DNA from: Sphingobacterium sp. lm-10 | GTDB lineage: Bacteria > Bacteroidota > Bacteroidia > Sphingobacteriales > Sphingobacteriaceae | Direction: 5' to 3' | Assembly (NCBI RefSeq): GCF_023554555.1 | Contig: NZ_JAMJWC010000002.1 | Location: 496,001-560,000 of the forward strand | DNA length: 64,000 nt | Shown: positions 1 through 64,000 of the stretch, one piece after another | How positions within the stretch are numbered: the first letter of the stretch is position 1 | Layout: each line of letters begins with the position of its first letter | The notes under the pieces: generated by a model | Seen by the model: only the letters and a program-made list of their open reading frames with translations | What the model was told of the DNA's origin: nothing | The model's database searches: none | Position numbers and translations under genes: made by a program

Positions 1-1812
1 AAAGGCATCTACAAATGCTTCGGTTGCGGTGCAGGAGGCGATTCTTTGAAGTTTGTGATGGAGATAGAAAAATACTCCTATCCTGAAGCCATCCGATACC
101 TGGCCAACAAATATCACATTCAGGTGGAGGAGGTGGAGCGGTCTCCCGAACAGATGGCTAAGCAAGATAAGCGAGAGAGTCTGTATGTGCTCAGTAAGTG
201 GGCCGGTCAGTATTTCGTGGATCAAATGTGGGAATCGGACGAAGGGCGATCCATTGGCTTATCCTATTTCAAAGAGCGGGGCTACCGCGAAGATGTTATC
301 CGCAAGTTTGCATTGGGCTATTCTCCCGACAAATGGGAAGCTTTGGTAACCGCTGCACAGGCTGCCGGGTTTGATAAGGAATACCTTAAAGAAATAGGTC
401 TCGCTATACAACGAGAAGACCAAAGCCTGTATGATCGGTTTCGCGGACGGGTGATCTTCCCGATAGTCAACGTGACGGGAAGAGTGATCGGATTTGGTGG
501 ACGAACACTAAAGACCGAGAAGAGCGTGCCGAAATACGTAAACTCGCCCGAAAGTGATATTTACCATAAATCTGATGTGCTATATGGTCTTAATTTGGCC
601 AAAAAGGCAATTTCGGACGCCGACATCTGTTACTTAGTAGAAGGATATGCCGACGTGATCTCCATGCATCAGGCAGGCGTCGAAAATGTGGTTTCTTCTT
701 CCGGTACATCGCTTACCAGCGGACAGATTAGGCTAATCTCTAGGTATACCAAAAACGTCGTAATCCTTTACGACGGTGATGCCGCCGGTATCAAGGCATC
801 ACTACGCGGTACCGACATGTTGCTGGAAGAAGGGTTGAATGTAAAGGTATTGCTATTCCCCGATGGGCACGATCCCGATTCCTATGTGCAGAAGTTCGGG
901 TCGGCACATTTTAAAGAGTACATCAGCAAGCACCCGGAAGATTTCGTATTCTTCAAGACCAACATTCTCTTAAAGGATTCCGGCAATGATCCCGTCAAAA
1001 GAGCCGGTGTAATCCGTGACGTGGTAGAAAGTATCTCGTTGATTCCCGACGAAATTAAGGTCTCGCTGTACATCCGTCAATGTAGCACCTTGTTGGATAT
1101 GGAGGAGCGTATTCTCTTGTCGGAATTGAATAAGATGCGCATCAATAAGTCGGCGGCCAAAGAGAAAAAGGTAGCGGCTAGTGATCAACCTCCAGCAGAG
1201 TTCTTCGCTGCCATGATGGGTTCGGAAGAGCTGGGAGCTGCACCAAGCCAACCTACCACACAAAGCACTAAGCTATCGTCCGAAATACTGCAAGAAAGGG
1301 AATTAATCCGAATCCTGCTCAACTATGGACAGGAGCAAGTAACCTGGGATCCTGAAGTAGATAATATGCCGATTGCACCTTATCTCATCAATAATTTTGA
1401 TGATATCAGCTTTGAAGACCCTACGAGTGCCTATATTTTTGATGTGTTTAAAAAGAAAATGGTGAACTTCGAGATACCAGAAGCGAAGCACTTTATTTCC
1501 GATCAGCAGCCAGGCGTATCCGATCTTGCCGTTACACTCATAGCCAGTCGTTACGAACTCAGCCCGAACTGGAATGACGATAAGCGCAAAATCCATGTGA
1601 CCACCGAAATAGATCACCTGAAAAGTTTGGTTACCGAAACGGTGTATCGGCTCAAAAAAAGGAAAGTCGAGCAGGAGTTACAAAAGATTCGTGACGAACT
1701 AAAATCTCCGCAATCTGCAGTAGATATGGAGATATTACTCGCCAACTATAAAAAATATAAGGATATGGAGATGATGTTAGGAGTGTATCTGGGCAATACC
1801 ATCGTCAAGTAA
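1..1812 (+). CDS. dnaG: DNA primase DnaG (5' end outside window)
   Basis: Synthesises RNA primers for replication. The reading frame is open from base 1, so the gene starts upstream of the window and its first codons are missing. The first visible residues (YKCFGCGAGGDSLKF) are the second half of the N-terminal CHC2 zinc-binding domain. The TOPRIM catalytic domain follows: the EGYADV acidic motif near nt 640 and the DGDAAG metal-binding motif near nt 772. The C-terminal part, from about nt 1280, is the helicase-interaction region and is poorly conserved. It lies 10 nt before the YraN gene on the same strand. The identification is secure; only the start is unknown. Confidence 0.96.
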   Translation, partial: KGIYKCFGCGAGGDSLKFVMEIEKYSYPEAIRYLANKYHIQVEEVERSPEQMAKQDKRESLYVLSKWAGQYFVDQMWESDEGRSIGLSYFKERGYREDVIRKFALGYSPDKWEALVTAAQAAGFDKEYLKEIGLAIQREDQSLYDRFRGRVIFPIVNVTGRVIGFGGRTLKTEKSVPKYVNSPESDIYHKSDVLYGLNLAKKAISDADICYLVEGYADVISMHQAGVENVVSSSGTSLTSGQIRLISRYTKNVVILYDGDAAGIKASLRGTDMLLEEGLNVKVLLFPDGHDPDSYVQKFGSAHFKEYISKHPEDFVFFKTNILLKDSGNDPVKRAGVIRDVVESISLIPDEIKVSLYIRQCSTLLDMEERILLSELNKMRINKSAAKEKKVAASDQPPAEFFAAMMGSEELGAAPSQPTTQSTKLSSEILQERELIRILLNYGQEQVTWDPEVDNMPIAPYLINNFDDISFEDPTSAYIFDVFKKKMVNFEIPEAKHFISDQQPGVSDLAVTLIASRYELSPNWNDDKRKIHVTTEIDHLKSLVTETVYRLKKRKVEQELQKIRDELKSPQSAVDMEILLANYKKYKDMEMMLGVYLGNTIVK

Positions 1813-1822
1813 AGCGCCTATT

Positions 1823-2179
1823 ATGACGGAGAAGAAAGATAAGGGCGATTTTGGCGAGCAACGTGCACAAGCTTATCTTCGAAGTTGTGGTTACAAAATA
1901 CTTACGGTAAATTGGCGACACAAACATGTAGAAGCTGATATTATCATGAAGGATGGTGATATCTTAGTGTTTGTTGAGGTCAAGACCCGTTCCTCACTGC
2001 GATATGGCTATCCAGAAGAATCAGTAAACTATGCCAAACAAAAGAATATGGTTAGGCTGGCGAATGTTTATCTGGCTAAATATGGGCATGAGGGAGAAGT
2101 TCGATTCGATATTGTATCGGTCTTATCCCAAGAAGAGGTAAAAATAGAACATATTAAAGATGCCTTTTGGCACTATTAA
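1823..2179 (+). CDS. YraN/UPF0102 family nuclease-like protein
   Basis: A 118-residue protein of the UPF0102 (YraN) family, which has the restriction-endonuclease-like fold. Visible features are the N-terminal GE-Q-A-YL pattern (residues 11-19), D39 in the VEAD motif, and E52-x-K54 in VFVEVKTR; together these form the D-ExK metal site expected for the fold. The cellular role of the family is not settled, though a link to DNA repair or recombination is often assumed. It starts 10 nt after dnaG and is probably co-transcribed with it. Length is typical of the family. Confidence 0.9.
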   Translation: MTEKKDKGDFGEQRAQAYLRSCGYKILTVNWRHKHVEADIIMKDGDILVFVEVKTRSSLRYGYPEESVNYAKQKNMVRLANVYLAKYGHEGEVRFDIVSVLSQEEVKIEHIKDAFWHY

Positions 2180-2254
2180 AAATAAGGCAATGCACTTTTG
2201 CTATTAAAGTAACGACCAGTGCATCTAGCCATTATAGATTAAAAAAAAGAACAT

Positions 2255-3298
2255 ATGAAATACCAAGCTTTTGCGGTGTTGTTATCCGCCTGCTTATTCC
2301 TAGTAGGCTGTAAAAGTCAAAAAGGAAAATTCGAATTTGTCGCGCCGGAAGCAGGTACATCTCTGCTAAAAGGAGAGAAAGTACAGCTTGCGTTGCGCTT
2401 CCCAGATGAAACTCTGGATTCGGTGGTGTACTCGGTGGATGGGGATTTGCTAGCCCGCAAAACGGATACTGCCGCAATAGAGTTTGACACCGATAAATTC
2501 AACTATGGCAACCGTAGTTTGAGCGCCAAAATATACTATGCTGGTAAAGAAGATATCGCATATACCAATATCCTTATCGTTCCGCCTCCGGCTACCGCCT
2601 ATCAATTCGAAGTGATCAATACCTTTCCGCACGATTCCAATGCGTTCACCCAAGGCTTGCAGTACGAGAACGGGGTCTTGTATGAGTCAACCGGAATGCA
2701 GGGTCGCTCCTCGTTGAGAAAAGTGGATTTAAAGACTGGAAACGTCATACAGAAGGTGGATTTGGAAGATGAGCTTTTCGGAGAAGGAATGACAATTATG
2801 GGCGATAAGATCGTGCTGTTGACTTGGATGAATGGTGTTGGCTTTGTATACGACAAAAGTAACCTGCGGAAGTTGCAGACTTTTAATTACGCCAATCCAC
2901 AGCAAGAGGGGTGGGGCATTACCTATGATGGTACACGGTTGATCAAAACGGATGGATCTGCTTTCCTGTATTTTATGGATCCGGTCACCTTTCGTGAGCA
3001 GGGCTCTTTAGAAGTCTTCGACGACCATGGGCCGGTGAGCAACCTGAACGAATTAGAATATGTCGACGGCAAGATTTACGCAAACTTATATTATGCTGAT
3101 CGCGATGAGGTCGTGATTATCAATCCAGAAACTGGTGTTGTTGAGGGAAAAATAAATTTCGTCGGCTTGTACGATGGCAAGCGCCAGTCTACGGGCAATG
3201 AGATGAATGGCATCGCCTACAATGCCAGTACGAAAAACTTCTACGTAACCGGAAAGGATTGGACCAAGTTGTTCGAAGTACGCCTATCTCCGAGGTAG
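2255..3298 (+). CDS. Glutaminyl-peptide cyclotransferase, lipoprotein
   Basis: Glutamine cyclotransferase of the plant/bacterial beta-propeller type (PF05096), which converts N-terminal glutamine to pyroglutamate. The 347-residue product starts with a lipoprotein signal peptide (LFLVGC, lipidated Cys19), so it acts outside the cytoplasmic membrane. Residues about 25-110 form an extra N-terminal Ig-like region. The enzyme domain starts near residue 115 (FEVINTFPHDSNAFTQGL) and runs to the end, with the family stretches TQGL, GEGMT, GWGITYDG and NELEYVDGKIYAN. Its stop codon is 1 nt from the end of the convergent deformylase gene. The substrate in vivo is unknown. Confidence 0.92.
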   Translation: MKYQAFAVLLSACLFLVGCKSQKGKFEFVAPEAGTSLLKGEKVQLALRFPDETLDSVVYSVDGDLLARKTDTAAIEFDTDKFNYGNRSLSAKIYYAGKEDIAYTNILIVPPPATAYQFEVINTFPHDSNAFTQGLQYENGVLYESTGMQGRSSLRKVDLKTGNVIQKVDLEDELFGEGMTIMGDKIVLLTWMNGVGFVYDKSNLRKLQTFNYANPQQEGWGITYDGTRLIKTDGSAFLYFMDPVTFREQGSLEVFDDHGPVSNLNELEYVDGKIYANLYYADRDEVVIINPETGVVEGKINFVGLYDGKRQSTGNEMNGIAYNASTKNFYVTGKDWTKLFEVRLSPR

Positions 3299-3299
3299 G

Positions 3300-3980
3300 C
3301 TACAATCGAGGCGCCCCCTCTTTCGCAGAGAATTTTATAGATGTGTTTAACGAGGTGCTCGGCGTTGCTTCTTGTTCCTCGACACGATCCGGATAAAGGA
3401 TGCCTAATAGATGGTCTACCTCATGCTGAAAAATGACTGCAGTAAAGCCTTCCACGTTTTCTTCTTTTATTTCACCTGTAGGCAATGCGTACTGCAGGCG
3501 AATCGCATAGCTACGCTCTACCTCATCCCTTCTGTCTGGAATGGATAAGCAACCTTCTGCGCCTGTTCTCAGTAAGGTAGAACGCCAAATGATTTTTGGA
3601 TTAATATAGCTTTCAAACGGTTGCTCTGCTTTATCAAAACGTTGTACCCAGATCAAATTTTTATTGATGCCCACTTGCGGAGCCGCAATGCCAACCCCAG
3701 GATGCGCTTCGTCTTGCACGGTAGCCAACATACGATCTGTCAGAATCTGCAATAGTGGATCTTTCGGATCAATATCCTCCGAAACTGAGCTCAATACGGC
3801 CAATTCTTTATCGTTGGTAACCAAGTAAACGTGCATCGTTCCCGTTCCTTCGTTGATGAGCGCACGCTCATGCGCAGAAAAAGTGTGCATATTTTTGTGT
3901 TTTTCAGAGTTGTTTTGTGCCATAATAGTCCCGGTTTGTATCATGCACAGAAAAAGAGTATATAGATAAGCGTGGTGCAT
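3300..3980 (-). CDS. Peptide deformylase family protein with N-terminal signal-like segment
   Basis: Metal-dependent deformylase family. All three signature motifs are intact: GVGIAAPQ (residues 95-102), EGCLS with metal ligand C144 (142-146), and QHEVDH with two His ligands and the catalytic Glu (185-190). Unusually, the ORF starts with a hydrophobic stretch (LYTLFLCMIQTGTIMAQ) ending in a plausible signal-peptidase site, and about 90 residues precede motif 1, whereas a canonical cytosolic enzyme has about 45. A shorter start at M20 (nt 3923) would remove the signal but still leave a long N-terminus. If exported, it cannot act on nascent chains, so its substrate may be other formyl-peptides. 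Family is sure; localisation and housekeeping role are not. Confidence 0.88.
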   Translation of the reverse strand: MHHAYLYTLFLCMIQTGTIMAQNNSEKHKNMHTFSAHERALINEGTGTMHVYLVTNDKELAVLSSVSEDIDPKDPLLQILTDRMLATVQDEAHPGVGIAAPQVGINKNLIWVQRFDKAEQPFESYINPKIIWRSTLLRTGAEGCLSIPDRRDEVERSYAIRLQYALPTGEIKEENVEGFTAVIFQHEVDHLLGILYPDRVEEQEATPSTSLNTSIKFSAKEGAPRL

Positions 3981-4047
3981 AGGGCGTGGATTAGTTTATT
4001 CAAATGTATAGATTTTTCCGGAGTCTGGCATAGTACACTTTAAATCG

Positions 4048-4055
4048 TATTTTTG
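4048..4055 (+). promoter_or_regulatory. Candidate -7 box upstream of ruvX
   Basis: TATTTTTG matches the Bacteroidota -7 consensus TAnnTTTG and ends 11 nt before the ruvX ATG. No convincing -33 TTTG is present at 19-21 nt spacing. Confidence 0.4.
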
Positions 4056-4066
4056 TAAAAAAAGAT

Positions 4067-4483
4067 ATGCGCATACTGGCTTTCGATTACGGAACCAAAA
4101 GAGTAGGTATTGCTGTTACGGATCCGTTGCAGATCATTGCCAATCCATTAACGACATTACACCCAGAAAAACTGTGGCCGTTCCTGCACGAATATATGCT
4201 GAGCGAAGCCGTTGTGACTTTTGTCGTCGGAAAGCCTCGGCAATTGGACGGCACGGATTCACAGTCAGCAGCGCATGTGGTGGGTTTCATCCGCAGATTA
4301 CAGCGCGAATTTCCGACCATACCCGTCGTAGAGATAGACGAGCGTTTCACCTCCAAGATGGCATCTGCTGCGATTTCGCAAAGTGGCATGAGTCGCAAAA
4401 AAAGGCAAAACAAGGAAACGGTAGATACGGTATCGGCTACCATCATCTTACAAGATTATTTGAACAGCAAATCCATATATTAA
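4067..4483 (+). CDS. ruvX: RuvX/YqgF putative pre-16S rRNA nuclease
   Basis: A 138-residue member of the YqgF family (RNase H-like fold), implicated in 5' maturation of 16S rRNA and historically called a Holliday junction resolvase. The acidic catalytic residues are visible: D7 in LAFDYGTKRVG, E92 in IDERFTS, and D120 in KETVDTVSA. The stop codon overlaps the ATG of ybeY by one base (TAATG), which indicates translational coupling. The pairing with ybeY, another 16S processing factor, fits a joint role in rRNA maturation. Confidence 0.93.
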   Translation: MRILAFDYGTKRVGIAVTDPLQIIANPLTTLHPEKLWPFLHEYMLSEAVVTFVVGKPRQLDGTDSQSAAHVVGFIRRLQREFPTIPVVEIDERFTSKMASAAISQSGMSRKKRQNKETVDTVSATIILQDYLNSKSIY

Positions 4484-4917
4484 TGGCATTAAAGGATATC
4501 ACATTCTTTGTCGAGGAGATCGACTTCACGTTAAAGCAAAAGCAAAAAATTCGACAGTGGATCGGGGATACCATCAAAGCAGAGGGTTTCGGTCGCGTCG
4601 GTGAATTAAACTTCATCTTCTGCTCTGATGCGTATTTGCTGGAGATAAACAAGCAATACCTGAATCATGATACATTTACCGATATCGTCACTTTCGACAG
4701 CTCAGAAGAAGAGCATGTGGTATCCGGAGATATATTTATATCCGTCGACCGAATTCAGGAAAACGCGCAAAAATTTGATGTGCCGGAGAGCGATGAACTG
4801 CATCGCGTTATTATACACGGCGTACTGCACCTGTGTGGATATCTGGACAAAAAAGCAGAGGATAAAAAACTGATGACGGCCAAAGAAGACCATTATTTGG
4901 GAACCAGAGCATTCTAG
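4483..4917 (+). CDS. ybeY: Endoribonuclease YbeY
   Basis: Zinc-dependent rRNA maturation endonuclease, 144 residues. The start at 4483 (MALKDITFF) is chosen because it overlaps the ruvX stop; the frame stays open upstream into ruvX, but that extension does not resemble the family. The metal-site motif reads HGVLHLCGYLDK, with H112 and H116 present but the third ligand of the usual HGxLHLxGYDH motif not a histidine; D122 is at or beside that place. Substitution there is, to my knowledge, common in Bacteroidota. It is followed by a bidirectional terminator shared with ndk. Confidence 0.92.
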   Translation: MALKDITFFVEEIDFTLKQKQKIRQWIGDTIKAEGFGRVGELNFIFCSDAYLLEINKQYLNHDTFTDIVTFDSSEEEHVVSGDIFISVDRIQENAQKFDVPESDELHRVIIHGVLHLCGYLDKKAEDKKLMTAKEDHYLGTRAF

Positions 4918-4957
4918 TAGATTTTGGGTCCAACAGGTTTGGTCCTGATCTAAAAGT

Positions 4958-4994
4958 AAAAAGGCCTGAATTAATAAATAATTCAGGCCTTTTT
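4958..4994. terminator. Bidirectional terminator between ybeY and ndk
   Basis: A perfect 14-bp inverted repeat (AAAAAGGCCTGAAT and its complement) with a 9-nt loop, A-rich on the left and T-rich on the right, so it can terminate both convergent genes. Confidence 0.88.
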
Positions 4995-5010
4995 ATCAAA
5001 GCTGGGTAGA

Positions 5011-5430
5011 CTAGAAGCGCTCTAATTGAGAGAAGAAGAAATCTCCTTCAATAGCCGCATTCTCATCCGAATCCGAACCGTGAACAGCGTTCGCTTCGAT
5101 AGATTTTGCATATTTATTGCGAATAGTACCTTCATCCGCTTTAGCTGGATCGGTAGCACCGATCAATGTGCGGAAATCCTCTACTGCATTTTCTTTTTCT
5201 AGGATCGCGGCTACAATAGGTCCTGAAGTCATGAATTGCACCAACTCTCCGTAAAATGGACGCTCTTTATGTACTGCATAAAAATTACCTGCCGTTGCAT
5301 CCGAAAGATGTACATATTTCATCGCTACGATTTTAAAACCGCCAGCGGTAATGTCGTTCAAGATTGCTCCGATATGTCCGTTTGCTACTGCATCCGGCTT
5401 AATCATCGTAAAAGTTCTATTTGTTGCCAT
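5011..5430 (-). CDS. ndk: Nucleoside diphosphate kinase
   Basis: Transfers the terminal phosphate of ATP to other (d)NDPs by a phospho-histidine intermediate. The 139-residue product has the phosphohistidine H117 in NAVHGSDS and the N-terminal [10 protein letters not shown] motif. The frame is open 7 codons further upstream (nt 5451), but the start at 5430 (MATNRTFT) matches the family and leaves room for the promoter box. Single gene, facing ybeY across a shared terminator. Confidence 0.96.
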
Positions 5431-5448
5431 AATGGTTGAAATTTTATG

Positions 5449-5456
5449 CAAAGGTA
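5449..5456 (-). promoter_or_regulatory. Candidate -7 box upstream of ndk
   Basis: Read on the minus strand, TACCTTTG matches TAnnTTTG, 18 nt before the ndk ATG. A run of T lies about 17-22 nt further upstream, where a -33 element is expected. Confidence 0.45.
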
Positions 5457-5506
5457 AGAATTTGTCGGTGGAAAAAAGAGCTGGTATCCGACAAATTATT
5501 AGGTGA

Positions 5507-6085
5507 TTATTGTAGCGTGGCGGCTACTAAATAGGGAAGCATCTCCTTCTGGAAGGAGATGAAATTTTTTCGTACGTCCGCATCAGATACTGCAGTAAAG
5601 GCAAAGGAAAATACAATGTTCTTGCTGCATTTGATTAAAAAAGTCAACTTATCTTCGGATACGACTGTGCCGATAGTTTCATTTTGGATAAAGGAACTCA
5701 ATAGTAAGAATTCCAAATCGTCTGATAAAATTTTGAGGTATTCCTGCGCGTTGGCAGATTCTCGGATAAACTCCCAACCAATGAACTCGTTGCAAACAGT
5801 ATAGGTCACACGACTCACCCTCAATATAGTTTTGGCTAAGAAAGTATGTAAATCCTGCTCGCCGACTTCCTTCCGTAAAATGTCTTCGACATTTTCCCTG
5901 ATATAGTCCATTAACACGGCGTGCAGGATAAGTTCTTTGCTGCTATAATACTTGTAAAACGTGGCTTTGGCCACATTGGCATAACGAGCCAATTGGTTGA
6001 CGCTGGTTTTATTGTAGCCATAGCGCCGAAACAGCTCGCGCGCCGCTATTTTTATATTATTGGCAATAATAATATCCGTTTCCAT
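5507..6085 (-). CDS. TetR/AcrR family transcriptional regulator
   Basis: A 192-residue DNA-binding regulator. The N-terminal helix-turn-helix is clear ([20 protein letters not shown] followed by [18 protein letters not shown], about residues 12-55). The C-terminal ligand-binding domain is helical and not assignable to a known ligand class. It stands alone between ndk and pheS on the minus strand and no transporter lies next to it, so the regulated genes cannot be predicted from context. Confidence 0.9.
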
Positions 6086-6137
6086 AAGATTGTGCTTTAT
6101 TGGGGCGGATGTTTATAACGATTTTCGCGCTGTTTTG

Positions 6138-7178
6138 TTATAAGATTTCAGTTTCGAATTGGGATAAGAAGCGGGTGTCGTTTTCCGAAAATAACCGAAG
6201 ATCGCGGATTTCGTATTTAAGGTTGGTGATACGCTCAATACCCATTCCAAAGGCAAATCCACTGTATTTTTTGGAGTCAATGCCGCAATTTTCCAATACA
6301 TTTGGGTCTACCATACCACAGCCGAGAATTTCTACCCAGCCGGAGTTTTTACATAGCTGACAGCCTTTTCCTTTACAGATGGTACACGAAATGTCCATCT
6401 CTGCCGAGGGCTCTGTAAATGGAAAATAAGAGGGACGAAAGCGTACTTTTGTACCTTCCCCATACAACTCTTGCACAAAGTGAAAAAGGGTTTGTTTTAA
6501 GTCGGCAAACGATACGTTCTCATCCACGTAAAGACCTTCTACCTGATGAAAAAAGCAATGAGCTCGTGCAGAAATTGCCTCGTTGCGGAACACTCTTCCT
6601 GGCATGATGGCACGGAATGGCGGTTTGCCAGCCTGCATCAAGCGGACTTGTACAGATGAAGTATGGGTCCGCAATGCAATGTCGTTTCTATCTTGCTTTT
6701 TAATAAAAAAAGTGTCCTGCATATCTCGAGCAGGATGCTCAGGTGGGAAATTTAAAGCAGAAAAGTTATGCCAATCATCCTCAATCTCTGGTCCTTCTGC
6801 AACAATAAATCCTAGCTTTTTGAAGATTTCAACAATCTCCTTACGTACTAGTGAAAGCGGATGGCGTGAACCGAGTTGAAATCCTTCTCCTGGAAGTGTA
6901 AGATCTCCATCGAAAGGTTTGTCTTGACTTTGATTGGAGTCACCGACTGTATCAAGTGCATTCTTTAGCGTAGACTCTGCTAGGATTTTAAATTCATTCA
7001 ATACTTTTCCGAGCGTCCTCTTCTCTTCGGTAGAGACCGACTTAAACTCTTCAAATAAGGATTTTACAATACCTTTAGATACCAAAAACTTGAGGCGAAA
7101 TGCTTCAATTTCTGCTGTATTGGTTAATGAACTTTCCTGAATTTCCTGCGTATACTGCGCTATTTTATCTTGCAACAT
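6138..7178 (-). CDS. pheS: Phenylalanine-tRNA ligase alpha subunit
   Basis: Class II aminoacyl-tRNA synthetase subunit that charges tRNA-Phe as an alpha2-beta2 enzyme with PheT. The 346-residue protein has the N-terminal coiled-coil domain (about 1-85), the HPLSLV segment, motif 2 around RTHTSSVQVR and motif 3 in GFAFGMGIERI near residue 320. A four-Cys cluster (CTICKGKGCQLC) sits near residue 275, as seen in many bacterial PheS. pheT is not adjacent. The start M at 7178 is the standard family start and lies only 4 nt after a -7 promoter box. Confidence 0.96.
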   Translation of the reverse strand: MLQDKIAQYTQEIQESSLTNTAEIEAFRLKFLVSKGIVKSLFEEFKSVSTEEKRTLGKVLNEFKILAESTLKNALDTVGDSNQSQDKPFDGDLTLPGEGFQLGSRHPLSLVRKEIVEIFKKLGFIVAEGPEIEDDWHNFSALNFPPEHPARDMQDTFFIKKQDRNDIALRTHTSSVQVRLMQAGKPPFRAIMPGRVFRNEAISARAHCFFHQVEGLYVDENVSFADLKQTLFHFVQELYGEGTKVRFRPSYFPFTEPSAEMDISCTICKGKGCQLCKNSGWVEILGCGMVDPNVLENCGIDSKKYSGFAFGMGIERITNLKYEIRDLRLFSENDTRFLSQFETEIL

Positions 7179-7182
7179 GGCT

Positions 7183-7190
7183 CAAAGATA
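7183..7190 (-). promoter_or_regulatory. Candidate -7 box abutting pheS start
   Basis: On the minus strand TATCTTTG matches TAnnTTTG and is only 4 nt from the pheS ATG, so transcription would begin at or next to the start codon. No clear -33 box was found. Confidence 0.45.
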
Positions 7191-7260
7191 CTGGAAAATA
7201 TTAAAAATTCCTCGCGTAGATGTGCTGCAATACGAATCCGCTGGTACGGTTTACATCAGG

Positions 7261-7704
7261 TTAAAATGGAAGACCATCGTTATCATCGTCATTCTCCCGA
7301 AAGTCTACCTTAGTATCCTCGGGCTGGTCTTCTGGTCTGTCGGCAGCACGATCGGGTGATTGCGGTTCAAAATCAGAGCGTCTACCCAACAAATTAAAAC
7401 TGTCTGCTACGATCTCTGTCGCAAAGCGGCGAACACCTTCCTTATCTTCGTAGGTGCGTGTCCGCAACTTACCTTCTATATAAACCAACTTGCCTTTCTT
7501 CAGGTATTTAACAGCTAAATCCGCTAACGCGCGCCACAAAACAATGTTGTGCCACTCTGTCTGTTCAATCTTTTTGCCGTCTTTATTATAAAATTCGGAG
7601 GTAGCAAGGGGGAAGCTCGCCACAGAAACGTTGCCGTCTAAATAGCGAATTTCGGGATCTTTGCCCAGGTGCCCAACTAGAATAACTTTGTTTACGCTTG
7701 CCAT
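7261..7704 (-). CDS. ssb: Single-stranded DNA-binding protein
   Basis: OB-fold protein that coats single-stranded DNA in replication and repair. The 147 residues start with VNKVILVGHLGKDPEIRY, followed by the TSEFYNKDGKKIEQTEWHNIVLW strand-loop region. The C-terminal third is an acidic disordered tail (DDDNDGLPF at the end), the usual docking peptide for partner proteins, here ending LPF rather than the E. coli IPF. It is 17 nt downstream of mutY on the same strand, so the two are probably co-transcribed. Confidence 0.95.
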   Translation of the reverse strand: MASVNKVILVGHLGKDPEIRYLDGNVSVASFPLATSEFYNKDGKKIEQTEWHNIVLWRALADLAVKYLKKGKLVYIEGKLRTRTYEDKEGVRRFATEIVADSFNLLGRRSDFEPQSPDRAADRPEDQPEDTKVDFRENDDDNDGLPF

Positions 7705-7721
7705 ATGGATAATTTAGGGTG

Positions 7722-8774
7722 TTACTTTGGGAAGTTGTCTGTCCGCAAGAAGGAGAAGATCAGCTTATGTTTAGCTAATTTATCTAAATTTTCTGATAAT
7801 GTGTATATCCAGTTTGTTTTTTTGTTTTTAACCGCAATGTCTTCTGGAAGCAAGTAAAATTGTGCAAAAATATGCTGATGACTAAGCACTTGCTTGATCG
7901 GTGCACCCAGCGGAAGGGGTGAGGCAGATTCAAAATGCGAGGTGTACATCGGATCCTTTTCCAACTCAGTTACTTCGATAGGTGCTGGTGTTTCTATCAT
8001 GGGGAATTCGTGAAGGTTGGCCCAGATATCGCCTTCCGGTCGCTTTGCCACCATCACTTCCGAACCACGACGAATGATAAAGTAATGAAAATACCGCTTA
8101 CGAATTTTTACAGTTTTTACTTTTTTGGGTAAGACGTCAATACGGTTGGTTGCTAGCGCATCGCATTGGTCTTGGAAAATGCAACTGGCACACAAAGGCT
8201 GCTTTGGCTTACACACAGTAGCTCCGAAGTCCATAATAGCCTGATTATATAAACCTGGCTCTTTCTGGTTGATTAAAGAGTCTGCCAGCTCCTGAAACTG
8301 TTTCTTTCCAGCTCCGCTGTTGATATCTGTATCAATTCCGAAAACGCGGGATAGCACACGGTATACGTTGCCATCTACCACCGCGCGTACCTCATTGCTG
8401 GAAAAAGAAGAGATGGCACTGGCTGTATATGCTCCGATTCCTGGCAGCTGAATCACCTCTGCATAAGAGGTAGGGAAAAAGCCGTTGAAATCTGTCATAA
8501 CTGCTTTTGCCGCTTTATGCATGTTGCGAGCCCGAGAATAATAACCCAATCCTTGCCAAAGTCGTAAGATAAGATCTTCATTTGCATGTGCAAAATCACG
8601 AACGGTAGGTAGCTGTGTTACAAAAGTCTGAAAATAAGGTAAGCCCTGCTCTACTCGCGTCTGCTGTAAGATGATCTCTGAAAGCCAGATAATGTAGGGG
8701 TCCGAGGTTTGCCGCCAGGGTAATTCCCGCCCATGTTGGCGGTACCAGGAGATGAGCTTTACAGAAAATGACAT
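7722..8774 (-). CDS. mutY: A/G-specific adenine glycosylase MutY
   Basis: Removes adenine mispaired with 8-oxoguanine. With the start at 8774 (MSFSVKLISWYR, 350 residues) the N-terminus matches the family; the frame runs 12 codons further upstream but that part is not conserved. Catalytic E33 (SEIILQQTRV), helix-hairpin-helix LPGIGAYTA (110-118) and catalytic D134 (VDGNV) are present. The [4Fe-4S] ligands are C188, C195, C198 and C204. The C-terminal part (about 225-340) is the NUDIX-like domain that recognises 8-oxoG. A weak -7-like box (AACCTTTG) lies 5 nt before the ATG. Confidence 0.95.
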   Translation of the reverse strand: MSFSVKLISWYRQHGRELPWRQTSDPYIIWLSEIILQQTRVEQGLPYFQTFVTQLPTVRDFAHANEDLILRLWQGLGYYSRARNMHKAAKAVMTDFNGFFPTSYAEVIQLPGIGAYTASAISSFSSNEVRAVVDGNVYRVLSRVFGIDTDINSGAGKKQFQELADSLINQKEPGLYNQAIMDFGATVCKPKQPLCASCIFQDQCDALATNRIDVLPKKVKTVKIRKRYFHYFIIRRGSEVMVAKRPEGDIWANLHEFPMIETPAPIEVTELEKDPMYTSHFESASPLPLGAPIKQVLSHQHIFAQFYLLPEDIAVKNKKTNWIYTLSENLDKLAKHKLIFSFLRTDNFPK

Positions 8775-8901
8775 GAGGCCAAAGGTTGAAAATTTCGTGC
8801 CGAATTGCAAAAACTAGTGTTAAAAATTGTGAAATACCCAGGACGGGTGGGAATATTCATTAAGTTTGCCACTCGTGTAAAAAAATAAAAGAGTAAAAAC
8901 T

Positions 8902-9756
8902 ATGCTAAAGAAGAAGACTTCTGTGCTGATTGTTAGTGCTGATGGTAACCCTAACAAGAAGATTCAGATACCTACATTCTTGCTGTCCTATTGGAAACAT
9001 ATTGCATTTTCCTTTGTAGCATTTGTGCTTTTGGGCGTTGTGGGGATTATCTATTTTGTAAACAATCGAAACGAGAAATTGTACGCGGATGTATACCTGG
9101 AGAAGATCGACAAACTCCGGAAGCGGAACCAGCAACTCACGTTGGACGGCACCAATAACCAGATCAATATAGATGATGTACGACGCTCTATGAATAGCTT
9201 CGATAGCACATTGAACCGAATCAATGCCAAAATGAAGAAGAGAGGTTTGAAAGCCATCGCTTTGAATAATGCCGGGGGGCCACTGGTAGAGGAGGAAGAG
9301 AATCTGGAAGAATTAGCTAAGTTTTATGTCAATATGCTGACAGACGTAGAAAATCGTCTAGATGGCGCGCCTTTTGGGCGTCCGCATCAAGGTAGAATCA
9401 CATCTCGTTTCGGATACAGACGTAATCCATTTACAGGAAGAGGGCGAGAGATGCATTCGGGCGTTGACCTAAAAGGACGTACAGGAGAAACGATAAAAAC
9501 TACTGCTAAAGGTACGGTCACATTCGCTGGATATAAAGGCGGATACGGCAACCTCGTTACCGTAAAGCATGCTAACGGATACGAAACACGATACGCTCAT
9601 TTAAGCAGAATACGTGTAAAACGCGGACAGCGCATAGATGTAGGTACTATCGTTGGCTTATTGGGCAGTACAGGTCGCAGTACAGGGCCACATTTACATT
9701 ATGAAGTGCTCCAAGCTGGGCGTACTATGAACCCAGAGAAATATTTTCAGTTCTAA
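8902..9756 (+). CDS. Membrane-anchored M23 peptidoglycan endopeptidase
   Basis: LytM/M23 zinc endopeptidase predicted to cut peptidoglycan cross-links. The 284-residue protein has a cytoplasmic N-terminus, one membrane segment (about 33-53), a polar helical linker (55-155) and the M23 domain (160-284). Zinc and catalytic residues are all visible: H185 and D189 in MHSGVD, H233 in YAHLS, and H264/H266 in GPHLHYE, so it should be active. A bactofilin gene follows 34 nt later; bactofilin and M23 peptidase genes are neighbours in many bacteria and jointly set cell shape. Confidence 0.93.
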   Translation: MLKKKTSVLIVSADGNPNKKIQIPTFLLSYWKHIAFSFVAFVLLGVVGIIYFVNNRNEKLYADVYLEKIDKLRKRNQQLTLDGTNNQINIDDVRRSMNSFDSTLNRINAKMKKRGLKAIALNNAGGPLVEEEENLEELAKFYVNMLTDVENRLDGAPFGRPHQGRITSRFGYRRNPFTGRGREMHSGVDLKGRTGETIKTTAKGTVTFAGYKGGYGNLVTVKHANGYETRYAHLSRIRVKRGQRIDVGTIVGLLGSTGRSTGPHLHYEVLQAGRTMNPEKYFQF

Positions 9757-9790
9757 CCTAACCCGTCCCTATCCTGTTCACTTGATATAT

Positions 9791-10186
9791 ATGTTCAACA
9801 CCAAGAAAGATAAGAAGCTTTATCGTCCAGATGCCTTTCAGATCAGCACGGTCATCGCAGAAGGGATATCCATTGAAGGAGACCTGATTGGTGCAGAAAG
9901 CTTGCGTATTGATGGTAAGATCAAAGGTGATATCCAGATGGGTAAAGGAGTGATCATCGGCGAGTCTGCTCGAGTTGATGGTGATGTTTCTTGCGAAACG
10001 TTAGTTGTATATGGTCACGTGGTGGGCAATGTACGTTGCCACACACTGATATTGAAGTCTGCCGGGAAGTTGTATGGCGATGTGGCTATGCAGCAATTCA
10101 CCGTTGATATGGGCGGCCAACTTATGGGTTCGGTAGAAGTTGTTTCCTCTCGGGAACCTATTTTGCTGGAAACTAAAGTAAGCTAA
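9791..10186 (+). CDS. Bactofilin family cytoskeletal protein
   Basis: A 131-residue bactofilin (polymer-forming cytoskeletal, CcmA family), built on a right-handed beta-helix with hydrophobic repeats (IEGDLIGAESLRIDGKIKGD, then VIIGESARVDGDV, VVYGHVVGNV, LYGDVAMQQF, LMGSVEV). The start at 9791 is preferred over an in-frame TTG at 9782. It follows the M23 peptidase gene, so it probably forms the scaffold that positions that enzyme, as shown for CcmA and its partners in other bacteria. Polymerisation and membrane binding are family knowledge; the pairing here is inference. Confidence 0.92.
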   Translation: MFNTKKDKKLYRPDAFQISTVIAEGISIEGDLIGAESLRIDGKIKGDIQMGKGVIIGESARVDGDVSCETLVVYGHVVGNVRCHTLILKSAGKLYGDVAMQQFTVDMGGQLMGSVEVVSSREPILLETKVS

Positions 10187-10213
10187 ATCCATGCTATCAA
10201 TCTCCAGGCTCCT

Positions 10214-10651
10214 ATGAACGAATCCACTTTCGTTATTCATACCTTACATCGCGGAAGATTTATTCAGATTCTGCTGGGATCTTTATTTGTCATCGGCATT
10301 GGCGCTTCCTATAGCAATATCGAGGAGATTCCTAAAATTATTGCGCTGCTGGTATGCTTACCCGTGCTTTTATTTTTAAGTGTGAAGTGGAGTCAGCAAC
10401 CCTCGACATGGTCTATCACAGCGGGCGTGCTGCACATTGTGAAAGGGAGCAAAGAATGGGAAATCGATCTAATGGACATTACCTATGTTCAAAATCACAT
10501 GCGTTCTGGAGGCAACTTAATTGCCATCCACCAAAAAAAGAAATTTCAACCTCTCCGTTTTTGGCGCAACAAGCTGTTTCAGTCTGTTGATGAAATGGCC
10601 GAAATGTTTCGTTATTTAGAATCAGCGGGTGTACCCGTTACATTGGCCTAA
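10214..10651 (+). CDS. Small membrane protein, two TM segments and PH-like tail
   Basis: A 145-residue protein not assigned to a named family. Two adjacent hydrophobic segments (about residues 16-31 and 40-55) form a hairpin. The rest is a soluble beta-rich domain (SITAGVLHIVKGSKEWEIDL onward), which looks like a bacterial PH-like domain of the kind often found after TM hairpins. It begins 27 nt after the bactofilin gene on the same strand and may be part of that cell-shape cluster. Confidence 0.75.
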   Translation: MNESTFVIHTLHRGRFIQILLGSLFVIGIGASYSNIEEIPKIIALLVCLPVLLFLSVKWSQQPSTWSITAGVLHIVKGSKEWEIDLMDITYVQNHMRSGGNLIAIHQKKKFQPLRFWRNKLFQSVDEMAEMFRYLESAGVPVTLA

Positions 10652-10727
10652 ATTCTGGTAGGAGCTAAAAGCTTCCGTATCGCATATTTTTTACGAAGGT
10701 TCCTCAGCAATAGTTTCTTTTGTTTTG

Positions 10728-10735
10728 TATGTTTG
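10728..10735 (+). promoter_or_regulatory. Candidate -7 box abutting the M1 peptidase start
   Basis: TATGTTTG fits TAnnTTTG and ends 6 nt before the ATG at 10742, which would give a leaderless transcript. No good -33 element is visible. Confidence 0.42.
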
Positions 10736-10741
10736 GCTACT

Positions 10742-12607
10742 ATGAAACGACTTTATACTTTTCTTTCCCTAAGCCTTTCTTTTTTCATGCTCCAAGCACA
10801 AGCGCAACGAAAGGGCTATTGGCAGCAGAAGGTGGACTATACTATGCATATTGATGTAAATGAAAACACGTATCAGTATGCTGGCGACATGAAATTACTG
10901 TATGCCAACAATTCTGGTAAAGAACTACACAAAGTGTATTTCCACTTGTATTTCAATGCCTTTCAGCCAGGCAGTATGATGGATTATCGTTTGCAAACTA
11001 TTCCAGATCCAGACAAGAGAATGATGATAAAGCCAAACAATGCTGATACCCCACAAAGCCGCATCGCATTGCTTCAACCCAATGAGATTGGCTACCAGAA
11101 AATAAAATCTTTAACCTTTAATGGGGTGCCTGCTACGTACTCGGTAAGCGGCACTATTCTTACCGTGGAATTGCCAGCGGCATTGCAGGATGGTGCGGTG
11201 GGCGAATTCAACATGACCTGGGACGCGCAGGTGCCAGAGCAGATTCGTCGTAGTGGTCGTAACTCTAAAGAAGGTGTGGCGCTGTCGATGACACAATGGT
11301 ATCCTAAGATGGCGCACTTCGACGATTATGGATGGCATTTGGATGAGTATGTAGCAAGGGAGTTTATAGCACCTTTTGGAGATTTTGATGTCACGATTCA
11401 CTTGAATAAGGATTACGTAATAGGTGGATCAGGCAAATTGCAAAACCCGAAACAAGTAAAAGGCTATGACCCCTCTGCCAAGCCTAAGGCCGATAAAAAC
11501 AATAAAGTCGCTTGGCATTTCAAGGCAAATCAGATTCATGATTTTGCCTGGGCGGCAGATCCCAAAATGGTGGTCGATTCTGCTCAAACGAAGGGAGGCG
11601 TGATGGTTTACACCGTTTTCTTACCGACCAATAGCGACGTCATTAAAAACTGGAAAACAGCACTCAATTTGTCTACCGAGTTTTTTGATTTTGCTTCTGC
11701 AAAATTTGGTGCTTATCCATGGCCTACCTACAGCATCGTGCAAGGGGGCGATGGTGGAATGGAGTATGGTACAGCGACGCTGGTTACAGGTGGGCGTAAT
11801 TTAGCAGGGTTGGTGGGAGTGATTTTCCATGAAGCGGCACATTCCTGGTACCAGCATTTATTTGGTATCAATGAAACAGTGGATGAATGGTTTGACGAAG
11901 GCTTTACCAGCTATGTACAAGATCTAGCTTTTCAGGAGTTGTTTGACAAGAAAGGAGCTGTGGAAACCAATCCAATGATCGGTTCTTACCGGGCTTATTA
12001 CAAGCTGGCACTTTCGGGCAAAGAAGAACCGATGAGTTTGTTAGCCGACTATTATAAAACCAACTACGCGTATACACAGGCGTCATACACCAAGGGCGCT
12101 GTGCTGGCAGAGCAACTGGGTTACATCATTGGCAAAGAAAACTTGGAGAAAACCTTCTTAGCCTTTTATGAGCGCTGGAAGTTCAAGCACCCCACCCCTC
12201 AAGATTTTAAACGCGTGGCAGAAGAGGTTTCAGGAATCAATCTGAAATGGTATTTCAACCTCTTTATTAACACCACACGCACGATTGATTATGGTATAGA
12301 AGACGTGTCGGATGAGCAAATTGTATTGCGCAATAAATCGGATATCGCCATGCCGCTCGATGTGCTGGTAGCGTATGAAGATGGCAGCCAGGAATTGTTT
12401 TATATCCCGCTTCGCGAGATGCGTGGGCAAAAGCCTGCTGAAGGGTTTGCGATGTACAGCAATGTAAAACGTACGGTATTGGAAGATTGGTTCTGGACGA
12501 AACCAACTTACAACATCAAACTATCTAAAAAGCCGAAGAAAGTGGTGATAGATCCTACTCAGCGCTTGGCGGATGTGGAATCTAGTGATAATACGCTGAC
12601 GCGATAA
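10742..12607 (+). CDS. Secreted M1 family metallopeptidase
   Basis: Zinc aminopeptidase of the M1 (gluzincin) family, 621 residues. A signal peptide (LSLSLSFFMLQAQAQ, cleavage near residue 22) sends it to the periplasm or surface. The zinc motif HEAAH (363-367) is followed after exactly 18 residues by the third ligand E386 in DEGFTSY, as required by the family. The exopeptidase motif usually written GxMEN reads GGMEY near residue 343, so the last residue is altered. The start at 10742 is preferred to the TTG at 10733, which is part of the promoter box. A strong terminator follows. Confidence 0.94.
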   Translation: MKRLYTFLSLSLSFFMLQAQAQRKGYWQQKVDYTMHIDVNENTYQYAGDMKLLYANNSGKELHKVYFHLYFNAFQPGSMMDYRLQTIPDPDKRMMIKPNNADTPQSRIALLQPNEIGYQKIKSLTFNGVPATYSVSGTILTVELPAALQDGAVGEFNMTWDAQVPEQIRRSGRNSKEGVALSMTQWYPKMAHFDDYGWHLDEYVAREFIAPFGDFDVTIHLNKDYVIGGSGKLQNPKQVKGYDPSAKPKADKNNKVAWHFKANQIHDFAWAADPKMVVDSAQTKGGVMVYTVFLPTNSDVIKNWKTALNLSTEFFDFASAKFGAYPWPTYSIVQGGDGGMEYGTATLVTGGRNLAGLVGVIFHEAAHSWYQHLFGINETVDEWFDEGFTSYVQDLAFQELFDKKGAVETNPMIGSYRAYYKLALSGKEEPMSLLADYYKTNYAYTQASYTKGAVLAEQLGYIIGKENLEKTFLAFYERWKFKHPTPQDFKRVAEEVSGINLKWYFNLFINTTRTIDYGIEDVSDEQIVLRNKSDIAMPLDVLVAYEDGSQELFYIPLREMRGQKPAEGFAMYSNVKRTVLEDWFWTKPTYNIKLSKKPKKVVIDPTQRLADVESSDNTLTR

Positions 12608-12650
12608 CAAACAAAAAGGCCAACTCAGAATGAGTTGGCCTTTTTGTTTG
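12608..12650. terminator. Bidirectional terminator between M1 and M3 peptidase genes
   Basis: A perfect 20-bp stem (12608-12627 with 12631-12650) and a 3-nt loop. The GC-rich top GGCCAACTCA is followed by T-rich flanks on both strands, serving the two convergent genes. Confidence 0.93.
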
Positions 12651-12665
12651 CTGAGGAAAGACGGG

Positions 12666-14783
12666 TTAGTTCAAGCCTCTTTTTTCCATTAAGTGTATCG
12701 GATTTGGATTAGCACCGCGGAAGGTACGGTACATTTCTGCCGGATTACCTGTTCCACCGCGCTCCAAGATATTGCGACGAAATGAACTTGCCGTAGATTG
12801 ATCGTATAAGCCCTTTTCCTTGAACGCTGCAAATGCATCGGAATCCAATACCTCCGACCAGATGTAACTGTAGTATCCTGAAGAATATCCTCCAGAAAAT
12901 ATATGTTGGAAGTTTGTCGTTCTATAACGAGGGATAATGGCATCAATCAACCCAACTTTGCGCATAGCTGCATCTTCAAAAGCGATGGCATCTGTATTGA
13001 TCGGAGAGGTAGCTGCATGGTAATTCATGTCCAGCAATGATGCTGCTAAGTACTCCACAGTTGCAAAACCTTGATCGAATGTTCCTGCTTTCTGCATTTT
13101 CTCAATTAACTCATCAGGAATAGCTTCACCTGTCTCATAGTGTTTTGCATACGATTTCATCACGGCTGGATCAGCGGCCCAGTTTTCCATGATTTGAGAA
13201 GGTAATTCTACGAAATCGCGTGGTACCGAAGTGCCGGATAGACTTTTGTATTTAACGTTAGATAATAAGCCATGCAATGCGTGACCAAACTCGTGAAACA
13301 AGGTGCTGGCTTCATCAAATGTAAGCAATGCTGGCTTGTCGCCAACGGGTTTAGTAAAGTTGCAGACAATAGAAACGACCGGAGCAACACGCTTCCCGTC
13401 TTTGCTGTACTGAGAGCGGTAAGATGTCATCCATGCGCCAGAGCGTTTAGAATCACGTGGAAAAAAATCAGCGTATAGAATTCCGAGGTGGGAGCCATCT
13501 TTGTCTTTTACTTCATATACTTCCACTTCCTGATGGTATACCGGAACATTATTTAAGGCTACGAAACTCAATCCCCACAACTTAGCCGCAGTTTGGAAAG
13601 CACCCTCGCGTACTTCTGCTAATCCGAAATAGGGTCTGATTTCTTCTTCATTTAATGCAAAACGCTTCATGCGTACTTTTTCTGCATAATAACGCCAGTC
13701 GTAAGGAGCCACCTGAAAGGTGTCGCCTGCCAACTTAATCTCTTGTTGCAAATCGGCTTCCTCCACTTTTGCTTTGGCCAAAGCCGGGCCCCAAAGTTTA
13801 TTTAATAAGTTTAGAACATTGTCTGGGTTTTCTGCCATAGACTCCTCCAATACATAAGCAGCATGGGAAGGATAACCCAAAAGTTTTGCTTTTTCTAATC
13901 GTAAGTTGGCAATTTCAATCGCATTTTTTTTGTTGTCAAAATCGCCACCATTGTTGCCACGCATCTGATAGGCATTCCAGATTTCTTTACGAAGCTCACG
14001 ATTATCAGCATATTGAAGAAAAGGCATTACCGATGGGTTCGATAAGGTAAATACCCACTTTCCTTCTTTACCCTTTTGCTTGGCAGTAGCCGCTGCTGCA
14101 GCGCGCACGCCCTCAGGTAAACCAGACAGGTCTTTCTCATCCTCGATTACCAGTTCGTATGTTTTCGCTTCTGCAGGCAAGTTTTCGCCAAATGAGTTAG
14201 TTAGTGTAGACAGTTTTGAATTGATTCCCTTCAGTTTTTCTTTACTTTCTTCAGGAAGGTTGGCTCCCGAACGAACAAATCCCTTGTAGGTTTCTTCCAA
14301 TAGTTTGATGTCTTCTTTATCCAAACCCAAATGATCCTTATGATCGTATACCGCTTTTACGCGAGCAAATAGTTTTGCGTTTAATTGGATCTCATCTCTG
14401 TGTGCAGAAAGCACCGGAGCCATGTCAGCTGCTATAGCTTGTAGAGAATCTGTTTTGTTCGCAGAGTTCAGGTTGCCAAATATCACCGATACCTGGCTCA
14501 ACATAGATCCCGCATTTTCCAAGGCAACAATAGTATTTTGAAAGGTAGGGTCTTCCTCATTGTTAAGAATAGAGTCTATCTCTGTGTTGTGAAGTTTTAT
14601 CGCTTCATCATAAGCCGGACGAAAATGTTCGTCTTTGATTTTATCAAACGGCGGGACATTAAAAGGAGTGTCAAAGTATCCTAACAAAGGGTTGTCCGTA
14701 GAGTCATTTCGGTTAGACTCTCCACAACCTACTACAATAGATGTTACCACCATGCAGATAGGAAGTAATCGCTTTTTAATCAT
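12666..14783 (-). CDS. dcp: M3 family peptidyl-dipeptidase, lipoprotein
   Basis: Zinc metallopeptidase of the M3 (thimet oligopeptidase/Dcp) family, 705 residues, which trims oligopeptides. The start at 14783 (MIKKRLLPICMVVTSIVVGC) gives a lipoprotein signal with lipidated Cys20; a 12-codon upstream extension would spoil it. The zinc motif HEFGH lies at 497-501. The protein is helical throughout and ends FRGANPNPIHLMEKRGL, characteristic of Bacteroidota Dcp-type enzymes. Being envelope-anchored, it probably degrades peptides in the periplasm or at the surface. The name dcp is by family similarity. Confidence 0.93.
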   Translation of the reverse strand: MIKKRLLPICMVVTSIVVGCGESNRNDSTDNPLLGYFDTPFNVPPFDKIKDEHFRPAYDEAIKLHNTEIDSILNNEEDPTFQNTIVALENAGSMLSQVSVIFGNLNSANKTDSLQAIAADMAPVLSAHRDEIQLNAKLFARVKAVYDHKDHLGLDKEDIKLLEETYKGFVRSGANLPEESKEKLKGINSKLSTLTNSFGENLPAEAKTYELVIEDEKDLSGLPEGVRAAAAATAKQKGKEGKWVFTLSNPSVMPFLQYADNRELRKEIWNAYQMRGNNGGDFDNKKNAIEIANLRLEKAKLLGYPSHAAYVLEESMAENPDNVLNLLNKLWGPALAKAKVEEADLQQEIKLAGDTFQVAPYDWRYYAEKVRMKRFALNEEEIRPYFGLAEVREGAFQTAAKLWGLSFVALNNVPVYHQEVEVYEVKDKDGSHLGILYADFFPRDSKRSGAWMTSYRSQYSKDGKRVAPVVSIVCNFTKPVGDKPALLTFDEASTLFHEFGHALHGLLSNVKYKSLSGTSVPRDFVELPSQIMENWAADPAVMKSYAKHYETGEAIPDELIEKMQKAGTFDQGFATVEYLAASLLDMNYHAATSPINTDAIAFEDAAMRKVGLIDAIIPRYRTTNFQHIFSGGYSSGYYSYIWSEVLDSDAFAAFKEKGLYDQSTASSFRRNILERGGTGNPAEMYRTFRGANPNPIHLMEKRGLN

Positions 14784-14816
14784 GTAACGTATGTTTAGTT
14801 GTCGAAATTTTACGTA

Positions 14817-14824
14817 CAAATGTA
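14817..14824 (-). promoter_or_regulatory. Candidate -7 box upstream of dcp
   Basis: Minus-strand TACATTTG fits TAnnTTTG, 33 nt before the dcp ATG. Confidence 0.4.
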
Positions 14825-14892
14825 GGTATTAATTTCAACTGTATCACGCACGATGACTAACGTGATGAATGGTGTGGTGGACACACTATAAA

Positions 14893-15216
14893 CTACAACT
14901 TTCCTACCATCTGATAGACTTCCATCATATAACTGGCTTCTTCGAGAGATAGGATGAAATTCGCCCAATCAGAGAAGGTGAATGTTAATGCCAGCTCAGG
15001 GAGTGGTGTTGGCAGCATCATGCGCACGACGCCATCTGGACAGGTAAAGAATTTTTCTCTTCCCTTATAATCGTATACGCTTTGCACAAAGCTTTGGAAA
15101 TGTCCAGCATCAAAGGACAATAAAGACGAATCCTGCCAAATGTAATGTGCTTTGCATTGATCGCAATAAGTGATGGATGTTTGCCCGTTGGCGCTGAGCA
15201 ATCTGGATTGACACAT
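14893..15216 (-). CDS. Small conserved protein with N-terminal CxxC (DUF6686-like)
   Basis: A 107-residue cytosolic protein of unknown function that I associate with the Bacteroidota DUF6686 group, from memory only. An N-terminal cysteine pattern (C2, then CDQC at 18-21, later C59) suggests a small zinc site. The rest is mixed alpha/beta with no catalytic motif I recognise. It has the best-formed promoter in the window just upstream, overlapped by an A/T-rich palindrome, so it is probably its own regulated transcription unit. Confidence 0.72.
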   Translation of the reverse strand: MCQSRLLSANGQTSITYCDQCKAHYIWQDSSLLSFDAGHFQSFVQSVYDYKGREKFFTCPDGVVRMMLPTPLPELALTFTFSDWANFILSLEEASYMMEVYQMVGKL

Positions 15217-15217
15217 A

Positions 15218-15250
15218 TTATTTATATTTATTTAGATCAAATATAAATAA
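15218..15250. promoter_or_regulatory. A/T-rich palindrome across promoter and leader
   Basis: Perfect 12-bp arms TTATTTATATTT (15218-15229) and AAATATAAATAA (15239-15250) around a 9-nt spacer. One arm contains most of the -7 box of the minus-strand gene and the other reaches 1 nt from its ATG. It could be an operator or a leader hairpin hiding the start codon. Confidence 0.55.
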
Positions 15251-15268
15251 GAATATTGCTTTGTCAAA
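15238..15268 (-). promoter_or_regulatory. Consensus Bacteroidota promoter for the 107-residue protein gene
   Basis: On the minus strand, TTTG (15268-15265), a 19-nt spacer and TATATTTG (15245-15238) match both boxes and the spacing of the Bacteroidota housekeeping promoter. The box ends 21 nt before the ATG at 15216. The -33 box lies inside the left copy of the 48-bp repeat. Confidence 0.68.
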
Positions 15269-15311
15269 ATATTTTCCACCAAGGTTTGGTAATACCTACA
15301 TACCAGGTGCC
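15264..15311. repeat. Left 48-bp direct repeat (relic of Rieske gene 3' end)
   Basis: Matches 16778-16825 at 47 of 48 positions. Read on the minus strand it encodes the last 15 residues (GTWYVGITKPWWKIF) and the stop codon of the Rieske protein; the one difference is synonymous. Similarity stops abruptly at 15312. Confidence 0.95.
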
Positions 15312-16777
15312 GAATACTCCGTCTAAATATTTTATTAGCAGTTAATTTTATCCCAAAAAATATAAAATACTTGATTTTGGAAATTTTCGCTAAAGTTATT
15401 ATCAGCATAGTTGGAGTGATGCTTTAATAGTCAGTTTTTTTTTCAACCTTTGAACATTGATATTCGTAACTGGCCATGAAAATTACAATTCTGACTCCTG
15501 ATATCCCATATCCTTTACACATGGGGGGCAATGTTGCTCAATTTGCTTTCTCAGATTATTTGAGGCATAAAATATCTATTACCTATATTTTCGAAATTTT
15601 TAATCAAGATGACGAGAAATCTGCGAATGAATTACAAGAGCTATGGGATAATGTAAAGATTATTAGAGTGTATAATGATCAATATCATCTTTCGAAACCA
15701 CTGACAATTCTGGAGAGAATTTTTCGAAAAATTAGTGTGGTAGCGAGTCGTTTAAGTGGTGCAAGGATGTACGAAAGTCTGCCAGGTAAATCCAACCCCA
15801 TTTTTAGCAATGCTTTATGGTACGTAAAACCCTTTTCTGAAGGTTTTATAACTGCTATTTTAGAACACATTTCGGTAGATAGCCCTGATCTAATTCAGGT
15901 TGAGCACTCTAGAGGATTATGCCTTGCTGATTTGGAGACGGGCGATATCCCAAAAGTATTTATTCACCATGAAGTTCAATTTGGGATGTTAGAGTCGTTA
16001 GGAAAATATGATGCTATAAATGTTTTCTCAAGGTACACGATAGACCTTACGAAGAATATTGAGTGCAATCTTTTACGGAAATTTCACTCTATTTTAACGT
16101 TTAGTGAAAATGACAAACAGAAATTGATAGCTGAAGGGTTGGAGAATGTAGAATCGATACCTTTTCCCATCCTTTCTAGTGAATTTGGGAGGAAAAAGAA
16201 ATGTATAAACATTGACAAATTATTATTTGTTGGTGGAGATTGGCATTACCCGAATTATGATGCAGTATCTTGGTATGCTTCAGAATTAGGAGAAGATATT
16301 TATAATAATTTTGGCTTAAAACTTCATGTCGTAGGTCGGTGGAGAAAGCAAAATATCGACTATCTTAAAAGTGACTTTGTGATTTTTGAAGGGTTCGTAA
16401 AAGATCTCAATGAGTTTGGAATCCATGCTATTCATATTCTTCCTATACGTATGGGGGGAGGTATACGAACAAAACTTCTAAGTGCGATTGCAAACTTCCA
16501 GCCAATTATAACGACTGTAATAGGAGCAGATGGTATAAGCGTAGAAGATGGGAAACATGTTTACTTTGCGGATTCTAAAATTCAATTCATTGATGCAATT
16601 TCAAAAATTTTGAAAGATCAAACGCAGTCATTAACTATGTGCAACAATGCATTCGAATTTTTGCGTGAGACATTTGATCAAGAAAAATTAGCCAATAGAA
16701 GGCTGCAGTTGTATAAGAAGCTACTATTTACAAAAGAATAATTGCCAAGACAATACTTTTGTTGTTAGATCATTTCA
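15312..16777. mobile_element. Putative 1.5-kb genomic islet carrying one glycosyltransferase gene
   Basis: The DNA between the two 48-bp repeats is visibly richer in A and T than its surroundings and carries a single gene. The duplicated gene end on its far side is what remains when an element inserts at the 3' end of a gene and restores it. No integrase, transposase or terminal inverted repeats are present, so the mechanism is unknown; homologous exchange is an alternative. Boundaries are set by the repeats. Confidence 0.55.
15476..16741 (+). CDS. Glycosyltransferase, GT4-like
   Basis: A 421-residue cytosolic glycosyltransferase of the GT-B fold. The N-terminal domain begins MKITILTPDIPYPLHMGGN with the usual glycine-rich acceptor loop. 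The C-terminal donor-binding domain starts near residue 240 (LLFVGGDWHYPNYDA) and includes the segment ILPIRMGGGIRTKLLSAIA, typical of GT4 enzymes that bind nucleotide sugars. The substrate is not predictable. It stands alone, with no other polysaccharide genes nearby, and its A/T-rich codon use differs from its neighbours. Together with the flanking repeats this suggests recent acquisition. Confidence 0.85.
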   Translation: MKITILTPDIPYPLHMGGNVAQFAFSDYLRHKISITYIFEIFNQDDEKSANELQELWDNVKIIRVYNDQYHLSKPLTILERIFRKISVVASRLSGARMYESLPGKSNPIFSNALWYVKPFSEGFITAILEHISVDSPDLIQVEHSRGLCLADLETGDIPKVFIHHEVQFGMLESLGKYDAINVFSRYTIDLTKNIECNLLRKFHSILTFSENDKQKLIAEGLENVESIPFPILSSEFGRKKKCINIDKLLFVGGDWHYPNYDAVSWYASELGEDIYNNFGLKLHVVGRWRKQNIDYLKSDFVIFEGFVKDLNEFGIHAIHILPIRMGGGIRTKLLSAIANFQPIITTVIGADGISVEDGKHVYFADSKIQFIDAISKILKDQTQSLTMCNNAFEFLRETFDQEKLANRRLQLYKKLLFTKE

Positions 16778-16825
16778 TCAAAATATTTTCCACCAAGGTT
16801 TGGTAATGCCTACATACCAGGTGCC
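16778..16825. repeat. Right 48-bp direct repeat (3' end of intact Rieske gene)
   Basis: This copy forms the last 16 codons, including the stop, of the intact Rieske gene. It differs from 15264-15311 at one position (G here, A in the left copy). Confidence 0.95.
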
Positions 16826-17095
16826 ATTTTCTTCCTTTACAGGATAGGTGTTGATGTAGTTTCCTTGCCCTGGATTTCCTCGTCCCGTCTGGATGTCAAA
16901 CCCATGGCGGTGAAACGGACAAATCAATTTGCCGCCTTCGCACCAGCCTTGAGATAGGTCAGCACCGGCATGAGGGCATTTGGCACTAGTAATATGGGGT
17001 GTACCCGATTGGTAGATAATACAAAGTTTCTTGCCATCTACCTGTATCTCTGATACACCTTCTTTTTTTGGGAGTTTAAATTCGTGCCATATCAT
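16778..17095 (-). CDS. Rieske [2Fe-2S] ferredoxin-like protein
   Basis: Small soluble electron carrier of the Rieske type, 105 residues. The cluster ligands are C40 and H42 (CPHAG) and C59 and H62 (CPFHRHGF), with 16 residues between the motifs. The start at 17095 (MIWHEFKLPK) is preferred; an in-frame ATG at 17122 adds nine residues of no family likeness. There is no signal peptide or oxygenase domain, so it is a ferredoxin component whose partner is unknown. Its last 48 bp are duplicated beyond the neighbouring glycosyltransferase gene. Confidence 0.9.
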   Translation of the reverse strand: MIWHEFKLPKKEGVSEIQVDGKKLCIIYQSGTPHITSAKCPHAGADLSQGWCEGGKLICPFHRHGFDIQTGRGNPGQGNYINTYPVKEENGTWYVGITKPWWKIF

Positions 17096-17176
17096 ATATA
17101 AAGATGAACAAATTGTAGGCATAATCGTTGCATATAAATGCAGATTGGCACAGAGTTAGATCTCGCATCTATTGAT

Positions 17177-17184
17177 TATCTTTG
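17177..17184 (+). promoter_or_regulatory. Candidate -7 box abutting ispH start
   Basis: TATCTTTG fits TAnnTTTG and ends 6 nt before the ispH ATG at 17191, so the transcript would be leaderless or nearly so. Confidence 0.45.
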
Positions 17185-17190
17185 TATACT

Positions 17191-18039
17191 ATGTCGAAAA
17201 ATTTACAAGTTACCATTGACAAGGATTCAGGTTTTTGTTTTGGAGTCGTCTATGCCATAGATATGGCTGAAGAGATTTTAGAAGAAGAAGGGCAACTTTA
17301 TTGTCTGGGCGACATAGTACATAATGATGAAGAGGTAGCAAGGCTAAAGGCTAAAGGACTACAGATCATTAGTCATGCCGATTTGCCGGGGTTGCAAAAT
17401 GCAAAAGTATTGATTCGTGCACACGGCGAGGCGCCAGAAACGTACCGAACTGCACTTGAAAATAACATTACGCTGATCGATGCATCATGTCCTGTAGTAT
17501 TAAAATTGCAAAATCGCATTAAAACATCGCATGATAACGCCGAAAAAATTCTAATTTTTGGTAAACACGGTCATGCCGAGGTGATTGGTCTGAAAGGCCA
17601 GACTAACGATGAAGCGCTCGTTTTTCAGGATATTGCTGAGCTGGACGACGTGGAACTGCCAGAGTCATTTACTTTATACAGCCAAACGACTAAGAGTGTC
17701 GATAAATTCTATTCGATTAAAGAGGAGTTAATCAATCGCGGTTATCAAGTGAAAGCGAATGATACCATCTGCCGACAAGTATCTAATCGGTACGAGGATT
17801 TGCTGGGCTTCGCGAAAGCATACGATCGTATAGTCTTTGTTTCCGGAAAGAAATCTTCCAATGGGAAAGTATTATATGAAGTGTGCAAAACTGCGAACCC
17901 TAACAGCTACTTTGTGTCTGATGTAACTGAACTGGACTCGACGCTTTTTCAAACAAACGAGTCGGTGGGCATCTGCGGTGCTACTTCGACTCCGATGTGG
18001 TTAATGAAAGATGTAAAGGCATCACTCGAGACGCTCTAA
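17191..18039 (+). CDS. ispH: 4-hydroxy-3-methylbut-2-enyl diphosphate reductase
   Basis: Last step of the MEP isoprenoid pathway, reducing HMBPP to IPP and DMAPP with an iron-sulfur cluster. The 282-residue protein has the three conserved cluster cysteines C16 (SGFCFGV), C100 (DASCPVV) and C194 (NDTICRQ), the proton-donor E130 in HGHAEVIG and the QTT segment at 165-167. The start at 17191 is chosen over an in-frame TTG at 17182 that overlaps the promoter box. hemH follows 70 nt later on the same strand but seems to have its own promoter. Confidence 0.96.
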   Translation: MSKNLQVTIDKDSGFCFGVVYAIDMAEEILEEEGQLYCLGDIVHNDEEVARLKAKGLQIISHADLPGLQNAKVLIRAHGEAPETYRTALENNITLIDASCPVVLKLQNRIKTSHDNAEKILIFGKHGHAEVIGLKGQTNDEALVFQDIAELDDVELPESFTLYSQTTKSVDKFYSIKEELINRGYQVKANDTICRQVSNRYEDLLGFAKAYDRIVFVSGKKSSNGKVLYEVCKTANPNSYFVSDVTELDSTLFQTNESVGICGATSTPMWLMKDVKASLETL

Positions 18040-18094
18040 GGTCATTTTTACATCACATTGCGCGCTTATAACAAGCCGCATAACCGAGAAATCT

Positions 18095-18102
18095 TAAATT
18101 TG
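18095..18102 (+). promoter_or_regulatory. Candidate -7 box abutting hemH start
   Basis: TAAATTTG fits TAnnTTTG and ends 7 nt before the hemH ATG at 18110. This predicts a leaderless transcript in addition to any read-through from ispH. Confidence 0.42.
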
Positions 18103-18109
18103 CTGGTAC

Positions 18110-19144
18110 ATGAAGAAGAGTGCAAAAAAAGGCATATTGCTGGTACAATTGGGTACACCAGATAAGCCTACTACCCGTGATGTTGGTCGTTATTTAGATG
18201 AGTTTTTGATGGATGGACGGGTGATTGACATTCCCTATATAACAAGAGCTTTGCTGGTGAAAGGGGCTATTGTACCTCGCAGAGCGCCTAAGTCTGCTGC
18301 TACATACAAAACTATTTGGGACGAGGAGACAGGTTCGCCTTTGATGTATTATAGCGTTAAGCAACAGGAAATGTTGCAGGCAGCTTTGGGCGAAGAATAC
18401 CACGTGGCTTTAGCGATGCGTTATCAAAACCCCTCACTCGTCGATGTGCTCAGTGAGATGGAAGGGATCTTGTTAGATTCTATACGTGTAATCCCCATGT
18501 TTCCGCAGTACGCATCTGCTACAACGGGCTCGGTCATAGACCGTGTAATGGAGATCGTTCGCAAATGGCAATATATTCCGTCGATTAGTTTTGTGAATAG
18601 CTTTTGTGAGGATGATCTTTTGGTTGATGTAATTGCCGAACATGCACAACGACATGATCTCAATAGCTTCGATCATATCCTTTTCAGCTACCACGGACTG
18701 CCGGTCAGGCAATTGCAAAAAATCAATCCACGCAAAGACGAGGCTTGTGAGAGTAATGGATGTGCGGTATGCAGAGAAAGTACCAATCCGTACTGTTATG
18801 TATCGCAATGTTATGCCACTACTCGGGCTATCGTGCAGAAACTAGGACTTCAGCCAGAGCAGTACTCCGTATGCTTTCAATCCCGATTGGGCAAGACGCC
18901 GTGGATACAACCCTATACCTCAGATTCTTTGCACGATTTGGCAACAGCGGGCAAAAAGCGTTTATTGGTGTTTAGTCCGGCTTTCGTGGCAGATTGTATC
19001 GAAACGCTAGATGAGATACAAGTAGAATATGCTGACGAATTTAAAGCGTTGGGCGGTGAAGAGGTCGCAATGGTAGAAAGCCTGAATCTTAATCCGAAAT
19101 GGATTGCCTCTTTAAAACGTTTGGCATTAAATGAAAGTAATTAA
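18110..19144 (+). CDS. hemH: Ferrochelatase
   Basis: Inserts ferrous iron into protoporphyrin IX, the final step of protoheme synthesis. The 344-residue protein starts KKGILLVQLGTPDKP and carries the metal-binding histidine H195 in FSYHGLP and the acidic FVADCIETLDEI motif near the C-terminus. Between them is a segment with five cysteines within 22 residues (CESNGCAVC then YCYVSQC), which might hold an iron-sulfur cluster as in some bacterial ferrochelatases. It supplies heme for the c-type and aa3-type hemes of the respiratory cluster at 36-52 kb. It ends 2 nt before the metallophosphoesterase gene. Confidence 0.96.
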   Translation: MKKSAKKGILLVQLGTPDKPTTRDVGRYLDEFLMDGRVIDIPYITRALLVKGAIVPRRAPKSAATYKTIWDEETGSPLMYYSVKQQEMLQAALGEEYHVALAMRYQNPSLVDVLSEMEGILLDSIRVIPMFPQYASATTGSVIDRVMEIVRKWQYIPSISFVNSFCEDDLLVDVIAEHAQRHDLNSFDHILFSYHGLPVRQLQKINPRKDEACESNGCAVCRESTNPYCYVSQCYATTRAIVQKLGLQPEQYSVCFQSRLGKTPWIQPYTSDSLHDLATAGKKRLLVFSPAFVADCIETLDEIQVEYADEFKALGGEEVAMVESLNLNPKWIASLKRLALNESN

Positions 19145-19146
19145 CT

Positions 19147-20400
19147 ATGATGATTATTTATAATACCATTTTACTCTTTGTTTTTGACTTATACATATTC
19201 TTTGCGCTAAGGAGCTCGGGTATACAATTTGCCAAAAAGAAATGGTTTAGCTGGGTATGGTGGGGGTACAGTGTCGCGTTGGCTATAGGCGTACTAATCT
19301 CTTACAAATATAGTATCCCACTGATGTACCGATCCATTATATTGGTAGCTTTTTTTATAACGGTTGTGTGCAAGCTGATCTATGTGATTATTTTGCTGAT
19401 CGACGATATTCGTCGCGGAGGCGTATGGCTAGCTAGACTATTTAGTCAGAAAAAGCCGAACCCCGTGATCGAGGAACAACAAGAACGCGTTGACACGCAA
19501 AAGGAAGGTATTAGCCGTTCTGATTTCTTATTGAAATCTGGGATTGCAGTAGCGTCCATCCCGTTTTTTCCACTCACTTGGGGAGTTGTTTCTAGTGCAT
19601 ACGATTACAAAGTGCGCCATCAGAAGCTGTATTTTCCAAACCTCCCAAAGGAATTTCATGGCATGAAGTTAGGTCAGTTGTCTGACGTACACTCCGGCTC
19701 CTTTTACAACCGAAAAGCAGTGTTAGGTGGTGTAGAAATGCTATTGGCAGAGAAGCCAGACTTGATTTTTTTTACAGGAGATTTGGTCAACAATGAGGCA
19801 TCGGAAATGCGCGATTATCAAGATATTTTCTCCAAAGTGAAAGCCGAATTGGGCGTATTCTCTGTGTTGGGAAACCACGATTATGGTGATTATAAGTATG
19901 GATTTGAAGATTCGGCTGCTAAGCGCAAAAATTTCAAAGACCTGATAGAGACGCACAAAGTTATGGGGTGGGATCTTCTTCGCGATGAGCATCGCCGAAT
20001 TACGATGGGTAATGAAAGTATTTCTATTGTCGGTGTTGAAAACTGGGGCATGGGCAGATTTCCTAAAAAGGGAGATCTTGCTAAAGCCTTGAAAGGCACA
20101 GAGGAAGATGCCGTCAAATTGCTGATGTCGCACGATCCATCACATTGGCGTGCACAAGTATTGGATACGGATGTGGATGCGATGTTTGCCGGACATACGC
20201 ACGGTATGCAGTTTGGCGTGCGCGCAGAAAACTTTCAATGGAGTCCAGCACAGTATATTTATCCAGAGTGGGCAGGATTGTACCAAGAGGGCAACAAGCA
20301 ATTGTACGTGAATACAGGCTTTGGCTTCTTAGGCTACCCAGGCAGAGTAGGTGTATTGCCAGAGATCACGATCTTCGAGTTACTTCGAGGACAGGGATAA
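19147..20400 (+). CDS. Membrane-anchored metallophosphoesterase
   Basis: A 417-residue calcineurin-like phosphoesterase with an N-terminal membrane domain of three to four helices (about residues 1-95) and a soluble two-metal domain. Metal-binding motifs appear in order: LSDVHSG, FFTGDLVNN, VLGNHDYG, LLMSHDP and FAGHTHGMQFG. The layout is like YkuE/YaeI-type enzymes, which act on phospholipid-like substrates such as UDP-diacylglucosamine, but no substrate can be assigned here. Directly downstream of hemH and probably co-transcribed. Confidence 0.9.
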   Translation: MMIIYNTILLFVFDLYIFFALRSSGIQFAKKKWFSWVWWGYSVALAIGVLISYKYSIPLMYRSIILVAFFITVVCKLIYVIILLIDDIRRGGVWLARLFSQKKPNPVIEEQQERVDTQKEGISRSDFLLKSGIAVASIPFFPLTWGVVSSAYDYKVRHQKLYFPNLPKEFHGMKLGQLSDVHSGSFYNRKAVLGGVEMLLAEKPDLIFFTGDLVNNEASEMRDYQDIFSKVKAELGVFSVLGNHDYGDYKYGFEDSAAKRKNFKDLIETHKVMGWDLLRDEHRRITMGNESISIVGVENWGMGRFPKKGDLAKALKGTEEDAVKLLMSHDPSHWRAQVLDTDVDAMFAGHTHGMQFGVRAENFQWSPAQYIYPEWAGLYQEGNKQLYVNTGFGFLGYPGRVGVLPEITIFELLRGQG

Positions 20401-20420
20401 TATTCCTTTTTGTCTGGATG

Positions 20421-21608
20421 TTAAATTAATGATAGCAGGGCTTGCTTCAAGTCTGCTTTCAGATCATCGATGTGCTCTATGCCTACCGAGATGCGCAGTA
20501 AACCTAGGGGAAATAAAGGTTTAACTCCGGCTTCGCGCTGTTGCACAGAGTTCCAAAGGCTCGCGGGGTGTGTAACCAAAGATTCCACACCGCCTAAGCT
20601 AACGGCATTGGCAAAAATTTCAAGTTGCTTTAATACCGTCTGCGCGTTGCTATAGCCGATTTGTTCGCTATCTCCTGATAATTCTATCGTGAGCATTCCT
20701 GTAAATCCATGCATTTGTTTCTTTGCCAAAGCATGCTGCGAATGAGATGGTAAGCCGGCGTAGGTTACTTTTTTAATCCCTTGCTGCCCCTCCAGCCAAG
20801 TGGCAAGTTCTAATGCGTTTTCGTTGATTTGTTTGATCCGAAGAGTAAGAGTTTTCAAACCTCGTAATAATAGCCAAGAATCCATCGGGCTGAGGGAGGC
20901 GCCTAGTAAGAGTGATTTGCGCCAGGCTTGATGAATAAATTCTTTGCTGCCGCAAATAGCCCCTGCGGTAAGGTCGCTATGTCCTCCCAAGTATTTGGTC
21001 GCGCTATGTACTACAGCATCTATACCAAAATCACGCGGTGTTTGGTTTATAGGTGATGCAAAGGTGTTGTCTACGATTGTAAAAATCTTATTATTTCGAG
21101 CCAATTGCGCTACCGCTTCCAAATCTGTGATTTCTAGGTTCGGATTAGAGGGCGTTTCTACATAAATCAACTTGGTGTTTTTCTGTACGGCCGCTTCGAA
21201 ATTCGCGATGTCCGTTTGATCAACGTGCGTAACCTCAATGCCATAGGCGGGAAGAAACTCCTTAAAGAATACCTGCGCAGCAGCATAGTGTGCATGTTGC
21301 GCAATAACATGATCTCCTGCTACAACACAAGTCAATACTGCAGTAGAAATGGCAGCCATACCCGTAGCTAGAAGAAGGGCATCTTCTGTTTTCTCTAGTT
21401 TAGCTAATATTTCACCTAGCTGGCTATTTGTGGGATTTCCGTGCCGATGATAGAAGAAAGGCGATTTGGTGGAAGTGGCATCCGCTAGTTGTTCATCAAT
21501 GGTTTCGCCAGCAATATACGTGGCAGTTTGGTAAATTGGGGGCGTAATTGCCCGTGTCTCATTGTACTGCTCACCCTTATGAATCAAATCGGTTTCCAAA
21601 TTCCTCAT
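20421..21608 (-). CDS. Cys/Met metabolism PLP-dependent transsulfuration enzyme
   Basis: PLP enzyme of the cystathionine gamma-synthase/beta-lyase/gamma-lyase family (395 residues). The start at 21608 (MRNLETDLIHKGEQ) matches family members; an 8-codon extension upstream does not. The cofactor lysine is in HSATKYLGGHSD near residue 205, and other family marks are YHRHGNPTN, YVETPSNPNLEITD and TIVDNTFASP. Sequence reading alone does not decide among MetB, MetC and Mgl activities, and no methionine genes lie adjacent. It converges on the metallophosphoesterase gene. Confidence 0.92.
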   Translation of the reverse strand: MRNLETDLIHKGEQYNETRAITPPIYQTATYIAGETIDEQLADATSTKSPFFYHRHGNPTNSQLGEILAKLEKTEDALLLATGMAAISTAVLTCVVAGDHVIAQHAHYAAAQVFFKEFLPAYGIEVTHVDQTDIANFEAAVQKNTKLIYVETPSNPNLEITDLEAVAQLARNNKIFTIVDNTFASPINQTPRDFGIDAVVHSATKYLGGHSDLTAGAICGSKEFIHQAWRKSLLLGASLSPMDSWLLLRGLKTLTLRIKQINENALELATWLEGQQGIKKVTYAGLPSHSQHALAKKQMHGFTGMLTIELSGDSEQIGYSNAQTVLKQLEIFANAVSLGGVESLVTHPASLWNSVQQREAGVKPLFPLGLLRISVGIEHIDDLKADLKQALLSLI

Positions 21609-21680
21609 CGCGTCTTTTTTTCTAATATACAAAAAAGTCTGGTAAACCAGTAGACTATAGGTGGTAGGTCGGTAGAGATA

Positions 21681-22346
21681 TTACAATACTTCGAGCAGCT
21701 TGGTTCTTAAATCTTCACCATGAAGATTTCTACCGATAATGATTCCTTTAGGATCTACCAGAATATTTTGGGGAATTGCTTTTACCCCATAAATTAAGCT
21801 GGCGTAGTTATTCCAGCCTTGGAGATCAGAGATGTGTTTCCAGCTCAAATTATCATCTTTAACGGCTTTTGCCCAATTATCAAACTCTGAATCAAATGAA
21901 ATACCGAGAATCTCAAAGTTTTTACCTTTAAATTCATTGTATAGCGCCACTAATTTCGGATTTTCAGCACGACAAGGAGGGCACCAGCTTGCCCAAAAAT
22001 CTACTAACACATACTGCCCTTGCAGGTCCGAAAGTGCGTAAGGTGATCCTTCTAGGTCAAATTGTGTAATACTAGGGGCTTTCTTACCAACCGAACTGCT
22101 TTCCAAGGCTTTTAAATAACGGTCGAAAACCTGCCCTTGTGTGGTTTTTCTTACCTTCTTGTCCAATGTTTTAAATAGTGCCGTCAATTCTTTGTAATCA
22201 GGGTCGTAGCCGCCGACTTTCTGGATCAATGCAATGCTGCCCACGTCTTTTTTATTTGCTGCTATTTTTTCCAGTAATTCCTCCTTAGATTGTGCAATTG
22301 CTAGGATGGGCAAACAAAATATCAATAATGCAATTAATGACTTCAT
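21681..22346 (-). CDS. TlpA-like thioredoxin-fold protein, exported
   Basis: A 221-residue periplasmic thiol-disulfide protein. It has a signal peptide (SLIALLIFCLPILAIAQ, cleavage near residue 19), a short helical N-terminal region (20-88), and a TlpA/ResA-type thioredoxin domain with the active-site pair C122/C125 in FWASWCPPCRAENP and the cis-proline segment AIPQNILVDP. Such proteins reduce apocytochrome c or other exported thiols, and many Bacteroidota have several with unknown partners. A role with the c-type cytochromes at 36 kb is possible but untested. Confidence 0.9.
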   Translation of the reverse strand: MKSLIALLIFCLPILAIAQSKEELLEKIAANKKDVGSIALIQKVGGYDPDYKELTALFKTLDKKVRKTTQGQVFDRYLKALESSSVGKKAPSITQFDLEGSPYALSDLQGQYVLVDFWASWCPPCRAENPKLVALYNEFKGKNFEILGISFDSEFDNWAKAVKDDNLSWKHISDLQGWNNYASLIYGVKAIPQNILVDPKGIIIGRNLHGEDLRTKLLEVL

Positions 22347-22509
22347 AAAATTCGTCGTTTTTGTAAAATTAATTAAAGTTAGACTTGGTAAGATGAAAAA
22401 GTTTAAATAGCAAAGATCATCTTCTAATCATACTAGAAATGATTTGTCTACAATTGAATATATTTGCCCAATATTCTTCGATCCGGCCAAAATTTTCTGT
22501 GTTTTTCGT

Positions 22510-22517
22510 TACATTTG
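22510..22517 (+). promoter_or_regulatory. Candidate -7 box upstream of nagB
   Basis: TACATTTG fits TAnnTTTG, 40 nt before the nagB ATG. No -33 element at proper spacing. Confidence 0.4.
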
Positions 22518-22557
22518 CTATTCTACACTACCGTAATTTAAACTTATTTTTAATAGA

Positions 22558-24474
22558 ATGGCCAGATTAAATTTATTAGAAGAAACTCGGTTTGAGAAGG
22601 TGCCTGTGAAGGTATATCCAACGGCTGACGAGGCGTCGATAGACGTAGCCCATCGTATTTCACACTTAATTCAAAGCAAGCAGCACAATGGTGAAAAGGC
22701 AATCTTAGGATTGGCTACTGGAGCTACACCAATTAAAGTGTATCGGGAGTTGGTACGTCTACACCGCGAGGAAGGATTAAGCTTTCAAAATGTGGTGACT
22801 TTCAACCTGGATGAATACTATCCGATGCAGCCAACGGCAGACCAGAGTTATGTTTCTTTTATGAAAAAACATCTATTTGACCTGGTAGACATTCCGGTAG
22901 AAAATATTCATATCCCGGACGGTACGGTCGATCCAGAGCAGGTACATGCTTATTGCGAAGATTACGAACGAAAAATCAGCAGCTATGGCGGCTTGGATAT
23001 TCAATTGTTGGGTATTGGTCGTACCGGGCACATTGGTTTCAATGAGCCAGGTTCTGCTCCGAATTCGGGTACGCGTTTAGTCACTTTGGATGACTTGACG
23101 CGAAGAGATGCTTCAAGAGATTTTGGTGGAAAGGAAAATGTACCTACCAAAGCAATCACGATGGGCGTCGGCACGATCTTCAAAGCGAAGGAAATTATCC
23201 TGATGGCTTGGAATGAGAAGAAAGCCGAAATTGTTAAGAAGGCGATCGAAGGTGAACTTTCTGCCGACATTCCTGCAACCTACTTGCAGCTATCCGAAAA
23301 TGTAGAGTTCATCTTGGATCAGGATGCTGCCTCTTTGCTGACGCGCTTTGACACACCTTGGTTGGCCGAGGATGTGGTATGGACAGATGAATTAGCGAAA
23401 AAGGCGGTAGTCTGGCTTTCTCTGGAGTTAGACAAAGCCATTTTGAAGCTTACAGACGACGATTATAATACACATGGTATGGCACAGTTGGTTACTGAAA
23501 AGGGGCCAGCATACGGTATCAATATTCGGGTGTTCAACGAATTGCAACGCACGATTACAGGTTGGCCAGGTGGCAAGCCGGGAGTTGATGATTCTAATCG
23601 TCCGGAGCGTGCAGAACCTGCCTCCAAAAATGTCATTCTTTTCTCTCCACATCCAGATGACGATGTGATCTCGATGGGAGGAACATTTATTCGCCTAGCA
23701 GATCAAGGCCATCAAGTACATGTGGCTTACCAGACTTCTGGAAATACGGCGGTGTGGGATGATGATGTGCTGCGCTATCTTGAATTTGTTATCGATTTTG
23801 CATCAATCGGTGAAGAAAAACAGGCGAAACAACAGATATACGATGATGCAAGAGCCTTCTTTGCTTCTAAAAGGCCTAATCAAGTCGATCCTGAAGTCAT
23901 ACGAACTATCAAAGGTTTGATCCGTAAAGGCGAAGCTATTGCGGGAGCACGCTTTGTCGGTTTGCCAGATGAACATATCCATTTTCAGGATTTGCCGTTC
24001 TACGATCGAGGCAAATTTTCTAAGGAAATAGACTTTGAAGATGATATACAACAAACCATGGAGTTACTGCGTCATGTAAAACCTCAACAGGTATTTGCAG
24101 CGGGAGATTTCGCGGATCCTCATGGGACACATAGAGTCTGTTTTGATATTATTTTGCAGGCACTGCTCCGGTTGAGAGAAACCGATGAGTGGACAAAAGA
24201 CTGCTGGTTGTGGTTGTATCGTGGCGCTTGGCATGAATATCCAATTCATGAAATTGAAATGGCCGTGCCACTATCTCCGCAAGAGGTAAAACGTAAACGT
24301 ATCGCAATCTTCAAGCACCAATCGCAGAAAGATGTGCCCGTGTTCCCAGGAGATGATCCTCGTGAATTTTGGGTGCGCGCAGAGGATCGTACCAGCGAAA
24401 CGGCAGGTTTATATCACAAATTAGGATTGGCAAATTACGAAGCGATTGAAGCATTCGTGCGCTGGAAATTCTAA
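22558..24474 (+). CDS. nagB: Glucosamine-6-phosphate deaminase fused to LmbE-like domain
   Basis: A 638-residue fusion. Residues about 1-280 are a NagB-type deaminase (glucosamine-6-phosphate to fructose-6-phosphate and ammonia), with LATGATP, the catalytic aspartate in NLDEYYPM, and GIGRTGHIGFNEPGS. In E. coli NagB the last motif begins GNDGH, and the second catalytic Asp is here a Thr. Residues about 360-600 form a PIG-L/LmbE domain with the zinc motif HPDDD and the later histidine segment FADPHGTH, a fold that deacetylates N-acetylglucosamine derivatives. The fusion is known in Bacteroidota and could couple deacetylation to deamination; the role of the second domain is inference. Confidence 0.92.
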   Translation: MARLNLLEETRFEKVPVKVYPTADEASIDVAHRISHLIQSKQHNGEKAILGLATGATPIKVYRELVRLHREEGLSFQNVVTFNLDEYYPMQPTADQSYVSFMKKHLFDLVDIPVENIHIPDGTVDPEQVHAYCEDYERKISSYGGLDIQLLGIGRTGHIGFNEPGSAPNSGTRLVTLDDLTRRDASRDFGGKENVPTKAITMGVGTIFKAKEIILMAWNEKKAEIVKKAIEGELSADIPATYLQLSENVEFILDQDAASLLTRFDTPWLAEDVVWTDELAKKAVVWLSLELDKAILKLTDDDYNTHGMAQLVTEKGPAYGINIRVFNELQRTITGWPGGKPGVDDSNRPERAEPASKNVILFSPHPDDDVISMGGTFIRLADQGHQVHVAYQTSGNTAVWDDDVLRYLEFVIDFASIGEEKQAKQQIYDDARAFFASKRPNQVDPEVIRTIKGLIRKGEAIAGARFVGLPDEHIHFQDLPFYDRGKFSKEIDFEDDIQQTMELLRHVKPQQVFAAGDFADPHGTHRVCFDIILQALLRLRETDEWTKDCWLWLYRGAWHEYPIHEIEMAVPLSPQEVKRKRIAIFKHQSQKDVPVFPGDDPREFWVRAEDRTSETAGLYHKLGLANYEAIEAFVRWKF

Positions 24475-24507
24475 ATTCATACCATTTATTGCGGCAGCAA
24501 TAATAAA

Positions 24508-24544
24508 AATAGGCCTTTCGAAACTCATTTTCGGAAGGCCTATT
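24508..24544. terminator. Bidirectional terminator between nagB and ctp
   Basis: Inverted repeat with core AATAGGCCTTTCGAAA pairing with TTTTCGGAAGGCCTATT (minor mismatch). It overlaps the stop codon of the convergent protease gene. Confidence 0.82.
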
Positions 24545-26156
24545 GCTTTACCAATAGTTGCGGTAACAAAGCCTCCATCGCTTTTTTAATATACTTATCG
24601 TCCCGGTTTTTTACTTTGAAATACGCCTCGCGGCCAAAATAGTACCTTCCAACCAGCGCCTCAATATCGGTCTGAATCAGATCGTGCAAATCGCGCTGTT
24701 TTTGTGGCGATACCTCAATTCCCCCTGTAACATTGAGAAACCGAATAAAGGCGAGGTACTCACTATATGGCAAATCATAACCTTGCAAAAAGTTCTCGAT
24801 AGAATACGCCGGAAGCTGTTTGGTAAAGCGCTCGTAGACAAACTGATCTAGGTAGCTAGACTTTGTGATCTGCTGATATAAAAGGCTCAACTCATTATAA
24901 TCTCTAGGAATCAATACGTCGGGGACAATGCCGCCACCGCTATATACTTCCCGACCCATACCCGTTTTGTAGGCCTGCCCGTGTGCGTAGAGCGTATCTA
25001 AAGCCCATAAACCTTTGGTCATGCCGACAGATGAGTCCATATTAGACCAGTTCGCTCTATATTTCTTTTGGATACTTCTACCCAGAGGGGTGAAGTACTT
25101 GGCAATGCTCAGGTTAATGGTAGAGCCGTCAGCGAAATCAAACTGCTCCTGCACAATGCCTTTACCATAGCTTCGCCGGCCGATGATGGTGCCGCGATCC
25201 CAGTCTTGGATGGCGCCAGCAACGACCTCACTAGCAGATGCCGTACGATCGTTAACCAATACCACCAACTTCCCGTCTTTAAACTCTCCCGGACGCTCCG
25301 AAAAGTATTCCCGACGTTTCTCATGCGCTCCTTCGGTATATACAATTAGACGTTTGTCTGCGAAGAATTCGCCAGCCAACTGAATGGCTACGTGAAAGTA
25401 CCCCCCGCCATTATCACGAAGATCTAATACCAAACTTTGTGCGCCCTGTTTCTTGAGCTGAATGATTGCCGAGCGAAACTCATCTGCGGTGCGCTGCCCA
25501 AATCTACGGATGCGAACGAACCCTACGGTCGGCTCAATCATGTAAGCAACGTCTAATGAGCTTACATTGATCTGATCGCGGATAGCTTTTATCGGAACAG
25601 GAAGCTCAATATTGTCCCGTTTGATATGAAAGCTCACTTCCGTACCACGATTGCCTCGGATCAACCTATCCACTTCCTCTTTGGATATGCCTACGCCTGC
25701 TAACTGCTTGTTGTCGATGCGTAGAATGCGATCACCAACTTTAAACCCCGCTTTGTCGGCTGGTCCGTTTGTGATTAGCCCTACAATAAGGAGTGTATCA
25801 TTGAGGTTGAAATACTCCATTCCAATGCCTTCAAAAGTTCCTTCCAGAATCTCAGTTTGCGATTGAGATTCTTTTGGTAGCAGAAAGGTAGAATAAGGAT
25901 CTAGATGGGCAATAATGTGGTTAATCGCCCCGTTTTGTATAGAGTCGGTATTAATGCTATCCACATAGGCAGCAGAGATAAGATCTACAACTTGTTGTAA
26001 TTTATACGTGTTGTCTGAAAGGCCGATAGGTACCAACGTATTGCCCGGCTTATTACCTTGCTGATCTGCATAATTTTGTCCCAAAATTAACCCCAGCACT
26101 AAGGTCGCGCCATAAGTGGCGGCAACAAAAATATTTTTCCTAGTCTCCTTCTGCAT
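24540..26156 (-). CDS. C-terminal processing peptidase, S41 family
   Basis: Envelope serine protease of the CtpA/Prc type, 538 residues. A single N-terminal hydrophobic segment (about 9-26) anchors or exports it. The PDZ domain lies around residues 100-175 (GIGMEYF ... GLITNGPADKAGFKVGDRIL). The catalytic serine is in NDRTASASEVVAGA and the lysine in RRSYGKG, forming the Ser-Lys dyad. The C-terminal 150 residues extend beyond the protease core, as in other Bacteroidota members. Substrates are unknown. Confidence 0.94.
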   Translation of the reverse strand: MQKETRKNIFVAATYGATLVLGLILGQNYADQQGNKPGNTLVPIGLSDNTYKLQQVVDLISAAYVDSINTDSIQNGAINHIIAHLDPYSTFLLPKESQSQTEILEGTFEGIGMEYFNLNDTLLIVGLITNGPADKAGFKVGDRILRIDNKQLAGVGISKEEVDRLIRGNRGTEVSFHIKRDNIELPVPIKAIRDQINVSSLDVAYMIEPTVGFVRIRRFGQRTADEFRSAIIQLKKQGAQSLVLDLRDNGGGYFHVAIQLAGEFFADKRLIVYTEGAHEKRREYFSERPGEFKDGKLVVLVNDRTASASEVVAGAIQDWDRGTIIGRRSYGKGIVQEQFDFADGSTINLSIAKYFTPLGRSIQKKYRANWSNMDSSVGMTKGLWALDTLYAHGQAYKTGMGREVYSGGGIVPDVLIPRDYNELSLLYQQITKSSYLDQFVYERFTKQLPAYSIENFLQGYDLPYSEYLAFIRFLNVTGGIEVSPQKQRDLHDLIQTDIEALVGRYYFGREAYFKVKNRDDKYIKKAMEALLPQLLVKQ

Positions 26157-26173
26157 CTACGTGGTTTGGACAG

Positions 26174-26181
26174 CAAAATTA
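26174..26181 (-). promoter_or_regulatory. Candidate -7 box upstream of the S41 protease
   Basis: Minus-strand TAATTTTG fits TAnnTTTG, 17 nt before the ATG. Confidence 0.4.
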
Positions 26182-26292
26182 CTTGCAAAATCACAATGTT
26201 AAGAATGTAATAACAATTATTTTATCTGCAAAATGCAGTCCAACAAATTTTTATAAAAATAAATAATTTGTAATATTTGAAAAAATCTTTAA

Positions 26293-26862
26293 ATGCACGA
26301 AATAGAGCCTTTTTACAACTGGAGAGATGATTACATTGCCTCGGAAGATGAGCGAAGTCCATTTTTCGGGATAGAGTACAGTGAGTTTGAATTTGATAAG
26401 AAGATCTACAACTTTCTGCTGCACCCGCAGTGGGATGAGTTCGGGTCGAATACATTATACCTCAAAATATTATATGCCGACTACGATCGTGGTTACGCAA
26501 TTATTGAGCTGATCGGAGAGTGGAATGATGCGATCTACAACGACATCATGTTGATGAAGCGAGAAATTATCGACATGCTGATTGATGCCGGGGTCAGCCA
26601 ATTTGTATTAATCGGCGAGAACGTATTGAACTTTCATGCATCGGATGATTCTTATTACGAGGAATGGTTTCAGGATATTGAAGATGGATGGATCGTGGGT
26701 CTCAACTTCCGACCGCATGTGATTGAAGAATTTGTGCGCAATCAGATCGATTATTATGTGAGCTTTGGCGATTATCTAAATAATTTTCCATGGCGTACGC
26801 TAAAGCCTAAACAACTGTATCATCACATCAGGGAACACATGACCAGAAGATTGGGTATGTGA
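26293..26862 (+). CDS. Conserved acidic protein of unknown function
   Basis: A 189-residue soluble, strongly acidic protein rich in aromatic residues, with no signal peptide or TM segment. No motif of a named family is recognised. The middle (LYLKILYADYDRGYAIIELI ... LIDAGVSQFVLIGENVLNF) looks like an alternating alpha/beta fold similar in rhythm to STAS-type domains, which is speculation. It lies alone between the protease and fumC on the opposite strand to the protease. Codon use matches neighbours, so it is a real gene. Confidence 0.75.
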   Translation: MHEIEPFYNWRDDYIASEDERSPFFGIEYSEFEFDKKIYNFLLHPQWDEFGSNTLYLKILYADYDRGYAIIELIGEWNDAIYNDIMLMKREIIDMLIDAGVSQFVLIGENVLNFHASDDSYYEEWFQDIEDGWIVGLNFRPHVIEEFVRNQIDYYVSFGDYLNNFPWRTLKPKQLYHHIREHMTRRLGM

Positions 26863-26927
26863 CCTTAATGTGACATTTCAACTTGTCTAGGGTGGCCTGT
26901 GGATTCCATAAGCAGGCTTATTTTCAT

Positions 26928-26935
26928 TAACTTTG
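26928..26935 (+). promoter_or_regulatory. Candidate -7 box upstream of fumC
   Basis: TAACTTTG fits TAnnTTTG, 28 nt before the fumC ATG. Confidence 0.42.
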
Positions 26936-26963
26936 CTTTATACAATAACATTAATTTTTTACT

Positions 26964-28361
26964 ATGTCATTCAGAATCGAGAAGGATACCATGGGTGAAG
27001 TCCAGGTTCCTGCAGACAAGTACTGGGGAGCACAGACGGAGCGTTCACGGAACAATTTTAAAATAGGCCCCTCTGCATCTATGCCGAAGGAAGTGATTGA
27101 TGGCTTCGCTTACTTGAAGAAAGCTGCCGCATATGCTAACTACGATTTGAGAGTTTTGCCTGTAGAGAAAAGAGATGCTATCGCTGCAGTTTGTGATGAA
27201 ATATTAGCCGGTAAGCTAGATGAACATTTTCCATTGGTGATCTGGCAAACAGGATCTGGAACACAATCTAATATGAACCTGAACGAAGTAATTGCCAATC
27301 GTGCGCAAGTACTAGCTGGTGGTCAGATTGGAGAAGGCGAGCCTGTATTAAAAGCGAATGATGATGTTAATAAATCACAATCTTCTAACGATACCTACCC
27401 TACAGGTATGCACATCGCTGCGTACAAAGCGGTGGTAGAGACCACCATCCCAGGCGTCACGCAGTTGCGTAATACCCTGGCGAAGAAATCTGCTGATTTT
27501 AAAGAAGTGGTAAAAATTGGTAGAACTCACTTGATGGATGCGACGCCAATTACCCTAGGCCAGGAAATCTCTGGCTATGTAGCACAATTGGACTATGGTT
27601 TGCGTTCGTTGAAAAGCAGCCTGTCTCATTTATCGGAAATCGCATTGGGTGGTACGGCAGTAGGTACCGGGTTAAATGCACCAGAAGGATATGATGTGTT
27701 GGTAGCCAACTATATTGCTGACTTTACGGGTCTTCCTTTTGTAACGGCACCCAACAAGTTTGAGGCTTTGGCAGCGCATGATGCCATTGTAGAATCACAT
27801 GGCGCATTGAAGCAGTTAGCAGTTTCTTTAAATAAGATTGCCAATGATATCCGTATGTTAGCTTCAGGCCCTCGTTCGGGAATTGGTGAAATATTAATTC
27901 CAGAGAATGAACCAGGATCGTCTATCATGCCAGGAAAGGTGAATCCTACACAGTGTGAAGCATTGACGATGGTGGCGGCACAGGTGATGGGCAATGATGT
28001 GGCGATTACGATCGGAGGAACACAAGGACATTATGAATTGAACGTGTTCAAACCATTGATGGCCTACAATTTCTTGCAGTCGGCACGTCTTATCGGAGAT
28101 GCTTGTATGTCTTTCGATGCACACTGTGCACAAGGAATTGAACCCAATCATACCCGTATTCAAGAGTTGGTAGACAACTCGTTGATGTTAGTTACTGCCT
28201 TGAATACCAAAATTGGCTATTACAAGTCGGCAGAAATCGCGCAAACGGCACATAAAAATGGCACTACTTTGAAAGAGGAAGCTGTTCGTTTGGGGTATGT
28301 ATCGGCCGAAGACTTCGACGCTTGGGTGCGCCCGGAAACGATGGTTGGAAGCATCAAATAG
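26964..28361 (+). CDS. fumC: Class II fumarate hydratase
   Basis: Iron-independent fumarase of the TCA cycle (fumarate to L-malate), 465 residues. The family signature [11 protein letters not shown] is present near residue 318, and the substrate-site stretches [23 protein letters not shown] and [11 protein letters not shown] are intact. It feeds the same central metabolism whose reducing power enters the respiratory cluster further on. A small lipoprotein gene starts 13 nt downstream, so the two may share a transcript. Confidence 0.96.
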
Positions 28362-28374
28362 TATAATATTTACG

Positions 28375-28893
28375 ATGATAAAAAGATATCGTAGCAAAGC
28401 ATGCCTACTTTTAGTGGGCATGCTTTTGTTTTCTGCTAGCTGCGTACGGCAATCTGACATGCAGACTGCAGGTGCTGATTTTTTTCAAGGCGAATGGGTG
28501 CAGGATACTATTCCAGGTCAAGAAGAGATGTTGCATTATACGCTGCACGAATTCAAGGTGACCTGCGATTCCATCTATGCTACTTTTCATATGAATTCTA
28601 CCGTAAAAAATATGCCAGATAGCTGCTTCGGATCAGGCCGTTGGAAAGAATATGCCAAAGGCGTTTATGTGGTGCGTGGAGATAGTTTGATCGTAGATGG
28701 CGTATATACTAAGCCTAATTGGAAACAAAAGATCTCCGGGTGCTATCGACAAGGAACTTATATTCCAAGATTCAAAATAACAGCACAGGGTGCAGATAGT
28801 ATCGTACTAGAAAGCCGATACGATCAACGGGCAATTGTCTTGCGCAAGACGGCTGATATTACCTGTGTGCCGAAGCCGCGTTGGGAGTATTAA
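28375..28893 (+). CDS. Small lipoprotein of unknown function
   Basis: A 172-residue protein with a lipoprotein signal (LLLVGMLLFSASC, lipidated Cys23). The start at 28375 sits 13 nt after fumC; the frame extends upstream into fumC but that part is only an overlap. The mature part is beta-rich (FFQGEWVQDTIPGQEEMLHYTLHEFKV onward) and resembles the many fumarate-hydratase-adjacent lipoproteins annotated only as hypothetical in Sphingobacteriaceae, by my recollection. No function can be given. Confidence 0.78.
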   Translation: MIKRYRSKACLLLVGMLLFSASCVRQSDMQTAGADFFQGEWVQDTIPGQEEMLHYTLHEFKVTCDSIYATFHMNSTVKNMPDSCFGSGRWKEYAKGVYVVRGDSLIVDGVYTKPNWKQKISGCYRQGTYIPRFKITAQGADSIVLESRYDQRAIVLRKTADITCVPKPRWEY

Positions 28894-28924
28894 AACAGCT
28901 GGTGAAGTAAAAAGGTTAGCCTGC

Positions 28925-30010
28925 CTATAATTTTACATCTGCCCATATGGGATAATGATCAGAAAACTTCCGTTTAATGATACCATAGTCCAGCACTTCA
29001 AAATCCGAAAAGATATAATCAATCTGTAAGATCGGAAATACCTCAAAGTGAGTGACACCCCAACCATTACCTTTCTTTTGGAAAGCATTGTTCATGTTTT
29101 TCCCAATCGTATTTACACTGTAAGACATGGGCGTATCATTGAAGTCGCCCATCACCAGCTTTGGATATTTAGTGGTGTCAAAATGTGCTAGTAAATGCTC
29201 CACTTGTCTGCTGCGGTAGTAAAATGCATCTTTCAGCTTACGACCTACGCGCTTGGTGGCTACTTTTTCGTCTTGAGCGCCAGATGGGTTCTTGATAAAA
29301 TCTTTGTCCTCATCCTGTAATAGGAAAGAGCGAAGATGTACATTATATATTCTGATGGTATCCAGGTCTTTGACAATGTCGGTAAACACAATCCGGTTGA
29401 TGCCATAAGAATAATCGTTGATCACGCCGGCATCAACGATAGGGTATTTTGAAAATACCACATGACCATATCCATGATAAGAATTCTTATTGGCTGGTGA
29501 AAAGTAGTAGTCTTTAAAGCCACAGGTTTTCTTCACTTTCTCCGTAAACTTTTGTTCTCCGACAACCGTACTTTGAAATTCCTGCATGCAAAGCACATCA
29601 GGCTTGTTGTCTTGTACGAGCTTGATTACACTATCTTGCGTATGCGTATTCCGATCCTGAATAGCTTCAAATAAATGCACATTGTAAGACATCACACGAA
29701 GTACACTATCTTTCTCATGTTCGGTTACACTATTGAAGGCAACATGTTTGGTCATGAGCGGCCATCCAATAAGTATGGTTACAAAAGACGCAAGGGCAAA
29801 GAGGGGTCTTCTCACTAACCAATAAATTACAAAAATGATATTTGCTAGAAGAATAGGTGGGTATGCGAGGCCGAAAAGTGCCGTTGGCCAGAAGAATGTC
29901 GGGTTAATAAATGAAGCTGAATAACTAGCAATTAATGCCAATACTGCTAGTACGTTTATAAGCAATACAGATTTACTAAAGAAACCAAGTTTGTTCGTGT
30001 GTCTGGGCAT
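28925..30010 (-). CDS. Membrane-anchored endonuclease/exonuclease/phosphatase family protein
   Basis: A 361-residue protein with three N-terminal TM helices (about 12-32, 38-62, 68-88) and an EEP (DNase I-like) domain facing outward or inward. Catalytic stretches are present: MSYNVHLF (Asn), LCMQEFQS (Glu), HLRSF, MGDFNDTP (Asp, Asn) and SDHYPIWADV (Asp-His). Substrates in this superfamily range from DNA to phospholipids and inositol phosphates. The gene ends the five-member minus-strand group that starts with mutL; spacing to the next gene is 4 nt. Confidence 0.88.
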   Translation of the reverse strand: MPRHTNKLGFFSKSVLLINVLAVLALIASYSASFINPTFFWPTALFGLAYPPILLANIIFVIYWLVRRPLFALASFVTILIGWPLMTKHVAFNSVTEHEKDSVLRVMSYNVHLFEAIQDRNTHTQDSVIKLVQDNKPDVLCMQEFQSTVVGEQKFTEKVKKTCGFKDYYFSPANKNSYHGYGHVVFSKYPIVDAGVINDYSYGINRIVFTDIVKDLDTIRIYNVHLRSFLLQDEDKDFIKNPSGAQDEKVATKRVGRKLKDAFYYRSRQVEHLLAHFDTTKYPKLVMGDFNDTPMSYSVNTIGKNMNNAFQKKGNGWGVTHFEVFPILQIDYIFSDFEVLDYGIIKRKFSDHYPIWADVKL

Positions 30011-30014
30011 GGTA

Positions 30015-30890
30015 CTATTTTTCCTGCTTACTGGCTTTAAAGAGGATTTCTTTTTCCAATGTACTTAGACTATCGTATCCGTTCAGAGATATTTTGTCTA
30101 AAATTTCATCAATGACTTCCTGATTAGGAAGATCTGCCCGATAGCTTTTGTACGTAGGGCCTTTGGGTTTATGGTGCACAACCTTTAGTGTTCTCTTTTT
30201 TTGCTTACGAAAGAAATGACTCCAATCGTTTCCTTGCTTCAAAGTTAACATAAAAGCTACTCCCCAAACTATTCCGGCCGTATACGATCCAGCAGCCGAC
30301 TGATCTACCATCATGTAATATCCCAATTGTAATGCCAAATATATTAATCCAATGGTACGGAGGCGTACATTGCCAAATAAAAAGAGCCGAATTTCTGACT
30401 CTGGCACTAGGATAAGCAAAGAGCCGATGACTGCTGCATTAGCTACTGCACCGCTATATAAGTAGGGCGCACCCTGCTCTGCAAATAGGGTGAGCTGTCC
30501 AAAAGCTAGATAAACAAAGCCGCCTAGAAAAATAGCGCCAAGGTATACGGTTAGGAGTTGTCTGGTTTGTAGTAGGTTGAGGAAAATACGCCCCGTCCAA
30601 TAAAGCCACAGACAGTCAAATAGTAACTCGAATAGTGTTTGATTGAGTAAAGAATACGTGAGCAAGGACCACGGCTGTTGTAGAAATAACGGGAATGTTT
30701 TTGGAAGACTAAGGCTAGCTAATGCTTGATCAAATAGCGGTGCAGCGATAGTTTCTGTGTCGTGCAATAGATCAAATATATAGATCAACACAAAAACCAA
30801 TACTTTTGCCGAGATAATATACGGTACAGGAGATCCTGAGCGATACGTAGTTCGCAGAAATTCCTTCAAAGTACCCTCGCTATGCATCAC
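30015..30890 (-). CDS. Rhomboid-like membrane protein, probably inactive
   Basis: A 291-residue six-TM rhomboid-fold protein followed by a soluble tail (220-291) that ends in a conserved helical motif (ISLNGYDSLSTLEKEILFKAS), seen in Bacteroidota rhomboids (DUF6576-like). Compared with the active neighbour, S146 is retained (YSGAVA in place of GASGAV), but the catalytic histidine of TM6 is absent (SYTAGIVWG, T204 or Y203 at that place) and the HGNLMH motif of TM2 reads NQTLFE. It is therefore predicted to be a pseudoprotease. It lies 5 nt after the active rhomboid and probably works with it. Confidence 0.85.
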   Translation of the reverse strand: MMHSEGTLKEFLRTTYRSGSPVPYIISAKVLVFVLIYIFDLLHDTETIAAPLFDQALASLSLPKTFPLFLQQPWSLLTYSLLNQTLFELLFDCLWLYWTGRIFLNLLQTRQLLTVYLGAIFLGGFVYLAFGQLTLFAEQGAPYLYSGAVANAAVIGSLLILVPESEIRLFLFGNVRLRTIGLIYLALQLGYYMMVDQSAAGSYTAGIVWGVAFMLTLKQGNDWSHFFRKQKKRTLKVVHHKPKGPTYKSYRADLPNQEVIDEILDKISLNGYDSLSTLEKEILFKASKQEK

Positions 30891-30895
30891 AATCT

Positions 30896-31609
30896 CTAAT
30901 AAAAGTTAGTCCGTCTGATTCCCCAGACTTTCAGTAAGATAAATCCACATAAGGCACCTCCTACGTGAGCCAAATGCGCAATAGAAGAACCACTGTTGGC
31001 AAAGCCAAGGTAAACCTCAATCAGGATATATCCTCCTACAAAGTATTTAGCTTTTATAGGCACGGGAATAAATAAGAACTGCAACGGCATATTTGGGTAC
31101 AAATAAGCAAATGCTAATAGCAATCCGAAAACAGCTCCTGATGCACCCACCATCGGTGTGGTATAAATCGAGCGAAGTAAGTCGTAACTTTCTGGATCCA
31201 TCGGGCGGGTTGGTCGCACACTATTACTATACAAGTCTATGTCCAACCAATCACGTGCGCTGACCGTACCCGTAATCTGATACACTTCTATAGCCTGTAC
31301 ACCATATTGTAATACTAACGCACCTAATCCACAAATCAAATAATAATTTAAAAACCGTTTATTGCCCAAAGATTGCTCTATGATGGCACCAAACATGACC
31401 AACGCAAACATATTAAAAAAGATATGCATCAAGTTGCCATGCATAAACATGTACGTGATGGGTTGCCAGATTTTGAATAAGGGAGAGTCCGGATAAAAAA
31501 CGCCAAAGAAGAACGTAGATCCAGAAAAGATTGCTGACCCGACAAAGAAAATAACATTAATAATAAGCAGATTTTTGGCAATCGGTGGTAAATTATTCAA
31601 CGGGTTCAT
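30896..31609 (-). CDS. Rhomboid intramembrane serine protease
   Basis: A 237-residue intramembrane protease with six TM helices. The catalytic dyad is S157 in GASGAVFG and H215 in AHLAHVGG; H57 and N66 in the HGNLMHIFFNM motif provide the oxyanion-side residues. The loop between TM2 and TM4 is long (about 105-150) and proline-rich. It cleaves TM segments of unknown partners. It sits between mutL (24 nt) and its inactive paralogue (5 nt), and the three probably share a transcript. Confidence 0.93.
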   Translation of the reverse strand: MNPLNNLPPIAKNLLIINVIFFVGSAIFSGSTFFFGVFYPDSPLFKIWQPITYMFMHGNLMHIFFNMFALVMFGAIIEQSLGNKRFLNYYLICGLGALVLQYGVQAIEVYQITGTVSARDWLDIDLYSNSVRPTRPMDPESYDLLRSIYTTPMVGASGAVFGLLLAFAYLYPNMPLQFLFIPVPIKAKYFVGGYILIEVYLGFANSGSSIAHLAHVGGALCGFILLKVWGIRRTNFY

Positions 31610-31633
31610 ACAATCTTTTTAGTATAGTTTATG

Positions 31634-33520
31634 TTACAGTGTTTTGGCAAATCGTTCCGCTAACTCTTGTAGCGTAAACGTAATGATGATCGGTTTTCCT
31701 TGTAATGAGATGTTCGGCACAGCGCAGGCAAAGAGTTTATCAATCAGATTGGCCATCGAAGTATGGTCAAGCGGCGTGCCGGTTTTTAAAGCAGCACTAC
31801 GCGACAGACTTTTTGCCAGGTTTTCCCGCTTGCTAACTTTGAGCTCATCTTTGTTATTTTTAAAATCTTCCAGCAATTGCTCGATCACTTTGGTTTCGTC
31901 TAGGTGGTTGCCTACATCTGCTGGAATACCGTCTACAATATACGTTGTTTTTCCAAATGGTCGTAGCTGGAATCCAAGAGACTGTATGTCGGGTAGTATA
32001 TCCTGCATTAATGCGGCGTCTGCATTGCTCAGTTCAATGGTTTGCGGGAACAAGCTTTGCTGACTTAATCCTTGTTGACGCTCCAGATGCTCCAAAAACT
32101 GCTCATACAAGATGCGCTCGTGTGCCGCTTGCTGATCGATTAGCATAAAGCCCGAATGTATTTGCGAGACGATATATTTGTTGTGTAGCTGAAAAGGCTG
32201 TTTTACTAAACCAGTCTTGATCTCTTCTTTCTCTGCTGTTGCCTCTTCTTGTGTAGGAATCAAAGGCAATTGTTGTGCCGCGTTATCCTGTTCAGTGATC
32301 TGATATAAAGTATCCCAGTTTTGTGGTATAGCCGTCTTTTTCTCAAAACCAAGCGCATAGTCTGCACTTCTGGTAGATGTGCGCGTAGCGTTGCCGCCGC
32401 CTTCTGCTTCAAATGGATTAAAGCTAGGATTGAACGTAATCGTTGGTGCTTGAATCTCGTCCAATGGCTTTTGAGAAATCATATGGTTAAAACTCGTCTC
32501 CTGATTAAAGTCCAAAGTGGGTGCGATATTATATCGGCCTAATGAGCGCTTTACAGCAGAACGCAAAATAGCGTAGATGGATTTCTCATCTTCGTACTTG
32601 ATCTCTGTTTTGGTCGGGTGCACGTTGATATCTATCTTTGCCGGATCAATATCAATACATAACACATAGAATGGGAATGAGTCTGACGGGAGAATGTCTT
32701 CAAAGGCATTCATAACGGCATGATTCAGATAGGGATCTTTCACAAAGCGTTTGTTCACAAAGAAAAACTGCTCTCCGCGTGTTTTTTTTGCAAATTCTGG
32801 CTTGCCCACAAAACCCTGAACGCGTAGGATCGTGGTATCTTCTTCCACAGGCACCAACCGTTGATTATAGCTATTTCCAAACAAATGTACAATGCGCTGT
32901 TTGAGAACTTCCTTCGGCAAACGAAATACCTCATTGCCATCGCTGTGTAAGGAGAAGCTGATCTCGGGATGCGCTAGTGCGACCCGTTGAAATTCATCAA
33001 TGATATGCCGCATTTCCACCGCGTTGCTTTTAAGAAAATTGCGGCGTGCAGGAATGTTAAAGAATAAATTCTTGATACAGATATTGGTGCCCGCGGGAAT
33101 ATTTTCGGGGTATTGATCAATGACCGTAGAGCCTTCAATTTGTACAATGGTGCCTAGCTCATCTTCCACGCGTCTGCTACGCAATTCAACGTGCGCAATC
33201 GCTGCAATGGAGGCCATGGCCTCACCACGAAATCCCATTGTGCGGATAGCAAACAAGTCTTCTGCCTTTCTGATTTTTGAAGTAGCATGGCGCTCAAAAC
33301 ATAAACGCGCATCTGTGACACTCATGCCACAGCCATTGTCAATGACTTGGATGAGTGATTTTCCGGCGTCTTTTACGATCAGTTTAATCTGATCTGCTCC
33401 AGCATCAATAGCGTTCTCTACAAGTTCTTTCACTGCCGAGGCGGGTCGTTGTACAACTTCTCCAGCAGCGATCTGGTTGGCCACGGCATCCGGCAATAGT
33501 TGAATGATATCCGACGTCAT
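31634..33520 (-). CDS. mutL: DNA mismatch repair protein MutL
   Basis: A 628-residue MutL. The N-terminal GHKL ATPase motifs are complete (ENAIDAGAD, DNGCGM, TSKI, GFRGEAMASIAA), followed by the transducer domain (VNKRFVKDP, DVHPTK-like NVHPTKTEIK). After a linker of about 100 residues, the C-terminal dimerisation domain contains DQQAAHERILYE, the position of the endonuclease motif DQHA-x2-E-x4-E; His is replaced by Gln. I recall this variant in other Bacteroidota. First gene of the minus-strand group running down to the EEP protein. Confidence 0.95.
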   Translation of the reverse strand: MTSDIIQLLPDAVANQIAAGEVVQRPASAVKELVENAIDAGADQIKLIVKDAGKSLIQVIDNGCGMSVTDARLCFERHATSKIRKAEDLFAIRTMGFRGEAMASIAAIAHVELRSRRVEDELGTIVQIEGSTVIDQYPENIPAGTNICIKNLFFNIPARRNFLKSNAVEMRHIIDEFQRVALAHPEISFSLHSDGNEVFRLPKEVLKQRIVHLFGNSYNQRLVPVEEDTTILRVQGFVGKPEFAKKTRGEQFFFVNKRFVKDPYLNHAVMNAFEDILPSDSFPFYVLCIDIDPAKIDINVHPTKTEIKYEDEKSIYAILRSAVKRSLGRYNIAPTLDFNQETSFNHMISQKPLDEIQAPTITFNPSFNPFEAEGGGNATRTSTRSADYALGFEKKTAIPQNWDTLYQITEQDNAAQQLPLIPTQEEATAEKEEIKTGLVKQPFQLHNKYIVSQIHSGFMLIDQQAAHERILYEQFLEHLERQQGLSQQSLFPQTIELSNADAALMQDILPDIQSLGFQLRPFGKTTYIVDGIPADVGNHLDETKVIEQLLEDFKNNKDELKVSKRENLAKSLSRSAALKTGTPLDHTSMANLIDKLFACAVPNISLQGKPIIITFTLQELAERFAKTL

Positions 33521-33612
33521 AACGCGAAGTTACGAAAATGCTTTATTATCGCCGGATGACATTAGTCGAAAAATAAAGGTGGATATTGGTTTTCAAAATT
33601 GAAACGAGTAGA

Positions 33613-34146
33613 ATGGAAAAAGTATTAGTTATAGTTATACATCCGGATTTGGAAAGTTCGGTAATAAATAAAAGATGGATTAGCGAGTTGCAACAATATC
33701 CCGATCGTTATCATATACATGATTTGTATCATCACTATCGAGATAGAATGATTGATGTAGAGGCAGAACAGCGGCTTGTGGAGCAATATGATAAAATTGT
33801 CTTCCAGTTTCCATTGTATTGGTTTAGCAGCCCGCCACTTTTCAAAACTTGGCAGGATGAGGTGCTCACCTATGGTTGGGCATATGGTAGCAAAAGTGGT
33901 TTTAAGATGGCCGGTAAAAAAATCGCTCTGGCAATCTCTGCGGGAGTAGCAGAAGATGTATACATGCCAGAAGAAAAGTATAAATATACTTTAGACGAGT
34001 TAACGCGTCCCTTCGAACTGACCTTTGAATATGTGAAAGCGGATTACCGTCCATTATTTGCGTACTATGATCTGGAGCTTAACGTGCAAGAACCGTGGAT
34101 TGCTCGAAGTGTACCATTATATATGGATTTTTTAAATGCTTTGTAA
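33613..34146 (+). CDS. Flavodoxin-fold NAD(P)H oxidoreductase (KefF/MdaB-like)
   Basis: A 177-residue flavoprotein of the NAD(P)H:quinone oxidoreductase family (PF02525 type). The start at 33613 (MEKVLVIVIHPDLESS) matches the family; an upstream GTG-type extension does not. Motifs are the N-terminal VIVIHPDLESSVINK phosphate/flavin loop and the IVFQFPLYWFSSPPLFKTWQDEVLTYGWAYG segment typical of KefF-like enzymes. Such enzymes reduce quinones or drugs with FMN. It is monocistronic. Confidence 0.9.
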   Translation: MEKVLVIVIHPDLESSVINKRWISELQQYPDRYHIHDLYHHYRDRMIDVEAEQRLVEQYDKIVFQFPLYWFSSPPLFKTWQDEVLTYGWAYGSKSGFKMAGKKIALAISAGVAEDVYMPEEKYKYTLDELTRPFELTFEYVKADYRPLFAYYDLELNVQEPWIARSVPLYMDFLNAL

Positions 34147-34213
34147 CATAAAACATGAGCATCATTCGTTTTATTGATGCAATCCCTATCTTGTGTGCTC
34201 AATGTAAGTTTTT

Positions 34214-34936
34214 ATGAGAATTCTATTCAATATCTTGATTATACTGATGATTTCTAGCTGCGCGCAGCGGGATAAGAAACAAGCTATCGCGAAGCAGGAG
34301 CATAAAGTAGGAGAATGGAACGATTTATTAATAGGCGATTCTCTGGCTGGTTGGCATCTTTATAATGCCGGGAATGTGGTATCGAAGTGGAAGGTAGATC
34401 AAGGTGAACTAACTTGTGATCCCCACAAAGCCGATGGCATATTTGGAGATCTTATTACGGATGATGATTACGAAGATTTTGAACTGGCCCTGGAGTGGAA
34501 AGTAAATAAAGGAGGGAATAGCGGAATTCTGATTAATGTAAAAGAAGATTCGGCCTATGCCGCTACATTTGCCACCGGCTTGGAAATGCAATTGTTGGAT
34601 AATCAATATGCCGAGCTACGCCATCAGCGCGATTCTACCCATTGGGCGGGTTGCTTGTATTCAGTAGATTGCTTGGCAGAAAACTCATTGCCATTGCCCT
34701 ATGGACAATGGAATAAAGCGCGAATTGTACAGCAAAAAGGAAAGGTGAGCTTTTGGTTAAACGAAAAACTCACCTTTGAACGCGAAATCAATTCGCCTGC
34801 GTTTCAAGAATTAGTCAGTAATAGTCCTATCACGGCCTATCCCGACTTTGGAAAATATCCATCAGGAAAGATTGCTTTGCAAAATCACACCGATTCGGTT
34901 TCCTTCCGAAATATCCGAATTAAGCAACTGCTTTAA
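34214..34936 (+). CDS. DUF1080 (3-keto-disaccharide hydrolase-like) lipoprotein
   Basis: A 240-residue lipoprotein (MISSC, lipidated Cys16) containing one DUF1080 domain, a concanavalin-like beta-sandwich fold. Family stretches are WNDLLIGDSLAGW, GELTCDP, YEDFELALEWKVNKGGNSGI and GKIALQNHTDSVSFRNIRI. Some family members hydrolyse 3-keto-glycosides; most are uncharacterised. No sugar oxidoreductase is adjacent, so the substrate is open. The REP-like array begins about 20 nt downstream. Confidence 0.88.
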   Translation: MRILFNILIILMISSCAQRDKKQAIAKQEHKVGEWNDLLIGDSLAGWHLYNAGNVVSKWKVDQGELTCDPHKADGIFGDLITDDDYEDFELALEWKVNKGGNSGILINVKEDSAYAATFATGLEMQLLDNQYAELRHQRDSTHWAGCLYSVDCLAENSLPLPYGQWNKARIVQQKGKVSFWLNEKLTFEREINSPAFQELVSNSPITAYPDFGKYPSGKIALQNHTDSVSFRNIRIKQLL

Positions 34937-34957
34937 GACTGGTTTCCTTCGGAGTTG

Positions 34958-35260
34958 CGTCATTGCGAAGCCGAGGCACGAGGCTGCGGCAATCTTTGAA
35001 CCTTCTGGGTTCAATAATTAAGATCGCGTTGTCGTACCTCCGCGCGATGACGAAGTCAAGAAAGGTCGTCAGTTAAGGAAGAGTCGTCATTGCGAACCCG
35101 AAGCATGAGGGTGCGGCAATCCAAAACCATACAAGGTGTCATTCAATCCCTTAGATTGCCGCGTTGTGTCTCCTCGCAAGGACGGCGGGAAGGAATGCGA
35201 TCCGTCGGATTGCCATATCATACCTCTTTGCAAAGCCGAGGTACGAGGCTGTGGCAATCT
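34958..35260. repeat. Array of REP-like palindromic repeats
   Basis: The 380-bp gap between the DUF1080 gene and msrB holds five related units of alternating orientation: forward 34958-34994, inverted 35021-35052, forward 35085-35121, inverted 35153-35184, and a forward partial 35226-35260. The unit reads roughly CGTCATTGCG - variable hairpin - GCGGCAATC. Each unit and each adjacent pair can fold into a stem. Such dispersed intergenic repeats are common in Sphingobacteriaceae chromosomes, by recollection. Confidence 0.85.
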
Positions 35261-35317
35261 CACTTTTCTTTATCAAACATATTAACTTTATTATTAACTC
35301 CCTCAACCTCTAAAAAA

Positions 35318-35782
35318 CTATTTCACCACTTCTGCTACGAATTTCATAGAGATGGAGTTTACGCAGTGTCGAGTATCTTTGGTGGTGAAACCTTCACCTT
35401 CGAATACATGACCCAGATGGGCATTACAGGTATTACACAAGATTTCGGTACGGCGCCCATCGGCATCTGTTTCGCGTCTTACCGCATCTTCAATCTCGTC
35501 ATCAAAACTTGGCCATCCGCAGAAAGATTCAAATTTATCTTCTGAACGGTACAATGGCGCATCACAACGTTTACATACGTAAGTACCCTGCTGTTTATTG
35601 TCCAGTAATGAGCCAGTAAAAGGACGCTCAGTCCCTTTGTCTTCGATTACATATTTCTCTTCTGCTGTTAATTCGTTATACTTGTCGTTGTTCATTTCTG
35701 TTCTATTTTTAACGGGTTCATGACTACAATTCATGCAGAGCATTGAAATGCAAATGAAGCTCAGATTTATAAGTGTTTTCAT
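35318..35782 (-). CDS. msrB: Peptide-methionine (R)-S-oxide reductase, exported
   Basis: Repairs oxidised methionine (R-epimer). The 154-residue protein starts at 35782 with a signal sequence ([16 protein letters not shown]), so it acts in the envelope, possibly lipid-linked although the lipobox is weak. The MsrB domain (35-150) has the catalytic C140 in RHCVNS, the second cysteine C88 in FCGWPSF, and the structural zinc cysteines C70/C73 and C116/C119. An upstream start at 35803 is also open. It diverges from the respiratory cluster, and an envelope MsrB next to it may protect the exported redox proteins. Confidence 0.93.
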
Positions 35783-35807
35783 GCGCAAATTGTTTCCTTT
35801 CACTGCA

Positions 35808-35815
35808 CAAAAATA
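35808..35815 (-). promoter_or_regulatory. Candidate -7 box upstream of msrB
   Basis: Minus-strand TATTTTTG fits TAnnTTTG, 25 nt before the msrB ATG. Confidence 0.42.
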
Positions 35816-35890
35816 CGAAATAAACCCGTTTAAACGGCCTTTTACGCTAATTATTTAGAACGGTTATAAATTAAACTATTCAGTCACGAA

Positions 35891-35924
35891 ATTGTCAGGG
35901 ATTGTTTAAATAGTTATACTTTTG
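35891..35924 (+). promoter_or_regulatory. Candidate promoter of the respiratory cluster
   Basis: ATTG at 35891-35894 and TACTTTTG at 35917-35924 (22-nt spacing) resemble the -33 and -7 boxes. Transcription from here would give a leader of about 75-80 nt before actA. It is the only good promoter seen upstream of the cluster. Confidence 0.5.
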
Positions 35925-36008
35925 TGCAAAGTTTAGTGGGGTGAAAACCCTATTTGAATAGAGATTTTGAATATATCATACACATTAAAATAGTATAAAG
36001 TGCTAAAT

Positions 36009-37298
36009 ATGAGAAATATCTCATCCGTTTTGGGAAAGCTGGCGAAGTCAATATCAGTTGGTTTGGTGTTGTTGTTTGCCGTTACAAGTGTATCAAATGC
36101 GCAGGATGCTTCTAATGGAGGAGCTCTTTTTAAAGCAAACGCATGTAATTCTTGTCACGCCGTAGGTCGTCAATTGACGGGGCCGGATTTGGCAGGATTA
36201 ACAGATCGTCGTGAAGAATCATGGATTATCAACTGGGTGCATAATCCACAAGGTATGGTGGATTCTGGTGATCCACAGGCGGTAGAGCTGAAAGGAAAGT
36301 TTCCTACCATGATGGCGCCATATAGCCACCTTTCTGATGATGATGTACGTGATATCATCGCGTATCTTCAGGCAGAAGAGCAAAAGGCTGCTGCGAAAAA
36401 AGAGCAAGCTGCTGCGCAAGGTGGTGGAGGTGCTAGCCAAGGAGCAAGTACATTGATGATTGTCATTGTGTCTGTCTTGGTAGTTATTGTGGTGGGCGTA
36501 TCGATTCTATTGTCTCGTATTACGAAGACCTTAGAAAAGGTGATCGATACCAACAAAGCATCCATCGATGTGGCTACGGCAGAGTATGCTGCACGTGGTG
36601 GTTCGAAATTCGGCCAATTTGCTAAAGCATTCGTTCGCAATAAGAAATTGGTATTCTTTGCCGTCTTAATGTTGGTTGCACTTTTAGGTGTGGTTGGCTG
36701 GAAGACAGGTTGGAATGTTGGTGTACACCAAGGCTATCAGCCGGTACAGCCGATTAAGTTCTCTCACCAGATTCACGCGGGTGTCAATCAGATTGAGTGT
36801 CAATATTGTCACGGTGGAGCATTTAAATCGAAGAATGCTTCTATTCCATCGGCAAATGTATGTATGAACTGCCATAATACGATTACAGGTGGTGAGCACT
36901 ACGATAACGAGAGTGGTATCTCTCCAGAGATTGCTAAATTGTATCGTGCAGTAGATTGGGATGTGGAAACACGTACTTACGGTAATGATACCCGTCCGAT
37001 CGAATGGATCAGAATTCACAATCTTCCAGATTTCGCGTACTTCAACCACTCACAACACGTTGTGGTAGCTGGTGTAGAGTGTCAGACTTGTCACGGTCCG
37101 ATCGAATCGATGGAAGAAGTATACCAATACTCTCCACTTACCATGAAATGGTGTATTGACTGTCACCGGGAAACTTCCGTTGATACCGACAATCAATACT
37201 ATGATCAATTGATCGAGGCACACGATAAATTGAAAAAAGGAGAGAAAATGACAGCCGCGATGGTCGGTGGTCTAGAATGTGGTAAGTGTCACTATTAA
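36009..37298 (+). CDS. actA: Alternative complex III subunit ActA, multiheme cytochrome c
   Basis: Electron-carrying subunit of the quinol:cytochrome c/oxidase oxidoreductase (alternative complex III). The 429-residue protein has a signal peptide (about 1-31), a monoheme domain with CNSCH (46-50), one TM segment (about 145-168), a second TM (about 213-235), and then a pentaheme domain with CQYCH (264), CMNCH (285), CQTCH (358), CIDCH (382) and CGKCH (424), so six hemes. The N-terminal monoheme module is an addition to the usual pentaheme ActA. The ATG at 36009 is preferred over a GTG at 36000. Confidence 0.93.
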   Translation: MRNISSVLGKLAKSISVGLVLLFAVTSVSNAQDASNGGALFKANACNSCHAVGRQLTGPDLAGLTDRREESWIINWVHNPQGMVDSGDPQAVELKGKFPTMMAPYSHLSDDDVRDIIAYLQAEEQKAAAKKEQAAAQGGGGASQGASTLMIVIVSVLVVIVVGVSILLSRITKTLEKVIDTNKASIDVATAEYAARGGSKFGQFAKAFVRNKKLVFFAVLMLVALLGVVGWKTGWNVGVHQGYQPVQPIKFSHQIHAGVNQIECQYCHGGAFKSKNASIPSANVCMNCHNTITGGEHYDNESGISPEIAKLYRAVDWDVETRTYGNDTRPIEWIRIHNLPDFAYFNHSQHVVVAGVECQTCHGPIESMEEVYQYSPLTMKWCIDCHRETSVDTDNQYYDQLIEAHDKLKKGEKMTAAMVGGLECGKCHY

Positions 37299-37337
37299 TC
37301 AAATCAGAAAAAACGCAATCTTAATATACAGCTTTAC

Positions 37338-40300
37338 ATGGATAGCAACAAAAAATATTGGAAAGGGTTAGAAGAGCTAAATCAAACGCCTGCGTTCGTA
37401 CAGTCGAGCAAAGGGGAGTTTTCTGAGCCTGTTCCCGTAGAGGATGTATTGAATGAAGAGGGATTGAGTACCAAAACACCTCGCCGCGACTTTCTAAAAG
37501 TCTTAGGCTTTGGTTTGGGTGCTGTTTCTTTGGCTGCTTGTCAAAATACACCTGTTCATAAGGCCGTTCCTTACTTAATCAAGCCAGAGGAGGTCACGCC
37601 AGGTATTCCTAACTATTACGCTTCATCATTTAACGGACAAAGTGTATTAGTCCGCACACGTGAGGGCCGTCCTATCTTAATAGAGGCTAACCCAAATAGT
37701 GTTGGCCTAGTACAAGGTACAGAATCGTCTACAGTCGCTTCGGTATTGGATTTGTACGATATGACTAACAAACTACAGAATCCGCAAATTGGTGGTAGAG
37801 ATGTAGAATGGGCTAAGTTGGATGCTAAAGTAATCGAAGCGTTAAACAAAGCAGTACAAGCTGGAAAGCGTGTTGCAATTGTATCAAGAACAATCAACAG
37901 TCCTACTGCTTTAGCTACTATAGCAGAATTTACTAATCGGTACCCAGGTACAGTACACGTACAATTGGATCCGATTTCTTACGCTGGTATCCGTGCTGCT
38001 AATGAGGCTAGTTTTGGTCGATCAGTAGTACCATCTTATAAGTTTGAACAAGCATTAGTTGTCCTATCGGTAGGTGCTGACTTCTTAGGAACTTGGTTAG
38101 ACGGCGAAGAGCATACGCAAGACTATATTAAAAATAGAAACTATAAATCGTTAGAAGCAGGCAAGATGTCTCGCCATATTCAATTCGAAACCGGATTGAG
38201 CATGACAGGTACGAATGCGGATGTGCGTATCGCTATCAAGCCTTCGGAAGAAGCTGCTGTACTGATCTCATTATATAACGAAATCACCGGCTCATCATTA
38301 ACAGGAGGTATTCAGCAATCTAATGCAGCCACAGCGATTAAGTTGGCGGCACAGGAATTGTTGAAAAACCGTGGTCAGGCATTGGTAGTTGCTGGTGCAA
38401 ACGATGTAAACATCCAAACGTTGACCAATGCAATTAATGCAGCAATTGGCGCTTATGGTACCACCATTGATCTAGACAACTATTCTAAAAAGTACCAAGG
38501 ATCTGAAACAGAATTTGCATCGCTATTAGGTATGGCAAATGCAGGTCAGATTGGTGCTGCTATCCTTTGGAACAGCAATCCAGTATATGATTATTACGAC
38601 AGTGCAGCGGTAAAACAAGCACTTTCTAAAATAGACTTTACACTTTCCTTCTCCGACCGTGCGGATGAGACTGCTTCAGAATTGAAAGCAATCGCTCCAG
38701 CAAGTACCTTCTTAGAATCTTGGGGTGATGAGTCCTCGAAAGTCGGTTATTACACTATTGTACAACCTACGATCAATCCAGTATTCAATACACGCCAAGC
38801 AGAAGTTAGCTTATTAACTTGGGCAGGAAACAACACGGACATCTACACGTATGTACGTAATATCTGGGAGTCAAACATCTTACCTGGTGGTAGCAAAGAC
38901 TGGACAGATATCTTACAAACAGGTTTTGAATACAAAGGCGATACAAGCGCAACTTCAGCTAATTTTGCTGGTAATGTTAGCGCGGCAGCATCTGCTGCTA
39001 CTACAGCCGCTCAGGCTATTAAAGCAGGTGACGACTTCGAATTAGCTTTGTACGAATCTTCTGCTATACGCGACGGACGTCATGCCAATAATGCATTCTT
39101 GCAAGAATTGCCAGATCCAGTTTCTAAAGTAACCTGGGATAACTACGTAGCACTTAATCCAAAAGATGCAGAACGTCTTGGTTTCGGAGAGAAGAGTACG
39201 GCTACTGTAAAAGCTGGAGACTTAGAAGTAGAGCTTCCGGTATTGGCACAGCCAGGTCAGGCTTTAGGAACAGCATCTGTTGCATTAGGCTACGGGCGTA
39301 CCAAAGTAGGTAAAGCAGGTAATAATGTCGGTGTTAATGTATTCCCTTTTGCTCAGGTAAAAGACGGCACTGTACAATTTGTCAATAAAGTATCAATTAG
39401 CAAAGCATCTCGCATTTACGAATTGGCGCAGACGCAAACGCACCATACCATTGAAGGTCGTAATATTGTTCGTGAAACCACTTTCGCTAACTATTTGAAA
39501 AACCCAGCTTCTGAAGCGGGTAAATTTTCTGACGATCATAAATCCTACGACTTGTGGAACAAGTTCGAGCAGCCTGGTCACAAGTGGGTGATGGCAATCG
39601 ACCTGAACGCATGTACTGGATGTGGTTCTTGTATTGTAGCCTGTAATATTGAAAACAATATTCCGGTAGTAGGTCGTGACGAGGTTCGCCGTCGTCGGGA
39701 GATGCACTGGTTGCGTATCGACCGTTATTACACGATCGAAGAAGATGGACAGGGATACACTAAAGAAGATGATATCGCAAACCTTTCTTCCTTCGAGAAT
39801 GTAACAGTGGTACATCAGCCAATGATGTGTCAACACTGTGAGCATGCTCCATGTGAAACCGTTTGTCCGGTATTGGCTACGGTACACTCTTCTGAAGGAT
39901 TGAATCACATGGCGTACAACCGTTGTTTCGGTACACGTTACTGTGCAAATAACTGTCCATATAAAGTGCGTCGTTTCAACTGGTTTAACTACTGGAACGA
40001 CTCTCGTTTCGATAACTACTTGAACAACGAGTTTACACAATTAGTGCTTAATCCAGACGTTACAACACGCTCACGTGGTGTAATGGAGAAATGTTCTATG
40101 TGTATTCAACGTATTCAAGCAGGTAAGCTTCACGCCAAAATGGAAGGTCGTAAACTGCAAGATGGAGATATCAAATTGGCCTGCTCAAGCGTATGTAGCG
40201 CGAATGCTATGATCTTCGGTGATGCTAACGATCCTAATTCAGAAGTTTCCAAAGCATTGCGTAGTGAGCGTATCTACTACGTGTTGGAAGAAATCAACGT

Positions 40301-40352
40301 ACAACCGAACATCGGTTATATGACGAAAGTTAGAAACACCTTTGAAGCTTAA
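37338..40352 (+). CDS. actB: Alternative complex III subunit ActB, molybdopterin-like plus FeS
   Basis: Large periplasmic subunit of alternative complex III, 1004 residues. It starts with a twin-arginine signal (TPRRDFLKVLGFG, RR at 49-50) that ends in a possible lipobox (LAAC, Cys68). Residues about 75-700 form the molybdopterin-oxidoreductase-like domain, which in this complex lacks cofactor. Residues about 750-970 form the iron-sulfur domain with CTGCGSC (759), CQHCEHAPCETVC, CFGTRYCANNC and CSMCIQR. Electrons from menaquinol pass through these clusters to ActA/ActE hemes. It is 39 nt downstream of actA. Confidence 0.95.
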   Translation: MDSNKKYWKGLEELNQTPAFVQSSKGEFSEPVPVEDVLNEEGLSTKTPRRDFLKVLGFGLGAVSLAACQNTPVHKAVPYLIKPEEVTPGIPNYYASSFNGQSVLVRTREGRPILIEANPNSVGLVQGTESSTVASVLDLYDMTNKLQNPQIGGRDVEWAKLDAKVIEALNKAVQAGKRVAIVSRTINSPTALATIAEFTNRYPGTVHVQLDPISYAGIRAANEASFGRSVVPSYKFEQALVVLSVGADFLGTWLDGEEHTQDYIKNRNYKSLEAGKMSRHIQFETGLSMTGTNADVRIAIKPSEEAAVLISLYNEITGSSLTGGIQQSNAATAIKLAAQELLKNRGQALVVAGANDVNIQTLTNAINAAIGAYGTTIDLDNYSKKYQGSETEFASLLGMANAGQIGAAILWNSNPVYDYYDSAAVKQALSKIDFTLSFSDRADETASELKAIAPASTFLESWGDESSKVGYYTIVQPTINPVFNTRQAEVSLLTWAGNNTDIYTYVRNIWESNILPGGSKDWTDILQTGFEYKGDTSATSANFAGNVSAAASAATTAAQAIKAGDDFELALYESSAIRDGRHANNAFLQELPDPVSKVTWDNYVALNPKDAERLGFGEKSTATVKAGDLEVELPVLAQPGQALGTASVALGYGRTKVGKAGNNVGVNVFPFAQVKDGTVQFVNKVSISKASRIYELAQTQTHHTIEGRNIVRETTFANYLKNPASEAGKFSDDHKSYDLWNKFEQPGHKWVMAIDLNACTGCGSCIVACNIENNIPVVGRDEVRRRREMHWLRIDRYYTIEEDGQGYTKEDDIANLSSFENVTVVHQPMMCQHCEHAPCETVCPVLATVHSSEGLNHMAYNRCFGTRYCANNCPYKVRRFNWFNYWNDSRFDNYLNNEFTQLVLNPDVTTRSRGVMEKCSMCIQRIQAGKLHAKMEGRKLQDGDIKLACSSVCSANAMIFGDANDPNSEVSKALRSERIYYVLEEINVQPNIGYMTKVRNTFEA

Positions 40353-40381
40353 TCTTGTTCAAATTTTTGAAATAAACAACT

Positions 40382-41863
40382 ATGTCATCGCATAACGAAT
40401 CAATATTAAGAGAACCATTAGTTACCGGGAAAGATATCTCGTACGCGCAAATCACGAACGATGTATTGCTTCCGGTAGAAAACAAGCCAAATAAAGCTTG
40501 GTGGATAGGATTTATCGTGGCCGTCTGCGGAGCAATGCTTTGGGTTATCAGTGTCGGTTATACATTTTGGACTGGTATTGGCGCCTGGGGTTTGAATAAG
40601 ACCGTAGGCTGGGCATGGGATATCACCGACTTTGTATGGTGGGTAGGTATCGGTCACGCCGGTACATTGATCTCCGCTGTACTCTTGCTCTTCCGTCAAA
40701 ACTGGCGTAACTCCATTAACCGCTCGGCAGAAGCGATGACGATCTTCGCTGTAATTTGTGCCGCTACGTATGTTGTCGCTCACATGGGGCGTCCGTGGTT
40801 AGCGTATTGGATTTTCCCATTGCCGAATCAATATGGTTCACTTTGGGTAAACTTCAACTCCCCATTAGTATGGGATGCATTTGCCATCTCTACTTATTTC
40901 ACCGTATCATTAGTATTCTGGTACGTAGGTTTATTGCCGGATATTTCTTCGGTACGTGACCGCGCTACAGGCTTGAAAAAGAAAGTATATTCTACGCTAT
41001 CATTCGGTTGGAATGGATCAGTAAAAACGTGGCAACGTTTTGAGATCGTTTCCCTTGTATTAGCCGGTATCTCTACACCACTTGTACTATCTGTACACAC
41101 GATTGTATCCATGGACTTTGCCACATCCGTTATTCCTGGATGGCACACTACGATTTTCCCTCCGTACTTCGTTGCGGGAGCGATCTTCTCTGGTTTCGCG
41201 ATGGTACAGACCTTATTATTGATCCTTCGTAAGGTGATGAACTTTGAGAACTACATTACCATGTTCCACATCGAGTCGATGAACAAAATTATCATGGTTA
41301 CAGGTTCCATCGTAGGTATCGCTTACTTGACCGAGTTATTCATCGCTTGGTACTCTGGTTCGGAGTATGAGATGTATGCATTTGCTAATCGCGTCGCTGG
41401 TCCTTATGCTTGGGCTTACTGGGCGATGATGACGTGTAACGTAATCTCTCCACAGTTATTCTGGTTCAAGAAAATTCGTACCAGTATTCCAATCTCTTGG
41501 GTACTTTCCATCGTCGTAAATATTGGTATGTGGTTTGAGCGTTTCGTGATTATCGTAACTTCTCTTCACCGTGATTACCTACCATCATCTTGGGCGATGT
41601 TTTATCCTACTTGGGTAGATGTGGGTATCTTCATTGGATCGATCGGACTATTCTTTACCTTATTCTTGCTTTTCATCCGTTTCTTGCCAAGTATTGCTAT
41701 GGCAGAGGTGAAATTGCTATTGAAAAGTGCTTCTCTACAACAAAAGACCAAATTGGTTCAAGAGGGTGCATTCCCAGAGGAGCAAGTGGAATACTTTAGA
41801 AACTCTTTGACAAAGTATGATTCCGTTTCGGAAGAGGATATTAATGCTTTACGTAAAAAATAA
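40382..41863 (+). CDS. actC: Alternative complex III subunit ActC, quinol-binding NrfD-like
   Basis: Integral membrane subunit of the NrfD/PsrC family, 493 residues with about ten TM helices. Together with ActF it holds the quinol-oxidation site. Conserved family positions visible include GHAGTLISAVLLLFRQNWR, GRPWLAYW and FHIESMNKIIM. A cytosolic C-terminal tail (about 430-493) is charged and helical. Its stop lies 5 nt before actD. Confidence 0.94.
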   Translation: MSSHNESILREPLVTGKDISYAQITNDVLLPVENKPNKAWWIGFIVAVCGAMLWVISVGYTFWTGIGAWGLNKTVGWAWDITDFVWWVGIGHAGTLISAVLLLFRQNWRNSINRSAEAMTIFAVICAATYVVAHMGRPWLAYWIFPLPNQYGSLWVNFNSPLVWDAFAISTYFTVSLVFWYVGLLPDISSVRDRATGLKKKVYSTLSFGWNGSVKTWQRFEIVSLVLAGISTPLVLSVHTIVSMDFATSVIPGWHTTIFPPYFVAGAIFSGFAMVQTLLLILRKVMNFENYITMFHIESMNKIIMVTGSIVGIAYLTELFIAWYSGSEYEMYAFANRVAGPYAWAYWAMMTCNVISPQLFWFKKIRTSIPISWVLSIVVNIGMWFERFVIIVTSLHRDYLPSSWAMFYPTWVDVGIFIGSIGLFFTLFLLFIRFLPSIAMAEVKLLLKSASLQQKTKLVQEGAFPEEQVEYFRNSLTKYDSVSEEDINALRKK

Positions 41864-41868
41864 TAGCA

Positions 41869-42405
41869 ATGAGCAACACAAAATATATACTAGGTAGTTT
41901 TGCAGATCCCGACGAGATGATGCACGGGATCGAAAAATTGCAAGAGAACAATATCAGCATTTACGATTGCTATACACCAATGCCTATTCACGGTATTGAG
42001 GCGAAGCTAGGTGTAAAACCTTCACGCTTACCTATTGCAGCATTTATTGCAGGTGCTACAGGAACGATTTTAGGATTTAGTTTGTTGTTTTATACAACAG
42101 CATACGATTGGCCGATGAACGTGGGCGGTAAGCCATCTCTACCTTTGCCGAACTTTGTGCCGGTAACTTTTGAGGTAACGATTCTATTGTGTGCACTCGG
42201 AATGGTGGCTACATTTTTCTACCGCAATCATTTGTTTCCAGGTCGTGCACCACGGGTGATGGACCTACGCGCATCTGACGATAGATTTATCATTGCTATC
42301 GATGCGAAAGAAAATACAGATCACGACCTTATTGACGGTTTATTGAAAGATGCAGGAGCAGTAGAGGTTAAATTCAATGAAAGGAAATATGTTAGCTATG
42401 AATAA
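41869..42405 (+). CDS. actD: Alternative complex III subunit ActD (DUF3341)
   Basis: A 178-residue membrane protein of the DUF3341 family, a structural subunit of alternative complex III. It has an N-terminal soluble ferredoxin-like domain (YILGSFADPDEMMHGIEKL), two TM helices (about 56-78 and 100-121), and a C-terminal soluble part. It overlaps the chosen actE start by 8 nt, indicating translational coupling. Confidence 0.92.
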   Translation: MSNTKYILGSFADPDEMMHGIEKLQENNISIYDCYTPMPIHGIEAKLGVKPSRLPIAAFIAGATGTILGFSLLFYTTAYDWPMNVGGKPSLPLPNFVPVTFEVTILLCALGMVATFFYRNHLFPGRAPRVMDLRASDDRFIIAIDAKENTDHDLIDGLLKDAGAVEVKFNERKYVSYE

Positions 42406-43030
42406 GAAGAACTTTCTTGGAACTGTATGCGCGGCGGTTGCTTTGGCTGCTGTAGTTTCTGCTTGCGGAGACGGTACTACTCGTAGTACAGGTTGGGAAT
42501 TTTCTCGTAATATGTATGACCCGATTGCTTTCAATCCGGATCAGCCTAATAGAAATTTTAAAAACGGGATCACTGCTCAAACTCCTCCAACAGGTACTAC
42601 GCCGATCGGATTCGAACGTTTCGAGTATGATAACAGTATTGAAGGATATGAGTTGGCCGGTGCGCAGATTACAACCAATCCACTGACGGTAACGGAGCAA
42701 AACCTGAAAGAAGGACACGCATTATATGTTACCTATTGTGCAGTATGCCACGGTCCAGAAGGTAATGGTGATGGTGCAATCACAAAAGACAGAGAGGTAG
42801 AGGATTCCAGAGGTAAACGTTCATTAGAGAACTTCCCGGAACCGCCTTCTTATCACAAGTCTGCTGGTACACCATCTTCACGTGGTGGACAGATGTCTGA
42901 ATTGACAGCAGGTAAGATCTTCCACACCATCACATACGGATGGAACTCTATGGGTCCGCATGCATCACAAATCACACCGGAAGATCGTTGGAAGGTTGTT
43001 ATGTATGTGCAAGAATTACAAAAGAAATAA
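42398..43030 (+). CDS. actE: Alternative complex III subunit ActE, monoheme cytochrome c lipoprotein
   Basis: A 210-residue lipoprotein cytochrome c. The start at 42398 (MNKKNFLGTVCAAV) overlaps the end of actD; in-frame ATGs at 42377 and 42389 are alternatives. The lipobox VVSAC gives a lipidated N-terminus near residue 23. The heme site CAVCH lies near residue 112, followed by GPEGNGDG, and the distal methionine is probably in the GWNSMGPHASQ segment. It passes electrons from the Act complex to oxidase. Confidence 0.93.
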   Translation: MNKKNFLGTVCAAVALAAVVSACGDGTTRSTGWEFSRNMYDPIAFNPDQPNRNFKNGITAQTPPTGTTPIGFERFEYDNSIEGYELAGAQITTNPLTVTEQNLKEGHALYVTYCAVCHGPEGNGDGAITKDREVEDSRGKRSLENFPEPPSYHKSAGTPSSRGGQMSELTAGKIFHTITYGWNSMGPHASQITPEDRWKVVMYVQELQKK

Positions 43031-43049
43031 TTAAACATCAAGTTAATAA

Positions 43050-44285
43050 ATGGGAACTCACAATCATCATCACGATTATAATTTTAGCGAGCAGTTTCAA
43101 TTTGGTGGCGTAGCCAAAATTTTGAGCATAGTCGCTGTTGTAATTGGTATAGCAAGTATTGCATGGGGTTTGCTGTCGCATGATCACATCATCCATGAGC
43201 GTACTTACGCCAATTTATTATTGATGGGCTATTATTTCACCTGTGTATGTGCGGCCGGCGCGTTTTTCGTGGCTTTGCAGTTGGTAACACAATCTGGCTG
43301 GTCTGCTGGTTTGCTTCGCATCCCGCAAGCGATGGCTAGTGTATTACCGATCGCATCGTTGATTTTATTGATCATCGTAGGCTTAGGATTGTACACACAT
43401 AACTTATACCATCATTGGCATGCCGACGGTCTTACTGATCCAACTAGTCCAAACTACGACCCGCTGATAGCAGGTAAAGCAGCATTTTTAAATGTACCAG
43501 GATTCTTGATCCGTCAGGTATTATTTATGGGCTCATACAGCATTTTCGCATTTATCTTGGCAAAGCTGTCTTATAATGAAGATTTAAGCGGTGGATTAAA
43601 CGGCTACAAAAAGAGCTTTAAGCTATCCGCATTATTCTTAGTAATTTTTGGTTTTACAACACCAATCTGGTCATTCGATACCATCATGTCATTAGAGGCA
43701 CACTGGTTCTCTACCATGTTTGGTTGGTACAACTTTGCGGCGATGTGGGTAAGCGGTATTTCTGCTATTACATTGATCTTAATATTGCTGAAGAAAGCTG
43801 GATATATGTCATGGGTTAATGAGAACCATTTACATGACTTAGGTAAGTTGATGTTCGGATTCTCTATCTTCTGGACTTATGTATGGTTTGCCCAGTTTAT
43901 GTTGATCTGGTACTCAAACATTCCAGAAGAAACAGTATATTTTTACAAAAGATGGGAGCCAGAGTACAAACCTTGGTTTTGGTTGAGTATCGTTATCAAC
44001 TTTTTAGCACCTTTGCTATTGTTAGTGGATCGCGATGCAAAACGTAAAGAAACATTCATGATGTGTGTGGCTATCTTACTTCTTTTAGGTCACTGGTTAG
44101 ATTACTATATCATGATCATGCCAGGTACAGTAGAAGCGCATCGTGGGTTTGGTGTCATTGAAGTAGGTACAGCTATTGGCTTCGCCGGATTGTTTACATT
44201 CCTGGTACTTACTAAGCTTAGCAAACATGCTTTGGCACCGAAGCACCATCCATTTTTGGATGAAAGCTTACATCATCAGATTTAA
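43050..44285 (+). CDS. actF: Alternative complex III subunit ActF
   Basis: Second NrfD-like integral membrane subunit of alternative complex III, 411 residues with about ten TM helices. It starts with a short histidine-rich tail (MGTHNHHHDYNF). Family stretches seen are YYFTCVCAAGAFFVALQ, SYSIFAFILAKLS and the IPEETVYFYKRWEPEYK periplasmic loop. The cluster passes directly from actF into the oxidase genes with a 40-nt gap, so the complex and oxidase are made together. Confidence 0.93.
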   Translation: MGTHNHHHDYNFSEQFQFGGVAKILSIVAVVIGIASIAWGLLSHDHIIHERTYANLLLMGYYFTCVCAAGAFFVALQLVTQSGWSAGLLRIPQAMASVLPIASLILLIIVGLGLYTHNLYHHWHADGLTDPTSPNYDPLIAGKAAFLNVPGFLIRQVLFMGSYSIFAFILAKLSYNEDLSGGLNGYKKSFKLSALFLVIFGFTTPIWSFDTIMSLEAHWFSTMFGWYNFAAMWVSGISAITLILILLKKAGYMSWVNENHLHDLGKLMFGFSIFWTYVWFAQFMLIWYSNIPEETVYFYKRWEPEYKPWFWLSIVINFLAPLLLLVDRDAKRKETFMMCVAILLLLGHWLDYYIMIMPGTVEAHRGFGVIEVGTAIGFAGLFTFLVLTKLSKHALAPKHHPFLDESLHHQI

Positions 44286-44325
44286 AGGTTAAGTAGCGCA
44301 TTACGTATAAACGTTTTTATAGAAA

Positions 44326-45663
44326 ATGAAGTTTACAATATATAACAAGTTCAAGACGATAATAGGCTTTTTGCTCCTGTTCAACTTACTGGTGGCTCTA
44401 CCAGCATCTGCTTCTTATCAAGATTCGGTAGTGAACAATGCACAAGTAGATCCAGCTGCGGCACCGGGTGATCAAACGCAGGTTGACAGTGTTACGGTAG
44501 CCACAGATGACGCGTCTGGTGATACAACCGCCTCTGCGGTAGTATCAGATCAGCGGACAAGCACGGGTGATGAGGCGACCACTTCTGTGGAAGCAGACAA
44601 GCAAATCGATGCGCAGGTGTATAAAGACATGACGTACTACCTGATGTATTTCTTATTGATCTGTATCATCGTTGCTGTAATTGGTAAAATACAGCACATC
44701 TACACTTTGTCACGTCGCATCACTGGTAAATACAATCCACTAGCAAATAATAACCTTCAGGCTACACTGTTATTAGTATTCCTGATTTTGTTTCTAGCCG
44801 GCGTGTACTACTCCTACGCTGTATGGGGTGTATGGTCATGGAGAGATGCTGTTACCGAGCACGGTAAAGACATCGATCAGATGTTTATCATCACGTTAAT
44901 CATCACCACATTTGTGATGATTGTCGTACACATCCTCCTGTTGGTATTTGCATACCTATATCGGATGCGTCTGAATCGCAAAGCGTATTTCTATCCACAC
45001 AACGATTCTATCGAGCGTCTGTGGACTATTGTTCCAGCGATCGTACTTACAGTATTGGTATTATTTGGTTTCTTTACTTGGAGAAAGATTACGAATGTTC
45101 CAGAAGAATTGCAGGATTCTGCATTACAAGTAGAGGTAATGGGAGAGCAGTTTATGTGGACTGTACGTTACCCTGGTGCTGACGGTGTCATTGGTAAACG
45201 TAATTACAAGCTAACTACACCGACTAACCCTTACGGTATCGATTTTACAGATAAATCTGCTTGGGATGATGTAAAAGGCGCAGATATCGTATTACCGGTT
45301 AATCAGCCTGTACGTTTCCACATCATTTCTAAAGACATCATTCACTCTTTCTATATTCCTGATTTCAGAGTACAGATCAATGCTGTACCAGGGATGACGA
45401 ATTATTTCCAGTTTACACCGACTACCACGACTCGTGATATGCGTGATAAACTAAACGATCAGTCGTACGATTATGTGATGTTATGTGCTAAGATCTGTGG
45501 AGAAAGTCACTATAATATGCAGAAGAAAGTCGTAGTAGTTACGGAAGCAGAATATAAAGAATGGCTCGCTAAACAACCGAAGTTTTTCACCGAAGATCTT
45601 CAAAAGGAGTATGCTCAGGCTGATAATGGTGAGGAAGTGTTGAATACAGCCTCATTGAATTAA
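44326..45663 (+). CDS. coxB: Cytochrome c oxidase subunit II
   Basis: CuA-bearing subunit of the caa3-type oxidase, 445 residues. The N-terminus has a signal peptide (about 1-29) and a low-complexity Ala/Asp/Thr/Val linker (30-100). Three to four TM helices follow (about 106-126, 147-168, 187-212, 235-254). The CuA ligands are in HSFYIPDFRVQ and CAKICGESHYNM (C-x3-C-x3-H-x2-M). No heme c domain is fused, so electrons must arrive from ActE/ActA. The extra helices and linker make it longer than the classical subunit. Confidence 0.94.
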   Translation: MKFTIYNKFKTIIGFLLLFNLLVALPASASYQDSVVNNAQVDPAAAPGDQTQVDSVTVATDDASGDTTASAVVSDQRTSTGDEATTSVEADKQIDAQVYKDMTYYLMYFLLICIIVAVIGKIQHIYTLSRRITGKYNPLANNNLQATLLLVFLILFLAGVYYSYAVWGVWSWRDAVTEHGKDIDQMFIITLIITTFVMIVVHILLLVFAYLYRMRLNRKAYFYPHNDSIERLWTIVPAIVLTVLVLFGFFTWRKITNVPEELQDSALQVEVMGEQFMWTVRYPGADGVIGKRNYKLTTPTNPYGIDFTDKSAWDDVKGADIVLPVNQPVRFHIISKDIIHSFYIPDFRVQINAVPGMTNYFQFTPTTTTRDMRDKLNDQSYDYVMLCAKICGESHYNMQKKVVVVTEAEYKEWLAKQPKFFTEDLQKEYAQADNGEEVLNTASLN

Positions 45664-45689
45664 TTTTTTAAAGAGTTTTAATTTTAGAT

Positions 45690-47576
45690 ATGTCAACTAC
45701 AGTTATATCGCACGGCGCAGCAGATCACGATTCTCACGATCATCACCATCATCATGAGACGTTCTTGACTAAATATGTATTTAGCCAGGATCACAAGATG
45801 ATTGCTAAGCAGTTCTTGATTACCGGTATCATCATGGCCGTATTTGCTATGATTCTATCCATCTTGTTTCGTATACAATTGGCTTGGCCAGATGCAGAGT
45901 TCCCAATCTTGGAGGTTTTCCTAGGTAAATGGGCTGAAGGGGGGCGTATTAAAGCCGATTTCTTCCTGTCTTTGGTAACGATTCACGGTACCATGATGGT
46001 ATTCTTTGTATTAACGGCTGGCTTGTCGGGTACATTTTCGAACTTATTAATCCCATATCAGATTGGTGCACGTGATATGGCATCTCCATTGATGAACATG
46101 CTTTCTTACTGGTTCTTCTTTGTGGCCTGTGTGATTATGATTGCATCTTTCTTTGTAGAGTCGGGACCTGCATCTGCTGGTTGGACCATCTATCCGCCAT
46201 TATCTGCCGTACCTACCGCAATTTCTGGTTCAGGTCTTGGTATGACGTTGTGGTTAGCTAGTATGGTGCTTTTCATTGCATCGCAGGTATTAGGTGGTAC
46301 AAACTATGTGAGTACAATCTTAAACATGCGTACAAAAGGAATGGATTTGTGGAAAATGCCATTAACTATCTGGGCTTTTTTCCTGACTGCTATTGTAGGT
46401 TTGTTATCATTCCCGGTACTGGTTTCTGCCGTTGTGCTACTGATCTTCGATAGATCTGCGGGTACTTCTTTCTACTTATCTGATTTAGTAGTTGGTGGCC
46501 AGATCTTACCGAACGAAGGAGGTTCTCCAATCTTATTCCAACACTTATTCTGGTTCTTAGGTCACCCTGAGGTTTATATCGTAGTAATGCCTGCATTAGG
46601 ATTAACTTCGGAAGTAATTTCTACTAATGCGCGTAAACCAATCTTTGGTTACCATGCGATGGTATACTCTCTAGTAGGTATTACAGTACTATCTTTCATC
46701 GTATGGGGTCACCATATGTTTGTAACGGGTATGAGTCCTTTCTTAGGGGGTGTTTTTATGATCACAACGTTAATCATTGCGGTACCATCTGCTGTAAAAG
46801 CATTTAACTATATCGCTACATTGTGGCGTGGTAACATACGATTTACCCCAGCGATGCTGTTTGCCATTGGTATGGTATCCTTCTTCGTGTCTGGTGGTGT
46901 TACGGGTATCTTCTTAGGTAATGCTGCATTAGACATCAACCTGCACGATACCTACTTCGTAGTAGCTCACTTCCACTTGGTAATGGGATCTGCTTCGATT
47001 TTCGGAATGCTTTGTGGTGTGTACCACTGGTATCCGAAAATGTTTGGTCGTATGATGGACGAGCGTTTGGGCTACCTACACTTCTGGGTTACTTTTGTCG
47101 GTGCCTACATGGTATTCTTCCCAATGCACTTTATGGGTATTGATGGTGTACCACGTCGTTACTATTCATTTACGGAGTTTCCTTTCATGGAAAAGTGGGT
47201 TTCTGTCAATATTTTGGTTACCTGGGCGGCGATCATCGCTGCATTAGGGCAAGTAGCTTTCCTATGGAACTTCTTTTCTTCCATCTGGTTAGGAAAACGC
47301 GCTCCTCAGAATCCTTGGAACTCTAACACATTAGAGTGGACTACACCGGTGGAGCATTTTCATGGCAACTGGCCAGGAGAAATTCCTGCAGTATACCGTT
47401 GGCCATATGATTATTCTAAGCCAGGTCATGATGAAGATTTCATTCCTCAACATATTCCGTATTCGCAAACAATGAGCTCTAACCAGCTACATGACTTCGA
47501 GGGCGATGAAGAGGCGATCCGTATCCAGAAAGCCTGGAACACGGAGAATAATCGCGAAGAAACGATAATACACTAA
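45690..47576 (+). CDS. coxA: Cytochrome c oxidase subunit I
   Basis: Catalytic subunit of the heme-copper oxidase (aa3/A-family), 628 residues, 12 TM helices. Heme- and CuB-binding histidines are in TIHGTMMVFF, FWFLGHPEVYIVVMP (the His-Tyr crosslink pair), VWGHHMFVTGM and VAHFHLVMG. The proton-channel Asp/Asn residues look conserved. The N-terminus begins with a run rich in His (HGAADHDSHDHHHHHE), outside the usual family start. The gene follows coxB by 26 nt. Confidence 0.96.
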   Translation: MSTTVISHGAADHDSHDHHHHHETFLTKYVFSQDHKMIAKQFLITGIIMAVFAMILSILFRIQLAWPDAEFPILEVFLGKWAEGGRIKADFFLSLVTIHGTMMVFFVLTAGLSGTFSNLLIPYQIGARDMASPLMNMLSYWFFFVACVIMIASFFVESGPASAGWTIYPPLSAVPTAISGSGLGMTLWLASMVLFIASQVLGGTNYVSTILNMRTKGMDLWKMPLTIWAFFLTAIVGLLSFPVLVSAVVLLIFDRSAGTSFYLSDLVVGGQILPNEGGSPILFQHLFWFLGHPEVYIVVMPALGLTSEVISTNARKPIFGYHAMVYSLVGITVLSFIVWGHHMFVTGMSPFLGGVFMITTLIIAVPSAVKAFNYIATLWRGNIRFTPAMLFAIGMVSFFVSGGVTGIFLGNAALDINLHDTYFVVAHFHLVMGSASIFGMLCGVYHWYPKMFGRMMDERLGYLHFWVTFVGAYMVFFPMHFMGIDGVPRRYYSFTEFPFMEKWVSVNILVTWAAIIAALGQVAFLWNFFSSIWLGKRAPQNPWNSNTLEWTTPVEHFHGNWPGEIPAVYRWPYDYSKPGHDEDFIPQHIPYSQTMSSNQLHDFEGDEEAIRIQKAWNTENNREETIIH

Positions 47577-47581
47577 AGAAT

Positions 47582-47618
47582 ATTTAGCCTGAAGCGGATT
47601 AAATGCTCCAGGCTAAAT
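47582..47618. terminator. Hairpin between coxA and ctaA
   Basis: ATTTAGCCTGAAGC pairs with GCTCCAGGCTAAAT with one mismatch. It starts 5 nt after the coxA stop and has no T run, so it may be a partial terminator or a processing/stability element that separates core subunits from assembly genes. Confidence 0.5.
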
Positions 47619-47646
47619 ATCTTCGATTACACCACGACTACTTAGG

Positions 47647-48690
47647 ATGTATCCTACCACTGAAAGACGATTTGTTATTGCCAATAGGATCACAATAATC
47701 TTTTTGTTTTTGGTCATCGCGGCAGGAGGCATTGTGAGAAGCACGGGGTCAGGAATGGGTTGCCCGGATTGGCCAAAATGTTTTAACCGCGTCATACCTC
47801 CTACAGATATATCGCAATTACCAGAAGGGTATGAGCAGCAGTATATTGAGGGAAGGAAGAAGAAGAACGAGCGATTTGCCAACACGGTACAGCGCTTTGG
47901 CTTTCATAAAGAGGCGGAGCAAATTCGTACCGACCTATCCATATTAGTGCATGAAGAGTTCAATGCAGCCAAAACCTGGACAGAATATATCAATCGGTTA
48001 GTCGGTGTTATTGTTGGTTTTTGTATGCTAGCGACAGCATTTTTCTCGTTACAGTATAGAGAAACAAAACCTGCCATTGCGATATGGAGTGTTCTTAATC
48101 TTTTTGTTGTCGTTATTCAGGCCTGGTTAGGTTCTATAGTAGTTTCTACCAATCTTATGCCTTGGGTCATTACGATTCACATGGTGTTGGCATTGATCAT
48201 CTTAGCTATTGCGATTTATACCTTCTATCTGGCTACGACTAGGCGAAATAGCGTCTTGCTTGTCAATAATGGATCTGCTGGAATAAAATGGCTCTCTCTG
48301 CTTTCCCTGTTAGTTTTGTTCATACAGATTATTTTGGGAACAGAGGTACGGGAGTTGGTAGATGTACTACGCGGGCAAGGAGTGGTACGTAGTGGATGGA
48401 TAGATGCGATCGGCACGGCATATGATAATCACCGAATACTTGGTTATGTAACATTCGGAATTACCATAGTAGTATGCTGGATGGTGAGAAATAAGTTTAG
48501 CGTAAATAATATTCAAAGCAAGTTTGCTTTGATCATACTAATATTGGCAGTCATACAAATGGGTTCTGGCATTGTGCTGGCTCGTTTTGCATTACCGCCG
48601 TATATGCAGACAACGCATCTTGTAGTGGCCAGCCTTTTCTTTGGTGCGCAGTATTACTTGATGTTGTTGATGACGAAAGCAAAACTATGA
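47647..48690 (+). CDS. ctaA: Heme A synthase (CtaA/COX15)
   Basis: Oxidises the C8 methyl group of heme O to make heme A for CoxA. The 347-residue protein has eight TM helices and the conserved histidine motifs seen in the family: LVHEEFNAAKTWTEYINR (first His), WVITIHMVLAL, DNHRILGYVTF and QTTHLVVASLFFGAQ. It starts 70 nt after coxA, beyond the hairpin. With cyoE it forms the heme-modifying part of the cluster. Confidence 0.95.
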   Translation: MYPTTERRFVIANRITIIFLFLVIAAGGIVRSTGSGMGCPDWPKCFNRVIPPTDISQLPEGYEQQYIEGRKKKNERFANTVQRFGFHKEAEQIRTDLSILVHEEFNAAKTWTEYINRLVGVIVGFCMLATAFFSLQYRETKPAIAIWSVLNLFVVVIQAWLGSIVVSTNLMPWVITIHMVLALIILAIAIYTFYLATTRRNSVLLVNNGSAGIKWLSLLSLLVLFIQIILGTEVRELVDVLRGQGVVRSGWIDAIGTAYDNHRILGYVTFGITIVVCWMVRNKFSVNNIQSKFALIILILAVIQMGSGIVLARFALPPYMQTTHLVVASLFFGAQYYLMLLMTKAKL

Positions 48691-48713
48691 CGTGTATATT
48701 ACATGTATTAAGG

Positions 48714-48721
48714 TAGTTTTG
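48714..48721 (+). promoter_or_regulatory. Candidate internal -7 box upstream of cyoE
   Basis: TAGTTTTG fits TAnnTTTG, 25 nt before the cyoE ATG. It would allow the assembly genes to be expressed separately. Confidence 0.35.
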
Positions 48722-48746
48722 CGTCGAATTAATTTGATGATGATCC

Positions 48747-49652
48747 ATGGGGACGTTTATTTCGGATTTTAATAAGCTTGTCAAGTTGAGGTTGACGTTA
48801 ACCGTTGTGTTTTCGGCCTCGATTTCGTTTTTGATTGGTGCTGTACAACAAAGCAACATTATCTGGACGAACTGGCTATTGTTGACTTTAGGAGGCTTTT
48901 TGGTTACTGGAGCAGCAAATGGCTTTAATGAGATCATTGAGAAAGATCTTGATAAGCTGATGGAACGCACGAAAGATCGTCCGCTTCCAGCAGGAAGAAT
49001 GACTAACGGTCAGGCATTAGTGCTGAGTGTATTTATGGGTATTACGGGTACATTAGTATTGGTAGAGCTCAATTTCATTGCCGGATTACTGTCTGTGTTT
49101 TCGATCTTCTTGTATGCATTTGTGTATACGCCTTTAAAGCAAAAGTCGCCCATCGCAGTTTTTGTCGGAGCATTTCCGGGGGCTTTGCCACCACTAATTG
49201 GCTATTATGCCGCATTTGAATCCGCAGGATTTGGTTTGGCATACAGTGCGGTTAGTGAATCGGCAGTAGTGATTACACCGCTTGTGCTCTTTGTTATTCA
49301 GTTTGTATGGCAGTTTCCGCATTTCTGGGCCATTGCTTGGGTAGCTGATGAGGATTATAAGCGAGCAGGATTTCGATTGTTGCCTACTACACGGAAAGAT
49401 AAGGCGTCAGCTTGGCTACTGTTCCTATCCTGCATTGCTATGATTCCGGTAGGTTTCTTACCCATGTATTATGGCTTCGGAGGTTGGATTTTTACCATTG
49501 TGGCACTCCTCGGCGGATTGTTATTCACCTGGTATGGTTACCAGCACATACAATCTCCACAAGATACCACCGCGCGTAAGATTATGTTTACGTCTTTCGC
49601 ATATTTACCGATCTTACAGATCGTTTTATTATTGGATTTTATACCCTTTTAG
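48747..49652 (+). CDS. cyoE: Protoheme IX farnesyltransferase (heme O synthase)
   Basis: UbiA-family prenyltransferase that makes heme O from heme B and farnesyl diphosphate. The 301-residue protein has about nine TM helices and the conserved site NGFNEIIEKDLDKLMERTKDRPL with the acidic D-x3-D region. Its product is the substrate of CtaA encoded just upstream. It is 6 nt before the first subunit III gene. Confidence 0.95.
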   Translation: MGTFISDFNKLVKLRLTLTVVFSASISFLIGAVQQSNIIWTNWLLLTLGGFLVTGAANGFNEIIEKDLDKLMERTKDRPLPAGRMTNGQALVLSVFMGITGTLVLVELNFIAGLLSVFSIFLYAFVYTPLKQKSPIAVFVGAFPGALPPLIGYYAAFESAGFGLAYSAVSESAVVITPLVLFVIQFVWQFPHFWAIAWVADEDYKRAGFRLLPTTRKDKASAWLLFLSCIAMIPVGFLPMYYGFGGWIFTIVALLGGLLFTWYGYQHIQSPQDTTARKIMFTSFAYLPILQIVLLLDFIPF

Positions 49653-49658
49653 GAAGGA

Positions 49659-50243
49659 ATGGATAGGATGATGGATAGCAATGAGCAATTACTTCAGTCT
49701 CGCAAAGCCAAAAAATTTAATCTTTGGCTAGGCATGATTGGTATGTTCATGATGTTTGCCGCACTTTCGAGCGGATTCATCGTGTACACGGCAAGTGGTA
49801 TAGATAAAGGGATCAAGACGATCTTACCGCACGCATTTATATATAGTACAGTAGCGATTGTGTTGAGTAGTGTGGCAGTGCACTTCGCATACACCGCATC
49901 TAGAGTAGGGCAGATCGGTCGCCAAAAGATATTTTTACTGGTTACGATCGCATTAGGAATTGTTTTCTTCGTATCACAATTAAATGCCTGGTCTACTTTA
50001 ATCGATCGTGGAATCTACTTTCAGAACCCCAACGCTTCGCAGTCGTTTATCTATGTGTTCACTTGGTTACACCTGATGCACATTATTGCTGGTGTGATCG
50101 TTTTATTAAGATGTTATATAGGGGCTGTAAAACGCATACCCTTAGATAAAAACCAATATAGGATGGAATTAGCCACTATTTTTTGGCATTTTCTTGATCT
50201 ATTGTGGATTTATATTTATGTTTTCTTACTTTTGAATCAATAA
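49659..50243 (+). CDS. Cytochrome c oxidase subunit III-like, short form
   Basis: A 194-residue member of the heme-copper oxidase subunit III family with five TM helices, shorter than classical subunit III. Recognisable parts are FNLWLGMIGMFMMFAALSSGF, WSTLIDRGIYF, FTWLHLMHIIAGV and the C-terminal WHFLDLLWIYIYVFL. Bacteroidota clusters usually carry two such genes in tandem. Starts at 49668 or 49671 are also possible. The partner gene follows after 9 nt. Confidence 0.92.
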   Translation: MDRMMDSNEQLLQSRKAKKFNLWLGMIGMFMMFAALSSGFIVYTASGIDKGIKTILPHAFIYSTVAIVLSSVAVHFAYTASRVGQIGRQKIFLLVTIALGIVFFVSQLNAWSTLIDRGIYFQNPNASQSFIYVFTWLHLMHIIAGVIVLLRCYIGAVKRIPLDKNQYRMELATIFWHFLDLLWIYIYVFLLLNQ

Positions 50244-50252
50244 AACTAAACA

Positions 50253-50993
50253 ATGAGTACAACGACTGTATCGCAATTGGATAAGGTTAAAGACGGACCT
50301 TGGAGTGGTGGTAAATCACCGTGGAACTTGGAATACGGAAAGATCATGATGTGGTTTTTCTTAGTATCCGATGCGTTCACATTTTCTGCGTTCTTAATTT
50401 ATTATGGAGCTCAGAAGTTCGCTAATGCAACTTGGATTGATCCTGATAAGGTTTTTCAATCTATCCCGGGTATCGCCGAAACTGGTCAGCCATTGGTATT
50501 TGTCGGTATCATGACCTTTATTTTAATTATGTCTTCTGTTACAATGGTATTAGCAGTAGATGCTGGTCATCGTAATGATCGCAATGCCGTTATAAAATGG
50601 ATGTTGTGGACGATCTTAGGAGGTTTAATGTTCGTAGGCTGTCAGGCGATTGAGTGGACTCACTTACATCATGAAGGTTTCTGGTTTGGTCGCAATCCTG
50701 CTACTGGTTTAGAAGGTGAAACGGCTATCGTTGAAGCATTAAAGCCTTATTTCACTGGAGAAATATCTTATACAGCTGCTTTGCAGTTTTCCAACTTATT
50801 CTTCACCATCACTGGTTTTCACGGTTTCCACGTGTCGATAGGTATATTGCTAAATATCATCATTCTTTGCATGACACTAAATAATACTTTTGAGCGTCGC
50901 GGAACCTATTTGATGGTAGAAAAGGTAGGTTTATACTGGCACTTTGTGGATTTGGTATGGGTATTCGTATTTACGTTCTTCTACCTTATCTGA
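50253..50993 (+). CDS. ctaE: Cytochrome c oxidase subunit III
   Basis: A 246-residue subunit III with five to six TM helices, longer than its upstream neighbour. Family parts are KIMMWFFLVSDAFTFSAFLIYYG, the GCQAIEWTHLHHEGF segment, FTITGFHGFHVSIG and WHFVDLVWVFVFTFFYL. The tandem arrangement suggests an ancient duplication, with each copy packing on CoxA or one serving as a structural extension. Confidence 0.94.
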   Translation: MSTTTVSQLDKVKDGPWSGGKSPWNLEYGKIMMWFFLVSDAFTFSAFLIYYGAQKFANATWIDPDKVFQSIPGIAETGQPLVFVGIMTFILIMSSVTMVLAVDAGHRNDRNAVIKWMLWTILGGLMFVGCQAIEWTHLHHEGFWFGRNPATGLEGETAIVEALKPYFTGEISYTAALQFSNLFFTITGFHGFHVSIGILLNIIILCMTLNNTFERRGTYLMVEKVGLYWHFVDLVWVFVFTFFYLI

Positions 50994-51029
50994 TTTATTT
51001 AATAATTATCCTGTAATACAACATATACG

Positions 51030-51407
51030 ATGTCTAATCACGATCATACAGCAACAGCACACCACGAAGAGCACCATGAAACTATGGGGGCCAAGAAGAT
51101 CTGGTCTGTATTTTTTGTCTTGCTGGCACTAACGGCACTTGAGTTCTTAATCGCGCTTGGTTTTGTACACCACTGGCAGATTATTGAGAAAGGGATGTTT
51201 GTCAATACTATTTACATCTTGCTTACTTTATTAAAAGCATATTATATTGTTGCGTTCTTTATGCACTTAAAATTCGAGAAATCGAGTTTTATCGTGTGTA
51301 GCTCAATAGTATTTATATTCATTGCTTATTTTATTGTGCTGATGCTTGTTGAGGGCAACTTCTTATCCGGAGCGCTGCAATCACATGCGATTTATCCGAA
51401 CAATTAA
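51030..51407 (+). CDS. Cytochrome c oxidase subunit IV family protein
   Basis: A 125-residue, three-TM protein of the caa3/cbb3-type subunit IV family (PF03626 type). The N-terminal tail is histidine-rich (SNHDHTATAHHEEHHE). TM helices are about 26-46, 57-80 and 86-108. It stabilises the oxidase in other bacteria. Followed after 16 nt by the SCO-like gene. Confidence 0.9.
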   Translation: MSNHDHTATAHHEEHHETMGAKKIWSVFFVLLALTALEFLIALGFVHHWQIIEKGMFVNTIYILLTLLKAYYIVAFFMHLKFEKSSFIVCSSIVFIFIAYFIVLMLVEGNFLSGALQSHAIYPNN

Positions 51408-51423
51408 TATAATTGAAACATAG

Positions 51424-52146
51424 ATGAATCCAGTTATTCGTCCAATGAAGTTTTCGAAAATTATAATCCTGGCCATTGTACTCTTTGTGCCGGGATTTTT
51501 ATATTTATTGATGGAGAACTTGGGTCGGCATGAGTATGTCAAATTGCCGATTTACGGACAGAAATCATTGTCTGGAGAGATGCGTCGTGTGATGGGGCGT
51601 GAAGTGCCAGACACCCTATATCATCAATTGAAACCGCTGCAGTTGACCAACTGGGATGGGCGGCCGGTTTCCTGGATGCAAAGCGACTCTATTATCAGTG
51701 TAGCACACTTGATTTATAATGCAGACTCTGCCTTTTCGGATATTGCGTTGGATTATATGGATCGCCTTGCGACTAAGTTCGCTAGTAAAACTAGCGTACA
51801 CCTGTATTCTATCACCGTGGATCCAAACGACAACGTAGCAGTACTGCAGAAGATGGCCAATCGTTTCGGCGATCTTGAGCGGCGCAAATGGCATATTGTA
51901 GGTAATCCATCAATCGATATGCTTCAATATGCTAGAGAACAAATGCTATTGAATGCCAGTCGGGATACGAAAGACTCCACCAAGTTTCTGATTGATGATC
52001 AGATTATCCTCATTGATGGCAAGCACCGCATTCGCGGCTTCTATCCACTTAGTCAGCATACGGAGTTAAAAAGGTTAGAAGATGAGATCAAATTGCAATT
52101 AGTAGAAGAAGTAAGAGATAACCCCATGCGGGTAGAAAAAAGTTAG
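51424..52146 (+). CDS. SCO1/SenC-like protein lacking all cysteines
   Basis: A 240-residue membrane-anchored thioredoxin-fold protein (TM about 11-31) in the place where oxidase clusters carry the SCO copper chaperone. The fold elements are present (ITVDPNDNVAVLQKMANRFGD, RKWHIVGN, IILIDGKHRIRGFYPLS), and spacing fits SCO. However, the metal motif CxxxC is absent: the corresponding stretch reads VAHLIYNADSAFSD, and the whole protein contains no cysteine. The usual third ligand, a His before the LID strand, reads DDQ. It is therefore unlikely to bind copper in the normal way. An alternative start at M8 exists. Confidence 0.85.
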   Translation: MNPVIRPMKFSKIIILAIVLFVPGFLYLLMENLGRHEYVKLPIYGQKSLSGEMRRVMGREVPDTLYHQLKPLQLTNWDGRPVSWMQSDSIISVAHLIYNADSAFSDIALDYMDRLATKFASKTSVHLYSITVDPNDNVAVLQKMANRFGDLERRKWHIVGNPSIDMLQYAREQMLLNASRDTKDSTKFLIDDQIILIDGKHRIRGFYPLSQHTELKRLEDEIKLQLVEEVRDNPMRVEKS

Positions 52147-52152
52147 GTTATT

Positions 52153-52695
52153 ATGGCAATGACTGCGGAAGAGAAAAAATATAAGGGTATTATATGGACC
52201 TTATCTATTGTGATACCCATTGCGGTAGCAATATTGTTTGGCGTCAATCTACAGAAATTAGGTTACGACGTGGAGCCATTGAGCTTTTTGCCTCCCATCT
52301 ATGCCAGCATCAATGGCTTGACGGCCATCTTATTGGTATGGGCCGTATCTGCCATTAAAAAGGGCAACGTAAAATTGCATGAAAATCTCATTAAGGTTTG
52401 TATACTATGCTCCTCTCTATTCCTGGTGATGTATGTGGCTTATCACATGACCTCTGTATCTACGCCATATGGTGGTGAAGGTTTTATCCGTGCCCTTTAC
52501 TTTTTTATCCTAATTAGTCATATTTTACTATCTATCATCATCATTCCGTTTGTACTGTTTACCTTTGTACGTGGGATTGCTGGCGCTTACGAACGCCACA
52601 AACGGCTGGCGCGGATCACGTATCCAATGTGGTTGTATGTAGCAGTTACCGGTGTGATTGTATATTGGATGATTTCGCCGTACTACACGCACTAA
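52153..52695 (+). CDS. DUF420 membrane protein, oxidase-associated
   Basis: A 180-residue protein with five TM helices of the DUF420 family, which is often encoded with caa3-type oxidases and includes factors proposed to help oxidase assembly. Conserved histidines are in VKLHENLIKV, YVAYHMTSVSTPYGG and FFILISHILLS. It starts 6 nt after the SCO-like gene and is the last gene of the respiratory cluster. Confidence 0.88.
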   Translation: MAMTAEEKKYKGIIWTLSIVIPIAVAILFGVNLQKLGYDVEPLSFLPPIYASINGLTAILLVWAVSAIKKGNVKLHENLIKVCILCSSLFLVMYVAYHMTSVSTPYGGEGFIRALYFFILISHILLSIIIIPFVLFTFVRGIAGAYERHKRLARITYPMWLYVAVTGVIVYWMISPYYTH

Positions 52696-52795
52696 GGGAA
52701 TTCGATTGAGGGCAGGCTCTGCGTACTAAAAGCTTGATGACAATGATGATTTTCCCATCATCCATCATGCAACTTCACATTTAAAGTAATAGGCG

Positions 52796-53257
52796 ATGAA
52801 AAAAGTATGGATTTATCAGGCTAACCGGTTCTTTACCTTAGCCGAAGAAGCACAAGCACTTTCTGTTTTGCAACAATTCGTCCAAAGCTGGACCGCACAT
52901 GGCGATCAGCTGGCAGGCACTGCCAAAATTTATCACCATCTTTTTATTGTATTAGAAGTCGATGAATCCGTCGCCAATGTAACCGGATGTTCGGTAGATA
53001 AGTCCGTTCACCTATTAAAACGGTTAGAGCAAGAACTGAATATTGGCTTGTTTGACCGACTGATGGTGGCGTACCGCGATGCAGCGGGTACTGTACAGTT
53101 AGTATCACGTAGTAATTTTGCGCAGCTAGTCAAAGATGGTCAGGTATCATCAGACACGATTGTATTCAACAATCTGTTGGCTTCTGGCGAAGCGTTTCCA
53201 ACTCAATGGGAATTGCCCTTTAAAGAAAGCTGGCACGCTCAGGCTTTTGTAATATAA
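52796..53257 (+). CDS. Conserved protein of unknown function (often mislabelled ABC transporter ATPase)
   Basis: A 153-residue soluble protein found, by recollection, across Bacteroidota and frequently labelled as an ABC transporter ATPase. No Walker A, Walker B or signature motif is present here, so that name is unsupported. The recognisable core is GCSVDKSVHLLKRLEQELNIGLFDRLMVAYRD. It ends AQAFVI. The last 16 bases of the gene are repeated at 58563, beyond the SusC/SusD pair. Confidence 0.8.
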   Translation: MKKVWIYQANRFFTLAEEAQALSVLQQFVQSWTAHGDQLAGTAKIYHHLFIVLEVDESVANVTGCSVDKSVHLLKRLEQELNIGLFDRLMVAYRDAAGTVQLVSRSNFAQLVKDGQVSSDTIVFNNLLASGEAFPTQWELPFKESWHAQAFVI

Positions 53258-53258
53258 T
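53242..53258. repeat. Left 17-bp direct repeat at gene 3' end
   Basis: GGCTTTTGTAATATAAT, covering the end of the upstream gene and its stop codon, is identical to 58563-58579. Confidence 0.8.
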
Positions 53259-53358
53259 AAGTCAAAATAGTTATTTTTTTCCTTTCACGATATCGATTTC
53301 GCTATTTAGGCAATCGATTGCGTTGAGTTTTATTATAGTTCTATGCATGATGTTTAAT

Positions 53359-53366
53359 TATGTTTG
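53359..53366 (+). promoter_or_regulatory. Candidate -7 box upstream of susC
   Basis: TATGTTTG fits TAnnTTTG, 52 nt before the susC ATG. A 12-bp palindrome GCAATCGATTGC lies at 53310-53321, about 40-50 nt upstream of the box; palindromes of that length occur by chance at this window size. Confidence 0.38.
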
Positions 53367-53418
53367 GGTTAATATCGCATGATGATGTGCGTATCAATTT
53401 AACCTAAAACCTAAAACT

Positions 53419-56400
53419 ATGTCTGTCATTGAAATTTGTAGATATTTCCATGTCGTACAAACCAGAACCCTACAATGTTTATTTTCTTATGGGCTTATCA
53501 TTTTTGCCCTTTTGCTTGGAAATCCATCGTTCGCATTAACAAGAAATCCAATCCCTTATTTAGATGTTGGCACTACATCAGCACAAACAACTCTTTCAGG
53601 TATCGTAAAGGATAGTAGAGGAAATCCGATACAAGGCGTTACAGTACAAGAAAAAGGTCGTCAAAACTCAACGACCACGGACGAAGAGGGTCAATTTTCT
53701 TTACGTGTTACCACAGGTAATGCGGTGCTTGTGTTTTCCAGCATGGGTTACATCGTAGTAGAGCTACCAGCCAATCAAGTTGCTGAAGTACGCTTAGAGG
53801 ACGATCAAAGTGAACTGGAGGAAGTAGTGGTAGTAGGCTATGGTACACAGAAGCGCAGTAATGTTACCGCAGCAGTGACGCAGGTAGACACCCGTGTGTT
53901 GCGAGATCGGCCAGCACCTACCGTGACGAATATGTTGCAGGGTGCTGCACCAGGGTTAACCCTAAACCGTTCTTCCGGGCGTCCAGGAGCACAAGGCCTA
54001 CAGATGCAAATACGAGGGGCCGCATCAGCGAACGGTGCATCGCCTCCACTGATTGTAATTGATGGAGTCATCAGTAGCGAACAAGCTTTCACGGCAATTA
54101 ATCCCTCAGATATAGCTAATATTTCATTACTTAAAGATGGCGCAGCCGCAGCAATCTATGGTGCGCAGTCAGGTGGTGGCGTGCTGCTGATTACGACTAA
54201 ACGAGGGGAGCCCGGTAAGCCGCGGATATCTGTATCTAGTAATATGGCTTTCCAGCGACCCGGCAACATCCCTGGGCGTCTTTCGCTAATTGATGAGATG
54301 AATTACGTAAATCTCGCGCGAGCGAATGCCGGCCTACCGCCAGAATATCAGGCCATTGATTTAGAACGCGCCTTAGGCAATCAAGTTTTCTATGTGGGGC
54401 CTAACAACCAGTGGGAAACCTATAATCAAGAAGATTTGATCTCCACTATTGTTCGTAATTCCTACCCTCTATTTACCAATAATGCTTCGGTATCCGGAGG
54501 GTCTGAAGACGTCCAATATTTGATGTCTGTTGGCAATATGACTCAAAGCGGTATGTTTAAGGTGGGTGATGATCGCTATAGTCGGTGGAATGCGCGCGCC
54601 AATTTTTCGGCTAGAATCAATCCTTATCTGAAGTTGGATCTACAAAATGCGTATATCAACGAAGCGATCGACAATCCCAGTACCGGTGAGTTCGCTATTG
54701 ATGAAGGAGGAAATTCAATTTTACGACAGTTTTATTCATCTCGTATGCGTTTCCCGCTTTATAATCCCGACGGTACATATTACGCTAATGGCACATCTTC
54801 CACCTTTGGGTATGCCTTGTTAAGGGATGGAGGATACGATCAAGATCGTATCGCCACGTATACGAACAACGTGACGGCTACGATCGATAACCTGTTGGAA
54901 GGTTTTAAGGTACGCTTGATGTATAGCCGAGAGCAGCGCAATTTTCAAAAAGATTTATTTAGACGTACCGTGACTTATTTTTCTGGTCCAGATATGGGTA
55001 ACCAAAGCTGGCAGAACAGACCTAACAACTTTAGTATTGATAATCAGTCGCAATTGATTCAGAATTATCAGGCGATTGCAGATTATTCCAAAACCTTTGC
55101 AGATAAGCACGATTTTGGGGTGATGGCAGGTTACCAATTCCTCGATCAAACCTTCAATCACGTTGTAGCGGAATCCAACAATCTATTTGTAAACGATAAC
55201 CCTAGTTTAAACTTTGTTGATAATCCGATCAACAGAACAAATAACCAGCAACAGTTTGCCTCGGCTATGCAGTCTTATTTCGGACGGATAAACTATGCCT
55301 TTGCGGAGAAATATTTGTTGGAAGCTACTGTGCGCATCGATGAGAGCTCCCGTCTTAGCCCTGCCAACCGAACAAATACATTCCCAGGAATCTCTGCGGG
55401 ATGGAATGTGATGAAAGAGGATTGGAGTGCAGGAATAGGTGCATTTTTTCAGGAGCTAAAGCCAAGGGTATCATGGGGTAGGGCAGGCCTACAAGAAGGT
55501 ATTGGGTATTTCGATTTTATCACGCAACTCGGTATGATGTCTGATTTGTTGCTCAACAACCAGCAGCAAGCCTATCTCCAACAGCGAACACTACCTGGCA
55601 GGTCTATGGGTTGGGAAGTAATCGAAACCAGAAATATAGGTGTCGACTTTTCCGTATTAAATCGAAAGATACGCGGCTCATTCGATTATTTCCATAAAAA
55701 TAACAACAACATGTTGGTGCCGCTGACTTTGCCCGGAACCATTGGGCTAGGCATCCCTTTTTCTAATGATGGAAGACTGCAAACACGGGGTTGGGAGGCT
55801 GAATTAGTATATAGCGATCGCTTTTGGGACAAACTGGATGTGAGAATTGGAGCAAACATGACGGACAATACCAATACCTTGGTGCAATACGCGGGAATCA
55901 ATGACGTGGTAAATCTGGGGGTCAATAGTCTCATAGAAGGTTACGCGCTAAATTCGGTATGGGGTTACCGTACTGATGGCTTTTTCCAAAACCAACAAGA
56001 GGTGGCGAATGCACCTAGTTATCAGCGCGTCCTCAATAGGGCGGACGTTCCTAGTATGGGCGATTTACGGTATGTAGATATCAATGGAGATGGAGAGATT
56101 TCTCCGGGAACCAATCGACTAAGCGACTTAGGAGATATGGTACATTTCGGTGATCTAAATCCACGTTATCAATTCGGATTTAATCTGTACGTGGGGTATA
56201 AAAACTTTGATTTTAGTGCGTTCATCCAAGGTACAGGTATGCAGATGATTCTTCCAGGCAATGAATTTATTCAGCCCCAAATGTTTCCTTGGTATCAGCC
56301 GATGAACTTTCATGCAGACTATTGGACACCAGAAAATCGGAATGCCTATTTTCCAAGACCCTTCACAGGTGGCAATCACAACTTTGTAAGTTCAGACCGG

Positions 56401-56676
56401 TGGATTTTAAATGCAGCTTATGCTCGGCTGAAAAACATTCAGATAGGCTATACGCTAAACCGGCAAGAGATACCCAAACTGCCGTTTCAACGTATGCGTG
56501 TATTTTTCTCGGGAGAAGATTTGCTAACCGTTTCTCGTCTACCAAGGGCTTTTCGAGGTGTTATTGATCCAGAAATGGATACACGGCCTACGAACGCGGC
56601 GGCAGGTACCGTCAACCGACAGTCGCCCTATCCTTTTGCCACCACCTTATCATTCGGACTAAACATTGACTTCTAA
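53419..56676 (+). CDS. SusC/RagA family TonB-linked outer membrane protein
   Basis: TonB-dependent outer-membrane transporter of the SusC family, 1085 residues. It has a signal peptide (about 24-41), a CarboxypepD-regulatory-like domain (about 55-130, LSGIVKDSRGNPIQGVTVQEKG), the plug domain (from ELEEVVVVGYGTQKRSNVT, with QIRGAASANGASPPLIVIDGV) and the C-terminal 22-strand barrel ending in an aromatic residue. There is no extra N-terminal STN domain, so it is not a sigma/anti-sigma type transducer. It works with the SusD lipoprotein 13 nt downstream. No glycoside hydrolases lie adjacent; the substrate is unknown. Confidence 0.95.
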   Translation: MSVIEICRYFHVVQTRTLQCLFSYGLIIFALLLGNPSFALTRNPIPYLDVGTTSAQTTLSGIVKDSRGNPIQGVTVQEKGRQNSTTTDEEGQFSLRVTTGNAVLVFSSMGYIVVELPANQVAEVRLEDDQSELEEVVVVGYGTQKRSNVTAAVTQVDTRVLRDRPAPTVTNMLQGAAPGLTLNRSSGRPGAQGLQMQIRGAASANGASPPLIVIDGVISSEQAFTAINPSDIANISLLKDGAAAAIYGAQSGGGVLLITTKRGEPGKPRISVSSNMAFQRPGNIPGRLSLIDEMNYVNLARANAGLPPEYQAIDLERALGNQVFYVGPNNQWETYNQEDLISTIVRNSYPLFTNNASVSGGSEDVQYLMSVGNMTQSGMFKVGDDRYSRWNARANFSARINPYLKLDLQNAYINEAIDNPSTGEFAIDEGGNSILRQFYSSRMRFPLYNPDGTYYANGTSSTFGYALLRDGGYDQDRIATYTNNVTATIDNLLEGFKVRLMYSREQRNFQKDLFRRTVTYFSGPDMGNQSWQNRPNNFSIDNQSQLIQNYQAIADYSKTFADKHDFGVMAGYQFLDQTFNHVVAESNNLFVNDNPSLNFVDNPINRTNNQQQFASAMQSYFGRINYAFAEKYLLEATVRIDESSRLSPANRTNTFPGISAGWNVMKEDWSAGIGAFFQELKPRVSWGRAGLQEGIGYFDFITQLGMMSDLLLNNQQQAYLQQRTLPGRSMGWEVIETRNIGVDFSVLNRKIRGSFDYFHKNNNNMLVPLTLPGTIGLGIPFSNDGRLQTRGWEAELVYSDRFWDKLDVRIGANMTDNTNTLVQYAGINDVVNLGVNSLIEGYALNSVWGYRTDGFFQNQQEVANAPSYQRVLNRADVPSMGDLRYVDINGDGEISPGTNRLSDLGDMVHFGDLNPRYQFGFNLYVGYKNFDFSAFIQGTGMQMILPGNEFIQPQMFPWYQPMNFHADYWTPENRNAYFPRPFTGGNHNFVSSDRWILNAAYARLKNIQIGYTLNRQEIPKLPFQRMRVFFSGEDLLTVSRLPRAFRGVIDPEMDTRPTNAAAGTVNRQSPYPFATTLSFGLNIDF

Positions 56677-56688
56677 GCTCACATCATC

Positions 56689-58434
56689 ATGAAAAAAATT
56701 ATTTTTAATATCAGCATATTGTTTTTAGGCCTCTCGATGTCGCTGTCGTGCAGTGTCGATCGGATGCCAGAAGCTACTTTGACAGACCAATTCTTTTGGG
56801 AGACGCCCGAAAACTTAAGGCTTGCAGCGAATTTCTTTTATACAGGATTACCTGGTTTGTCTTCAGAAGATGTGACTCAGGATAACTGGTCATCAGATGG
56901 ATTCCCTATTTCGGGGAATAATACCATTAGCGACGGGTCTCGGGTAGCACCCGCGCAGGACACCCTCAACTACAGGCGGAATTATTACAATATCTATCAG
57001 GCCAATAAGTTGATAGAAATGGCGCCTCAAGTCATCTCCAGAGGTGGTAGTGAGACTTTAGTCAATAGCTACGTAGGGGAAGCACGTTTCTTTCGGGCTT
57101 TGTTTTATTTTGACATGTTTTGCCGTTACGGCGGTGTTCCGCTGATAGATCGCACGGTGGATGAAGACGACCCAGCGATATTCCTGGCAAGATCAAGTCG
57201 TGAAGAGCTGATTAATTTTATCTATGCAGATCTGGATTATGCTATTCAACATCTACGCACTATTGACGAACTAACTGCCGCTCAGGAATACGGTCGTATT
57301 TCTGTTTCTGGAGCATTGGCTTTTAAGTCTCGTGTAGCGCTTTTTGAAGGCACGCGTGCAAAATTCCACGGCTATGGAGACTACCGCCGTCACTTAACTC
57401 TTGCCGCCGACGCTGCACGTCAAGTGATAGAATCTGGAGCGCATAGTCTGTTTAGTCAACCAAGTAGCGGGGCGAATGGACAGCGGTTAAACCCGGCTTA
57501 CTATAACTTGTTTCAGCTAGTAGGAAATGGTCTTAACAACAGAGAAAATATTATTATCAGGGGCTATGGTGCAAGCTTAGAGAATCTGGTTTCATGGCAC
57601 ATCGCACAGCGTTATTATGAGGGCTTGCAGATTGTCGCCACCCAAAACTTTGTGAATAACTACTTGATGGCCGACGGACTGCCTATAGGTAAATCACCTA
57701 TGTACCGCGCTCCGAATGAACAAATGACCCATGCTCAATACTTTGAAGGGAAAGATCCCCGTATGAGTTTTACTTTTTTCAAACGTGGCGACGCCTTTAT
57801 CGCCTCCGGACCGTTCGTATTGCCACACCCTAATAATCAACGTAGCGGATTTGCTATTCGAAAATATGCTGATCCTCAGGCTTGGGCATTCCAGCGTTCG
57901 GTTATTGATAGACCCGTCTTACGCTATGCCGAGGTACTGTTAAACTACGCCGAAGCCAAATTTGAACTAGAGGAAGCCATTGCCGATGCTGATCTGGATC
58001 AGACTATAAATGCGCTTCGCGCCAGACTACCTCAAATTAATACAGGCACTGCGGTAGCACCAAACTATACCGATCTCCCCAAATTGAGCAATGCTTTTGT
58101 GGGTGCACATTCGCTAAGTATGCGAGAGGAAATTCGAAGAGAACGCCGGGTAGAACTCGCTTTTGAGATGCTCGGTTACTGGGATTTTATCCGCTGGAAA
58201 ACAGCAGAGGTAGAATTTCCAAAGGCGCTGGTAGGGAGTTACTTTTTTACGGAGTACCGTACTGCCCCTCAGCCCTGGAACCCTCAAAACACTGTGGTTG
58301 ACCAAAATAATCATATTGTGCTACAGCCGAGTAGTGTGCGAAACTTTAATCCCGAACGAGATTACTTATGGCCGTTGCCTTTAGATGAGCTAGCCAACAA
58401 CCCAGGAGTCATTCAGCAAAATCCAAACTGGTAA
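56689..58434 (+). CDS. SusD/RagB family nutrient-binding lipoprotein
   Basis: Surface lipoprotein that caps the SusC barrel and binds its substrate, 581 residues. Signal ends MSLSC with lipidated Cys21. SusD/RagB features are the N-terminal TPR-like helices (GEARFFRALFYFDMFCRYGGVPL near residue 125), LRYAEVLLNYAEAKFE, and RRERRVELAFEMLGYWDFIRW near the C-terminus. It ends QQNPNW. A clear terminator follows, so the pair is one transcription unit. Confidence 0.95.
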   Translation: MKKIIFNISILFLGLSMSLSCSVDRMPEATLTDQFFWETPENLRLAANFFYTGLPGLSSEDVTQDNWSSDGFPISGNNTISDGSRVAPAQDTLNYRRNYYNIYQANKLIEMAPQVISRGGSETLVNSYVGEARFFRALFYFDMFCRYGGVPLIDRTVDEDDPAIFLARSSREELINFIYADLDYAIQHLRTIDELTAAQEYGRISVSGALAFKSRVALFEGTRAKFHGYGDYRRHLTLAADAARQVIESGAHSLFSQPSSGANGQRLNPAYYNLFQLVGNGLNNRENIIIRGYGASLENLVSWHIAQRYYEGLQIVATQNFVNNYLMADGLPIGKSPMYRAPNEQMTHAQYFEGKDPRMSFTFFKRGDAFIASGPFVLPHPNNQRSGFAIRKYADPQAWAFQRSVIDRPVLRYAEVLLNYAEAKFELEEAIADADLDQTINALRARLPQINTGTAVAPNYTDLPKLSNAFVGAHSLSMREEIRRERRVELAFEMLGYWDFIRWKTAEVEFPKALVGSYFFTEYRTAPQPWNPQNTVVDQNNHIVLQPSSVRNFNPERDYLWPLPLDELANNPGVIQQNPNW

Positions 58435-58475
58435 CAGTTTCTTATATTACCTGATTTGGTTTAGCGATCAAAAAA

Positions 58476-58523
58476 GGGGCCGTTTAAAAAGGAGATTTAC
58501 CTTGCTTTTTAAACGGCTCCTTA
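58476..58523 (+). terminator. Terminator after susD
   Basis: GGGGCCGTTTAAAAAG (58476-58491) pairs with CTTTTTAAACGGCTCC (58505-58520) with one G-U pair, followed by a T-rich stretch. Confidence 0.82.
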
Positions 58524-58536
58524 TATTTTCATGATG

Positions 58537-58578
58537 CTATTTTATGAGCGCCAATATACCGCGGCTTTTGTAATATAA
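58537..58578 (+). pseudogene. In-frame relic resembling the end of the 153-residue protein gene
   Basis: The frame ends LFYERQYTAAFVI-stop. Compared without gaps to the end of the 52796-53257 product (PFKESWHAQAFVI-stop), 6 of 13 residues agree, and the last 17 bp around the stop are identical. This is a candidate displaced 3' end, or a fortuitous match. Confidence 0.45.
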
Positions 58579-58579
58579 T
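58563..58579. repeat. Right 17-bp direct repeat beyond susD
   Basis: GGCTTTTGTAATATAAT, identical to 53242-53258, lies 129 nt after the SusD stop and 74 nt before the S10 peptidase. Confidence 0.8.
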
Positions 58580-58653
58580 TACAACATTGTAGCAGGCACA
58601 TAGGATTTTAGTAAATTGGGCTATTATATAGCAACCCCGATTAACACAATCTT

Positions 58654-60132
58654 ATGAAACTATACCTTTCCGCCACCTTATTCCTATCTTGCCTCATTAC
58701 CCTATCCTCCTTCGCGCAAGTTGCCATTCCTGCAGATTCTATTATCACGACTAAGCATAGTACGACCATCCTTGGCCAGGCAATCAAGTATACAGCACAT
58801 AAAGGCACGCAGCCCGTGTGGAACGAAGCAGGCAAAGCCATTGCGACGCTGGATTATACTTATTACGAACGCGATGGCGTAGCCAACAAGGAGAATCGGC
58901 CATTGGTCATTTCTTTTAATGGTGGTCCGGGATCTGCCTCCGTCTGGATGGAAATTGCCTATACAGGGCCTGCATTATTGAATATTGATGATGAAGGCTA
59001 CCCTACACAGCCTTATGGGATTGGCAAAAATCCGTATTCCATATTGGATATTGCCGACATCGTCTTTATCAACCCGGTCAACACGGGTTATTCTCGTATT
59101 CTGGATAAAGAAACTAATACCAATACTTTTTTTGGTGTTAATGCAGATGTCAAATACTTAGCATCTTGGATCAACACCTTCGTAACACGGCGCAACCGCT
59201 GGAATTCTCCAAAATACCTGATCGGAGAAAGTTATGGTACCACGCGCGTTTCCGGTCTGGCTTTGGAGCTGCAAAGTGCGCATTGGATGTATTTGAATGG
59301 CGTCGTACTAGTGTCGCCTACTACACTAGGGATAGAACGGGGAGGACCAGTAGATATGGCATTACGATTGCCATACTATGCTGCCACGGCTTGGTATCAC
59401 CAAAAATTGCCAGCCGACCTACAAAGCCGAGATTTAGAAGAGTTCCTTCCGGAGGTAGAAGCTTTTGCGGTGGATGAATTGTTGCCTACCTTAGCCAAAG
59501 GCGGCTTATTGGCAGCAGATAGACGGCAGGCAATTGCCGCGAAGATGGCACGATATTCCGGACTTCCCGAACATGTCATCCTGCAAAATAACCTAGATGT
59601 AGGTACCAATCTCTTTTGGAAAGAACTGTTGCGCGACAGCGGATACACCGTTGGCCGGTTAGATTCCCGCTATCGCGGCATAGATCGCAAGGATGGAGGC
59701 GAGCGACCTGATTTCAATGCCGAACTAACCGCATGGCTGCACGCCTTTACACCGGCAATCAACCATTACATGCGCAATGAGTTGAACTTCGCTACCGATG
59801 TGAAGTACAATATGTTTGGTTCTGTATATCCTTGGGATCGCAGCAATGACCGTACAGGAGAAAACCTCCGCCAGGCTATGGCCCAAAATCCTTTCCTGCA
59901 CCTGATGGTCCAGTCGGGGTATTATGATGGTGCCTGCGATTATTTCAACGCCAAATACACCATGTGGCAAATGGATCCTTCAGGTCGCTTACAAGATCGC
60001 ATGTCTTTCAAAGGATACCGTAGTGGTCATATGATGTATTTGCGAAAGCCAGATCTGGAGCAGGGCAATGCGGATATCCGCACCTTTATCAAAAATAGTA
60101 TTCCTGAAGCAGGCGCGCCGGCAAAGTATTAA
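58654..60132 (+). CDS. Secreted S10 family serine carboxypeptidase
   Basis: A 492-residue serine carboxypeptidase with a signal peptide (about 1-22, ending SSFAQ). The catalytic triad is visible: Ser in GESYG, Asp in SGYYDGACDYF, and His in YRSGHMMYL. The oxyanion region FNGGPGSASVW is also typical. S10 enzymes remove C-terminal residues from peptides at acid to neutral pH. Located next to SusC/SusD, it could process peptides for import, though it is outside their terminator and the flanking repeat. Confidence 0.92.
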   Translation: MKLYLSATLFLSCLITLSSFAQVAIPADSIITTKHSTTILGQAIKYTAHKGTQPVWNEAGKAIATLDYTYYERDGVANKENRPLVISFNGGPGSASVWMEIAYTGPALLNIDDEGYPTQPYGIGKNPYSILDIADIVFINPVNTGYSRILDKETNTNTFFGVNADVKYLASWINTFVTRRNRWNSPKYLIGESYGTTRVSGLALELQSAHWMYLNGVVLVSPTTLGIERGGPVDMALRLPYYAATAWYHQKLPADLQSRDLEEFLPEVEAFAVDELLPTLAKGGLLAADRRQAIAAKMARYSGLPEHVILQNNLDVGTNLFWKELLRDSGYTVGRLDSRYRGIDRKDGGERPDFNAELTAWLHAFTPAINHYMRNELNFATDVKYNMFGSVYPWDRSNDRTGENLRQAMAQNPFLHLMVQSGYYDGACDYFNAKYTMWQMDPSGRLQDRMSFKGYRSGHMMYLRKPDLEQGNADIRTFIKNSIPEAGAPAKY

Positions 60133-60262
60133 TGCCAAAGCGCTCCTAATTCTTAAGGTGATGCGCCGCGGTTTGTAGGAGAAAATCAGTATCTTGCTTT
60201 TTCGACAAGGCGTGATTCAGGCATAAACCATTGCTTCTGATGGCCTAAGCTATTACAAGAAT

Positions 60263-61756
60263 ATGATCATTGGTTTAGATATTGGTACATCATCTACTAA
60301 AGCGGTCTCTTTTGACCATAGTGGCGAGGTACTCACACAGTATAGTATCACGTATCCGATACTCACTCCACAACCTGGCTATTATGAGCAAGATCCCGAA
60401 GAGATCTACCAGGCCTGCATTACTTCAGTAAGAGAAGTGATGCGGGAAATCACCAAAAAATATCCTAACGAACCGCTGGAGGCGATATCGGTAAGTAGTG
60501 CCATGCACGCGTTTATCGCGGTAGATGAAGCGGGTACTCCCTTAACGAATAGCATCATCTGGGCAGATCAAAGGAGCGAGGGCATTGCCACCGCATTGCG
60601 AGGAACGGAGCAAGGACTCGATCTGTATATGCAGACTGGTACGCCCATTCATCCGATGTCGGTGTTGTGCAAAACGATGTGGATGAAGGAACATGATACA
60701 AATACCTTTCAGCAAGCCTATAAATTCATTGGCATTAAAGAATACCTTTTCTTCCGTCTGTTCGGTACTTATATGATAGATTATTCTATCGCTTCCACTA
60801 CCGGTCTTTTCAACATACATACATTAAACTGGCACGCTCCGGCACTTTCAGCGGCTGGCATAAAACCCAGTCATCTTTCTGAGCCAGTGTCCATCCAGCA
60901 TAGCTTAAATTTAGAAAATGCGGAACGCGCCGCGGAGTTGCATGTGCCAGTCGGCACGCCATTTATCATTGGTGCCAGTGATGGCTGCCTCGCCAATCTT
61001 GGCGTTGGTGCCACGCATCCAGGCATTGCGTCTGTTACTGTCGGAACGAGCGGAGCCGTACGCGTGATCAGCAATAAAGCCAGTGCAGACCATAAACAAA
61101 GGGTCTTTAGTTACCTGCTACATTCGCAGCAATTTGTGGTAGGTGGCGCCGTAAATAATGGTGGCGTATTGCGTAACTGGTTTCGGGATACGTTCATGAC
61201 CGAGTTTGCACAGTTGCCGGAGGATATCAACACTTCTCAATTATTTGATGAAGTAATCAGCTCTGTCAATCCCGGCTCAGAAGGATTGGTATTTTTGCCT
61301 TACCTAACCGGAGAACGCGCACCACATTGGGATGCCAAAGCTAAAGGAGTGTACTTCGGGATACAGCTGCAACATACCAAAGCGCATTTTGGTCGCGCTA
61401 TGATCGAAGGCATGTTATTCGCGCTGTACAGCGTAGCGCTCGCGCTGGAAGAAACCACTGGCCCTATTCACACCGTCTATGCTAGTGGTGGACTGGCTCG
61501 CTCGCGGGTATGGGTCCAGATGCTGGCCGATGTATTTAATAAACCTGTGTTTGTGAAAGACACCGTCGAAAGCTCGGCTTGGGGAGCAGCGATGATCGCC
61601 TTGGAGGCGCTCGGGATTGCCGCTGAAGCACCAAAAGCATCGAATACGGCAAATGGAGATGATTCCTATGAGCCTAATAAAGATCATCACCTCATCTATA
61701 TGAAAAACTTTCAGCAGTTTGAGCGTTTGTACGAAATACTGAAAGACGAATTTTAA
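60263..61756 (+). CDS. FGGY family carbohydrate kinase, gluconokinase-type
   Basis: A 497-residue sugar kinase of the FGGY family. The N-terminal ATPase domain begins GLDIGTSSTKAVSFDHSGEV; the second domain has GASDGCLANLGVGATHPGI and GTSGAVR, and the C-terminal segment contains YASGGLARSRVWVQMLADVFN. FGGY kinases act on gluconate, xylulose, glycerol and others. The GntP-type permease 19 nt downstream makes D-gluconate or a related aldonate the best guess, entering the pentose phosphate pathway as 6-phosphogluconate. Confidence 0.9.
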   Translation: MIIGLDIGTSSTKAVSFDHSGEVLTQYSITYPILTPQPGYYEQDPEEIYQACITSVREVMREITKKYPNEPLEAISVSSAMHAFIAVDEAGTPLTNSIIWADQRSEGIATALRGTEQGLDLYMQTGTPIHPMSVLCKTMWMKEHDTNTFQQAYKFIGIKEYLFFRLFGTYMIDYSIASTTGLFNIHTLNWHAPALSAAGIKPSHLSEPVSIQHSLNLENAERAAELHVPVGTPFIIGASDGCLANLGVGATHPGIASVTVGTSGAVRVISNKASADHKQRVFSYLLHSQQFVVGGAVNNGGVLRNWFRDTFMTEFAQLPEDINTSQLFDEVISSVNPGSEGLVFLPYLTGERAPHWDAKAKGVYFGIQLQHTKAHFGRAMIEGMLFALYSVALALEETTGPIHTVYASGGLARSRVWVQMLADVFNKPVFVKDTVESSAWGAAMIALEALGIAAEAPKASNTANGDDSYEPNKDHHLIYMKNFQQFERLYEILKDEF

Positions 61757-61775
61757 ACTTTATAACCGAAAACAG

Positions 61776-63098
61776 ATGCCATTAGTCATTGTATTTTGCG
61801 GGGTACTGCTGCTTTTACTATTAGTAACAGTGGTGAGACTTAACACCATCATCTCTTTGCTTATTACCTCCATTGCTGTTGGCTTTGCGATGGGGATGGA
61901 CAGCTCGGACATTGTACGATCTATCGAAGTGGGGGTGAGCAGCACGATGGGGCAGCTTGCTTTGCTACTGGCTTTTGGTTCTATTTTAGGGAAGTTGATG
62001 GCCGATGGTGGTGCAGCCGAACGGATTACACGCGTACTCACCGATGTTTTCGGTGTGCGCAATCTGCCCTGGGCTATGGTGCTTACAGGTTTTCTAGTGG
62101 GTATTCCCTTGTTTTATAATGTAGGGTTCATTGTGCTTGTACCTTTTGTGTTTATGGTGTGTGCATCCAATCGACTGCCCTTATTATATGTAGCGATTCC
62201 ATTGTTGGCGGCACTATCCGTCACGCACGGCTATTTGCCTCCACATCCTGGGGCTACGGCCATTGCTATTACGTATCAGGCAGACATCGGCCTTACCATG
62301 GTTTACGGTATTATCGTCGCCATTCCGGCTATTATTATCAGTGGTCCATTTTTCGGGCGTACCTTGAATGGAATCGCGACTAATCCACCACCAGAGTTGT
62401 TTACAATCCCTACTATAGCAGAAGATAAACCCATGCCTAGTTTTGCCATTAGCATTTTTACCGGATTATTCCCTGTTTTGCTAATTGCGGTAGGTTCATT
62501 TGCGCATTTGTTTCTTCCCGAAGGCTCGATGCTTTTAGCTACGGTTCGCTTCTTGGGCGATCCCGTAATGGCTTTGATGGTCGCAGCGCTATTGGCTATG
62601 TACACGATGGGCATACGGCAAGGGCGAAGTTTGAAGCAACAGTCTGAAGGAATCGAAGACGCTATTCGTGGGATCACCATGATTCTGTTTATTATTGCCG
62701 CTTCGGGCGTATTCAAGCAAGTGTTGGTGGATAGCGGTGTTGCCGTTTATATTGCAGAAAGCACCGCCGACTTGGCGCTTTCTCCTTTGGTTCTGGCCTG
62801 GTCCATTGCAGCTGTAATTCGCCTAGCCATTGGCTCCGCTACTGTAGCGGGATTAACCGCTGCTGGAATCGTACTGCCCGTTATGCAAGCGACAGGAACT
62901 AGTCCTGAATTAATGGTACTTGCTACCGGAGCAGGTAGCTTAATGTTCTCCCACGTCAATGATCCCGGGTTTTGGATGTTTAAATCCTATTTCGGACTAA
63001 GTATGAAAGACACCTTTCGCTCCTGGTCTGTAATGGAAACTTTGGTTTCCTTAATCGGTCTTTTCGGCGTTCTTGCGCTGAACTGGTTCGTAGGTTAA
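61776..63098 (+). CDS. GntP family gluconate:proton symporter
   Basis: A 440-residue inner-membrane permease of the GntP family with 12-14 TM helices. Typical parts are the N-terminal LLLVTVVRLNTIISLLI, SILGKLMADGGAAERITRVL, GFLVGIPLFYNVGFIVLVP, the PPHPGATAIA loop and the C-terminal SHVNDPGFWMFKSYFGLS. It imports gluconate-type acids for the kinase encoded just upstream. The AraC-type regulator gene begins 320 nt later. Confidence 0.94.
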   Translation: MPLVIVFCGVLLLLLLVTVVRLNTIISLLITSIAVGFAMGMDSSDIVRSIEVGVSSTMGQLALLLAFGSILGKLMADGGAAERITRVLTDVFGVRNLPWAMVLTGFLVGIPLFYNVGFIVLVPFVFMVCASNRLPLLYVAIPLLAALSVTHGYLPPHPGATAIAITYQADIGLTMVYGIIVAIPAIIISGPFFGRTLNGIATNPPPELFTIPTIAEDKPMPSFAISIFTGLFPVLLIAVGSFAHLFLPEGSMLLATVRFLGDPVMALMVAALLAMYTMGIRQGRSLKQQSEGIEDAIRGITMILFIIAASGVFKQVLVDSGVAVYIAESTADLALSPLVLAWSIAAVIRLAIGSATVAGLTAAGIVLPVMQATGTSPELMVLATGAGSLMFSHVNDPGFWMFKSYFGLSMKDTFRSWSVMETLVSLIGLFGVLALNWFVG

Positions 63099-63419
63099 AG
63101 GACTCAATAATTTACGTTTTGAGTTGGGAACAACGTTTAGGAAGACGCTAATGATAATTGCAACAAAGAAATGTTCTGGCTTTTCTGCCAGAGGTAATAG
63201 TATGCGATATCAACCCCAAAATATTTACAGCTAACGAAATTGATAAGTGATCTAAATTGTTAAAAGTACAAGAAAGACTGTTTGCGAGTGTGTTCGAAAA
63301 AATGTTAACCACTTTGTAACACTTTTGTGTAAAGAGGTTAATTAATAAGAGTGTGAATTTAACCTCCCGGTATAAATGAATAAATTTGCAACCAACTATC
63401 ATCATTTTCTGGCGTCTAT
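63099..63419. other. Intergenic region upstream of the AraC-type gene
   Basis: No coding sequence is supported in these 321 bases. A short minus-strand ORF at 63148-63405 lacks family features. The region holds a weak 6-bp inverted repeat (ACTCAA/TTGAGT, 63104-63124) after the GntP stop and the candidate promoter of the next gene near its end. Confidence 0.7.
63381..63388 (+). promoter_or_regulatory. Candidate -7 box upstream of the AraC-type gene
   Basis: TAAATTTG fits TAnnTTTG, 31 nt before the ATG at 63420. No clear -33 box. Confidence 0.4.
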
Positions 63420-64000
63420 ATGTCTATTAAGCTGGTCACATATCCATTTCTTTTTACAGTTAATCCACTGCATCAGATTAACACCACCACTATAAACGAA
63501 AGGTTAAGTAGAGTGCCACACCAACTCTTTAAACCACATAGAACAGATTTTTTTCAGATTTATCTTTTCACGCAAGGATTTGGTAGTCACATGGTTGACT
63601 TCGAGCCAATTGAGGTAAAACCACAACATATTTTATTTATTTCGCAAGGTCAGGTTCATGCATTTGATGCAAACCAAGGCTACGATGGGAAGGCACTTAT
63701 TTTTACCGAAGAATTTTTTTGTAGAACATCCGCTGATCAACAGTTTTTTCAATCATCACCCTTGTTTAAAAACTTCTTTTGTCAATCTTATTTTAAAATA
63801 AATGAAAACTTCGAAAAATTAGAAGCCATCTTTTCGGAAATTTTTGATGAATTAAAACGAGTTCCGGATAAAAAGCAGGGTGACATATTACATAACTTAT
63901 TGCATAGAATCATCCTACTTGCCGATCGAGAGATGAAGGAAAACTCCGGGGTAGTGAAACATACATCACACAAGGAGGATCTGGCGATCCGGTTTAAGGA
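63420..64000 (+). CDS. AraC family regulator, N-terminal part (cut by window end)
   Basis: A reading frame starting MSIKLVTYPFLFTVNPLHQI remains open to the last base. The visible 193 residues form the ligand-sensing cupin domain of AraC-type regulators: HRTDFFQIYLFTQGFGSHMV, FEPIEVKPQHILFISQGQVHAF, then a helical linker. The HTH domain would start after the window's end. It may regulate the gluconate kinase/permease pair upstream, which is transcribed in the same direction. Confidence 0.8.
   Translation, partial: MSIKLVTYPFLFTVNPLHQINTTTINERLSRVPHQLFKPHRTDFFQIYLFTQGFGSHMVDFEPIEVKPQHILFISQGQVHAFDANQGYDGKALIFTEEFFCRTSADQQFFQSSPLFKNFFCQSYFKINENFEKLEAIFSEIFDELKRVPDKKQGDILHNLLHRIILLADREMKENSGVVKHTSHKEDLAIRFK

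Follow-up and report, generated by a model that had tools for sequence, protein, structure and literature searches.

A recent insertion carrying a lone glycosyltransferase gene between duplicated ends of a Rieske gene in Sphingobacterium, and comparable islets at other gene ends

The Rieske islet of Sphingobacterium sp. lm-10, a lone glycosyltransferase gene lying between two copies of the 3′ end of a Rieske gene, stems from a recent insertion of foreign DNA that is specific to its lineage. Our leading account of it, to which we give a probability of roughly 0.45, is the capture of a foreign fragment at a chromosomal break with duplication of the target. Many bacterial accessory genes stand alone without an integrase or transposase and their arrival usually goes unexplained; here exact edges, an empty site, a young duplication and sister events in the same clade make the entry mechanism testable. 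The interest of the Rieske islet lies in the recurrence of its layout across unrelated gene ends, from which we tentatively propose that foreign cargo repeatedly enters the 3′ ends of genes in this clade without an element-encoded recombinase, leaving duplications that vary from 17 to ~93 bp.

Results

Anatomy of the Rieske islet

The window (the whole 64,000-nucleotide stretch of DNA that was analysed) belongs to a genome of 3.84 Mb in five contigs. Read along the plus strand, it presents a peptidase-like gene, the 107-aa gene, the outer repeat R2, the insert with its glycosyltransferase gene, and the inner repeat R1, the genuine 3′ end of the Rieske gene (table 1). The earlier note on this DNA had reported that the final 48 bp of the Rieske gene reappear beyond a lone A/T-rich glycosyltransferase gene, and this is upheld: R1 and R2, spaced 1514 nt apart, are identical at 47 of their 48 nt, the sole mismatch being a GGT/GGC pair that is synonymous for glycine in the Rieske frame, and the GC content is 33.9% in the insert versus 42.5% across 730 kb of the chromosome. 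Third-position GC is 30% in the glycosyltransferase gene and 39-49% in neighboring genes. The only Pfam domain in the glycosyltransferase is the C-terminal Glyco_trans_1_4 (PF13692, 45.5 bits, cut-off 27), and the product of the 107-aa gene has no match in Pfam or NCBIfam.

Table 1. Coordinates of the Rieske islet, its neighbors and the comparable islets (positions are those of the window unless a genome code is given; G000 is the lm-10 genome and G170 that of S. corticibacter)
Feature	Position	Strand	Details
Large peptidase-like gene, 717 aa	12666..14819	-	Downstream of the 107-aa gene; part of the conserved neighborhood
107-aa gene, ancestral downstream neighbor of Rieske	14893..15216	-	ORF; 75% identity in G208/G170, directly after Rieske
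Bacteroidota-type promoter of the 107-aa gene, TTTG-N19-TATATTTG	15238..15268	-	TTTG (-33) inside the repeat
Repeat R2, outer copy	15264..15311	-	Second Rieske 3′ end; continues into native downstream sequence and the 107-aa gene promoter
Inserted segment, 1466 bp, 33.9% GC	15312..16777		Absent between contiguous flanks in G208 and G170
Glycosyltransferase gene, 421 aa, lone (Glyco_trans_1_4)	15476..16741	+	ORF; Pfam PF13692 E=1.2e-11
Repeat R1, inner copy	16778..16825	-	Native Rieske gene end, last 15 codons and stop; aligned to the empty site of G208/G170
Rieske [2Fe-2S] protein gene, 114 aa, intact	16778..17122	-	ORF; Pfam PF00355 E=1.1e-12
SusC/SusD islet, inner repeat	53242..53258	+	17 bp exact; 3′ end of the 153-aa gene and stop (GGCTTTTGTAATATAAT)
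SusC/SusD islet cargo	53419..58434	+	SusC-like 53419-56676; SusD-like 56689-58434
SusC/SusD islet, outer repeat	58563..58579	+	17 bp exact
mfd islet, S. corticibacter	G170:C2:215338-219945 (L293 11939-19999)		4.6 kb, ~93-bp repeat
LytTR islet, own genome	G000:C2:396547-398754 (L138 6520-8850)		2.2 kb, diverged 61-bp copies of a LytTR regulator gene end
Fourth other islet, own genome	G000:C2:735170-739382		4.2 kb, diverged ~42-bp duplication

The repeat is not a product of chance. Its edge-to-edge score is 45, compared with scores of at most 12 for 2999 of 3000 random edge pairs from the same chromosome and 16 for the remaining pair. A census of the repeat core in 94 Sphingobacterium genomes, tolerating up to 3 mismatches, found it twice in the lm-10 genome, once each in S. 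chungjuense IMCC25678 (G208) and S. corticibacter 2c-3 (G170), and nowhere else; the possibility that R1 and R2 belong to a dispersed element was ruled out by there being only two copies in their own genome. No recombinase ORF was detected in the insert (15312-16777), and neither inverted repeats at its edges nor a transposase was found. Both the anatomy and the ORF list agree with the previous description of the locus as having the layout of a 3′-end integration that restores its target gene, with no recombinase.

The repeat also bridges the two native neighbors. In the promoter of the 107-aa gene the −33 box had been placed within the repeat, and there it is: its TTTG falls at the end of the Rieske TTT-TGA, overlapping the stop codon, and the same TTTG, 19-bp spacer and TATATTTG are present in G208 and G170. 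Because the duplicated 48 bp span both the Rieske stop and this box, both neighbors would be preserved, whereas an insertion just after the stop would be expected to detach the −33 box and one before the stop to truncate the Rieske gene. Gene ends may tolerate insertions in this way, a duplication across the stop and an overlapping promoter leaving both neighbors working.

The empty site and the age of the duplication

Searching 94 genomes of the genus, one per species, we identified as close relatives by Rieske identity G208 (86%), G170 (85%) and Sphingobacterium sp. CFCC 11742 (G339; 78%). In G208 and G170, the two closest species, 49 bp separate the Rieske stop from the 107-aa gene that comes next, within a neighborhood that is syntenic throughout, and the site holds a single repeat copy and no intervening glycosyltransferase gene. 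This is the ancestral empty site that the earlier note had predicted from the lm-10 sequence, including a spacer that it had put at 47 bp. The 107-aa gene is missing from G339, where the Rieske gene adjoins the peptidase gene at a distance of ~95 bp (L108 9361-9456), and more distant species have different neighbors at the Rieske locus. None of the three relatives has a match to the glycosyltransferase at E<=1e-12. Neither finding that the earlier note had named as counting against its reading was made: none of the relatives has the glycosyltransferase gene in this position, and the repeat is no dispersed element.

The repeat copies of G208 and G170 are identical to each other and differ from R1 at 6 of 48 positions and from R2 at 5, compared with 1 of 48 between R1 and R2; at this sole variant position R2 carries T, the base of both relatives. 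Since R1 and R2 each have their nearest match in the other, not in the relatives' copy, either the duplication postdates the split from G208 and G170 or the donor was conspecific.

Source of the inserted gene

The nearest full-length relative of the glycosyltransferase in the genus (31%) lies within a polysaccharide export cluster of another Sphingobacterium genome (G235), and the inserted gene probably came from a polysaccharide cluster. A search for a donor among 84,980 species genomes using exact peptide patterns of the glycosyltransferase returned none. At the DNA level, matches to the islet in the 93 other Sphingobacterium genomes were confined to short stretches inside genes, about 30-47 bp long, no phage, plasmid or viral sequence matched it, and no viral contig contained the repeat core. 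Neither a second gene-end copy nor other cargo was found near Rieske genes in 69 named loci and two dozen loci of the genus. With no second genome carrying the islet or alternative cargo, and no DNA kin in phages, plasmids or the 93 genomes, the suggestion that the islet is itself mobile is not borne out. The whole lm-10 genome encodes three tyrosine recombinases, two of them Xer-sized (336 and 311 aa) and one of 423 aa. PADLOC assigned neither the glycosyltransferase nor four other cargo proteins to any known defence family.

Comparable islets at other gene ends

We aligned 730 kb of the lm-10 chromosome to 780 kb from G208 (80% identity), and compared 400 kb from G170 with each of them; within the lm-10 genome itself the scan took in 730 kb of contig 2 plus 60 kb of contig 1. 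At several insertions besides the Rieske islet the flanks overlap instead of abutting, which denotes a target duplication. Five such cases, including Rieske, occur among about 14 tight-edged insertions of >500 bp in the three genomes (table 1). One of them, the 5.3-kb SusC/SusD islet at the end of a 153-aa gene, lies in the same window, and its site is empty in G208 and G170. The repeat of the mfd islet spans the mfd end and a terminator-like hairpin that precedes the convergent neighbor, and its cargo comprises three genes, one for an outer-membrane beta-barrel and two small ones. The two mfd copies are mosaic, with 0 differences over 52 bp followed by 8 over 46 bp (Fisher p=0.0017), and both encode a valid Mfd C-terminus. 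A 63% homologue of this beta-barrel gene in genome G029 has internal stops and a different neighborhood. In the LytTR islet, the cargo is a MACPF gene with short ORF fragments, and the outer copy of the gene end differs from G170 at 6 of 61 positions and from the inner copy at 15 of 61.

The edge-repeat scores of the SusC/SusD (17) and mfd (52) islets exceed the random-pair maximum of 16; the more diverged duplications of the LytTR islet (~61 bp) and of the islet at 735 kb (~42 bp) are probable rather than certain cases. A screen of 2547 genes for stop-anchored repeats returned Rieske, mfd, the 153-aa gene and one low-complexity match, and the corresponding screen of gene starts returned one repeat common to two neighboring genes and one locus-specific repeat. 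A 72-bp near-exact direct repeat of palindromic appearance, with ~270 bp between its copies, was observed in G208 near the position corresponding to C2:677456 of lm-10.

The earlier note had proposed a class of integrase-less islets. Its layout does recur at different genes, but the repeats at Rieske, the 153-aa gene, mfd and the LytTR gene differ in length (17 to ~93 bp) and show no sequence relationship, which is unlike one element family with one attachment site. Because the repeats are unrelated and no recombinase was found among the cargo of the other islets, as in the Rieske insert, a single integrase cannot explain all of them, and we favor recombinase-independent insertion across the islets overall. 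Similar recombinase-free insertions within one clade hint at a common insertion route.

Discussion

How the insertion may have formed

Under our leading account, a staggered break at the 3′ end of the Rieske gene would have captured a 1466-bp foreign fragment, the overhangs being filled in and then joined so that 48 bp of target were duplicated; a template-switch event would be an equivalent alternative. Such a process would read no fixed target sequence, and the survivors that we see would be those in which the duplication spans a gene end and both neighbors remain functional. Copies made in this way should be the same at birth and specific to the lineage, and R1 and R2 are such a pair; being sister copies, they make the Rieske islet fit an in-place duplication. 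The genome contains convergent ku and ligD-like genes (L225 6491-9792), with Ku identified at E=2.2e-46 and an 823-aa LigD-like ligase recognized by reading the sequence. Together these would form an apparently complete bacterial end-joining pair that may have supplied the joining machinery. The stagger of 48 nt is long, which argues against break capture.

Other islets point elsewhere. The mfd and LytTR copies look like incoming alleles of the gene end, for which integration at shared sequence is a better fit than in-place fill-in. It is conceivable, though rather unlikely, that the Rieske islet too arose by homology-targeted integration, in which the circular or linear DNA of a near relative, bearing its own Rieske 3′ end beside the glycosyltransferase gene, recombined with the resident gene end by a Campbell-type single crossover or by homology-facilitated illegitimate recombination and left two copies. 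Exactly this layout would result, the mosaic mfd copies with their two valid C-termini are what is expected of two alleles recombined in their identical part, and the copies at the LytTR islet are likewise allele-like. Homology-facilitated illegitimate recombination is documented in three competent species and in Escherichia coli conjugation (PMC3240628). Both Rieske copies, however, belong to the local type, which would require a conspecific donor; the donor arrangement, a Rieske end beside the glycosyltransferase, was not found in the 94 Sphingobacterium genomes, one per species; and the identity cores at the SusC/SusD (17 bp) and LytTR (13 bp) islets are short for RecA.

We consider it unlikely that the islet is a cis-mobilizable remnant, that is, an element with a tyrosine integrase that inserted at an attB in the Rieske 3′ end and then lost the genes for its integrase and transfer, so that attL, cargo and attR remain. 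Elements of this kind typically integrate at the 3′ ends of protein genes and restore them (SGI1 in trmE, MGIs in yicC, IMESag in rpsI), CIMEs are defined as decayed forms in which nothing but the att sites is retained (PMC5704250), and the stop codon does lie within the Rieske repeat. The 1466 bp nevertheless hold no integrase or integrase remnant, no second gene-end copy is present at the examined Rieske loci, where the lone integrase match is 5 kb away on the opposite side (L172), and the unrelated repeats at other genes would require several different lost integrases. Least probable by far is an ancestral islet that the relatives lost through recombination between its repeats. Direct repeats often give rise to deletions, and a deletion here would give the same empty site, but this scenario leaves the gene-end duplication unexplained, requires losses in G208/G170 and in G339, and is disfavored by the mutual closeness of R1 and R2, which makes the duplication younger than the split.

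If foreign cargo does repeatedly enter without an element-encoded recombinase, then insertion at 3′ ends is a general route for lone surface genes such as those encoding the glycosyltransferase, SusC/SusD, beta-barrel and MACPF proteins, and acquisitions of this kind would be missed by island finders that rely on integrases. The points open to testing are bacterial end joining and short shared gene ends as importers of foreign genes.

Comparison with known systems

As in transposon insertions, direct repeats of the target flank the Rieske insert; unlike them, it has no transposase and no inverted repeats at its edges. Typical transposon target duplications are far shorter than 48 bp. Ku/LigD end joining can capture ectopic DNA, and it resembles the proposed process in joining ends independently of sequence and in having both genes present in the genome; we know of no work establishing target duplications of 17-93 bp as one of its signatures. 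Ku and LigD genes have been surveyed across bacteria (PMC7719229).

The closest anatomical parallel is with CIMEs and decayed IMEs at the 3′ ends of protein-coding genes, in which cargo is flanked by direct repeats, the target gene being completed by one of them, and integrase and transfer genes are lacking (PMC5704250). The Rieske islet has the gene-restoring repeats of an attL/attR pair. It differs in being just 1.5 kb long with no known parent element, and the islets of the same layout in the clade use unrelated targets and repeat lengths. Neither an integrase or its remnant nor an integrase-bearing relative at the same attB, as would mark a CIME, was found in the insert or the examined Rieske loci. 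Judged from its sequence, the outcome appears island-like, with the gene restored and cargo added, and in anatomy the islet resembles a CIME. In homology-facilitated illegitimate recombination, foreign DNA joins the chromosome through homology at one of its ends and by an illegitimate event at the other (PMC3240628). This could leave a duplicated gene end; the Rieske islet differs in that no donor was found in the 94 genomes and both copies are of the local allele type. It is the closest documented process that operates without a mobile element.
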